Part shown: piece after piece, positions 1-36,405 of the stretch
Numbering within the stretch: position 1 is the first letter of the stretch
Layout of the letters: each line of letters begins with the position of its first letter
DNA from: Bacillus sp. (in: firmicutes)
GTDB taxonomy: Bacteria > Bacillota > Clostridia > Lachnospirales > Lachnospiraceae
DNA length: 36,405 nucleotides
Assembly (NCBI GenBank): GCA_023666125.1
Contig: JAMPCN010000019.1
Location: forward strand, 1-36,405
Direction: 5' to 3'
Made by a program: the position numbers and the translations under genes
The notes under the pieces: model-generated
The model's input: the letters and a program-made list of their open reading frames with translations, nothing else
What the model was told of the DNA's origin: nothing
Databases searched by the model: none

Positions 1-421
1 TACCGGTTACTACGTCTTTTTCTTTCTCATAATACTGGTTGTAGATAACGCTTCTTTCCTCTTCACGGATTTTCTGCAAAATGACGTTTTTGGCATTCTG
101 CGTCGCGATACGTCCAAACTCCTTGGACTTGATTTCCACATGAATCATGTCGCCGAGTTTGGCTTTTGCAGAAATTGCCTGCGCATCCTCTAAGGAAATC
201 TGCATACAGTCGTCTTCCACTTCCTCTACCACTTCTTTTTCCGCATAGCACAAAAAGTCGCATGTCTCCCTGTCAATCTCTACTTTAATATTATCCGCCT
301 TGCCAAAGTGGTTCTTGCAGGCGGTAAGCAAAGAATTTTCAATCGCATCAAACAAAGTCTCCTTGCTGATTTCTTTCTCCTTTTCCAGCATATCCAATGC
401 TTCCATCAATTCCTTATTCAT
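1..421 (-). CDS. nusA: Transcription termination/antitermination factor NusA, N-terminal part (cut by window edge)
   Basis: This reading frame starts at ATG 421 and is still open at base 1, so about 140 N-terminal residues are visible and the S1/KH RNA-binding domains lie outside the window. The protein begins MNKELMEALDMLEKEKEISK and continues with the NusA N-terminal domain, which binds the RNA polymerase flap (LFDAIENSLL near residue 25, then the acidic strand region around VEEVEDDCMQISLEDA). NusA controls pausing, intrinsic termination and antitermination. It lies 27 bp after rimP with a GGAGG upstream of its ATG, as in the usual rimP-nusA operon. It probably shares the rimP promoter and the leader terminator at 943-967. 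Confidence 0.95.
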   Translation of the reverse strand, partial: MNKELMEALDMLEKEKEISKETLFDAIENSLLTACKNHFGKADNIKVEIDRETCDFLCYAEKEVVEEVEDDCMQISLEDAQAISAKAKLGDMIHVEIKSKEFGRIATQNAKNVILQKIREEERSVIYNQYYEKEKDVVTG

Positions 422-448
422 TTTTCCAGTATCCTCCTTATTGTTTTC

Positions 449-913
449 TTATAAGTTAAGCGCAAGCCTGATTAACGCTATTTCCGTTCTTGCAAACTTT
501 TTCTCTTCGTTTTCCATCGTAATGGTAATGCTGTCCGTATCATAGGATTTTAAAACGCCGTGAAATTCCTTTTGCTTATCCATCGGCTTATATGTTTTGA
601 TTTCCACCTCTTCCCCCAGGCTCTTCTGCAGATGCTTATCTTTCTTTAATGCCCTGCCAAGCCCCGGGCTGCTCACCTCAAGAATGTACGCATCCTGTAT
701 AAAATCCTCCTTATCCAGTTCATCCGATAAGGCGCGGCTTACATTTTCACAGTCATTAATATTGACTCCGTCCGGCTTATCAATATAAGCCCTTAAATAC
801 CACTCGCTGCCCTCTTTTACGTATTCTATATCATAAATTTCCACGCCGAAGCGTTCTACAATCGGCATAAGCAGCTCTTCTGTTTTGGATTCGTAGGTTT
901 CTCGTTTGGACAT
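449..913 (-). CDS. rimP: Ribosome maturation factor RimP
   Basis: RimP helps assemble the 30S subunit. The 154-residue protein has the family's N-terminal alpha/beta domain (the stretch IYDIEYVKEGSEWYLRAYID, then the conserved EVSSPGLGRAL near residue 85) and a C-terminal Sm-like barrel (EFHGVLKSYDTDSITI). I chose the ATG at 913 (MSKRETYESKTEELL) because GGAGG sits six bases before it; an in-frame ATG at 934 would place that ribosome binding site inside the gene. It is the first gene of the rimP-nusA operon, normally directly after polC. Here about 7 kb separate it from polC. Confidence 0.93.
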   Translation of the reverse strand: MSKRETYESKTEELLMPIVERFGVEIYDIEYVKEGSEWYLRAYIDKPDGVNINDCENVSRALSDELDKEDFIQDAYILEVSSPGLGRALKKDKHLQKSLGEEVEIKTYKPMDKQKEFHGVLKSYDTDSITITMENEEKKFARTEIALIRLALNL

Positions 914-942
914 TTGATTCCTCCGTTGTTTCATTATTACAT

Positions 943-967
943 AAAAAAGTGGACTTGCCAGTCCACT
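943..967 (-). terminator. Intrinsic terminator in the rimP-nusA leader
   Basis: Read on the minus strand there is a perfect 8-bp stem, AGTGGACT/AGTCCACT, with a GGCA loop, followed at once by six T. It sits about 25 nt after the expected transcription start of the rimP promoter (998-1026) and 30 nt before the rimP start codon. It can therefore only end transcripts before they enter rimP-nusA. NusA stimulates intrinsic terminators, and NusA-dependent autoregulation in the leader of the homologous operon is known from Bacillus subtilis. That this hairpin works in the same way is inferred. Confidence 0.75.
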
Positions 968-997
968 CTTATCGTAAATACTATTTATGACTATTAC

Positions 998-1026
998 AGT
1001 GTAGCACTAAATTGGAAGAGATGCAA
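998..1026 (-). promoter_or_regulatory. Sigma-A-type promoter for rimP-nusA
   Basis: On the minus strand TTGCAT (1021-1026) is separated by 17 bp from TACACT (998-1003). The -10 box is preceded by TGC, giving an extended -10. It points towards rimP and is back to back with the tRNA-Glu promoter on the plus strand. The -35 box is weak (3/6), so the call rests on the extended -10, the spacing and the location. Confidence 0.55.
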
Positions 1027-1068
1027 GCAAAAGTAAACGTTTTTCCTGAAAAAAATTTAAAAAAGGGC

Positions 1069-1097
1069 TTGCAATTTGCATAAATCTATAATAGAAT
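1069..1097 (+). promoter_or_regulatory. Promoter of tRNA-Glu
   Basis: TTGCAA (1069-1074) and TAGAAT (1092-1097) are spaced by exactly 17 bp on the plus strand. The tRNA begins 19 bases after the -10 box, a usual distance for a short 5' leader. An overlapping TATAAT at 1087-1092 has no -35 at normal spacing. Confidence 0.6.
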
Positions 1098-1116
1098 AAG
1101 CAAGTGTCCAGTATAT

Positions 1117-1188
1117 GGCTCGTTGGTCAAGCGGTTAAGACGCCGCCCTCTCACGGCGGAAACAGGGGTTCGATTCCCCTACGAGCTG
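1117..1188 (+). tRNA. tRNA-Glu (anticodon CTC)
   Basis: The sequence folds into a complete cloverleaf. The acceptor stem is GGCTCGT (1117-1123) with ACGAGCT (1181-1187) and the discriminator base is G1188. The D arm contains GGTCAAGCGGTTAAGA. The anticodon stem CCGCC/GGCGG holds loop CTCTCAC, giving anticodon CTC at 1150-1152 (Glu, codon GAG). The T arm contains GGTTCGATTCC. CCA is not encoded. It is the only clear plus-strand gene, lying between the rimP promoter and the toxin-antitoxin island. The 71 bases between it and the toxin stop codon hold only weak AT-rich inverted repeats and no gene. Confidence 0.93.
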
Positions 1189-1259
1189 CTGACTGTTTAT
1201 TTTTAAACGAACAGCCCAACCCGAAAAGATGCTGAAAAATTTAGGTTTTTTGGCATTTT

Positions 1260-1790
1260 TTATTTTGTTGGAATCATTTCTGATTTGTTGATATTAGATA
1301 TAGTGATTTCTAGCTCATTATGAAAATATTGTAGTGTTGAATATCCATATATACGTTCAAATTCTCTTTTATCATATTTTACGGCTCTCCCCATTAAATA
1401 ATTTACATAATTATCAATATACTGTTGCGCATCATTTTTTATATATTCTATATTGTTCCGTGTTTCATTAAACTCATCCTTATCTATAATGGCATCTGTA
1501 GACCCTATATATTCTTTGTTTGTAATTATTACAATTTTACTATAATCTAAGCCGGAACTTGTTTTTTTAGAACGGATACTATTTTTAAACTTAAAAGCAT
1601 ATTTATGACTAATATGACTTCTATATGGAATACAAATAAAATAGCCATAATGTGACTGCACTAATAAACAATTATATGGTCTACTATTTTTTCTGACAAT
1701 TTCTTTATATGGCGGATCTGGATAATCAGAATAAAATTTATTTGTTAAATTTAATATCTGATAATCAAAAGAATCTTCTTTAAAACACAT
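1260..1790 (-). CDS. Type III toxin-antitoxin toxin, TenpN/ToxN-like endoribonuclease
   Basis: A 176-residue AT-rich protein whose pattern matches TenpN-type toxins as I know the family: SRPYNCLLV (about residues 36-44), a basic patch IPYRSHISHKYAFKF (about 54-68), SGLDYSKIVII (about 79-89), EYIG, then a C-terminal helix region ending in YGYSTLQYFHNELEI. Toxins of this family are small RNases that cut cellular RNA and their own antitoxin RNA and are held inactive in an RNA-protein complex. The start ATG 1790 has AAGGAG six bases upstream, directly after a terminator. Upstream lie two 51-nt tandem repeats (1837-1938) forming covarying pseudoknots and a promoter, the canonical layout. The base composition is much more AT-rich than the neighbours, suggesting transfer. 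The family call is by remembered pattern; the genetic layout is read directly. Confidence 0.82.
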   Translation of the reverse strand: MCFKEDSFDYQILNLTNKFYSDYPDPPYKEIVRKNSRPYNCLLVQSHYGYFICIPYRSHISHKYAFKFKNSIRSKKTSSGLDYSKIVIITNKEYIGSTDAIIDKDEFNETRNNIEYIKNDAQQYIDNYVNYLMGRAVKYDKREFERIYGYSTLQYFHNELEITISNINKSEMIPTK

Positions 1791-1803
1791 GATATCTCCT
1801 TAG

Positions 1804-1830
1804 TAAAAATGGGAGAGCGTTTGCCCTCCC
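1804..1830 (-). terminator. Rho-independent terminator between antitoxin RNA and toxin gene
   Basis: Read on the minus strand, GGGAGGGC pairs with GCTCTCCC (8 bp with one G-U) around a four-base loop and is followed by ATTTTTACTA. It lies after the second antitoxin repeat and 13 bases before the toxin ATG, so most transcripts should end as antitoxin RNA and only read-through makes toxin mRNA. This placement is typical of type III systems. Confidence 0.85.
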
Positions 1831-1836
1831 ACAATT

Positions 1837-1938
1837 CTCATCACTCGGTTACTTTTATTTTACCGTTGAGTCAGAACCGTCACTCAACTCATCGCTCTGT
1901 CACTTTTATTTTACCGTCCTGTCAGAACAGTCACAGGA
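1837..1938 (-). repeat. Two 51-bp tandem direct repeats
   Basis: The units begin at 1837 and 1888 and are 41/51 identical with no gaps. The invariant parts are the boundary CTCAT and the A/T-rich core (plus strand CTTTTATTTTACCGT). The substitutions are concentrated in predicted stem arms. Confidence 0.9.
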
Positions 1939-1943
1939 CTCAT
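1837..1943 (-). ncRNA. Type III antitoxin RNA, two tandem pseudoknot repeats
   Basis: Two direct repeats of exactly 51 nt (1837-1887 and 1888-1938) plus a third copy of the boundary pentamer (1939-1943). On the minus-strand RNA each repeat forms a 7-bp stem (GTTGAGT/ACTCAAC in one, GTCCTGT/ACAGGAC in the other). Its loop then pairs with a downstream 5-nt element (CGGTT with AACCG; CTGTT with GACAG using one G-U) across an A-rich 14-nt loop, giving an H-type pseudoknot. Nine of the ten differences between repeats fall in these stems and all keep pairing. The RNA is expected to be cut into single pseudoknots by the toxin and to bind and inhibit it. It is preceded by a promoter at 1980-2008 and ended by the terminator at 1804-1830. 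Confidence 0.87.
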
Positions 1944-1979
1944 ATTGTGATGAAGAAACCCTTAAGATTTCCTACTTAT

Positions 1980-2008
1980 AATATACCTAAACTCAGGAAA
2001 ATATTCAA
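1980..2008 (-). promoter_or_regulatory. Promoter of the antitoxin RNA/toxin operon
   Basis: On the minus strand TTGAAT (2003-2008) and TATATT (1980-1985) are separated by exactly 17 bp. The expected start near 1973 lies about 30 nt before the first antitoxin repeat. No repressor operator is obvious. Confidence 0.65.
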
Positions 2009-2061
2009 TAGGAAAATCGTAAAATTTTTATTAATTCCCAGCTTCCTCATTTTCTTCCCCC

Positions 2062-2796
2062 TCACGACCCCACAATCGTTCCCCCGTTCGGGTGAAGCAC
2101 CTGTCCGGTCATATAACTGGAATCGTCCGATGCCAGAAATACATAACAGGGAGAAACTTCACATGGCTGTCCGGCTCTGTCCATCGGCACATGCGACGTT
2201 TTCTTGCCGAATGTGGCGACCTCTGCCGCCGAATATGATGCCGGAATAAGCGGCGTCCATATCGGACCGGGCGCCACTCCGTTTACCCTGATGCCCGCTT
2301 CTGCAAGCGACAAAGAAAGCGACTTTGTCAACGCCACGATTGCCCCTTTTGTCGCGCTATAATCAATTAAATCTTTATTTCCCTGATAGGCGGTTACGGA
2401 AGTCGTATTGATAATGCTCCCGCCCTTTTTCATATAGGGCAGCGCATACTGAATTAAATAGAAAAAAGAAAACACGTTATTTTTGAAAGTAAATTCCAAC
2501 TGCTCATGCGATATATCCAGAATACTGCGCTGGATAAACTGAACGGCATGGTTATTGACTAAAGTATCCAGCCCTCCGAACTGTTTTATGGTTTTTTCTA
2601 CACAGTGTCTGGCAAAACCGGGGTCTTTTAAATCCCCGCACATAAAAAGTGACCTGCCTCCCAGCTCCTCTATCCTCTTAGCCGTTTCCATCGCGTCTAC
2701 TTCTTCGTCATAATAGACAATCGCAACCGCCGCTCCCTCCTTTACAAAATCATAAGCGACGGCTCTGCCGATTCCGCTGTCACCGCCCGTAATCAA
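2062..2796 (-). CDS. Short-chain dehydrogenase/reductase, YdaD/Gsp39-like, 5' end frame-damaged
   Basis: A classical SDR core: TGGDSGIG nucleotide-binding loop at the very start, NNHA in place of the usual NNAG/NNAA (about 81-84), catalytic Ser133, Tyr146 and Lys150 (TTSVTAY, YSATK), then GVAPGPIWTPLIP and the family's end GQVLHPNGGT. Relatives of the Gsp39/YdaD type are near 290 residues with an N-terminal extension. Here the open frame can only begin at TTG 2796, inside strand beta-1. The missing residues (KLENKVAL) are in frame upstream of it but blocked by a TGA, while another frame starting at ATG 2870 reads up to the same point. One lost base near 2815-2825 would explain this, so the gene may be a recent pseudogene or a sequencing error. 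The substrate is unknown. Confidence 0.75.
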   Translation of the reverse strand: MITGGDSGIGRAVAYDFVKEGAAVAIVYYDEEVDAMETAKRIEELGGRSLFMCGDLKDPGFARHCVEKTIKQFGGLDTLVNNHAVQFIQRSILDISHEQLEFTFKNNVFSFFYLIQYALPYMKKGGSIINTTSVTAYQGNKDLIDYSATKGAIVALTKSLSLSLAEAGIRVNGVAPGPIWTPLIPASYSAAEVATFGKKTSHVPMDRAGQPCEVSPCYVFLASDDSSYMTGQVLHPNGGTIVGS

Positions 2797-2901
2797 AGCG
2801 ACCTTGTTTTCCAGTTTACCGCATCTTTTTCCTCATCCGTCATACAATGATATTGATTCCAAAAATTCATCCTAACATACTCTCTGTCAGTGTTTTCTAT
2901 A

Positions 2902-3807
2902 TCATATGCTATACATTTCCCGCTGTGTTACCGTTTCCTGTCCGGAACCGTCTGTCCGGATTCTATACGGCATTCCGCCTTTATAATAATAAATCCAGTC
3001 GTCCACCACTTTCACTACCTCATAATAATAATCGCACACGCCGTCCAGTTCCATCTGTTCGGAGCCGTCTCTTCTGGCTTTCATCAAACGATTTGTGACA
3101 TAGTAAATCCAATCGTTATCTCCTATGTCTTTGCATACGATTTTTTCATAGCCGTCCGCCGGCTCTCCTAACTCCATTTTAAATGTGCCGCAATCCACCC
3201 AGCCGTCCACTACTTTATATCTAAAATGGGATGCGCTGATGTCGTCTGCTCCCGATACTTCATAAGCGGCAATCATATTATCGGAACCATCCAGATTCAT
3301 TCTATGCAGCGCATGTCCTTCCAGCCCTACCCCATAGGTATCATGCCTATAGGTATAGTAAATATATTTCTCATCTACAATTTGAAAATCAAACAGTTCA
3401 TCCTCTAACATTCTTGTATTTTTTCCATCCGGCTCCGATACATATAATTCTCCGTGGTCTTGAAACGCAATGATGGAATTTAAGTAATATACATAACCGC
3501 CTGCAACTTCATAGGTATAGCATGAACCCTCGGTCACACGTTCCGCCATACGTTCATTCTCTTTATATCTGCATAAAACCGGAGAGGATATCTCACCGTC
3601 ATAATAATCCTGCATATATCTGAAATAGACCCATCCCCCTGCTTTTTTCTCATCTATGATATCTTCCTCGGAAAGACATATTTTCTCTCCATCCATACCA
3701 ATAACAACAATGTCTGCCGCATTCTGCTGCATAATCCGCCATCCGGGTTCCATACCGGCAAAAGCCATAGCAACAGCCAACATTGCCGCGAACATTTCAC
3801 TTTTCAT
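2902..3807 (-). CDS. Exported DUF5050-like repeat protein
   Basis: 301 residues with a short N-terminal hydrophobic stretch (FAAMLAVAMAFAGM) that could be a weak signal peptide or anchor. Repeated motifs follow of the kind seen in DUF5050 beta-propeller-like proteins: WVYFRYMQDYYDG, YVYYLNS, YIYYTYR, LHRMNLDGSDN, WIYYVTNRLMKARRDGSE, WIYYYKGGMPYRIRTDGSG. Such proteins pair a 'residue displayed' strand with a following xRxxxDGS turn. The function is not known. The start ATG has GAGG upstream. It follows the phosphodiesterase gene by 38 bp and may be co-transcribed with it. The DUF assignment is by repeat pattern only. Confidence 0.65.
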   Translation of the reverse strand: MKSEMFAAMLAVAMAFAGMEPGWRIMQQNAADIVVIGMDGEKICLSEEDIIDEKKAGGWVYFRYMQDYYDGEISSPVLCRYKENERMAERVTEGSCYTYEVAGGYVYYLNSIIAFQDHGELYVSEPDGKNTRMLEDELFDFQIVDEKYIYYTYRHDTYGVGLEGHALHRMNLDGSDNMIAAYEVSGADDISASHFRYKVVDGWVDCGTFKMELGEPADGYEKIVCKDIGDNDWIYYVTNRLMKARRDGSEQMELDGVCDYYYEVVKVVDDWIYYYKGGMPYRIRTDGSGQETVTQREMYSI

Positions 3808-3845
3808 ATGATTTTTTCCTCTTTCCTCTTAACGCAAAACTAAAA

Positions 3846-4574
3846 TTATATTCCCATCTTCCCCATAATCCCGTCCGCGTCCACGCCGGGATGCGTCAGA
3901 TATAAACGGCAGATTTGCGCTGTCAGCTCCTCACTGATATTTAATTTAGCCGCAATTTCCGCCACCGCTTTTCCCCTGTTCGTTTCCCTCATTACCGTAT
4001 TAATAATCTGCTTAATATTTTCCGGTATTTTTTCGTTTTCCAAATTATCTGCGCCGGAAGTTTTGGAATCTCCGGAAGCTTCAGACGTACCAAAATCGCC
4101 GGAAACACCCGCAGCCGCTTGATGCGGTATGTCTATTTTCGTTATCTGAAAAGAAGCGTCGTCCGCTATCTCTAATAAAGCCATCGTCACGGGCTGGGTA
4201 AAACGCCTTGGACCACAGCTTCCCGGATTTAGGAAAAAACGCCCGTCAACATGCTTTTCCTCATATTTATGGGAATGTCCGTAAATGACGATGTCAACAT
4301 CATTTAATCCTTTCGGGATATCCTTTTTATTATGCACAATAAAAAAACGAACGCCGTACAATACCAAAGAAAGTGACTGCGGCAGGTTTTTCGCCCACTC
4401 TTTATCGTTGTTTCCCCGTACCGCATAGACCGGCGCTGTTTTTTGTAATTCATCCAGTATTTTCTGCTTGTTGATATCTCCGCCATGCACAATCGCATCA
4501 CAACCGCTAATCGCTGCTGTCACTTCCGGGCGCAGCAAACCGTGCGTATCCGATATAACCGCTATCCGATGCAC
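3846..4574 (-). CDS. YfcE/MJ0936-type metallophosphoesterase with C-terminal extension
   Basis: Calcineurin-like phosphodiesterase of the YfcE class, expected to use two metal ions. Metal-ligand motifs occur in order: DTHG (residues 9-12), HGGDI (about 30), GNND (about 54-57), HGHSH-type segment YGHSHKYE (about 97-104) and NPGSCGPRR (about 116). The family is usually about 155-185 residues; this one has 242. A low-complexity Ser/Gly/Ala linker (about 155-180) joins the core to a C-terminal helical module (AVAEIAAKLNISEELTAQIC) that resembles a small helix-turn-helix. The GTG start at 4574 has GAGGG seven bases upstream. The cellular substrate is not evident. Confidence 0.82.
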   Translation of the reverse strand: MHRIAVISDTHGLLRPEVTAAISGCDAIVHGGDINKQKILDELQKTAPVYAVRGNNDKEWAKNLPQSLSLVLYGVRFFIVHNKKDIPKGLNDVDIVIYGHSHKYEEKHVDGRFFLNPGSCGPRRFTQPVTMALLEIADDASFQITKIDIPHQAAAGVSGDFGTSEASGDSKTSGADNLENEKIPENIKQIINTVMRETNRGKAVAEIAAKLNISEELTAQICRLYLTHPGVDADGIMGKMGI

Positions 4575-4590
4575 TTATCATCCCTCTTTT

Positions 4591-5436
4591 CTATAATGTG
4601 ATTGTCGCTCCTGCTGCAATCTCATAAGCCTTTCCCTCTGACTCCATCCAGACCGTTTTCAGCGAGGGATTATATACCCTGCTGCCATCCGCGGAATAGA
4701 CAAGGCTTTGATATGCCGTCACATAATCGACTATCTCGCCATTTGTCGCCATCCAAATGACGTCGGCATATTTTGCAAGATAAGATAAAAGACTTTCCAT
4801 AATCTCCCAGTTATCATGTCTGTCAAACTCAAAGGAATGCCCCCATACATAGAATAACTGCGGCCCCATAAAAGGCGCATCCTGTTCGCAAAACTGTTTC
4901 GCCAGCTCCATCAGGCATGCGTCCTCATGATGGCAAGTCGGGTGCCATTCCAGGAAATTTTTTGGCAGCGCAAAAGAACCCGTCGATGTTACGGTACGGG
5001 CATAGCGGATGCCCGCCGCTTTTAACATGGCAAAGCTTTCCTTATCGTAAATGCCAAACGGATAGGCATGTCCTGTCACCATATAGGGAACAAACCCCTC
5101 CAAAACCTTTCGGTCTTCCAAAATCTGACACAGCGCCGCGCTTCCACAGTCCGTCACGGCAATATGCTCTGCGGTATGCGTCGCCACCTCATGGCGTTCA
5201 TAAAGGCTGGCGATTTCTTCGGCGGCAATCGTGGAATCATCCACTTCTTTTCCGTCAATGACAACCGTTTTTACGCTGCCTAAACGTGCGGAATTCAAAT
5301 TAAACGTTCCTTTTGCGCCGTAGCGGTTCATAATTTCCACAAGATGACGGTCGCCTAAACGGCCGTCATCATAGCTGAATGTCAATGCCTTTCGTTTTTT
5401 CTTTGGAAAAAGCATGGTATGAATCTTAAATGCCAC
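4591..5436 (-). CDS. Polysaccharide deacetylase (NodB-fold) family protein
   Basis: 281 residues. Motif 1 is TFSYDDG (about 19-25) with the catalytic Asp/metal Asp pair. Motif 2 is THTAEH (about 86-91) with two metal His. A YPFG stretch (about 125) stands for the motif-3 region, and WGHSFEF near residue 198 gives the late His. Enzymes of this fold remove N- or O-acetyl groups from cell-wall or exopolysaccharide sugars. No signal peptide or membrane segment is seen, so it may act inside the cell or on a small soluble substrate. The GTG start follows GGGGGA. It sits 17 bp after the PsiE-like gene and 16 bp before the phosphodiesterase, consistent with one small operon from the promoter at 5961-5989. 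Confidence 0.82.
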   Translation of the reverse strand: MAFKIHTMLFPKKKRKALTFSYDDGRLGDRHLVEIMNRYGAKGTFNLNSARLGSVKTVVIDGKEVDDSTIAAEEIASLYERHEVATHTAEHIAVTDCGSAALCQILEDRKVLEGFVPYMVTGHAYPFGIYDKESFAMLKAAGIRYARTVTSTGSFALPKNFLEWHPTCHHEDACLMELAKQFCEQDAPFMGPQLFYVWGHSFEFDRHDNWEIMESLLSYLAKYADVIWMATNGEIVDYVTAYQSLVYSADGSRVYNPSLKTVWMESEGKAYEIAAGATITL

Positions 5437-5453
5437 GATACTTCCATCCCCCT

Positions 5454-5897
5454 TTAATCGTCAACTAACGGCTCGTCATCAGAATCCCCGCCGTCTTCTT
5501 TATAGTCTTTTAACCTTGTATTGTGCAGATATCGGCGAAGCACACACAAAAGAATAATGCTGATGACCGATACAAAATCTTCGTATGGCGTCGTTTCGCT
5601 TACTATCATATGCCGTGCCACCAAAAATATCAGCACTTCCATAATGTTGTCCGAATTAGGACGGCATAACATTTGTAAAAATTCCAGCCCGATAACGATA
5701 ACAAAGATATCTTCCAGATAACCGCGAAACATCGAAACATCATTTAACAGATTCTTGAAAACGACAAAGTCTTTCACCAGACTGTATAAGGAAAATACAA
5801 CACCGACCAGCACAAGAACCGCCACTGCCTGTTCCAGTATATCGCTGACCGACTGTATAAATTTTTTGAATTTCTGCATTGCTCTCTCCATCTTCAT
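5454..5897 (-). CDS. Small four-helix membrane protein, PsiE-like
   Basis: About 147 residues with four predicted membrane segments (AVAVLVLVGVVFSLYSLV, the IFVIVIGLEFLQML segment, VLIFLVARHMIV, FVSVISIILLCVL) and a charged acidic tail. The ARHMIV segment after the third helix and the overall size match the phosphate-starvation-inducible PsiE family, whose molecular function is unknown. I chose ATG 5897 because GGGAG sits eight bases upstream. An earlier GTG (5915) and a later ATG in the same frame are possible. It is first in the group running to the DUF5050-like gene and has its own strong promoter. Confidence 0.65.
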   Translation of the reverse strand: MKMERAMQKFKKFIQSVSDILEQAVAVLVLVGVVFSLYSLVKDFVVFKNLLNDVSMFRGYLEDIFVIVIGLEFLQMLCRPNSDNIMEVLIFLVARHMIVSETTPYEDFVSVISIILLCVLRRYLHNTRLKDYKEDGGDSDDEPLVDD

Positions 5898-5960
5898 ATA
5901 TCCCGCTCCCGTCACCTGATATTGTCCTACAGATAATCTGCACTCCTAAACTTTCTAGTT

Positions 5961-5989
5961 ATTATAGCAAATTCTACCTGTTTTTCCAA
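5961..5989 (-). promoter_or_regulatory. Sigma-A promoter for the PsiE-like operon
   Basis: TTGGAA (5984-5989) and a perfect TATAAT (5961-5966) on the minus strand are 17 bp apart, with TGC before the -10 box. The transcript would carry a leader of about 55 nt before ATG 5897. Confidence 0.8.
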
Positions 5990-6037
5990 TACTTTTAGGG
6001 AAGATGACGAAAGCGGGAAAATAATGCCTGCCGCCTT

Positions 6038-7864
6038 TTAAGACGCGGTGGGAATTAACAGTACCTGACCGATATTTAACAGATTGCCGCTTAGTCCGTT
6101 CAGGCTCTTAATCGCGTCCACCGTTGTGCCATACCTTTGCGCCAAAAGCCACAGCGTATCGCCGCTGCGGACAGTATACTCAAAATAAGAAGGATTGGAA
6201 CCTGTCGGTATTTTTAATACCTGGCCGATATTTAACAGATTGCCCGTCAGCCCGTTTAACCTCTTAATGGCATCCACTGTTGTGCCAAATCTTTGCGCCA
6301 AAAGCCACAGCGTATCGCCACTGCGGACGGTATATTCCATTACGCCGCTGCCTCCGCTTCCACCCGCACCGGGTACATTATTTTCAATACCGAGATAGCT
6401 CTGATATAACGCCTGCCAGGTGGATGGGCCGACGATGCCGTCCGCTGTAAGCTGCGCCGCCCTTTGAAAAGCTATGACCGCCTGCTGCGTTCCCGTTCCA
6501 AAGATGCCGTCCTGCGTTACGCCCGGCACGGTCGGGTAATATTCCGAGATTTGACTTAACAGATATTGCAGGGTAAGCACATCCGCCCCTCTTGACCCCA
6601 TCCTCAATATGGAAGTCGGGGGAACCGTTCCGATGCCAAGCGTCGTTCCCTCGCTGTCAAGTTCGGCTAATCTGGTAACCGCCGCATATACCTCAGAAAG
6701 CTTATACCATGTCGCTTTGCCGACGATGCCGTCCGCCCCCAGCCCGAAAATACTTTGGAATTTTATGACCGCGGCACGCGTGCTGTTTCCGAAAACCCCC
6801 GTTTCATCCGTAATAGCGGGAATCGCCGGATAATTATTCCGTATCCTGTTCAGATAAGTCTGCACCGTCTGCACATTAAGCCCCGTACTGCCGACTCTGA
6901 GCGGCGTTCCCGGATAAGATGAGAGTATTCCCGTAACGGCGTCCGTTTCCACAATTTCAATATCATCAGGATAATAGGTGCGTAAAATCTGTATCGGGGT
7001 CAGTCCGCGCTGCGCCAATGTCACCGTTCCCCACTGGGAAAGCCCCGCACAGGTCGTTGTCGTGCCGTTGCAAAACGATGTAAAATAAGGCGCGTTCTGT
7101 CCTCTCCGCCTCACATACTCGTTAAAAATATCGTCCACCACTCTGTTGATGGACTCATAGATTGGCCGCCCGTATACAAAATACTGATCATAAGCGGTAG
7201 AATTGGTAATATCGAAATCATAGCCACGGCTTCTGTACCACTCCGTAAAAACCCTGTTTAGGGCAAACGTAATAATCGCATATATATTGGCACGCAAGGA
7301 AGCTTCCGGCCATGTCGGGTATATCTCGCTGCTGGCCACGTTTTTGACATAATCGGGAAATGATACCTGCACATTGGCTGCATAAGAAGCAGGTGCGCCC
7401 AGATGCACCGTAATCGGCTCGGGAATAACGACTTGCCGTAAGATACGAGGTTCCGCGACGGGTTCCTCCTGATACCGCCCCTGACGCATGGCTGCTGCGG
7501 GTCTGCCGATAACAATTTCCGTTGTCTCGGGCGCACGCTGCATACTCTGCATCGGTATTAGCGTAACCGGTAAAACCGCCGTTTCCCCCTCATATATCGG
7601 GATGCCGGAAACATGAACGGAATCAAACCCCGCCCTCCTTGCGAGTACGCCATAACTGACATAGGGTTCTCCCGCATAATAGGAATCCAAAGAAAGCCCC
7701 TTTGCCACCGTCTCCAACGATACCATCGGCGTTTCTCCGTCTGCGCCCGTTGTCAGTTCATAGACATTTCGCCCCTCGTCGTCTAAAATCCTGATTTGCA
7801 CATTTGCAAGCGGAACCGCGTCGTGGGCGGTTCTCGCCTGTATGATTAAGTAACCAATCGCCAT
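6038..7864 (-). CDS. Multidomain peptidoglycan-binding protein (carboxypeptidase-regulatory-like, SpoIID-like, 2x PG-binding, 2x LysM)
   Basis: 608 residues. Domains in order: a beta-sandwich of the carboxypeptidase-regulatory kind (about 1-105), a Pro-rich linker, a SpoIID/amidase-enhancer-like region (about 180-310, SEIYPTWPEASLRANIYAI ... FTSFCNGTTTTCAGLSQWG), two PG_binding_1 repeats (about 318-392 and 415-492, with GVFG...TRAAVIKFQ and GIFG...TQQAVIAFQ), a Gly/Ser hinge, and two LysM domains (about 512-555 and 563-608). It has no signal peptide, which suggests a protein made in the mother cell that coats cortex peptidoglycan of the spore, as SafA-type LysM proteins do; this role is inferred. 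The two LysM copies are near identical at DNA level. Confidence 0.85.
   Translation of the reverse strand: MAIGYLIIQARTAHDAVPLANVQIRILDDEGRNVYELTTGADGETPMVSLETVAKGLSLDSYYAGEPYVSYGVLARRAGFDSVHVSGIPIYEGETAVLPVTLIPMQSMQRAPETTEIVIGRPAAAMRQGRYQEEPVAEPRILRQVVIPEPITVHLGAPASYAANVQVSFPDYVKNVASSEIYPTWPEASLRANIYAIITFALNRVFTEWYRSRGYDFDITNSTAYDQYFVYGRPIYESINRVVDDIFNEYVRRRGQNAPYFTSFCNGTTTTCAGLSQWGTVTLAQRGLTPIQILRTYYPDDIEIVETDAVTGILSSYPGTPLRVGSTGLNVQTVQTYLNRIRNNYPAIPAITDETGVFGNSTRAAVIKFQSIFGLGADGIVGKATWYKLSEVYAAVTRLAELDSEGTTLGIGTVPPTSILRMGSRGADVLTLQYLLSQISEYYPTVPGVTQDGIFGTGTQQAVIAFQRAAQLTADGIVGPSTWQALYQSYLGIENNVPGAGGSGGSGVMEYTVRSGDTLWLLAQRFGTTVDAIKRLNGLTGNLLNIGQVLKIPTGSNPSYFEYTVRSGDTLWLLAQRYGTTVDAIKSLNGLSGNLLNIGQVLLIPTAS
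6059..6334 (-). repeat. Tandem LysM-coding repeat, 156-bp period
   Basis: Two in-frame copies of a LysM-coding unit are offset by 156 bp (52 codons). For example the stretch gatatttaacagattgcc occurs at 6071 and 6227. The high DNA identity points to a recent duplication. Confidence 0.85.
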
Positions 7865-7896
7865 AAACTCAAATTTCTCCTTTTTTCCTCTGTTCT

Positions 7897-7902
7897 ATTA
7901 TA
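7897..7902 (-). promoter_or_regulatory. Possible -10 box of the SpoIID/LysM gene
   Basis: The minus strand reads CATATAATA about 30 bases before the start codon. This contains a perfect TATAAT but no acceptable sigma-A -35. It also resembles the -10 of mother-cell sporulation sigma factors (CATA-N2/3-TA). Given the spore-type product, SigE/SigK control is possible but unproven. Confidence 0.35.
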
Positions 7903-7939
7903 TGAAACAAAGAAAAAACGGGAACGGTTACCTTCTTTT

Positions 7940-10900
7940 TTAACTTACAAAATCAAATAGACTAATCTGGTTGGACTCCGGTAAATCTCCCAGTATTCCC
8001 AGCTTGTCCATCAACTCCGTAACTGTTAAAGACACCTTTGCACGTTCACGGAAATCATCTTTTGATAAAAACGGGCCATCTTTTGCCGCTTCCACTACAG
8101 CGTCCGCCGCCTTTTCCCCCATGCCGTCTATGCTGCTTAGAGACGGCATAATCTGTTTATCGTTTACCACCTGGAAAAGCCTTGCCTGCGCGGAAAAAAT
8201 ATCTATCGGTACAAATTCATAACCTCTGGCATACATTTCCTGGACAATTCTCATATCCCGGTAGGAATCCTGTTCTTTTTTGCTGAGTGTATCGCTCCTG
8301 CGCTTATAATCCGCCATAACCTCCTGTAGATGCTGCGGCCCCTGGCACATCAGCTCATAGGAAAAGCCCGAGGCGCGGATGCTGAAAAACGACGCATAGT
8401 AAGCCAGCGGATAATTAATTTTACAATAAGCGATGCGCCACGCCATCATAACATAAGCAGCCGCATGGGCTTTGGGAAACATATACTTGATTTTTTTACA
8501 CGACCAGATATACCAGTCCGGCACATTGGCCGCTAACATCGCTTCCTCCCATTCCGGCTTTAAGCCCTTGCCTTTTCGGACGCTTTCCATAATCGTAAAA
8601 GACAGTGCCGGATCCACTCCCATCTGAATCAGGTAAATCATAATATCGTCACGACAGCAGATTGCCGTGGATATCGTCGCCTTTCCCTCTTCAATCAGAG
8701 TCTGGGCATTTCCAAGCCACACGTCAGTTCCATGCGCCAGCCCCGCAATCCGCACCAAATCCGTAAAGCATTGCGGTTTCGCGTCGATTACCATCTGCAT
8801 GGCAAAATCCGTTCCAAATTCCGGGATGCCAAGGCAGCCTAACTTACAGCCGCCAATCTGTTCCGGTGTAATGCCGAGCGCCTCCGTGGATTTAAAAAGC
8901 GACATCACGCCCTTATCGTCCAACGGAATCGTAACCGGGTCGATTCCCGTAATATCCTGTAACATACGAATCATCGTCGGATCATCATGCCCGAGAATGT
9001 CTAATTTTAACAGGTTATGGTCGATGGAATGATAGTCAAAATGCGTCGTGACAATATCCGTTTTCATATCATTGGCGGGATGCTGTACCGGTGTAAAGGA
9101 ATTAATATCCTCCCCTACCGGCAGTACGACGATACCGCCCGGATGCTGTCCCGTGCTTCTTCTGACCCCGGTGCAGCCCGCTACAATACGGTTGATTTCG
9201 CAGGTTCTTTTCCGCTCCCCGTGGTCTTCATAATAATTTTTCACATACCCGAAAGCCGTCTTATCCGCCAGTGTGCCGATTGTTCCGGCGCGGTATGTCT
9301 GTCCGTAACCGAAAATAACCTCCGTATATTTATGCGCCTTACTCTGGTATTCGCCCGAAAAATTCAAATCAATATCCGGCTCCTTATCGCCTTTAAACCC
9401 TAAGAATGTTTCAAAGGGAATGTCAAACCCCTCTTTTCTAAGAGGCGTTCCACAGTTAGGACAGTTTTTATCCGGCATATCGCAGCCCGCGCCGCCGCTG
9501 TAAGCTTTGACTTCTTCGGAATCAAAATCATAGTAATGGCAGTTCGGACATAGATAATGCGGGCTTAGGGAATTTACTTCCGTAATTCCCGCCATATTGG
9601 CTACAAAAGAAGAGCCGACGGAACCTCTCGAACCTACCAGATAACCATCTTCCACCGATTTCCACACCAGTTTCTGCGCAATGATATACATAACGGCAAA
9701 ACCGTTTGATATAATGGAATGCAGTTCTCTTTCCAGACGGTCTTCCACAATCTTCGGAAGCGTTTCCCCATATATCTCATGCGCCTTTTTATAGCAGATA
9801 TCCGTTAGCTGCTTATCGCTGTCGGCAATGACCGGCGGACACTTATCCGGCCTTACCGGCGACATGGATTCTATCATGTCGGCTATCATATTCGTATTGG
9901 TGATAACGACCTCCTGCGCCTTATCGCTGCCAAGATAGGCAAATTCCTCCAGCATTTCCTCCGTTGTCCTAAAATATAATGGCGCCTGGTTATCGGCGTC
10001 GGCAAAATGCTGCCCCGCCATAATAATACGGCGGTACACTTCATCCTCCGGGTCTAAAAAATGCACGTCGCAGGTAGCCGCTACCGGTTTATGGAACTGC
10101 TCTCCCAGCCTGACAACCTTGCGGTTCATTTCCATAATATCTTCCATGGAATTGATATTCGGTAATTTTTCGGATTCTATCATAAATTGGTTATTGCCAA
10201 GCGGCTGGATTTCCAGATAATCATAAAACTGCACGATTCTGGCAATCTCCGCATTAGATTTACCCTCTAAAAGCGCACGGTATAACTCCCCTGCCTCGCA
10301 GGCGCTTCCTAATATCAATCCCTCCCTGTACTGCTGCAAAAGACTCTTCGGAATCCTCGGCCTTCTGGCAAAATAATTGAGATGGGATTCCGATATTAAA
10401 CGGTACAGATTCATACGTCCCACATTGTTCTTTGCTAAGATAATCGCATGATACGTCGGCAGCTTTTTCACAATATCGGGGCTGGATTTTCCAAGCGCAT
10501 TGACCTTTTGCAGCGTATCCGCGCCCTGTTCGGTAAGCATAGTTATAAATTTCACAAAGATTTCAGCCGTTGCCTCGGCATCATCCACCGCCCTGTGGTG
10601 GTTTTCCAACGATACGCCTAACGTCTTTGCCACGGCGTCCAACGTATGCTTCGCCTGTTCCGGTAAAAGAACCCTCGCAATCCCCACCGTATCGACATAG
10701 GTAAAATCATGGGGAATCTGCATCCTGTCGCAGTTTTCCATGATGAAACTCATATCGAAATTCGCATTGTGCGCCACCAGAACACTCCCTTTGCAAAACT
10801 CCAGAAACTGCGGCAGCACAACGTCAATTTTTGGCGCGTCCACTACCATATCGTCGCGGATGCCTGTCAGTTTTTCAATTTCAAACGGAATAGGCTCTTC

Positions 10901-12484
10901 GGGATTGACAAAAGCCGAAAATCTGTCCGTAATTTCTCCCGCCGACACTTTGACCGCGCCGATTTCTATGATTCTATTTTGAACCGGGGAAAATCCCGTC
11001 GTCTCGATATCAAACACGACAAAATCCGCTTCCAGCCCCTGTCCTTTATCGTTTGTCACAATCTCTTTTAAGTCGTCTACCAGATATGCCTCTACGCCGT
11101 AAATAACCTTGAAAAAGTCCTGCTTGTCCGGCTCCGCTTCTCCCGCTTCTTTACGCCTGCTTTTCTCGGCTTTCCATAAATCCTCCCAGACATGATTGGC
11201 GTCCGGATATGCCTGTAATACGCCGTGGTCGGTAATCGCAATCGCCTGATGCCCCCACTGGTAAGCCCTTTTTACAATATCTTTCGCCTCCGATACGCCG
11301 TCCATATCACTCATCTTCGTATGACAGTGCAGCTCCACCCGCTTGCGGATGCTCGTATCACTGCGGGAGGTTGTAAAGTCCGGAATTTTTTTAACGCCAT
11401 AAATAGAGCCTATCGTCAGCTCATGGTCAAATTTATCAATCACCGCCATGCCCTTGATTTTGACAAAGGCGCCCGGCTTCATCTGTGCCGTTACCTCTTC
11501 GGCCTGTTCGTTAGAAACAAACAGCTTGATTGTCATGGTATCGGTAAAGTCCGTAATATCATAAAACAAAATGGTTCTTTCGTTCTTAATTTCCCTTTTA
11601 TCCATATTGAGGATTTTGCCGCGGATAACAACGTCGCTGATTTCTCCAATCACTTCCTCCATAGGAATCGCATCATCCTCAAAGTCTCTGCCATAGATTA
11701 CATCCGGATTATCGGAACGCTTCAACGGACGCTGCCTCGATGCGCCAGCCTTGTCTGCGCCGCCTGCATACCCCGCCTTGACAGCGCCTGCCGCTTTCGC
11801 TGCACCGCTTGTGCCATCCGCACCCGTTTCCTTGTCGGCTTTCTCCATAAGCGCGCCGTTTTCCTGCATCGGTTGGCTTTCCGGCGTCTCTTCCGATTCT
11901 CCATGAACAGCGCGTGCAGAGATTTCCGCTATCTGCATCCGGAACTTATGCTCATCTTCTTCTTTTCTCTTCGTATGTTTTTTCTCCTGATAAGCAGTCA
12001 GCACTTCAATGGCAAACCCGCACCGCTCATTATAGATTTTTTCTATAATACGCACTAATTCCTCTGCCTTTTCTTTTCCAAGCACCGTATCTTCCAAGGT
12101 CAGTAACATCCGGTCGGGAGCCGGATACGTAATATCCGCATTTTTGAAAAGGCTGTATTCTATCGGCGAATACTCCCGCAGTTCTAATAAGATACTGTCG
12201 CGGTAATGCTCCATCAGATTTTCGGGGCGGTACTGCATCGACAAATGGTACCTTTCATAGATACGGATTGTCATAGCCGCAGCCGGGAAAAACTGTTTTT
12301 TTATCTCCCGCTCTACCGCAAATACATCCGCTTTCTGAATCAGTCTGTCCGAAGAAATATAGATGCGCAGAAAATCTTTCCGCTTTGTCGCTGAAACTTT
12401 CTCCACCATTACCTGCTCAAATAAGTCGTGAATCCCGCTATCCAGTTTTAATGTTGGAAACACCTCAAAAAATTTTTTGGACAT
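7940..12484 (-). CDS. polC: DNA polymerase III alpha subunit, Gram-positive PolC type
   Basis: The replicative polymerase, 1514 residues. Domain order is diagnostic of PolC: an N-terminal domain, OB fold (about 280-370, ISDVVIRGKILNMD), a split PHP domain (VELHCHTKMSDMDG, about 387), an inserted DEDD 3'-5' exonuclease (FVVFDIETTGFSP about 487, HNANFDMSF, HHRAVDDAEAT), then PHP remainder, palm/fingers (VGSRGSVGSSFVANMAG; PDIDLNFSGEYQ) with the zinc cysteines CPNC/CPNCG and a C-terminal tau-binding region. An Ala/Gly-rich linker of about 60 residues (about 195-255) makes it somewhat longer than the roughly 1440 residues of Bacillus PolC. It starts nine bases after ispG. In related genomes rimP-nusA usually follows; here a 7-kb block intervenes. 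Confidence 0.98.
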   Translation of the reverse strand: MSKKFFEVFPTLKLDSGIHDLFEQVMVEKVSATKRKDFLRIYISSDRLIQKADVFAVEREIKKQFFPAAAMTIRIYERYHLSMQYRPENLMEHYRDSILLELREYSPIEYSLFKNADITYPAPDRMLLTLEDTVLGKEKAEELVRIIEKIYNERCGFAIEVLTAYQEKKHTKRKEEDEHKFRMQIAEISARAVHGESEETPESQPMQENGALMEKADKETGADGTSGAAKAAGAVKAGYAGGADKAGASRQRPLKRSDNPDVIYGRDFEDDAIPMEEVIGEISDVVIRGKILNMDKREIKNERTILFYDITDFTDTMTIKLFVSNEQAEEVTAQMKPGAFVKIKGMAVIDKFDHELTIGSIYGVKKIPDFTTSRSDTSIRKRVELHCHTKMSDMDGVSEAKDIVKRAYQWGHQAIAITDHGVLQAYPDANHVWEDLWKAEKSRRKEAGEAEPDKQDFFKVIYGVEAYLVDDLKEIVTNDKGQGLEADFVVFDIETTGFSPVQNRIIEIGAVKVSAGEITDRFSAFVNPEEPIPFEIEKLTGIRDDMVVDAPKIDVVLPQFLEFCKGSVLVAHNANFDMSFIMENCDRMQIPHDFTYVDTVGIARVLLPEQAKHTLDAVAKTLGVSLENHHRAVDDAEATAEIFVKFITMLTEQGADTLQKVNALGKSSPDIVKKLPTYHAIILAKNNVGRMNLYRLISESHLNYFARRPRIPKSLLQQYREGLILGSACEAGELYRALLEGKSNAEIARIVQFYDYLEIQPLGNNQFMIESEKLPNINSMEDIMEMNRKVVRLGEQFHKPVAATCDVHFLDPEDEVYRRIIMAGQHFADADNQAPLYFRTTEEMLEEFAYLGSDKAQEVVITNTNMIADMIESMSPVRPDKCPPVIADSDKQLTDICYKKAHEIYGETLPKIVEDRLERELHSIISNGFAVMYIIAQKLVWKSVEDGYLVGSRGSVGSSFVANMAGITEVNSLSPHYLCPNCHYYDFDSEEVKAYSGGAGCDMPDKNCPNCGTPLRKEGFDIPFETFLGFKGDKEPDIDLNFSGEYQSKAHKYTEVIFGYGQTYRAGTIGTLADKTAFGYVKNYYEDHGERKRTCEINRIVAGCTGVRRSTGQHPGGIVVLPVGEDINSFTPVQHPANDMKTDIVTTHFDYHSIDHNLLKLDILGHDDPTMIRMLQDITGIDPVTIPLDDKGVMSLFKSTEALGITPEQIGGCKLGCLGIPEFGTDFAMQMVIDAKPQCFTDLVRIAGLAHGTDVWLGNAQTLIEEGKATISTAICCRDDIMIYLIQMGVDPALSFTIMESVRKGKGLKPEWEEAMLAANVPDWYIWSCKKIKYMFPKAHAAAYVMMAWRIAYCKINYPLAYYASFFSIRASGFSYELMCQGPQHLQEVMADYKRRSDTLSKKEQDSYRDMRIVQEMYARGYEFVPIDIFSAQARLFQVVNDKQIMPSLSSIDGMGEKAADAVVEAAKDGPFLSKDDFRERAKVSLTVTELMDKLGILGDLPESNQISLFDFVS

Positions 12485-12493
12485 CTTGCTATC

Positions 12494-13552
12494 TTACTCT
12501 CCATTCCAATGCGTCAACTCATCCCTAAGTACGTTTAACAGTTCCGCCTCCGGCACTTTTTTTACAATTTCACCGTGCTTTATCAAAAGGCCTTCTCCTT
12601 CGCCGCCCGCGATACCGATATCCGCCTCTTTCGCTTCTCCGGGGCCGTTGACCGCGCAGCCCATAACGGCGACCTTAATATCCAATGGAATATCCGCCGT
12701 CATTTCCTCTACCTTATTTGCCAGCCCGATTAAGTCTATTTTCGTTCTGCCGCATGTCGGACAGGAAACGACCTCGATACCTCCCTTGCGCAGACCTAAT
12801 GTCCTAAGCAAAAGTTTTGCCGACTTGATTTCCTCCACCGGGTCTCCCGTTAAGGATACGCGAATAGTGTCTCCGATGCCCTGATACAGAATAATGCCAA
12901 GCCCCGCCGCCGACTTAATATTGCCGCTTAATATCGTACCGGATTCCGTAATGCCGACATGCAAAGGATAGTCCGTTTTCTGCGCCAAAATCTCATGCGC
13001 CTTTACGCACATTAAAACGTCAGAGGATTTAATGCTGATAACAAGATTGTCATACCCCATCTCTTCTATGATATGTACCTTATCCAACGCGCTCTCCACA
13101 ATGCCCTCGGCCGTTACGCCATGATATTTTTCTATCAGTTCTTTCTCCAAAGAGCCGCTGTTGACGCCCACCCGGATAGGAATCTTTTTCTCTTTTGCCA
13201 CGGCAACAACCGCCGCCACATTTTCCCTGCTTCCAATATTGCCCGGATTGATGCGGATTTTATCCGCGCCGTTTTCCATTGCGGCAATCGCCATCTTATA
13301 ATCAAAATGAATATCCGCCACTAACGGAATATGAATCTGCGGCTTGATTTGCGCAATCGCTGCCGCCGCTTCCTTTGTCGGAACCGTCACGCGGATAATT
13401 TCACATCCGGCGCGCTCTAACCGTAAAATCTGCGCAACCGTCGCTTCCACATCCTCTGTCTTCGTGTTTGTCATGGACTGTATTAAAATGGGATTTCCCC
13501 CGCCAATCACTCTGTCTCCAATTCTGACAACTTTTGTATGATTTCTGTACAT
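12494..13552 (-). CDS. ispG: 4-hydroxy-3-methylbut-2-en-1-yl diphosphate synthase (flavodoxin/ferredoxin)
   Basis: Penultimate enzyme of the MEP isoprenoid pathway, converting methylerythritol cyclodiphosphate to HMBPP with a [4Fe-4S] cluster. From ATG 13552 the protein has 352 residues. The TIM-barrel part carries [16 protein letters not shown] and [11 protein letters not shown]. The C-terminal reductase part carries the cluster ligands Cys264 and Cys267 (SCPTCGRT), Cys299 and Glu306 ([10 protein letters not shown]). I chose ATG 13552 because GGAGG lies five bases upstream; an in-frame start at 13579 lacks one. It lies directly before polC. The other MEP gene, dxr, is 3.3 kb upstream in the same direction. 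Confidence 0.96.
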
Positions 13553-13618
13553 ATTAACCTCCGTTAAACTTCTTCTCACACTATTTTACATCAAACGCCA
13601 AGATTAGGAAAGCTGTTT

Positions 13619-14791
13619 TCACTGTATATAAAAAATCCGCTCTCTGCTTTCTCCCGTCACATTGTCCGTCAATTTGATGGAAAGCTGTTGTATATTTTCT
13701 TTCCCGAAAAGTTCCTCCTCCAGTTCCAGTATCAGATTCCCCTCCGCTTTATATACGCTGCCGTAACGTATGACCAGTTTCTGCCCCTGCGTATTATAGG
13801 CGGTCACCGGTAACGGCGTTTCTTTTCCCCTGACACGGAATGAAAATGCGCCTGTACTGACTATTACAGTCAATACAATGACGCTAAACAGTCCGATGGT
13901 CTTTTTTTCCGTCAGCCAGATTCTTTTCTCTATTTTTTTCACCACGCAGCTTCTTTTCTCCTTTTTGCTTTCATACAAATGCCGTCTTCCTGCATACCGC
14001 CTGTCCATACGCATCTTTTCCGACAAGTCTTTTTTCACTTCTTCCGCCGTCTGATATCTCCGGGAGGGAATGGACTGTGTACATTTTTCCACGATTTTTT
14101 CCACCTGGCGGGATAGCTGCGGCTTGATACTGCGTACCGGACGGATGCCGTAAGGAGGGTGCGCCGGATGATACCCGGTCAGCATATGATAAAGCGTTGC
14201 CCCTAATGTATAAATATCGCTCTGTTCATTGGCCGCCATGCCGGATATCCTGTTTTCATCCAACATTTCCGGTGCGGCATAGCCCCGGGTTCCGGCAAGG
14301 TTTTTTTGCCGGTATGTATCATATCGCATCGATAACGCCGCGCCAAAGTCCACTACCCGCAGATTCCCCTCCGGACACACGATAATATTTTCCGGCTTTA
14401 AATCCCGATAAATAACGGGCGGCTTCCTTGTATGCAGATAAGTAAGCAATTCCAGTAACTGCAGCGCCCATATACATGCCTGCTCTTCCGGAACGCTTCC
14501 CTCCTGCTCAATATAGTTATGTAAACTTATTCCCTTGATATATTCCATTACAAGATAACGGCTCTCTTCCTCAAAATAATCATATACGGCAGGCAGCATC
14601 GGATGCTTTAACGTTTTTAACATCTCCATTTCGGTTTTATCGGCCTCCATGTTTTGTAAAGATTGTTCCTCTTTTACCGCCACCATACGCTCCAAGTGCC
14701 TGTCCCACGCCAGATATACGACGCCGCTGCCGCCTTCCCCTAACTTTTTTCTTAATTCATACTTCCCCCGTAAAACACGATTCCCGCACAT
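13619..14791 (-). CDS. Membrane-anchored Ser/Thr protein kinase (Hanks type, no PASTA)
   Basis: 390 residues from ATG 14791 (GGAGG seven bases upstream; an in-frame GTG at 14797 is too close to it). Kinase motifs: Gly loop LGEGGSGVVY (17-26), Lys40, Glu in the alpha-C region, YRDLKPEN with catalytic Asp130, DFG 148-150, GTRGYAAPEM activation loop, DIYTLGATLYHMLTG. A basic juxtamembrane stretch leads to one membrane helix (GLFSVIVLTVIVSTGAF) and a small outer domain of about 70 residues. It lacks the PASTA repeats of PrkC/Stk1, so what it senses outside is unknown. It pairs with the PP2C gene 28 bp upstream. Substrates are not evident. Confidence 0.9.
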   Translation of the reverse strand: MCGNRVLRGKYELRKKLGEGGSGVVYLAWDRHLERMVAVKEEQSLQNMEADKTEMEMLKTLKHPMLPAVYDYFEEESRYLVMEYIKGISLHNYIEQEGSVPEEQACIWALQLLELLTYLHTRKPPVIYRDLKPENIIVCPEGNLRVVDFGAALSMRYDTYRQKNLAGTRGYAAPEMLDENRISGMAANEQSDIYTLGATLYHMLTGYHPAHPPYGIRPVRSIKPQLSRQVEKIVEKCTQSIPSRRYQTAEEVKKDLSEKMRMDRRYAGRRHLYESKKEKRSCVVKKIEKRIWLTEKKTIGLFSVIVLTVIVSTGAFSFRVRGKETPLPVTAYNTQGQKLVIRYGSVYKAEGNLILELEEELFGKENIQQLSIKLTDNVTGESRERIFYIQ

Positions 14792-14819
14792 CTTCACGCC
14801 TCCTTACACCGCCCGTTTC

Positions 14820-15551
14820 TCATTCGTCTTCACGCTTTCTTGTAACTTTTATGTAAACCGCAGATAAATTATCTGTCTCTCCCCGCCGCATAGCGGCTTC
14901 CCCGATTTCACACAGCCTTTTCCTGCCGCGCTCTCCCGTCATCTGCCCTGCGATAAATACCTTTTCCATTTCCTCTTTTTCTATCCTGCGCCAAAACCCG
15001 TCGCTGCACACCAAAAAAGCTTCTTCTCCCCTTACGCTTCCCATTTTATAATCCGGCATAAAAAACCCGAAACTGCCTACGCACTTTGTCAACGCATTCA
15101 CGCCGCATACATGGTCGCTTGTCAATATACGGGCTTTCCCATTTCTATGAAAGCGATAGATTCTGCTGTCTCCCAGATGCCAGAGCATATATCTTTTTTC
15201 CCAGAGAATGAGCAGAGAAAGCGTCGTTCCCATCCTGATACGGCGTCCGGCGGCATATCTTTGTATTCTGCTCTGCACCTGGTATATCTTTCTCTCCGCG
15301 CAGTGCCGTATCGCCCAAAGCGGCTTCTTTTTACCTATTGCCGCCAATAAATCGTCATAAAACCACGTTACCAGCTCTTCTGTCAGATATCCGCTGGCCA
15401 TCTCGCCCATCTCGAGACCGCCCATCCCGTCGCAGACCGCCGCCATCAGCACCCTGCCACGTATTGTCAATGCCTGCAATAACACAAGGGAATCCTGATT
15501 CACATCGCGCACCGTGCCTTTATTCCAATATACATTCGTATCGTAATACAT
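14820..15551 (-). CDS. PP2C-family Ser/Thr protein phosphatase
   Basis: 243 residues. PPM motifs in order: RDVNQD (about 15-20), AVCDGMGGLEMGE (metal Asp/Gly), GTTLSLLIL, HLGDSRIYR, LVCSDGFW and GETDNLSAV with the last metal Asp. Such enzymes are Mn/Mg-dependent phosphatases that reverse the action of the partner kinase encoded directly downstream. There is no membrane segment, so it is cytoplasmic. GGGGGC precedes the ATG. A weak promoter-like pair lies about 60-90 bases upstream, after the rseP terminator, so the phosphatase-kinase pair probably starts a new transcript that may continue into ispG-polC. Confidence 0.92.
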   Translation of the reverse strand: MYYDTNVYWNKGTVRDVNQDSLVLLQALTIRGRVLMAAVCDGMGGLEMGEMASGYLTEELVTWFYDDLLAAIGKKKPLWAIRHCAERKIYQVQSRIQRYAAGRRIRMGTTLSLLILWEKRYMLWHLGDSRIYRFHRNGKARILTSDHVCGVNALTKCVGSFGFFMPDYKMGSVRGEEAFLVCSDGFWRRIEKEEMEKVFIAGQMTGERGRKRLCEIGEAAMRRGETDNLSAVYIKVTRKREDE

Positions 15552-15613
15552 AAATCGCCCCCATTGAAACCATTTCTGCCTAACGCATTCCTATCAAATC
15601 ATTTTTATCTGAA

Positions 15614-15642
15614 TCATTTTATCGGATTACGCAAAGAATCCT
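15614..15642 (-). promoter_or_regulatory. Possible promoter of phosphatase-kinase-ispG-polC
   Basis: TTGCAG and GATAAA on the minus strand are 17 bp apart (each 4/6 to consensus), between the rseP terminator and the phosphatase start. The region of about 220 bp between the two genes holds nothing else I can support. Confidence 0.3.
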
Positions 15643-15693
15643 GCAAAATAGAATAACAGACTGCCTCAAAACCGCGTTTAAGGCATATGTAAT

Positions 15694-15732
15694 AAGAAAA
15701 GCCGCCGACGTATCGCATACGCCGCACGGCTG
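15694..15732 (-). terminator. Terminator after rseP
   Basis: On the minus strand AGCCG...CGGCT and an inner GCGTAT/ATACGT (one G-U) form an imperfect hairpin followed by TTTTCTT, about 40 bases after the rseP stop codon. Confidence 0.6.
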
Positions 15733-15773
15733 TGTCGAAACATAATTTATTATATCCTGACTTATCCGCCCTG

Positions 15774-16838
15774 TCAATGCACAATCCGCATAATATCATT
15801 GTACATGATAAAGACCATCAAAACCATCAGCACCACCAGGCCGGCAAAATGCACCATACCCTCTTTTTCCGGCGGAACGGGTTTTCCTCGAAACACTTCC
15901 AAAAGCAGGAAAACAAGTCTTCCGCCATCCAATGCCGGAACGGGCAGTAAGTTCAAAATACCCAGATTGACGGACAATAAAATAATAAAATTAATCATTG
16001 TAAAGATAACGGTGGATACGCCATATGTCTTTGCCACTTCATAATTTTCCCCTACTATCTGCGCAATACCGATAGGCCCCGACACATCATCTTTCGTTAC
16101 CTGGCCGCGCACAAGCATCACCAGGCTTTCATAAGTCAGCTTCACCTGCGCCCGCAGTTCATAAAAGCTGTACTGGAAAACCTGCAGCGGATTACAGCTT
16201 ATATGCTCACCGCCGCCAACCAGCCCTATATAATGCAAACCGCTTTCCGCATCATAACGCGGCGAGAGCGTGATATCGAAAATCTCGTCTCCCCGCTTAA
16301 GCTCTAAGGTAATAGGCTCTCCCCTGTTTACGGCATTGACTACCGTAATTTCCTCATAGAGATAAATCCTCTTTCCGTCTATTCTGCGGATTTCATCCCC
16401 CGCCATCATGCCCGCTTCCTGCGCCGCGGAATTTTCCATAATCTGCTGCACAACCGGCTTCGTTGCGCCGGTAAAGGCAATCAATATTAACGCAAAGAGA
16501 TATGCTGTCAGGAAATTAAAAAACGGACCCGCAAAAATCGTCGCAATCCTTGCCCAGACATTGGCTGCCTGAAAGCTGTGCTCATCCTTTTCCCCCTCTT
16601 TTGCCTCGACGCCGTCCTCACCGTCAAACATACAGGCGCCGCCGATAGGCAAAGCCCTTAATGCATACTTTGTCTCTCCTTTTTGAAAGGAGCAGATAAC
16701 CGGACCCATACCGACCGAAAATTCCACAACACGGATGCCGTTTCTTTTTCCGATTAAAAAATGCCCGAACTCATGGGATATTACCACAATCCCAAAGATA
16801 ATAATAAATAAGATAATTGTCATAATTGTTTTGGTCAA
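15774..16838 (-). CDS. rseP: Site-2 protease RseP/RasP (intramembrane zinc metalloprotease)
   Basis: 354 residues, M50 family. The zinc motif HEFGH (His22, Glu23, His26) lies in the first membrane helix. A single PDZ domain follows (about 125-190, MAGDEIRRIDGKRI), then the second membrane helices and the conserved LNLLPVPALDGG motif that supplies the third zinc ligand Asp. The family cuts membrane-bound anti-sigma factors and leftover signal peptides. Its ATG overlaps the dxr stop (16835-16838), a sign of tight translational coupling in uppS-cdsA-dxr-rseP. A terminator follows at 15694-15732. Confidence 0.96.
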   Translation of the reverse strand: MTKTIMTIILFIIIFGIVVISHEFGHFLIGKRNGIRVVEFSVGMGPVICSFQKGETKYALRALPIGGACMFDGEDGVEAKEGEKDEHSFQAANVWARIATIFAGPFFNFLTAYLFALILIAFTGATKPVVQQIMENSAAQEAGMMAGDEIRRIDGKRIYLYEEITVVNAVNRGEPITLELKRGDEIFDITLSPRYDAESGLHYIGLVGGGEHISCNPLQVFQYSFYELRAQVKLTYESLVMLVRGQVTKDDVSGPIGIAQIVGENYEVAKTYGVSTVIFTMINFIILLSVNLGILNLLPVPALDGGRLVFLLLEVFRGKPVPPEKEGMVHFAGLVVLMVLMVFIMYNDIMRIVH

Positions 16839-17980
16839 TTCATCACCCGCTCTATAAATTCATATGTTTCCGCTTCCGCTTCTAAAATCTCCTCCACGGA
16901 AGGATTCTCTATCACTTTATGGCTGCCCATAGACTGTTCAATTAATTCCGGAATCTGTAAAAATCCGATTTTCTTTTGTATAAACAAAGAAACCGCCCGC
17001 TCGTTCGCCGCATTAAAGACCGTCGGCATACTGCCCCCCGTTTTGGCCGCCGTATAGGCAAGCTGCAAGCCCTGAAACGTATCCGTATCCGGCTTTTCAA
17101 ACGTAAGCTGCCCCAACTCGAAAAAGTCCACTTTTTTCCCGGGCATCGGTCTTCTATCCGGATAAAATAACGCGTACTGAATGGGCAGTTTCATATCCGG
17201 CATACCAAGCTGCGCCATAATCCCGCCATCTGCATATTCCACCGCCGAATGAATGATGCTCTGCGGATGCACGACTACCTGAATATCCTCTAACGCCGTA
17301 TCAAACAGCCATCTTGCCTCCATGACCTCCAGCCCTTTATTGACTAATGATGCGGAATCAATCGTTACTTTCTTTCCCATCGACCAGTTCGGATGTTTTA
17401 AGGCGTCCTCAATCGTCATTTTCGCAAGTTCGTCTTTCGTCTTGCCACGGAAAGGACCGCCGGAAGCCGTCAAAATGATTTTGCTGACCCGTTTTTTATT
17501 TTCCCCATTCATGGACTGGAAAATTGCGCTGTGTTCGCTGTCTACCGGTAAGATGGATACGCCGCGCTTTTCCGCAAGCGGCATAATAATATGCCCCGCC
17601 GTCACCAACGTTTCTTTATTGGCAAGCGCAATCGTCTTTTTTTGCTCAATCGCCGCAATGGTCGGACGTATGCCAATCATGCCCACGATTGCCGTCACCA
17701 GTATCTGCGCTTCCTCTAGTGTAGAAATTGCTATCAGCCCATCCATGCCGCTTACAATCTCCACGTCCATATCGGCGACTCTGCCCGCCAAATCCTTTGC
17801 GGCCTCTTCGCTCCACATAGCCGCCATGCGCGGGTGAAACTCCCTAATCTGTTTTTCCATCAACTCTACATTGGTTCCCGCCGCCATCGACACTACTTCT
17901 AAATCCGGTTGATTTCGTACAATCTCCAATGTCTGTGTGCCAATCGAGCCTGTAGACCCAAGTATCGCTATCTTTTTCAT
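16835..17980 (-). CDS. dxr: 1-deoxy-D-xylulose 5-phosphate reductoisomerase
   Basis: First committed enzyme of the MEP pathway: DXP plus NADPH gives methylerythritol phosphate. The 381-residue protein has the NADPH loop ILGSTGSIGTQTL at its start, ALANKETLVTAG, the metal/substrate site PVDSEHSAIFQ and LTASGGPFRGK, and the C-terminal helical domain. I chose ATG 17980 (MKKIAILG) with an AAAGG-type site upstream; an earlier TTG at 17998 overlaps the end of cdsA. It stands between cdsA and rseP. Confidence 0.97.
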   Translation of the reverse strand: MKKIAILGSTGSIGTQTLEIVRNQPDLEVVSMAAGTNVELMEKQIREFHPRMAAMWSEEAAKDLAGRVADMDVEIVSGMDGLIAISTLEEAQILVTAIVGMIGIRPTIAAIEQKKTIALANKETLVTAGHIIMPLAEKRGVSILPVDSEHSAIFQSMNGENKKRVSKIILTASGGPFRGKTKDELAKMTIEDALKHPNWSMGKKVTIDSASLVNKGLEVMEARWLFDTALEDIQVVVHPQSIIHSAVEYADGGIMAQLGMPDMKLPIQYALFYPDRRPMPGKKVDFFELGQLTFEKPDTDTFQGLQLAYTAAKTGGSMPTVFNAANERAVSLFIQKKIGFLQIPELIEQSMGSHKVIENPSVEEILEAEAETYEFIERVMN

Positions 17981-17994
17981 CTCTTGCGCCTTTC

Positions 17995-18858
17995 TCAAAC
18001 TGTTATTATAACCAATCCCCAGAAAATAAGAGGTGCGGCCACAATCACACTGTCAAATCTGTCCATAATGCCGCCATGTCCTGGTATCAGCTTTCCATAA
18101 TCCTTAATATCATGGTCTCTCTTAATCGCCGACGCCGCAAGGTCGCCTACCATGGAAACCAGCGCGCCAAGTGCGCCAAGCGCCATGGAACCGACCCAGC
18201 TAAGCCGCCCTACATCCGTCGAAACGGGATTGATAACAAACTGCGTATACAAACCGAATAAAACCGCCGCGCCGACAACGCCGCCAATCGCGCCCTCAAC
18301 GGACTTTTTGGGGCTTAATATCGGTGTCATTTTATGTTTTCCAAACAAAACCCCGACGCAGTAAGCGCAGGTATCGCTTCCCCAGGAACATAAAAAGACA
18401 AGCCATACCAGATAAAAACCCTGGCTCCATCCCTCTCTGATAATATACAAAAATGATAACAGCACAGGCGCATAAATAAATTCAAAAAACGCCGCCATCA
18501 CCTGCTCCGACCTATATGCCGGAAAGGTGAATACATACTGAAACAGAAAAGTCAACAAAGTCAGTATCGGCACAATCGCTACCATACAGTAAATAATCCC
18601 TCTGTTATAGGGCGACATACACATTGCGCCATACAGCACGGCATAGTAAATGACAATGGCGCAAAGCCCCTGCCACTCCAGAGGGTTCGCCTTAACGTCC
18701 TGCATATGCACGCCCGTTGCCTTTGTCAGTTCACTGTAAGCAATCATGGATATGACACATAACGCCGCCGCCATTACCAGACCGCCCGCCCATATAACAG
18801 CAAAAGCAAGAATCACCAATACAATGCCGCTGAGTAATCTCGTACGAAACATAATCAA
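17995..18858 (-). CDS. cdsA: Phosphatidate cytidylyltransferase
   Basis: Makes CDP-diacylglycerol from CTP and phosphatidic acid in the membrane. 287 residues with about seven to eight membrane helices. The CDS signature is near the C-terminus: SAIKRDHDIKDYGKLIPGHG followed by GIMDR, with the conserved Lys-Asp and His-Gly-Gly residues. It is 12 bp after uppS and its end meets the dxr start, so it belongs to the uppS-cdsA-dxr-rseP cluster. An ATG two codons in (18852) is an alternative start. Confidence 0.95.
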   Translation of the reverse strand: MIMFRTRLLSGIVLVILAFAVIWAGGLVMAAALCVISMIAYSELTKATGVHMQDVKANPLEWQGLCAIVIYYAVLYGAMCMSPYNRGIIYCMVAIVPILTLLTFLFQYVFTFPAYRSEQVMAAFFEFIYAPVLLSFLYIIREGWSQGFYLVWLVFLCSWGSDTCAYCVGVLFGKHKMTPILSPKKSVEGAIGGVVGAAVLFGLYTQFVINPVSTDVGRLSWVGSMALGALGALVSMVGDLAASAIKRDHDIKDYGKLIPGHGGIMDRFDSVIVAAPLIFWGLVIITV

Positions 18859-18870
18859 TCAAACCTCTCT

Positions 18871-19578
18871 TTATCCTTCGCTTATCATGCCATACTTTCT
18901 ATCTCTCTTATTATATGCCTGAATAGCCTTTTCCAATTCTTCCTTGGAAAAATCCGGCCATGCAACTTCCGTAAAATAAAATTCCGTATAGGCTAACTGC
19001 CATAAAAGGAAATTGGAAATTCTCTGTTCATTGCATGTGCGGATTAAAAGGTCGGGTTCCGGCAGCCCTTTTGTATCTAAGGTGTCGCTCAGTAACTGTT
19101 CGGTAATATCTTCTTGCCGGAGCGTGCCGTCTTTGACCTGTCCGGCAAGCTTCTGTACGGCACGCACGATCTCGTCTCTGCCGCCGTAATTTAAGGCAAT
19201 CTGAAAATGCAGCCCCGTATTATTTACCGTAGCCGCCTCCAACTGTGCGATGCGCTCTCTGATATCGTCATCCAACCCCGTCTTATCGCCGATAACACGG
19301 ACGCACATGTTATTTTTTGCCGCCGTTTTCAAGCAGGTCTTCATATAGCCCCGCAAAAGCTTCATCAACGCATCCACTTCATCCTGCGGCCTGCTCCAGT
19401 TCTCCGTGGAAAACGCATAGACTGTCAGATACTGTATGCCCATCCGATAAGCTTCCTCACAGATAACCTCCACCGTTTTGGCTCCCTGCGCATGTCCATA
19501 ATTTCTCGGCATTCCCTTACTTGTCGCCCATCTGCCGTTACCATCTAAAATAATTGCTACATGATTCGGTACTGTCAT
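18871..19578 (-). CDS. uppS: Undecaprenyl diphosphate synthase (cis-prenyltransferase)
   Basis: Builds the C55 lipid carrier for peptidoglycan and teichoic acid from FPP and IPP. 235 residues. Motifs: HVAIILDGNGRWA with catalytic Asp (residue 13), GHAQGAKTV, YAFSTENW, and LLIRTCNEQRISNFLLWQ carrying the IPP-binding Arg/Arg/Ser. The usual RTSGEQR reads RTCNEQR here, a mild departure. ATG 19578 has GAGGAG close upstream. It follows the frr terminator, and its leader contains two palindromes (19612-19657), so it may need its own promoter or regulated read-through. Confidence 0.96.
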   Translation of the reverse strand: MTVPNHVAIILDGNGRWATSKGMPRNYGHAQGAKTVEVICEEAYRMGIQYLTVYAFSTENWSRPQDEVDALMKLLRGYMKTCLKTAAKNNMCVRVIGDKTGLDDDIRERIAQLEAATVNNTGLHFQIALNYGGRDEIVRAVQKLAGQVKDGTLRQEDITEQLLSDTLDTKGLPEPDLLIRTCNEQRISNFLLWQLAYTEFYFTEVAWPDFSKEELEKAIQAYNKRDRKYGMISEG

Positions 19579-19611
19579 TTTACTCCTCGTGCCTTCCTCA
19601 CACTCTACGAT

Positions 19612-19657
19612 GTATTGCTATGCAATACTCGCGGCTGAAAATTTTTAATTTTCAGCC
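19612..19657 (-). other. Palindrome pair in the frr-uppS intergenic region
   Basis: Two perfect inverted repeats lie side by side: GTATTGC/GCAATAC with a 3-nt loop (19612-19628) and GGCTGAAAAT/ATTTTCAGCC with a 5-nt loop (19633-19657). Between them and uppS stand CTCTAC and CCTTCCTC (plus strand). The frr-uppS gap is 141 bp. Confidence 0.6.
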
Positions 19658-19660
19658 TGT

Positions 19661-19699
19661 AAAAAGGGATGTAGAGTATACTTACTCTACAATCCCCCT
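19661..19699 (-). terminator. Terminator after frr
   Basis: On the minus strand GGGAT, TGTAGAGTA pairs with TACTCTACA, TCCC (12-13 bp with one bulge) and is followed by TTTTT. It lies about 20 bases after the frr stop. A third GTAGAG stands downstream at 19603-19608 and could compete for the CTCTAC arm. Confidence 0.8.
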
Positions 19700-19719
19700 T
19701 ATCATTTCTTATGTGATAC

Positions 19720-20271
19720 CTATACCGTCATAATCTCTTTTGATTTTTCTTCCACTAATTTATCGACGTCTTTAATATATTTATCCGTCAGCTTCTGTAA
19801 CTGCTCGCCCAACTCCTTGATTTCATCCTCTGAAACCTCTTCCTTGGCAAGCTTCTTAAAAGCGTCCATACCGTCGCGCCTCGCATTTCTAACCGCGACT
19901 TTATTCTCTTCGCCCTTTTTCTTGATATCCTTAACGAGTTCTTTTCTGCGCTCTTCGGTCAATTCCGGAAATACCAGACGGACTACGGCGCCATCGTTAC
20001 TCGGCGTAATGCCAAGGTCGGATGTCATAATCGCTTTTTCGATTTCTTTAATCAGGGTCTTTTCCCATGGAGCAATCTGAATCATTCTCGGGTCGGGAAC
20101 CGTAATGTTACCGACCTGCTGAATCGGTGTCGGCGTTCCGTAATAGTCCACCTTAATCCGGTCCAATACATGGGGATTGGCACGTCCGGCACGAATCGTT
20201 CCCAAATCCAGTACCAGAAAATCATATGCCTTCTTCATTTTCTCATCATATGGTTTTAACCTGTCATCCAT
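19720..20271 (-). CDS. frr: Ribosome recycling factor
   Basis: Splits post-termination ribosomes together with EF-G. 183 residues, the usual length. The three-helix bundle and beta hinge show LGTIRAGRANPHVLDRIKVD (about 26-45), YGTPTPIQQVGNITVPDPRM, and the C-terminal helix rich in Lys/Glu. It follows pyrH as in most Firmicutes, through a 101-bp intergenic stretch with strong inverted repeats, and is closed by a terminator. Confidence 0.98.
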   Translation of the reverse strand: MDDRLKPYDEKMKKAYDFLVLDLGTIRAGRANPHVLDRIKVDYYGTPTPIQQVGNITVPDPRMIQIAPWEKTLIKEIEKAIMTSDLGITPSNDGAVVRLVFPELTEERRKELVKDIKKKGEENKVAVRNARRDGMDAFKKLAKEEVSEDEIKELGEQLQKLTDKYIKDVDKLVEEKSKEIMTV

Positions 20272-20283
20272 CTTTACTATATA

Positions 20284-20368
20284 CCTTCCTCTCCCAAGCG
20301 AAATGCTCTACCGTAGCCAGCAAGAATTTACTATGTAAATTCTTGGAACACAAGCCGCCAGGCTTGGG
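20284..20368 (-). other. Structured element between pyrH and frr
   Basis: It contains a perfect 11-bp palindrome CAAGAATTTAC/GTAAATTCTTG (20321-20345), a short hairpin CAAGCC/GGCTTG (20351-20366), and an outer pairing CCCAAGC (20293-20299) with GCTTGGG (20362-20368) that uses the same bases as the short hairpin. The two folds are mutually exclusive. The outer arm lies directly next to the GAGAGGAAGG region before the frr start. Confidence 0.6.
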
Positions 20369-20372
20369 TTTT

Positions 20373-21068
20373 TTATACGACTACCTTGGTTCCGCTGAAT
20401 TTCCCTTTTACCGCATTCACAATGCTGTCTTTTTCATTCAGTCCGAATACCCACATCGGCATCTTATTGTCTCTTGCCAGAATGGACGCCGTCATATCCA
20501 CCACCTGAAGATTTTTTTCAATGACCTCGTCTATGGATATCTCGTCATATTTCCTAGCCGCCGGATTGGTATGCGGGTCGTCGTCATAGACGCCGTCTAC
20601 CGCTTTCGCAAGTAAAATAACATCCGCGTCCACCTCAACCGCGCGCAGCACAACGCCCGTATCCGTTGAAAAATATGGATGCCCCGTACCACCTGCAAAA
20701 AAGACAACCATGTTCTTTGCAAAATATTTGTTTGCCCTGTCTTTAGAAAACAATTTCGTAAAAGAACCACACTCAAATGGAGTCAAAACACTCGTCATCA
20801 TGCCCACGGAACGAAAAATCTCCGATACGTAAATACAGTTCATAATCGTTGCCAGCATACCAATCTGGTCTGCCTTCGTCCTGTCGATGTTTTCACTCGA
20901 ACGTCCGCGCCAGAAATTTCCGCCTCCGATTACAATACCGACCTGAATACCGTCGTCTACAAGCTGTTTTACCTGTAAGGCAACCTCGCGTACCGTCTCT
21001 TCATGAAATCCGGTCTTTTTCTCTCCCGCTAATGCCTCTCCGCTTAATTTAAGTAGAATACGCCGCAT
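20373..21068 (-). CDS. pyrH: UMP kinase
   Basis: Phosphorylates UMP to UDP; amino-acid-kinase fold, hexameric in bacteria. 231 residues. Motifs: RILLKLSGEALAG at the start, VGIVIGGGNFWRG (about 45-57), ADQIGMLATIMN, FAGGTGHPYFSTDTG (about 128-142), LLAKAVDGVYDDDP. It follows the bactofilin gene by 44 bp with GGAG upstream of ATG. It usually follows tsf directly; here six genes intervene. Confidence 0.97.
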   Translation of the reverse strand: MRRILLKLSGEALAGEKKTGFHEETVREVALQVKQLVDDGIQVGIVIGGGNFWRGRSSENIDRTKADQIGMLATIMNCIYVSEIFRSVGMMTSVLTPFECGSFTKLFSKDRANKYFAKNMVVFFAGGTGHPYFSTDTGVVLRAVEVDADVILLAKAVDGVYDDDPHTNPAARKYDEISIDEVIEKNLQVVDMTASILARDNKMPMWVFGLNEKDSIVNAVKGKFSGTKVVV

Positions 21069-21112
21069 TTTCCATACTCTCCTGTCAATATGCTATTATT
21101 AAATTTTGAGGA

Positions 21113-22090
21113 TTATTTTGCCTTTGCTTTATCTTTCTCCTTGCTTTCTTTGCTCTTCTTGATTTCTTCAAAGAAAGATGTCGGATTGACGTCCGCATAG
21201 CACTGGGAACACATACCCTCGATAACCGCGCCGTTATTAATCTGTACGGATTTGGATTTGATATTGCCCATCACAATAGCGGATGTATCCAGTACAACCG
21301 GTCCGTGTACGTCGATATCGCCCTTTACCGCGCCTGCGATAACTGCGCTGTTTGCATAAATATTACCGATAACAACGGAACTCTGTCCAATCTTTACGCT
21401 GCCGCCGCTGTTGATTTCACCGTTGATTCTGGCTCCCTCTGCAAAAATCTCCGCTGCTTTGGAGTTACCCTGAATAGAACCTGTTACATTCAGTTTACCG
21501 AGAATGTCAATATTTCCCGTAACGCTTCCGATAAGTTCCAAAGAACCTCCCGAAGTAATATCACCTACGATAGTCATTCCTTCTGTTACAACTGCTGTTT
21601 CGTCTACTGCTGCTTTTTCCTGCATTTCCATTTTTTCTTCATTCCTTTCTTCATCCTGCTGCGGTATTTCTAATTCTTCTGATACTTCTTCCGGCATTTC
21701 CGGCGCTGCCGTTTCCGGCTCCATGATTTCCGGCGCTGCCAATACTTCCGGCTCTTGCGGCATAACCATTTCCGCTTCTTCCATCACCGGCATATCTGCC
21801 TCCATAACAGGCTCTTCTGCCACAGGCTCGTCAAATACCGGCTCCGCCTGCGCGCTTTCGTTGGAAATTGCTTCCATCTTATCAAGCATATCGCTTAAGT
21901 CATCCGATGTGGGCATTTCCATTTCCGGCTTCAGCTCCGCTTTAGGCTTTTTTACTTCTTTTGCCTTTTCTTCTGACTCAAGAAGCGCCTGCAACTGTTC
22001 ATCGCTTAAGGCTTCCTGCAATTCCTCTTCCGGCATCAGTTCATTTACCGCCTGGGATAAATCATCCTTTAAATCTGAAAAAAATCCCAT
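21113..22090 (-). CDS. Bactofilin (polymer-forming cytoskeletal protein)
   Basis: 325 residues from ATG 22090 (MGFFSDLKDDLSQ), chosen because GGAGG is eight bases upstream; the ATG at 22105 would contain it. The first 160 residues are acidic and Pro/Glu/Met-rich, likely disordered. The bactofilin beta-helix follows (about 165-290) with regular Gly/Val/Ile turns: GDITSGGSLELIGSVTGNID, INGEINSGGSVKIGQ, VIGNIYANSAVIAGAVKGD. A CSQC pair and a Lys/Glu-rich tail end the protein. Bactofilins polymerise without nucleotide and often scaffold cell-wall enzymes. The polysaccharide deacetylase gene just upstream (18 bp) is a plausible partner. Confidence 0.88.
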   Translation of the reverse strand: MGFFSDLKDDLSQAVNELMPEEELQEALSDEQLQALLESEEKAKEVKKPKAELKPEMEMPTSDDLSDMLDKMEAISNESAQAEPVFDEPVAEEPVMEADMPVMEEAEMVMPQEPEVLAAPEIMEPETAAPEMPEEVSEELEIPQQDEERNEEKMEMQEKAAVDETAVVTEGMTIVGDITSGGSLELIGSVTGNIDILGKLNVTGSIQGNSKAAEIFAEGARINGEINSGGSVKIGQSSVVIGNIYANSAVIAGAVKGDIDVHGPVVLDTSAIVMGNIKSKSVQINNGAVIEGMCSQCYADVNPTSFFEEIKKSKESKEKDKAKAK

Positions 22091-22108
22091 TCTATAATCC
22101 TCCATTCT

Positions 22109-23083
22109 TTAGTCATTACTGATATGTTGTATCGGTTCCGTATCTTCCGTGATAGGAACGATGACGGTATCTTCCATTGCCTGAATACGCTCAATCAGCG
22201 TTGGCAGGGCTTCTACCGTAGTATTTTTATTTGACGCGTCATGCATCAAAATAATACTTTCATGATATTGCGCAAGGTTCGACGTACAGTTACGCAGGAT
22301 TGCGTCCGTACTGATATAACTGTTGGAAGCGTCTCCCGAGGATACGTTCCAGTCAAAATAAGTAATATCCTGCTCATCCAGATAGGCAATCAGTTCATGC
22401 ATATCCACCCTGCTGACCGTATTGCTGCTTCCTCCCGGGAATCTGCAATATCTGCACCACACCCCGGTTGTCTCATACAAAAATTCCTGTAACTTACTCA
22501 AATCTTCGGCATAACTTTCCACCGATTCGTATATTTCATCATATTTATGGCTGTAGGAGTGCATCGCCAGCGTATGCCCCTCTTCCACGATTCTTTTGTA
22601 TAACGCCTGATATTCTTCCTCTTCCTTTCCTACGACAAAGAAAGTCGCTTTCACATCATACTGCGCAAGAATATCCAGAATCCTGTTTGTATTACTGCTT
22701 GGTCCGTCATCAAACGTTAAATACACCTGACGGACGCTTCCGTCTTCCGCGGGCTGTGCGGCCGTATTATCTCCCGGCGTCTTCGCATTGTCGCGCCTGG
22801 AAATATTCACACCGTCCGCCGTATACAGGTCTGCGTCTTCTCCTCCTTCTGCATCGGCGTCTGTTTCCTCTGAATCCTCTACAGGATACATAACGGCCGT
22901 TTCCACTGCCTGTTCCCGTAACTCTTTCAGTTCTTTCTTTACAATATGAAGCTGTACTCCCAGAATAACAGATAATGCCGTGGGAATCAATATTGCCATA
23001 ACGAGGACGAAGATGATTAACTTTTTTAAAAAGCGGATACGCTTCTGTCTCGCCAGCCGCTCTTCCATCTCTGCCTTGTCCAT
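22109..23083 (-). CDS. Membrane-anchored polysaccharide (peptidoglycan) deacetylase
   Basis: About 324 residues with a basic N-terminus, one membrane helix (about 22-45), an acidic linker and a NodB domain. Catalytic motifs (numbered from the alternative first ATG): TFDDGP at 125-130, HSYSH at 177-181, RFPGGS (about 217), DWNVSSGD and LMHD. All metal and catalytic residues are present. The topology puts the enzyme outside the membrane, where it would deacetylate peptidoglycan. I chose ATG 23083, nine bases after GGAG; ATG 23089 is only three bases from it. A weak promoter may lie at 23124-23152. It probably forms an operon with the bactofilin gene and perhaps pyrH-frr. Confidence 0.88.
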   Translation of the reverse strand: MDKAEMEERLARQKRIRFLKKLIIFVLVMAILIPTALSVILGVQLHIVKKELKELREQAVETAVMYPVEDSEETDADAEGGEDADLYTADGVNISRRDNAKTPGDNTAAQPAEDGSVRQVYLTFDDGPSSNTNRILDILAQYDVKATFFVVGKEEEEYQALYKRIVEEGHTLAMHSYSHKYDEIYESVESYAEDLSKLQEFLYETTGVWCRYCRFPGGSSNTVSRVDMHELIAYLDEQDITYFDWNVSSGDASNSYISTDAILRNCTSNLAQYHESIILMHDASNKNTTVEALPTLIERIQAMEDTVIVPITEDTEPIQHISND

Positions 23084-23123
23084 CTTCATCGGCTCCTTAG
23101 TTATTTTTCAACATTCCTTATTA

Positions 23124-23152
23124 ATAATAACACATCTTACGAATTACGAAAA
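23124..23152 (-). promoter_or_regulatory. Possible promoter of deacetylase-bactofilin
   Basis: TATTAT (23124-23129) with TTTTCG 17 bp upstream on the minus strand, between the rubrerythrin terminator and the deacetylase start. The -35 match is weak. Confidence 0.3.
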
Positions 23153-23174
23153 GTAATTTTATTAAAAACGTTAT

Positions 23175-23208
23175 GAAAAAAAATGGAACTGCCACGCCGG
23201 ACAGTTCC
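23175..23208 (-). terminator. Terminator after rubrerythrin
   Basis: Minus strand GGAACTG/CAGTTCC with inner CC/GG pairs forms a strong hairpin followed by ATTTTTTTT, only a few bases after the rubrerythrin stop codon. Confidence 0.9.
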
Positions 23209-23215
23209 AAACCCT

Positions 23216-23818
23216 CTACATACAGCATTCTCCCGTATAAGGAGCAAGCTCCAAACGGATAAAATAACCTCTGTCGCTGTGACAGACCGGGCAGACCGGC
23301 GGAACCTGCGTTCCCCGGTAAATATGTCCGCATTCCATACACATCCATGCGCACTCGATATCCGATGCAAAAAGTTTGCCCTCTTCCAGCCATTCGGCGA
23401 ACTTTCCGAATCTGTTTCCGTGGATTTTTTCGATTTCGGCAATCTGCCTGAAAGAATCGGCTATATGGGAAAAACCCTCCTCGTCCGCCTTTCTTGCAAA
23501 ATTACGGTACACATCATCATGTTCTTCATATTCATTATGCTGCGCCATACGCAAAAGCACGGCCGCGTCTTTCGAGATATCCACCGGGTATGCGCCTTCA
23601 ATCGCAATATTTTCCCCTGCCATCTCGTTTAAATATTTATAAAATACCTCCGCATGTTCTCTTTCCTGCTCGGCGGTAAACCGAAAAACCGCCTCTATCA
23701 CATACAGTTTCTCTTCCCTTGCGCATCCTGCAGCAATCGTATAGCGGTTTCTCGCCTGACTTTCACCTGCAAAAGCGCGCATCAGGTTCGTTTTTGTCTC
23801 ACTGCTTTTAAAATCCAT
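23216..23818 (-). CDS. Rubrerythrin
   Basis: Non-haem iron peroxidase that removes hydrogen peroxide in anaerobes. 200 residues. An N-terminal ferritin-like four-helix domain carries the diiron ligands (FAGESQARNRY, FTAEQEREHAEVFY, HNEYEEHDDVYRNFARKADEEG, IAEIEKIHGNRF). A C-terminal rubredoxin domain has CMECG and CPVC iron-binding pairs. ATG 23818 is seven bases after GGAG; a GTG one codon earlier is too close. It stands alone: a strong terminator follows and a leader hairpin precedes it. Confidence 0.95.
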   Translation of the reverse strand: MDFKSSETKTNLMRAFAGESQARNRYTIAAGCAREEKLYVIEAVFRFTAEQEREHAEVFYKYLNEMAGENIAIEGAYPVDISKDAAVLLRMAQHNEYEEHDDVYRNFARKADEEGFSHIADSFRQIAEIEKIHGNRFGKFAEWLEEGKLFASDIECAWMCMECGHIYRGTQVPPVCPVCHSDRGYFIRLELAPYTGECCM

Positions 23819-23829
23819 CACTTTGCTCC

Positions 23830-23875
23830 TTTCCGGGTTTTTGGAAAAATTTCTCTTACCTATTTTCCCCGGAAA
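23830..23875 (-). promoter_or_regulatory. Hairpin in the rubrerythrin leader
   Basis: A perfect 8-bp stem TTTCCGGG/CCCGGAAA encloses a second A/T-rich stem. It ends directly before the GGAG ribosome binding site at 23824-23827, so it could affect translation. It could instead be a weak end signal for the upstream gene, though no T-run follows. Confidence 0.4.
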
Positions 23876-23883
23876 TAAAGCTT

Positions 23884-25500
23884 TTATTCTCCAAGCAGGC
23901 CTTTGATGCCCTCTTCCTTAAATATTCTTTTATAATAGACAAGTTCCGTCTGGATCAAATCGTCAATAACCTGCATTCCCAAAAGTTCCACAGGCGCTTT
24001 ATCGTCCGTTAAAAGATAATCTCCTTTTTCATATGGCATAATGCCATCCGCCGTCTTGGCAAGCATCGTCTGCAGTTCAGGGTCTTCTATCTTCTCCCTT
24101 CCGGCCTCAAAGTCGGCCATAAGCGAGGAATTTTGCGTTGCAAAAAGTTCCCTGTTGGTAGAACCCCTTACATCCACCGTATAAACATAATCAAAAACAG
24201 ACGCTATGGTATCGGACAGATATTCGTTGATGTTGCCCTCCGTATCCGTGTGCATATTCATATTTACCACCATAACGCCGTTCTCGTTCAAGTGTTTTTT
24301 CACAAGCGTAAAAAATTCGACGGAAGACATCTGAAACGGAATCGTGATATCCTGATAGGCGTCCACCATAATCACATCATAGGTTTTAGGAACCGCCTCC
24401 AAAAAACTGCGTCCGTCATAAGTCGTGACCGTAACGGAATCCGGCAGTTCAAAATACCGCCCTGCCAAATTCGTAATCTTTTCGTCAATTTCCACGCCCT
24501 CTATGGATGTTGTTCCGTAATAATGGCTGCACTGCTTGGCATACGTGCCGGTTCCCATTCCCAAAATCAGAATATCACCATCTGTTTTGCCCGCCATCAC
24601 GGGAGCCGCCATGGCATAATCGTAATACATGCCGGTTGCGCCGCCATCCTTTTTCATGATGGACTGGACGCCGAACAATACGTTTGTGGATAAAATAACG
24701 CTGTCATCCGTTTCCTTGACCTGTAGATAATTATAGATGGATTCCCCCTCATAGACTAAATTGCTTTCCCAGAAAGCAAAATCCGAGGACGCGCCCGATA
24801 TACAGCATAACGCATACAGGATAAGCGCTGCGGCGCACTGTTTCTTCTTCCTTTTCATACTGATAAAGTAAATCAGGGCAAGCAGCATCAAAATCCCCGC
24901 AAATATTAAAAACGTAGCGGAAGTGCCTACCGCCGGAATCGTCACAAATGTCGGCACAAAAGTTCCGATGATACTGCCTATCGTATTAAACGCGCCAAGC
25001 GAGCCTACCGTCCTGCCGCTCTCATCCAGGCTGCTTACCGTATATTTTACCAAAGACGGCGTTACCGTTCCCAGCAAAAATAACGGGAACACGAAAATTA
25101 CCATGCAGGCCAGAAACGCCGCACAGATTAAAAAATTATTGCTGATGGTAAAAACAAGCGCGGCCGAAATGGCAATGATAATGTATTTGCCCAATACCGG
25201 AATCGCCGCAATCCATATCGCCGCAATCACGATACGGATATAAAGTTTATCCGGATTGGGGTCTTTATCCGCGCTGCGTCCGCCCCATATATTACCAAGC
25301 GCCATGGCTATCATAATCGTTCCGATGATAATCGTCCATACAATTTGAGACGAACTGAAATATGGCGCAAGAAGTCTACTTGCGCCAAGTTCTACTGCCA
25401 TAACAGACATACCCGCGAAAAATTCCGTCAGATACAAATAATATTTGTTCCGCAAAATCCCCTGACTTTCAGGTTGTGCCTGCGTTATCGTTTTATCCAT
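23884..25500 (-). CDS. Fused MFS-like membrane/spermidine-synthase-like protein
   Basis: About 538 residues. The N-terminal half has seven to eight membrane helices (ELGASRLLAPYFSSSQIVW, IIIGTIMIAMALGNIWGG and so on to about residue 235). The C-terminal half is a Rossmann SAM/polyamine-synthase fold: ILILGMGTGTYAKQC, EGVEIDEKI, YDGRSFLEAV, YDVIMVDAYQ. This fusion is common in bacteria and is usually named fused MFS/spermidine synthase. The true substrate is not settled and polyamine synthesis should not be assumed. ATG 25500 is preferred over ATG 25509, which leaves almost no space after AAGGA. It lies between the DUF6033-like gene and rubrerythrin. Confidence 0.85.
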   Translation of the reverse strand: MDKTITQAQPESQGILRNKYYLYLTEFFAGMSVMAVELGASRLLAPYFSSSQIVWTIIIGTIMIAMALGNIWGGRSADKDPNPDKLYIRIVIAAIWIAAIPVLGKYIIIAISAALVFTISNNFLICAAFLACMVIFVFPLFLLGTVTPSLVKYTVSSLDESGRTVGSLGAFNTIGSIIGTFVPTFVTIPAVGTSATFLIFAGILMLLALIYFISMKRKKKQCAAALILYALCCISGASSDFAFWESNLVYEGESIYNYLQVKETDDSVILSTNVLFGVQSIMKKDGGATGMYYDYAMAAPVMAGKTDGDILILGMGTGTYAKQCSHYYGTTSIEGVEIDEKITNLAGRYFELPDSVTVTTYDGRSFLEAVPKTYDVIMVDAYQDITIPFQMSSVEFFTLVKKHLNENGVMVVNMNMHTDTEGNINEYLSDTIASVFDYVYTVDVRGSTNRELFATQNSSLMADFEAGREKIEDPELQTMLAKTADGIMPYEKGDYLLTDDKAPVELLGMQVIDDLIQTELVYYKRIFKEEGIKGLLGE

Positions 25501-25547
25501 TTTCCTCATTTCCTTTATGTCTGCATATTTTCGAGACAGGAAAGCAA

Positions 25548-26243
25548 TTAGATTGTAAAATCAAATTTAGAACCGGTCGTCGCCTTTTCCTCTGCCTTTA
25601 CCTTATCCCAGTCTACCGCTTTTATTTTATCCAAAAGCTCTTCTACGGAATCGGCCTCAACTCTTGTTCTCTTTGTACGTTCACCGGCCGCTTTTTCTTC
25701 CGCTTTCTTAGCCTGCGCCGCCCTTTCCTCTTTCTTGCTTTCTCTCGTTCTTTCTACAAATTCTCTCTGTCTTTCCCCTGCCTTTTCCAATTCGGCAAAA
25801 TAGGAAACCTGACCATCCTTGCCAATGGAGATGCCCATATGCGTTACATCATTTTTCTTATCTCCAAGCTGGCTTTCCATATCCTTAAGCTGTCCTACCG
25901 CGTCTTCCAGAATACCCGTATACTTCGCTTTCGCATCCTCATCCGCAGCCATTTCTTCCAATGTCTCCGGGTCAATCAATACGCTGTATTCCTTGGTTCC
26001 CCTGGACAGATAGGAAGCAGCTTCTTCGTCGCTCTCATAATCGGCAACGATAAAATCCATATTTTTATAATTCTTCTTTAATTCCTCCAACAGTTTCTTT
26101 GCCGCTTTACTCAACTGCACGTTGGATTCTTTCTTCTGTGTCTTATCGGTTTTGTCTGTGTCTTTCGTTTTTTTGGCCGTATTACTCTTTACCGTGTTGT
26201 TGTAATAGTTCTGATACGCGCCGTATCCCTCTACCTTGCTCAT
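25548..26243 (-). CDS. DUF6033-like protein behind a possible SigD promoter
   Basis: 231 residues, highly charged, no signal peptide or membrane helix. It starts MSKVEGYGAYQNYYNN, then has a Lys/Thr-rich linker, a central conserved block (LSKAAKKLLEELKKNYKNMDFIV then ADYESDEEAASYLSRGTKEYSVLIDPETL), a coiled-coil Glu/Lys region and a conserved C-terminal tail (SVEELLDKIKAVDWDKV). The DUF6033 name is from memory of this pattern and is uncertain; function is unknown. GGAGG precedes the ATG. The upstream TCCGATAT element and the presence of sigD in the window suggest a link to the motility regulon. Confidence 0.6.
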   Translation of the reverse strand: MSKVEGYGAYQNYYNNTVKSNTAKKTKDTDKTDKTQKKESNVQLSKAAKKLLEELKKNYKNMDFIVADYESDEEAASYLSRGTKEYSVLIDPETLEEMAADEDAKAKYTGILEDAVGQLKDMESQLGDKKNDVTHMGISIGKDGQVSYFAELEKAGERQREFVERTRESKKEERAAQAKKAEEKAAGERTKRTRVEADSVEELLDKIKAVDWDKVKAEEKATTGSKFDFTI

Positions 26244-26288
26244 TGTTCGTCCTCCTTTGACTCTTTGCGAAATCCGTTTCTTTTTACC

Positions 26289-26305
26289 GGTATTTATAAA
26301 ATACC
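26289..26305 (-). other. Short palindrome at the 5' end of the DUF6033-like transcript
   Basis: GGTATTT/AAATACC with a 3-nt loop. If the promoter at 26315-26340 is right, the hairpin would sit at the very 5' end of the RNA, where it could protect the message. Confidence 0.4.
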
Positions 26306-26314
26306 TTATAGGCT

Positions 26315-26340
26315 ATATCGGACGAATGAGCGTTTTTCTA
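26315..26340 (-). promoter_or_regulatory. Possible SigD (sigma-28) promoter
   Basis: The minus strand reads TCCGATAT (26315-26322), 7/8 to the SigD -10 GCCGATAT, with TAGA (3/4 to TAAA) 14 bp upstream, against a usual 15. The sigD gene is 7 kb away. Confidence 0.4.
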
Positions 26341-26347
26341 TAGTCTC

Positions 26348-27598
26348 TTAACGCATTTTTTCCTGTTTTTTCCGATTTTTCTCACGGTACATAAAAGCGT
26401 CCGCCTCTTTGACCAATTCGTCGATTGTCGTCATATTGGTATCGCCTTCGGTATACGCCGTGCCAATGCTGGCGGATATATAGCGCAGATGTTCATCCGC
26501 TTTGTAAACTTTCTCCAGGCTCTCTTCCAGCCATTTACGTTTCTTCTCCACTTCCTCCGGCACATGTTCGCCCAGTTCGATAATTAAAAATTCATCGCCG
26601 CCGGCCCTCGTGATAACGTCATCCGGCATACATTCCTTTAACATATCCGCAGTAACGGTCAACGCCCTGTCGCCCTCGCTGTGTCCAAACTCATCATTAA
26701 TGCTTTTAAAGTTATCCAAATCAATATAATAGATGGTAAACGGCTGACCCGCTTTTTCTTCTACGAACTGATACACATAACGCCTGTTATACAATCCCGT
26801 CAAAGCGTCGGTATTGGCATTGTTTAAAAGCATACGCTCATAGAGCCGTTCCTGCGTCACATCGACGGCCACGCCTACGGTTCCCATAACGGAACCGTCC
26901 AAATCGAACAACGGCGATTTATAGGTTGTCAGCTCCCGCATACTGTCGCCGATTTTAACGTTCTCCGCAAATACGCAGGTCTCACGTTTATCCATGACCT
27001 CATATTCAGATTCCATACAGATAAATTCCCCTTTGGCATATTCCTCAGGGTCAAGGTCCCAGATATAGAAATGCCCGCGTCCTTCTATCTGCGCCATCGT
27101 CTTATTGACAGCTTTACAGAAGCTTTCATTGACCTTTTTATGTACGCCGTCCTTATCCTTATACCAGACAAGATGCGGAATGCTGTTAATCGTGGATTCC
27201 AGATAATTTCTGGTCTGCCAGAAATCCTTGTCCTCCTTATATGCCTGCTGCCAGCGTAAAATACGGAAGCCCGCCTCGTCCTCCGACATATCGGCGTTCC
27301 AAATATCCCAAATGTCCGTAAAAGCATCCGTCAGTAACGGCATCTGTCCGTTATCCGCAAGCACAATAAGCTGCGCTTCCTTCTTCTTGGAGCCGCAAAG
27401 CATATCCAGCGCATCTTTTACATCCATCCCCTTAAGATTCGCCAGAATCACATCCGCCTTGGCGGACAGCGAAGCATCCGGCTTATCGCTTTTTACAAAT
27501 TCATGCGTAAAATGCGCAAGCGGCTGCACCTTCTGAATCACCTCAAATACGGCGTTTTGTACTCCTGTCAAATAAAAGTGAACGTGGCAATGATACAT
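26348..27598 (-). CDS. Diguanylate cyclase with receiver-like and PAS domains
   Basis: 416 residues. Residues 1-125 look like a degenerate receiver-type alpha/beta domain (ADVILANLKG, EAQLIVLADNG). A PAS domain follows (about 130-250, LVWYKDKDGVHKKVNESFCK ... GVAVDVTQER), then a complete GGDEF domain with TDALTGLYNRR, YIDLDNFKSIND, RAGGDEFLII (GGDEF at 333-337). It should make c-di-GMP from two GTP. The inhibitory RxxD site is MxxD (Met324, Asp327), so product feedback is probably lost. No membrane segment. c-di-GMP commonly controls motility, which fits the flagellar neighbourhood. It follows the tsf terminator; no clear promoter was seen. Confidence 0.92.
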   Translation of the reverse strand: MYHCHVHFYLTGVQNAVFEVIQKVQPLAHFTHEFVKSDKPDASLSAKADVILANLKGMDVKDALDMLCGSKKKEAQLIVLADNGQMPLLTDAFTDIWDIWNADMSEDEAGFRILRWQQAYKEDKDFWQTRNYLESTINSIPHLVWYKDKDGVHKKVNESFCKAVNKTMAQIEGRGHFYIWDLDPEEYAKGEFICMESEYEVMDKRETCVFAENVKIGDSMRELTTYKSPLFDLDGSVMGTVGVAVDVTQERLYERMLLNNANTDALTGLYNRRYVYQFVEEKAGQPFTIYYIDLDNFKSINDEFGHSEGDRALTVTADMLKECMPDDVITRAGGDEFLIIELGEHVPEEVEKKRKWLEESLEKVYKADEHLRYISASIGTAYTEGDTNMTTIDELVKEADAFMYREKNRKKQEKMR

Positions 27599-27621
27599 TC
27601 TCTGTTTCCCCTCTTTCCCGT

Positions 27622-27655
27622 TATAGAAGAAAGTCAGGCTTTGCAGCCTGACTTT
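27622..27655 (-). terminator. Terminator after tsf
   Basis: Perfect 9-bp stem AAGTCAGGC/GCCTGACTT (27631-27654) with a 6-nt loop, followed on the minus strand by TTCTTCT. It lies about 40 bases after the tsf stop. Confidence 0.75.
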
Positions 27656-27693
27656 GCAAGAACCATTTTATCTTACCCGTGATGATTACGATT

Positions 27694-28629
27694 TTACATT
27701 CCCATCTGTTTTGCAACTTCCTCTGCGAAGTTTTCTTCTTTCTTTTCAAGTCCTTCGCCGGTCTCAAAACGGACAAAAGATTTGATGGAAAGGTTTGCAT
27801 TATTTTCCTTTGCAACCTGTTCGATGTATTTCGCTACGGGCTGTTTTCCGTCTTCCGCCTTTACGTATACCTGCTCTAACAGGCACACTTCTTTTAATTC
27901 CTTATTCAGACGTCCGTTTACGGCTCCCTCGATTACCTTATCAGGCTTTCCTGCCATCTTAGGGTCATTTTTAATCTGCTCCGCAATAATGGACTTCTCA
28001 TGCTCCTTATATTCCTCGGATACATCCGCGGTAGAAACATATTTAGGCGCCAATGCCGCTACCTGCATTGCGATATTCGTCAACGCCTCTTTTACGGCGT
28101 CATTTACGACATCCGTAGCCGCCTCGACGATAACGCCGATTCTGCCGCCGCCATGCACATAAGTAACCGCACATCCCTCTGTAGCAACCACTTTCTGAAA
28201 TCTTCTGATATTCAAATTCTCACCGATAACGGCAATCTTATCTACCAATGCGTCTTTTACCGTCTTGGAAGCATCCAGATGCCATTTTTCCGCAAGAAAA
28301 TCGTCCAGGTTCGCAGCATCCGAGCTAACCGCCTGTGTGGCAACCGCTTCTACATATGCCTGGAAGTCTTCATTCTTTGCCACAAAGTCTGTTTCGGAGT
28401 TTACCTCTACAACCGCCGCTGTTTTATCATCTTTTACGGCCACACGGCAAAGACCTTCCGCTGCAATTCTGCCTGCTTTCTTCTCCGCTTTTGCCTGACC
28501 GTTCTTTCTTAAATATTCAACCGCCGCATCCATATCGCCATTGGTTTCCCCAAGGGCTTTCTTACAATCCATCATGCCTGCACCGGTCATTTCTCTTAAT
28601 TCTTTTACCATTGCTGCTGTGATAGCCAT
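27694..28629 (-). CDS. tsf: Translation elongation factor Ts
   Basis: Guanine nucleotide exchange factor for EF-Tu. 311 residues. The N-terminal UBA-like domain shows VKELREMTGAGMMDCKKAL, the core has VEVNSETDFVAKNEDF (the TDFV motif that enters the EF-Tu site), and VTYVHGGGRIGVIVEA follows. It lies 34 bp after rpsB with GGAGG and is closed by the terminator at 27622-27655. Confidence 0.98.
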   Translation of the reverse strand: MAITAAMVKELREMTGAGMMDCKKALGETNGDMDAAVEYLRKNGQAKAEKKAGRIAAEGLCRVAVKDDKTAAVVEVNSETDFVAKNEDFQAYVEAVATQAVSSDAANLDDFLAEKWHLDASKTVKDALVDKIAVIGENLNIRRFQKVVATEGCAVTYVHGGGRIGVIVEAATDVVNDAVKEALTNIAMQVAALAPKYVSTADVSEEYKEHEKSIIAEQIKNDPKMAGKPDKVIEGAVNGRLNKELKEVCLLEQVYVKAEDGKQPVAKYIEQVAKENNANLSIKSFVRFETGEGLEKKEENFAEEVAKQMGM

Positions 28630-28663
28630 CTATATTTCCTCCTACTCTTATATTCTCCCGCGC

Positions 28664-29434
28664 TTACTCTGCCTGTGCTATCTCTTCGATATCTTCCGCT
28701 GTCTCTTCAGCTTCCTCAGCCGCTTCCTGCTGCTCTTCCACATAAGCTTCCTCACCCTGATTTGCCTCGATAACGGCATCCGCCATCTTGGAAACAATCA
28801 GTTTTACCGCTCTGATAGCATCATCATTACCGGGAATGATATAATCGAGTTCTTCCGGATCGCAGTTTGTATCGCCGATGCCGATTAACGTAATGCCTAA
28901 TGTATGCGCTTCCTGTACGCAGATTCTTTCCTTTTTAGGGTCTACCACGAAAATGCAGTCGGGAATTCTTGTCATTTCCTTGATGCCGCCTAAGTTTCTC
29001 TCTAATTTATCCCATTCTTTTTTCAGTTTAATAACTTCCTTTTTGGGAAGCACATCAAATGTGCCGTCTTCCGACATTGTTTCAATCGCTTTTAATCTTT
29101 CCACTCTGGAACGGATGGTCTTAAAGTTTGTCAGCATACCGCCTAACCATCTTTCATTTACATAATACATACCGCAGCGTTCCGCCTCTGACTTTACAGC
29201 GTCCTGCGCCTGCTTTTTCGTACCGACAAAAAGAATCGTACCGCCCTGGGAAGCCACGTCGAATACCGCTTTGTATGCCTCATCTACTTTACCTACGGAT
29301 TTCTGCAGGTCAATGATATGAATGCCGTTTCTCTCGGTAAAGATATACGGAGCCATCTTAGGGTTCCATCTTCTTGTCTGATGTCCGAAATGGACACCTG
29401 CTTCTAATAACTGTTTCATTGAAATAACGCTCAT
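28664..29434 (-). CDS. rpsB: 30S ribosomal protein S2
   Basis: 256 residues from ATG 29434 ([20 protein letters not shown]). The GGAGG lies seven bases upstream, inside an apparent extra ATG at 29449 which is rejected. Conserved stretches: [80 protein letters not shown]. An acidic Glu/Ala tail ends the protein. It is preceded by a structured leader and a sigma-A promoter and is co-transcribed with tsf. Confidence 0.98.
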
Positions 29435-29464
29435 GTTTCTTTCCTCCATTTAGTTGTTTTCTTC

Positions 29465-29539
29465 CATATGCCGTATCCGGTAAGCACCTGCTCGTCTGCT
29501 AACTCCGTACCCGAAGCACCGGCAGACAATGGGCATATG
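29465..29539 (-). promoter_or_regulatory. Structured rpsB leader (candidate S2 autoregulatory RNA)
   Basis: An outer 8-bp stem CATATGCC/GGCATATG (29465-29472 with 29532-29539) encloses a 6-bp stem GTCTGC/GCAGAC (29494-29499 with 29522-29527). Inside it is a further small hairpin. The motif GGTGCTT...TACGG occurs twice. The element lies between promoter and start codon of a ribosomal protein gene, where proteins often bind mRNA to repress their own synthesis. Binding of S2 is inferred. Confidence 0.65.
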
Positions 29540-29588
29540 TGTTTTTTGCGTTTTATCATGAATGCACGGCCATGCCGCACACTTTGAC

Positions 29589-29617
29589 ACTATAACATAA
29601 AATTTTCATTGTTGCAA
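29589..29617 (-). promoter_or_regulatory. Sigma-A promoter of rpsB-tsf
   Basis: TTGCAA (29612-29617) and TATAGT (29589-29594) on the minus strand with exactly 17 bp between. It lies directly after the last gene of the fla/che operon and gives rpsB-tsf its own transcription start, with a leader of about 150 nt. Confidence 0.78.
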
Positions 29618-29629
29618 GCTTTTTTCCTT

Positions 29630-30358
29630 TTATTCCGCCCCCGTGATAATCCTCGCCATCTGCTCGTCGCTGGCGTCCGCAGGAATCGTATAGGTTCCCG
29701 GCCTGATTTTCTTATCATAGCCGTTCTCACATAAAAATGTATCGAAATTCTCCGGTGAGGAAATGGCTCCGATATCTGCCAGTTTCCTGCTGGCCGCATA
29801 GGAACCGTCGCCGCTTCCTATCGTAACCACCATATCCGCGTCCGTCTGTGTCCGGTTTGTGTTATCTGTAACCGCAGCCGCTGCATCCTGCCCCTCATCC
29901 GATTCCGTCTGCGCCTGCCGGTCGCTTTCGGTATTGGAGGCTGCCTGTGTCCGCTGTTCGCTTGCGGTGTTTGAAACCGCCTGTGTCTGCTGCCCGTCTC
30001 CCGCGCCTACATCTGCCTGCGGCTGTTCCTGCCGATTAACTGCGGTATTCGCATCCGCCTGCGGCTGCCGGCTGTCTCCATCACTTACGGCTGCCGATGT
30101 CTGCTGTTTGGTATCTTCATCTGCCGCTGTATCACCATCTTGCGCGGCGTTTTCGCCGGTGGCGTCCTCTGCATCAGCATCTTCCTTTTTGGCCGCGTTC
30201 TCCGACAAAACCGTGTCTTCTATCATGCCAAGCTGTTTGGCCCGTCTAATGACTTCCGCATCCGTCATCGTCCGGCTGCGCGGCGTCACAACCGCCATAA
30301 TAATGGCCGTTACGATGATGCCAAGGCCAAGGCCCCGTAAATAGTATTTCAATTCCAT
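29630..30358 (-). CDS. Membrane-anchored protein with an MltG/YceG-like N-subdomain only
   Basis: 242 residues. A membrane helix (LGLGIIVTAIIMAVV, about 10-24) is followed by TDAEVIRRAKQLGMIE and a long Gln/Ala/Asp/Thr-rich repetitive linker (about 60-180, with repeats such as QTQAVSNTASEQ). A C-terminal block follows (NFDTFLCENGYDKKIRPGTY then TIPADASDEQMARIITG) that resembles the LysM-like start of endolytic transglycosylase MltG. The catalytic transglycosylase part is absent, so it is not expected to cut glycan. It is last in the fla/che operon, 29 bp after the SwrB-position gene. The similarity is by pattern; the function is unknown. Confidence 0.6.
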   Translation of the reverse strand: MELKYYLRGLGLGIIVTAIIMAVVTPRSRTMTDAEVIRRAKQLGMIEDTVLSENAAKKEDADAEDATGENAAQDGDTAADEDTKQQTSAAVSDGDSRQPQADANTAVNRQEQPQADVGAGDGQQTQAVSNTASEQRTQAASNTESDRQAQTESDEGQDAAAAVTDNTNRTQTDADMVVTIGSGDGSYAASRKLADIGAISSPENFDTFLCENGYDKKIRPGTYTIPADASDEQMARIITGAE

Positions 30359-30387
30359 AACTCACCTGCCATTTATTACTCTTTTGC

Positions 30388-31521
30388 CTACATGCTTTCA
30401 AACAAATCAATGACTAATTTTACTTCGCCAAGACCCAAGCCCAGCTCCTTTGCTATCGCCATGTTCGACTTGCCCGCCTTATGCAGCTCCAGTATTCTTT
30501 CGTTGCTGTTTCTGCCCTTGTCTTTTCCGTTGGCGAACTGAATATTGACCGACTTTGTTTCCGACTGTCTCTTAGCCGGTCTGCGCCGCGGCTGCTGTAC
30601 CTGTGCCGGTTTTGCCTGCTGTGGCTGCGGCTGTATCGGCTGTGGACGCGCAGGCTGTACATATTCCTGCATATAATCGTCTTGTGGTATATAGTCATCT
30701 TCCGCTATATCATCATCCTCCGGCATCCCGCCCGCGACATAGTCGCCGTCTACGTCATGGATAATCTCCACTCTCGGCGGAGTGATAGGCATAAACATAT
30801 CTTCCTCTTCCGGCTCTTCGGCCTCGTATATATCCTCTTCGTCTTCGTACGCTAACGCCAGCTCTTCTCTCATGGTCGTATAATACGGCGTTTCTTCTGT
30901 CTCCGGCAATACCGGCGCTTCTTCCGCCGTCTCATAAACCGGCGTCTTCTCTTGATACATAACCGCCGCGTTTTGTCTGATAGTCTTATTAAAATCCTTG
31001 ATTTCCAATACGGCTTCCATGACGTTTCGGGCGGTTTCGTCCGCATCTTTTACCGTCATTTCCACTTCCTCAACGGCTCTTTGCACCTCTTCGGCCGTTA
31101 TCTGCGCATCCCGCACCGTCTGCTTTACTTCCTGCGCGGTTCCTGCCGCGTCGGAAATGGTTTCTTTCAGATTATCATGTTTATCGTTCAGCATATCATA
31201 TAAGAAAAGAACTTCTTTATGATTCTTATTGATTTCCTCCAAGACGGTGTCGGAATATTCATTGACCGCCATAATCTTTTCGTTGGTGACTCTTTCCATC
31301 GAACGTTCCGTTTTTTCAATCGCATACGTAACGGACTCATCTATAATATCGAAGATATGCTCTTTTGCACTGTCCACTTCCCTGTCAACCAGTTTCCTGA
31401 CCTCATCTTCACTGATAAGACGAAATTCCTCGTCCATATCATTTTTCTTGGCCGGCAGAAGATAGCCTAATGCAAGAATTATAACACCCGCTATGATTAT
31501 AATAATACCAGTAATACTCAT
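30388..31521 (-). CDS. SwrB-position membrane/coiled-coil protein with C-terminal helix-turn-helix (DUF6115-like)
   Basis: 377 residues. One N-terminal membrane helix (ITGIIIIIAGVIILALGYLL), a long coiled-coil region rich in Glu/Val (about 35-180), a Pro/Gln/Glu-rich linker, and a C-terminal helix-turn-helix block (ERILELHKAGKSNMAIAKEL then GLGLGEVKLVIDL) of DUF6115 type. It lies between sigD and rpsB, exactly where Bacillus subtilis has swrB, which activates flagellar assembly and SigD. The architecture (anchor, coiled coil, small C-terminal helical end) is similar, but sequence identity to SwrB is not visible, so the shared role is inferred from position. Confidence 0.65.
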   Translation of the reverse strand: MSITGIIIIIAGVIILALGYLLPAKKNDMDEEFRLISEDEVRKLVDREVDSAKEHIFDIIDESVTYAIEKTERSMERVTNEKIMAVNEYSDTVLEEINKNHKEVLFLYDMLNDKHDNLKETISDAAGTAQEVKQTVRDAQITAEEVQRAVEEVEMTVKDADETARNVMEAVLEIKDFNKTIRQNAAVMYQEKTPVYETAEEAPVLPETEETPYYTTMREELALAYEDEEDIYEAEEPEEEDMFMPITPPRVEIIHDVDGDYVAGGMPEDDDIAEDDYIPQDDYMQEYVQPARPQPIQPQPQQAKPAQVQQPRRRPAKRQSETKSVNIQFANGKDKGRNSNERILELHKAGKSNMAIAKELGLGLGEVKLVIDLFESM

Positions 31522-31548
31522 TTCATCCTCCGTTGTATGCCTGCACTG

Positions 31549-31869
31549 TTATAGCGATATATCAAAATTGCTGATTCCTTTTAAGATAACCTTTCCGTCA
31601 GCTTCTTTTTCCTTTTTATTTTTTCCTCTCCGGCCGCCGTCTCCGCTATATTCGTTACTGCCCTTTTCCTTGGCGTCGAACTTCTTATTCTGATATTCCG
31701 GCTGTTCTCCGCGGTTTACCTTTGCCAACTGGTTTTCCACATGTTTTGCAAACTGCATACCAACATTGGACTGCTCCACCATGCCCTTTGTGTCTTCACT
31801 GTGTTTATACGCCGTAAAGTCCTGCGCTCTGGTAATCTGGCCCTGTAATTCAATCTGTCCTATTGCCAT
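31549..31869 (-). CDS. Small hypothetical protein of the sigD-swrB interval
   Basis: 106 residues, hydrophilic, no signal peptide or membrane segment. It starts MAIGQIELQGQITRAQDFTA, has a Lys/Gly/Asn-rich disordered middle and ends in VILKGISNFDISL. I do not recognise a domain. A GGGGG ribosome binding site precedes the ATG and it is placed tightly between the FapA-like gene and the SwrB-position gene, so it is co-transcribed with motility genes. Confidence 0.6.
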   Translation of the reverse strand: MAIGQIELQGQITRAQDFTAYKHSEDTKGMVEQSNVGMQFAKHVENQLAKVNRGEQPEYQNKKFDAKEKGSNEYSGDGGRRGKNKKEKEADGKVILKGISNFDISL

Positions 31870-31911
31870 TGATATGCCCCCTTTCCCATCTGCGGATTTG
31901 CCGCAGCAAAA

Positions 31912-33504
31912 CTAAATACCGGTTAATTTAACGTCTCCGCGTGATTTGACAAATCTGCAATACTGCGATTCTTTCTGCACCACCATGGAAACGTCTCCAA
32001 TGCAGATTTTCGTTCCCGGGTATACTGTGTCTCTTACAATGACGCACGCGCCGTCCTTGCCTTTCATCTGCGCTTGAAGCGCTTCTATCTCGTCTATATA
32101 ACCGCTGACAAGACCCGCTTTCTGCTGATTGGAAGAAGCCAGCGTCTGCACATATTTAAGCTGCTCCGGCGACAGTTTTGCGCCCTTTGCCATCTTCTGT
32201 TTGGTAGAAACCAAAATCTGCTGTATCTGCTGTATGGATTTGTTTTCCTCTTCCACTTTCTGCATTAATTCCTGCAATCTTACTGCCAGATTCGGGTCGG
32301 AACCTACCTCTACGACCGTATCGGCTCCCATGGCCGAACCAAGCGTCTTGACGTTGACGCAGTTTACCGCGCTGACCCTGCCTCCCGTAATGAAGCCTTT
32401 GCGCCCGTCTACATTGATTTCCGTACCCGCCATAATATTGCTGTGCAGGATGGACTCGGACATAACATAACCGTCGGCCTGCGCGTTGACGCTCTGTAAA
32501 AATTTAGCCACGATATTGCCTTTGGCCTTTAAGCTGCCTCTGCCCATACCGTTCATGCCGCGGGCGATAATAATATTTTCTCCCGCTTCCAAAACGGCGC
32601 CTTCCACAACGCCTTTTACCTCTATATTGCCCTTGGCCTTTACTTCAAAATTCGTACAGACATTGCCGTTGACCTGCACATTGCCGTCATAGTCTATGTT
32701 TCCGGTCGCATTATCGACATTTTCAACAATCAGCACATCCGAAACGAAAACGCTTCCCTCTACGAGTTCCACATGGCCGTCCACCATGGATGTCAATGTT
32801 GTATTATCTTCCGAAATCTCAATATTATTACCATACTTTAAAACGGCCTTTTTCACGTCACGCGGCTTGATGCGCGCGCCAAGGATATTCGTGCCGGGTT
32901 CGCCCGGATCTTCCGGAATCAGTTTAGCCAGTACCGCTCCCTTATCGCAGTGCTGTACGACGTTTAACTGGAAAAAGTCCACGCTTCCGTCTTCCTTCAC
33001 CGCGGGTTTTGCTTTTTTATCGGTATTAAAATAATATTCAATGCGGGCGTCGCTGCCATGTACAGGCTCCGTTCCCTTTGCCACGAGAATATCTTTACAA
33101 TACTCCCTTTTCTTTGCAAAAAGCATCTTAATTTCGTCCGTTAAAATACCGTGGCGGATGCCTCTTACTTCCAAATCATTCATAAATTCCTCTTCCGTCA
33201 TTTCCTCGCCGCCAACGGACGGTGCATAAAATCTGGCGTATGCCTCCATATTGTCAGGCGTTATCGTAAATTTATAACATTCCCGCTCCATCAGTGTCGT
33301 ACGTTTTTCCAATAAAACAATGACCGCCTTCTCCGCAGAGACTTCCACGGCCTTATATAACGCATTTTTATCATATACAATGTCTTTCATTGCCAAATAC
33401 TCTACTACGTCGTTTACCATCACCGGTTCGCCGCCATCTGTCGGCGGAATCAGCTTCAGGCTTGTTTTTTCCTCTTCATGGATTAATCTGAAATATCCGT
33501 TCAT
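31912..33504 (-). CDS. FapA (DUF342) family protein
   Basis: 530 residues from ATG 33504 (MNGYFRLIHEEEKTSLK), five bases after GAGG; ATG 33519 has no site. An N-terminal helical/alpha-beta part (about 1-170) leads to a right-handed beta-helix region (about 170-400) with repeated Val/Gly turns (NIDYDGNVQVNGNVCTNFEV, KAKGNIEVKGVVEGAVLEAG). A coiled coil (ELMQKVEEENKSIQQIQQIL) and a short beta-ending follow. FapA/DUF342 proteins are reported near flagellar genes in several Gram-positives and their role is not well settled. It follows sigD by 37 bp. Confidence 0.82.
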   Translation of the reverse strand: MNGYFRLIHEEEKTSLKLIPPTDGGEPVMVNDVVEYLAMKDIVYDKNALYKAVEVSAEKAVIVLLEKRTTLMERECYKFTITPDNMEAYARFYAPSVGGEEMTEEEFMNDLEVRGIRHGILTDEIKMLFAKKREYCKDILVAKGTEPVHGSDARIEYYFNTDKKAKPAVKEDGSVDFFQLNVVQHCDKGAVLAKLIPEDPGEPGTNILGARIKPRDVKKAVLKYGNNIEISEDNTTLTSMVDGHVELVEGSVFVSDVLIVENVDNATGNIDYDGNVQVNGNVCTNFEVKAKGNIEVKGVVEGAVLEAGENIIIARGMNGMGRGSLKAKGNIVAKFLQSVNAQADGYVMSESILHSNIMAGTEINVDGRKGFITGGRVSAVNCVNVKTLGSAMGADTVVEVGSDPNLAVRLQELMQKVEEENKSIQQIQQILVSTKQKMAKGAKLSPEQLKYVQTLASSNQQKAGLVSGYIDEIEALQAQMKGKDGACVIVRDTVYPGTKICIGDVSMVVQKESQYCRFVKSRGDVKLTGI

Positions 33505-33541
33505 CTTTACCTCGTTCATTCAGGGTTCTGCCATGCGGCAG

Positions 33542-34318
33542 TTACTGTCTCTCTGTTAAAATGCCCATATAATTTCCCAGTTTACTCTTCATCTTCTGTA
33601 ACGCCCTCGTATGAAGCTGTGAAATTCTGGACTCTGACACTTCCAAAACACTGCTGATTTCTTTTAATGTCAAATCCTCATAATAATATAATACAATGAC
33701 TTTCCGCTCTTTCTCCGTCAAAAGTTCCAGCGCTTCGGCAAGAATCCGTTTCAATTCGTCTCTTTCGATAACTTCTTCCGGCCCGTCAAACTGCGCGTTA
33801 CGGTTATAGCTGTTATCGGTCGGGATTTCGCTCCCCTGCTCCAAAAATTCATTCAAAGAAATAACATTCGTCACTTTCATCTGTGACTGCCAGTCAATAT
33901 ATTCGTTATTGGTGATGCCAAGGCTTTCGGCGATTTCCTCATCAGTCGCGCTTCTGCCGTATTTCGCCTCAATCTCCTTAATCGCCGCATCAATTCTTTT
34001 CTGTTTCTGCCTGATTGTTCTGGGAATCCAGTCCATTTTCCGTATCTGGTCTAAAATCGCGCCGCGGATACGCAGACTGGCATACGTTTCAAACTTGACG
34101 TCTTTCATGGCATCAAATTTGTCAATAGCGTCAATCAAGCCAAAGATACCATAACTTACCAAGTCCTCATATTCCACATTATACCCCAGATACATGCTAA
34201 GACGCCCTGCGACCATCTTGACAAGCGGGGCGTATTCCAATATGATTTTTTCTCTCACTTCGGGCGACTTTGTTTTTTCATATTCATCCCAAAGTTTTTT
34301 CTTACCTGCCTCGTCCAT
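33542..34318 (-). CDS. sigD: Flagellar/motility sigma factor SigD (FliA/WhiG family)
   Basis: 258 residues. Region 2: EYAPLVKMVAGRLSMYLG, EDLVSYGIFGLIDAIDKFD, then FETYASLRIRGAILDQIRKM with WIPRTIRQK after it (the FliA-type 2.3/2.4 with the RGAILD signature). Region 3: YGRSATDEEIAESLGI. Region 4: LTEKERKVIVLYYYEDLTLK then EISSVLEVSESRISQLHTRA, the helix-turn-helix. Region 1 is absent, as in the family. It directs transcription of late flagellar, chemotaxis and autolysin genes. Its position after cheD matches B. subtilis. Confidence 0.96.
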   Translation of the reverse strand: MDEAGKKKLWDEYEKTKSPEVREKIILEYAPLVKMVAGRLSMYLGYNVEYEDLVSYGIFGLIDAIDKFDAMKDVKFETYASLRIRGAILDQIRKMDWIPRTIRQKQKRIDAAIKEIEAKYGRSATDEEIAESLGITNNEYIDWQSQMKVTNVISLNEFLEQGSEIPTDNSYNRNAQFDGPEEVIERDELKRILAEALELLTEKERKVIVLYYYEDLTLKEISSVLEVSESRISQLHTRALQKMKSKLGNYMGILTERQ

Positions 34319-34347
34319 GCCGTTTCCCCATCACATCAAACTTTATT

Positions 34348-34800
34348 TTAGAAAATCAATTCCTCTTCATCGTTATCCGCTAGCCGTCCAACCTGCACTG
34401 ACTCGCCCTCTTCTTCTTCCTGCTGCGCCTCGTCCGTTATGTCAACGCTTTCCGCCGTTCCGTCAGGCGCTTTCGCATAAACCTCTCCGGCTTCTTTTAA
34501 CCTTTCTTCCACCTGCGCCTCAAAACGGTCCAGCATCCATTTCAACAGCTCTCCCACAATATAAAACGCAAGCAGAACGCACAGTAAAATAACCAGCATA
34601 TCTTTGGATTTATAATGCATTACATACATGGTAATACTGGAGGCAGCCCCCGCAAGAAGCATGACAAAAGGAGGAATCAGCTTTCTTTTCTTCGCTCTGA
34701 TTTCTGCCTTTTTCTGCTCTATTTCACGTTCTTTTTCTTTTTCTCTCTCCAGTTCCGCAAAATCCGTAATAAACGTTTGTTGTTGTTCTTCTTTCTCCAA
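34348..34800 (-). CDS. Small two-helix membrane protein between cheD and sigD
   Basis: 150 residues. A charged N-terminal coiled coil (ELEREKEKEREIEQKKAEIR), two membrane helices (PPFVMLLAGAASSITMYVM and MLVILLCVLLAFYIVGELL), a short helical stretch and an acidic tail (EEEEGESVQVGRLADNDEEE). I do not recognise it. The start is TTG 34800 with GGAAGG eight bases upstream; no better ATG exists in frame before the coiled coil. It is in the fla/che operon and probably acts at the membrane in motility or chemotaxis. Confidence 0.7.
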   Translation of the reverse strand: MEKEEQQQTFITDFAELEREKEKEREIEQKKAEIRAKKRKLIPPFVMLLAGAASSITMYVMHYKSKDMLVILLCVLLAFYIVGELLKWMLDRFEAQVEERLKEAGEVYAKAPDGTAESVDITDEAQQEEEEGESVQVGRLADNDEEELIF

Positions 34801-34834
34801 TGTTATTACCTTCCACCCATACCAAATAGTATAC

Positions 34835-35323
34835 TCAAATCGTTTTTTCCGGTTTTCCTACCGCACGAATCACATAATCACCGGTCTCCGGATAAAAAAT
34901 AACGGTTCTTCCATAGTTTTTCCCCGTATCCTCCGCGAGAATCGGTATCTTTAATTCGGCAAGTTTTTTCTTGGACGCCTCCACGTTTCTCTCGCCTACA
35001 CGGATAGTTTCCGAATTGCCTCCGCCAAAAGAGAACATCTGGGCGCCGCCTGCAATTTTCGCTACAAGCCTTGTTCTGTTTGCGCCCTTTGCCACTACTC
35101 TCTTTACCAGTTCCTCTATACCTGTATCAGCAAATTTCGGAATATTACTGTTATTTCTGATTGTCGTACTATCCGGCAGCATAACATGCGCCAATCCCCC
35201 GATTTTCGTCACCGGGTCTCTTATTGCAATTCCTACGCATGAACCTAGTCCCAATGTAGTAATGCCATCAGGACTAACACATACATTCAAATCGGCCATA
35301 CCGACCTTTATCACCTGAGCCAT
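34835..35323 (-). CDS. cheD: Chemoreceptor glutamine deamidase CheD
   Basis: Deamidates glutamines of chemoreceptors and binds CheC to modulate the CheC phosphatase. 162 residues, the usual length. Catalytic Cys29 lies in LGLGSCVGIAIRD, His46 in GGLAHVMLPDS and Thr23 precedes them. FGGGNSETIRVGERN and GRTVIFYPETG complete the fold. It follows cheC by 34 bp and precedes the small membrane gene and sigD. Confidence 0.96.
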   Translation of the reverse strand: MAQVIKVGMADLNVCVSPDGITTLGLGSCVGIAIRDPVTKIGGLAHVMLPDSTTIRNNSNIPKFADTGIEELVKRVVAKGANRTRLVAKIAGGAQMFSFGGGNSETIRVGERNVEASKKKLAELKIPILAEDTGKNYGRTVIFYPETGDYVIRAVGKPEKTI

Positions 35324-35357
35324 GTTCCTGAATCTCCCACCTTCACTATTACTATTT

Positions 35358-35975
35358 TCATACCGCCATACCTAATGCGGCTAATATTTTGCTATAAGAT
35401 TCCAAATCCGGAATCAAAATAAAATACCCGTCAATAGCAACTTCGTCAAAGAACTGCGTCTGAATCAACAGCATTCTGTCGCCTACTGCGCCAAACTGAA
35501 TCGCCGGCACGCTCATAATCGCTCCCGCCATATCTACCGTCATATCCGGTATAGTCGGGAATATTTTTAAATTGGTAATCATAGAAAGGGAATTTAAATA
35601 CGCACCCGTAATAATGTTACCGACTTCTTTTAAGGCGGACAGTTCCATTTCGGAAAAATCATCCCCCTCCGGCTGCATTCCCATCAGTTTGGATACAAGG
35701 AATCTTGATGACTCCTTTTCCAAAAGGAACATAATGCTGCCGGTAATATCACCCTCTACGCCGAGATAGATGCCGGCCATAATCTGCTCCTCGCCTCCCA
35801 TGGCTTCCCCTATCTCTTTAAATTCCAGCAGGCCGACTTTCGGCACCGACATATCCACTTTACATTGCAGCATTTCGGCTAACGCCGTCGTCGCATTGCC
35901 CGCTCCAATATTGCCCAGTTCCCTTAAAACGTCAAAATACTCCTGAGACATTTCATCAAAATTCAATTCGCCCAC
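35358..35975 (-). CDS. cheC: CheY-P phosphatase CheC
   Basis: Removes phosphate from CheY-P to reset the flagellar switch. 205 residues with two active-site copies: DVLRELGN (about 15-22) followed by VP, and SALKEVGN (about 112-119) with IP after it, both of the (D/S)xxxExxN...P form. GTG 35975 is the start, with AGGAGG seven bases upstream. It is 11 bp after cheW and forms the known CheC-CheD pair with the next gene. Confidence 0.95.
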   Translation of the reverse strand: MGELNFDEMSQEYFDVLRELGNIGAGNATTALAEMLQCKVDMSVPKVGLLEFKEIGEAMGGEEQIMAGIYLGVEGDITGSIMFLLEKESSRFLVSKLMGMQPEGDDFSEMELSALKEVGNIITGAYLNSLSMITNLKIFPTIPDMTVDMAGAIMSVPAIQFGAVGDRMLLIQTQFFDEVAIDGYFILIPDLESYSKILAALGMAV

Positions 35976-35986
35976 GCGTCAACCTC

Positions 35987-36405
35987 CTAAGAATTCTCCG
36001 GCATAACCAGATTCAAATCGAGAAGCGAAATCAAACCGCCCTCGCATTTCCCGATACCGGAAATAAAATTGTCTTTTTCGTCTTTAGAATCATATGCCAC
36101 TTTTTCTATCTGTTCTGCATCCAAAGTGACTACTTCCTTTACTTCATCTACAATAATGCCAATCATACCCTGCTGTTCCATCTTAATGACAATGATTCTG
36201 CTGGCCTTGGTAACGATATCTTCTTCCAAGCCCATTTTCAGACGGATGCTCATAACGGGAAGCACCTCGCCGCGCAGATTAATGACTCCCTTTAAATAGG
36301 GCGCAACCTTGGGTACTCTCGTAATCTTCTGCATCCTCAAAATATTGTCGATATATTTGATATCAATTCCATATTGTTCATCACCCAGACGAATCACGAT
36401 AAACT
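35987..36405 (-). CDS. cheW: Chemotaxis coupling protein CheW (5' end outside window)
   Basis: Couples chemoreceptors to the CheA kinase. The frame reads through the right window edge (…FIVIRLGDEQYGIDI), so a few N-terminal residues are missing; the internal GTG at 36397 is not the true start. SH3-like folds show VAPYLKGVINLRGEVLPVMS (the conserved NLRG), IVDEVKEVVTLDAEQIEKV and FISGIGKCEGGLISLLDLN. It sits in front of cheC as in B. subtilis. Confidence 0.95.
   Translation of the reverse strand, partial: FIVIRLGDEQYGIDIKYIDNILRMQKITRVPKVAPYLKGVINLRGEVLPVMSIRLKMGLEEDIVTKASRIIVIKMEQQGMIGIIVDEVKEVVTLDAEQIEKVAYDSKDEKDNFISGIGKCEGGLISLLDLNLVMPENS

What the first reader, a model, noticed from the sequence alone, without database searches (positions are those of the whole stretch)
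1260..2008. Complete type III toxin-antitoxin locus next to tRNA-Glu, inside the polC/rimP-nusA core region
Four parts stand in the right order on the minus strand: promoter (1980-2008), two 51-nt tandem repeats (1837-1938), terminator (1804-1830), and a TenpN/ToxN-like gene (1260-1790) whose ribosome binding site directly follows the terminator. The protein pattern and the layout each point to type III independently. The island is AT-rich and splits a conserved gene order, so it was probably acquired. Such systems are known for phage defence and plasmid upkeep; which role applies here is open.
Basis: partly seen in the sequence, partly recalled or inferred. Interest (0 to 1): 0.88.

Follow-up and report, generated by a model that had tools for sequence, protein, structure and literature searches.

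The report
TenpIN toxin-antitoxin that phages mimic
A gut bacterium carries a known kind of toxin held in check by a knotted RNA, and viral DNA from elsewhere carries lone copies of the same RNA knot among its tRNA genes, which suggests that viruses use them to disarm such toxins.

Summary
The 176-aa toxin (1260-1790, minus) matches NCBIfam NF047358 at 180.8 bits, cut-off 90. Two 51-nt repeats and a terminator precede it. Over 88 distinct repeats from 72 loci, each repeat is an H-type pseudoknot: 99.6% of 1056 pair cells pair and 7 of 12 pairs change on both sides. No Rfam family matches.

It was very probably inserted: a same-genus genome lacks it at the same place. It does not alone split polC-rimP; six other genes lie there and the interval varies in the genus.

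The surprise: 25 viral contigs carry the same knot. In 19 it is a single knot beside tRNA genes, and 23 of the 25 records show no TenpIN toxin. Terminase and portal genes lie near one such array. These look like phage-made antitoxin mimics, which argues that this TenpIN lineage is a phage defence. No function was tested. The locus itself is a new member of a known kind.

The parts
1260..1790 (-). TenpN-family toxin gene, 176 aa, predicted endoribonuclease
   Evidence: NCBIfam NF047358 180.8 bits, cut-off 90; E30 K34 R37 P55 R57 H62 G80 D82 K85 V87 E106 Y128 among the invariant residues of 62 aligned proteins, window included
1809..1832 (-). Rho-independent terminator between antitoxin and toxin
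1846..1888 (-). Repeat 2 pseudoknot: stem 1 GUUGAGU/ACUCAAC (1882-1888 with 1865-1871), stem 2 CGGU/ACCG (1876-1879 with 1846-1849), A-rich loop between
1897..1939 (-). Repeat 1 pseudoknot: stem 1 GUCCUGU/ACAGGAC (1933-1939 with 1916-1922), stem 2 CUGU/ACAG (1927-1930 with 1897-1900)
1837..1844 (-). Array end, 3' strand of a possible closing helix (GUGAUGAG)
   Evidence: uncertain,
1947..1954 (-). Leader, 5' strand of a possible closing helix (UUCAUCAC)
   Evidence: uncertain,
1954..1972 (-). Leader hairpin just after the -10 element
   Evidence: in the unconstrained fold of the transcript; leader MFE median z -2.47 over 70 loci against mononucleotide shuffles
1980..2008 (-). Promoter TTGAAT-17-TATATT
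1234..2063 (.). Approximate stretch absent from the empty site of G078
   Evidence: similarity to G078 runs to 1233 and resumes at 2064
1117..1189 (+). tRNA-Glu(CTC), left neighbour

Best explanation
A complete TenpIN-family type III toxin-antitoxin cassette, most likely a phage defence. One promoter makes an RNA of two pseudoknotted repeats; most transcripts stop at the terminator, so antitoxin is in excess, and some read on into the toxin gene. The toxin is an endoribonuclease that cuts its antitoxin precursor into single knots and is held inactive in a complex with them. When a phage stops host transcription the short-lived RNA runs out, free toxin cuts RNA and growth stops. Phages answer by carrying their own copy of the knot, made together with their tRNAs. 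Shown here: family, order of parts, pseudoknot by covariation, insertion, and lone knots with full stems on viral contigs without toxin. Inferred from studied relatives: RNase activity, processing, complex, trigger. Inferred from the viral knots: the defence role and the mimicry.
For: TenpIN profile 180.8 bits, cut-off 90; each of the 62 aligned proteins matches the same profile at E <= 0.01. Repeats, terminator, ribosome-binding site and promoter in order. Pseudoknot: 99.6% of 1056 cells paired (shuffles 84.8%, slid versions 17.6-44.3%), 7 of 12 pairs changed on both sides, 2 of 5 in stem 2. Tandem repeats beyond the best of 20 mononucleotide shuffles upstream of 83 of 93 toxin loci with upstream DNA, window included. 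TenpN against ToxN profile E 2.1e-4, lining up RPY and PYRSHISH with PLSSPKPKH. Viral contigs: 25 carry the knot, 65-82 bits, stem 1 full in 25 of 25, stem 2 full in 22 of 25; 19 have it next to tRNA genes; toxin in 2 of 25 records only. Published precedent: phage PhiTE escapes ToxIN through antitoxin-like RNA (PMC3475682, abstract and passages); TenpIN of Photorhabdus aborts phages (PMC5377504, PMC5449768, passages).
Against: No structure could be predicted. Pfam and PADLOC find no family. hhalign probability against ToxN is 46%; neither profile search of PDB sequences brought up a type III toxin, and the single protein finds CptN only at E 0.081. No expression, toxicity or phage data exist for this locus. 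The viral knots are not shown to be made or to bind a toxin; the records are contigs, possibly fragments, and the hosts are unknown. In PhiTE the wild-type 1.5 repeats do not make a full knot and a single repeat did not rescue. Some published type III systems showed no phage effect (ToxIN of B. thuringiensis; CptIN section heading).
Confidence: 0.93

Rival explanations
1. A decayed type III locus: the parts remain but toxin or antitoxin no longer works.
For: Decayed copies are common: in the window's clade 3 of 9 two-repeat and 3 of 4 one-repeat loci have a cut-short or out-of-frame toxin (tallied by eye, overriding the script's C-terminus flag for L049; Fisher p 0.27). G069 keeps the antitoxin without toxin.
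Against: Here the ORF is full length with the family-invariant residues, both knots pair fully, and terminator, ribosome-binding site and promoter are intact.
Confidence: 0.05
2. A type III system that serves mainly to keep itself or its neighbourhood in the genome (addiction), not phage defence.
For: CptIN stabilises plasmids (PMC4627078, passages); the cassette stands alone between unrelated flanks; relatives occur in 85 plasmid records, all under 60% identity.
Against: Stand-alone knots on viral contigs without toxin are what counter-defence predicts, though they would also disarm an addiction module. The roles do not exclude each other.
Confidence: 0.2
3. The viral knots are leftovers of former toxin-antitoxin loci, or serve another purpose in the tRNA array, not mimicry.
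For: Remnants exist in bacterial genomes (G030, L110); L281 and MT835481.1 have damaged knots; five of the 25 viral contigs hold two or three knots like ordinary loci, and two of these have a toxin.
Against: All 19 knots next to tRNAs keep stem 1 in full and 17 keep both stems in full (L283 and L285 have one mismatch in stem 2), in 7 sequence contexts and without toxin. Several of these contexts share the tRNA-Phe to tRNA-Lys spacer, so the knot has lasted while sequence around it changed.
Confidence: 0.25

Closest known systems
TenpIN family, type III toxin-antitoxin (NCBIfam NF047358; type member in Photorhabdus luminescens)
   Same: Toxin profile, gene order, terminator between antitoxin and toxin, about two repeats of 51-53 nt; a review table lists Fusobacterium tenpIN with 144 aa and 53-nt repeats, 2.1 copies (PMC6315513, passage)
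   Different: Longer toxin (176 aa); the two repeats have different, self-consistent stems; host is an unnamed Lachnospiraceae-like genome
CptIN (Eubacterium rectale, PDB 4RMO)
   Same: Two repeats, H-type pseudoknot with very short first loop and A-rich second loop; toxin cuts its own antitoxin (PMC4627078, passages)
   Different: Only a weak sequence match (E 0.081); CptI is 45 nt, the repeat here 51 nt
ToxIN (Pectobacterium, B. thuringiensis, E. coli)
   Same: Same layout; profile comparison E 2.1e-4
   Different: Window protein does not match Pfam ToxN_toxin; ToxI and antiQ repeats are 34-36 nt in 2.8-5.5 copies (PMC5086642, one section)
Pseudo-ToxI of phage PhiTE
   Same: Antitoxin-like RNA on a phage without the toxin (PMC3475682, abstract and passages)
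   Different: There 1.5 ToxI-like repeats that make no full knot until expanded, in an intergenic locus; here single TenpI-type knots with full stems beside tRNA genes on 19 viral contigs

Membership tests
TenpIN | Toxin matches the family profile over its cut-off | tested here: met
   180.8 bits, cut-off 90
TenpIN | Tandem nucleotide repeats directly upstream | tested here: met
   two 51-nt repeats, beyond shuffles
TenpIN | Rho-independent terminator between repeats and toxin | tested here: met
TenpIN | Antitoxin RNA forms a pseudoknot | tested here: met
   covariation in both stems over 88 distinct repeats; no experimental structure
TenpIN | Single promoter upstream of the repeats | tested here: inconclusive
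   motif not above chance by itself but kept in 11 of 15 close loci; no transcript data
TenpIN | Toxin has the ToxN/Kid-like fold | tested here: inconclusive
   structure prediction off; hhalign E 2.1e-4, probability 46%; no type III hit in PDB profile searches
TenpIN | Toxin is a growth-stopping endoribonuclease neutralised by the RNA | not testable with these tools
   needs kill/rescue and cleavage assays
TenpIN | Phage abortive infection (known for some members) | not testable with these tools
   only indirect: antitoxin knots on viral contigs without toxin
ToxIN | Match to Pfam PF13958 ToxN_toxin | tested here: not met
   no Pfam family up to E 1; no PF13958 match in G000 at 1e-5; 1 of 62 aligned proteins matches weakly, E 0.0013
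CptIN | Clear similarity to CptN | tested here: inconclusive
   4RMO chain at E 0.081, residues 16-89; no CptIN profile among the NCBIfam hits

The most novel reading that the evidence does not exclude
Phages carry single TenpI antitoxin knots inside their tRNA arrays as a counter-defence. The knot is transcribed with the tRNAs, perhaps cut free by tRNA processing, and holds the host's TenpN toxin inactive when the host's own antitoxin runs out. TenpIN loci like the window's would then be working phage defences under counter-selection.
Probability: 0.6. Interest if true: 0.7.

Novelty: new member of a known kind. Interest (0 to 1): 0.5.

Why it matters
The locus itself is ordinary, but it leads to something testable. 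Lone TenpI-type knots lie beside tRNA genes on 19 viral contigs, with no TenpIN toxin found in those records. If they neutralise TenpN, this is RNA mimicry by phages beyond the one studied case that I know of (PhiTE), and it tells which defence the phages meet. The comparison also gives a covariation-backed pseudoknot model for a widespread TenpI lineage that no Rfam family matches. I saw no TenpI structure or tRNA-array mimic in the listings of my searches of the held open-access library; the founding 2012 paper on the family is not held and most listed papers were not read.

Tried and rejected
Rfam at a lax threshold on 1700-2060: 11 matches (lowest E 0.31), none a type III antitoxin. Insertion at the tRNA 3' end: no copy of the tRNA end on the far side, and similarity to the empty site runs past the tRNA. 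tRNA preference of the TenpIN loci found by protein: only 4 of 92 have a tRNA within 400 nt. Repeat loss tied to toxin decay: both loci with a mismatched hybrid repeat (L049, L073) have a disturbed toxin frame, but the count is not significant (Fisher p 0.27). Hot spot at polC-rimP: TenpI material also lies beside polC in G024 and, as a remnant, in G030; P about 7e-4 for 2 of about 20 loci under an assumed 0.2% share, chosen afterwards, so a lead only. Closing helix between leader and array end: I had rated it about even; a fuller check lowered that to about 0.35, because in complete-transcript folds of 62 two-repeat loci the leader pairs mainly with the array end in 32, with the inter-repeat linker in 12 and with neither in 18, and shuffled leaders also pair often (148 of 350 against 64 of 70). 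MAFFT put the helix strands out of register. My first viral pattern scan found nothing because the pattern had one N too many; the mended pattern found 25 contigs. A looser pattern added only L299, a chance match without stems. MT835481.1, a faecal phage record, has a damaged knot of 42.7 bits and no tRNA in the fetched 7 kb; three other searches of the phage collection found nothing.

Full report
What is there. On the minus strand of the window lie a promoter (2008-1980), a leader of about 40 nt, two 51-nt repeats (1938-1837), a terminator (1832-1809), a ribosome-binding site and a 176-aa gene (1790-1260). The repeats are the best tandem pair in the window and far beyond shuffled sequence. 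The terminator region folds far better than 200 shuffles. The promoter motif alone is not above chance, but its spacing and place recur in 11 of 15 close loci.

The toxin. NCBIfam names it TenpIN at 180.8 bits, cut-off 90. Pfam and PADLOC give nothing; PHROG 8049, of unknown function, matches at 2.3e-18. In 77 same-genus genomes the TenpIN model matches 25, over the cut-off 17, and none of 14 control genomes; the window's own genome has one copy. A scan of the GTDB collection found 174 relatives and kept the best 80; their titles are mostly Lachnospiraceae, Oscillospiraceae and other Clostridia, one is titled Synergistales. By protein, 14 viral contigs carry relatives, 85 plasmid records do at under 60% identity, and 2 phage records. 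For an alignment I took 61 relatives whose ORF looked whole and kept a C-terminal motif (68 of 94 passed, 7 near-duplicates left out). With the window, 62 proteins keep E30, K34, R37, P55, R57, H62, G80, D82, K85, V87, E106 and Y128 without exception (also L15, F19 and F156, the last partly by my choice of rows); position 58 is S, T or H (41, 18, 3). Profile comparison with 14 ToxN-family proteins of the same order gives E 2.1e-4, probability 46%, and lines up RPY and the P-x-R-S stretch with ToxN's P-L-S-S. E. coli ToxN has Lys33, Thr52, Ser53 and Lys55 at its active site (PMC8860590, passage). So an RNase of the ToxN kind is likely; the fold is not shown.

The antitoxin. Each repeat forms stem 1 (7 bp), and the loop of stem 1 pairs with a stretch after an A-rich loop (stem 2, 4-5 bp). 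I examined 95 loci (80 genome, 14 viral, the window): 72 carry the motif, in 139 units of which 88 are distinct. Of the 23 others, two had almost no upstream DNA and 21 have toxins at most 41% identical to the window's. On the unfitted MAFFT alignment of the 88, 99.6% of 1056 cells pair; 7 of 12 pairs change on both sides, in 136 cells (shuffled means 4.5 and 46.4); slid structures pair 17.6-44.3%. Three pairs never vary and say nothing; further pair types do not exceed the shuffles (212 of 500); stem 2 changes on both sides at two positions, in 4 sequences each. RNAalifold, which draws no pseudoknots, finds stem 1 by itself. The window's repeats differ from each other in both stems and each pairs with itself, CUGU:ACAG and CGGU:ACCG. 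A simple two-knot search in 20 distant arrays beat all 20 shuffles in 12; in at least four of these the second knot was the terminator hairpin, so this is only a hint.

Leader. The leader before repeat 1 can pair with the array end (UUCAUCAC with GUGAUGAG in the window). Cognate pairing scores 17.7 on average in 71 loci, against 14.3 for non-cognate and 11.4 for shuffled leaders; 1000 permutations of ends did not reach the observed mean. Where array end and linker differ (64 loci) the leader fits the array end better in 33 and the linker better in 11. Against it: in whole-transcript folds of 62 two-repeat loci the leader pairs mainly with the array end in 32, with the linker in 12, with neither in 18; shuffled leaders pair in 148 of 350 folds, real ones in 64 of 70; of six folds printed, L055 and L099 do not show it; on the toxin tree the readable pair agrees in 40 of 43 loci but changes only 3 times, with one independent pair on supported branches, and I set the reading rule after seeing the sequences. 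A leader hairpin is better supported: median z -2.47, 84% of 70 loci below -1.

Place and history. The order is nusA, rimP, tRNA-Glu (opposite strand), TA, SDR, DUF5050, metallophosphatase, polysaccharide deacetylase, PsiE-like, LysM protein, polC. In G078 tRNA-Glu and SDR are adjacent: similarity to the window runs to 1233 and resumes at 2064. Of 19 related loci compared by blastn with the whole window, similarity stays within 1294-2036, counting stray antitoxin fragments in L110. This is what an inserted stand-alone cassette looks like. In 40 fetched regions upstream of rimP, polC was reached in 17, at 0.4 to 8.1 kb; in the other 23 it was not within the fetched stretch, some of which were short. 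G024 carries a divergent TenpIN directly after polC, and G030 has half a repeat, terminator and ribosome-binding site left beside polC. G069 keeps promoter, both repeats and terminator with no toxin in the fetched 3 kb and no TenpIN match in its genome.

Knots on viral contigs. While checking this report I found that my first viral pattern was wrong. The mended pattern, made from the repeat, hits 25 IMG/VR contigs. A covariance model of the repeats (88 distinct units, 5 of them from viral contigs) scores them at 65-82 bits, E 3e-16 to 5e-21. Stem 1 is full in 25 of 25 and stem 2 in 22 of 25 (L281, L283 and L285 have one mismatch). In 19 of 25 the knot is single and next to tRNA genes: 27-29 nt after tRNA-Phe and 128-221 nt before tRNA-Lys in 15, before tRNA-Lys in L288 (held stretch starts too close to see the other side), 36 nt before tRNA-Leu in L280 and L295, 17 nt after tRNA-Gly in L286. 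These 19 fall into 7 sequence contexts and at least three positions among the tRNAs. Arrays hold up to 22 tRNA genes in the held stretch, some a tmRNA; L286 has only two tRNA genes. The TenpIN model finds a toxin in 2 of the 25 whole records (those of L282 and L291, which have three and two knots and serve as positive controls) and none in 23; a record may be a fragment. In the 12 records searched whole with the RNA model, the 10 with tRNA genes have exactly one knot each and two have two. That these are phages rests on IMG/VR's own calls and, here, on terminase and portal genes beside the array in L274, a portal gene in L294, and a head-decoration-like protein and reverse transcriptase in L286. 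Complementary stretches around the single knots exist but are mostly not far beyond shuffled leaders: 10, 43 and 4 of 200 shuffles reach those of L274, L275 and L286.

What it means. Phage PhiTE carries 1.5 repeats like ToxI, which become an effective mimic only when expanded (PMC3475682, abstract and passages). The viral knots here are single but have full stems in 17 of the 19 next to tRNAs, and they sit where tRNA processing could free them. That tRNA processing frees them, that they bind TenpN, and which hosts are infected, are all inferences. If right, TenpIN loci like this one are phage defences under counter-selection. That ToxIN is triggered by phage transcription shut-off is recalled, not from a call.

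Verdict. A complete member of the TenpIN family, new only as a member. How it works is taken from studied relatives (PMC5086642, abstract and three sections; PMC4627078, PMC5377504, PMC5449768, PMC6315513 and PMC8860590, passages). The window's own name is unknown.

Noticed in passing
L274-L280, L283-L289, L292-L296 (viral contigs): Single TenpI-type knots next to tRNA genes on 19 viral contigs, no toxin found in the records; candidate phage antitoxin mimics.
   Followed up: yes
L191 (G069:C5) 1349-1594: Orphan TenpI antitoxin: promoter, two repeats and terminator at 90% identity to the window, then other sequence; no TenpIN match in the genome.
   Followed up: partly
L153 (G030) about 3040-3110: Remnant of a different TenpI lineage (half repeat, terminator, ribosome-binding site) between tRNA-Glu and the end of polC; it may now serve as a polC terminator.
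   Followed up: partly
L075 (G024) 3617-4462: A divergent TenpIN (about 50% toxin identity) directly downstream of polC, the same general place as in the window.
   Followed up: partly
L049 and L073, single repeats at about 3901-3953: Single hybrid repeats (5' part like repeat 1, 3' part like repeat 2) with a mismatch in stem 2; both loci have a disturbed toxin frame.
   Followed up: partly
L110 3113-3148 and 6206-6250: Scattered fragments of TenpI repeat near a decayed TenpIN copy.
   Followed up: no
window 934-7940: The polC-rimP interval is variable across the genus, with tRNA-Glu(CTC) in either orientation.
   Followed up: partly
G001:C43:11232-11298: Weak antitoxin-model match on the opposite strand close behind the TA of G001 (E 5.8e-6).
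   Followed up: no
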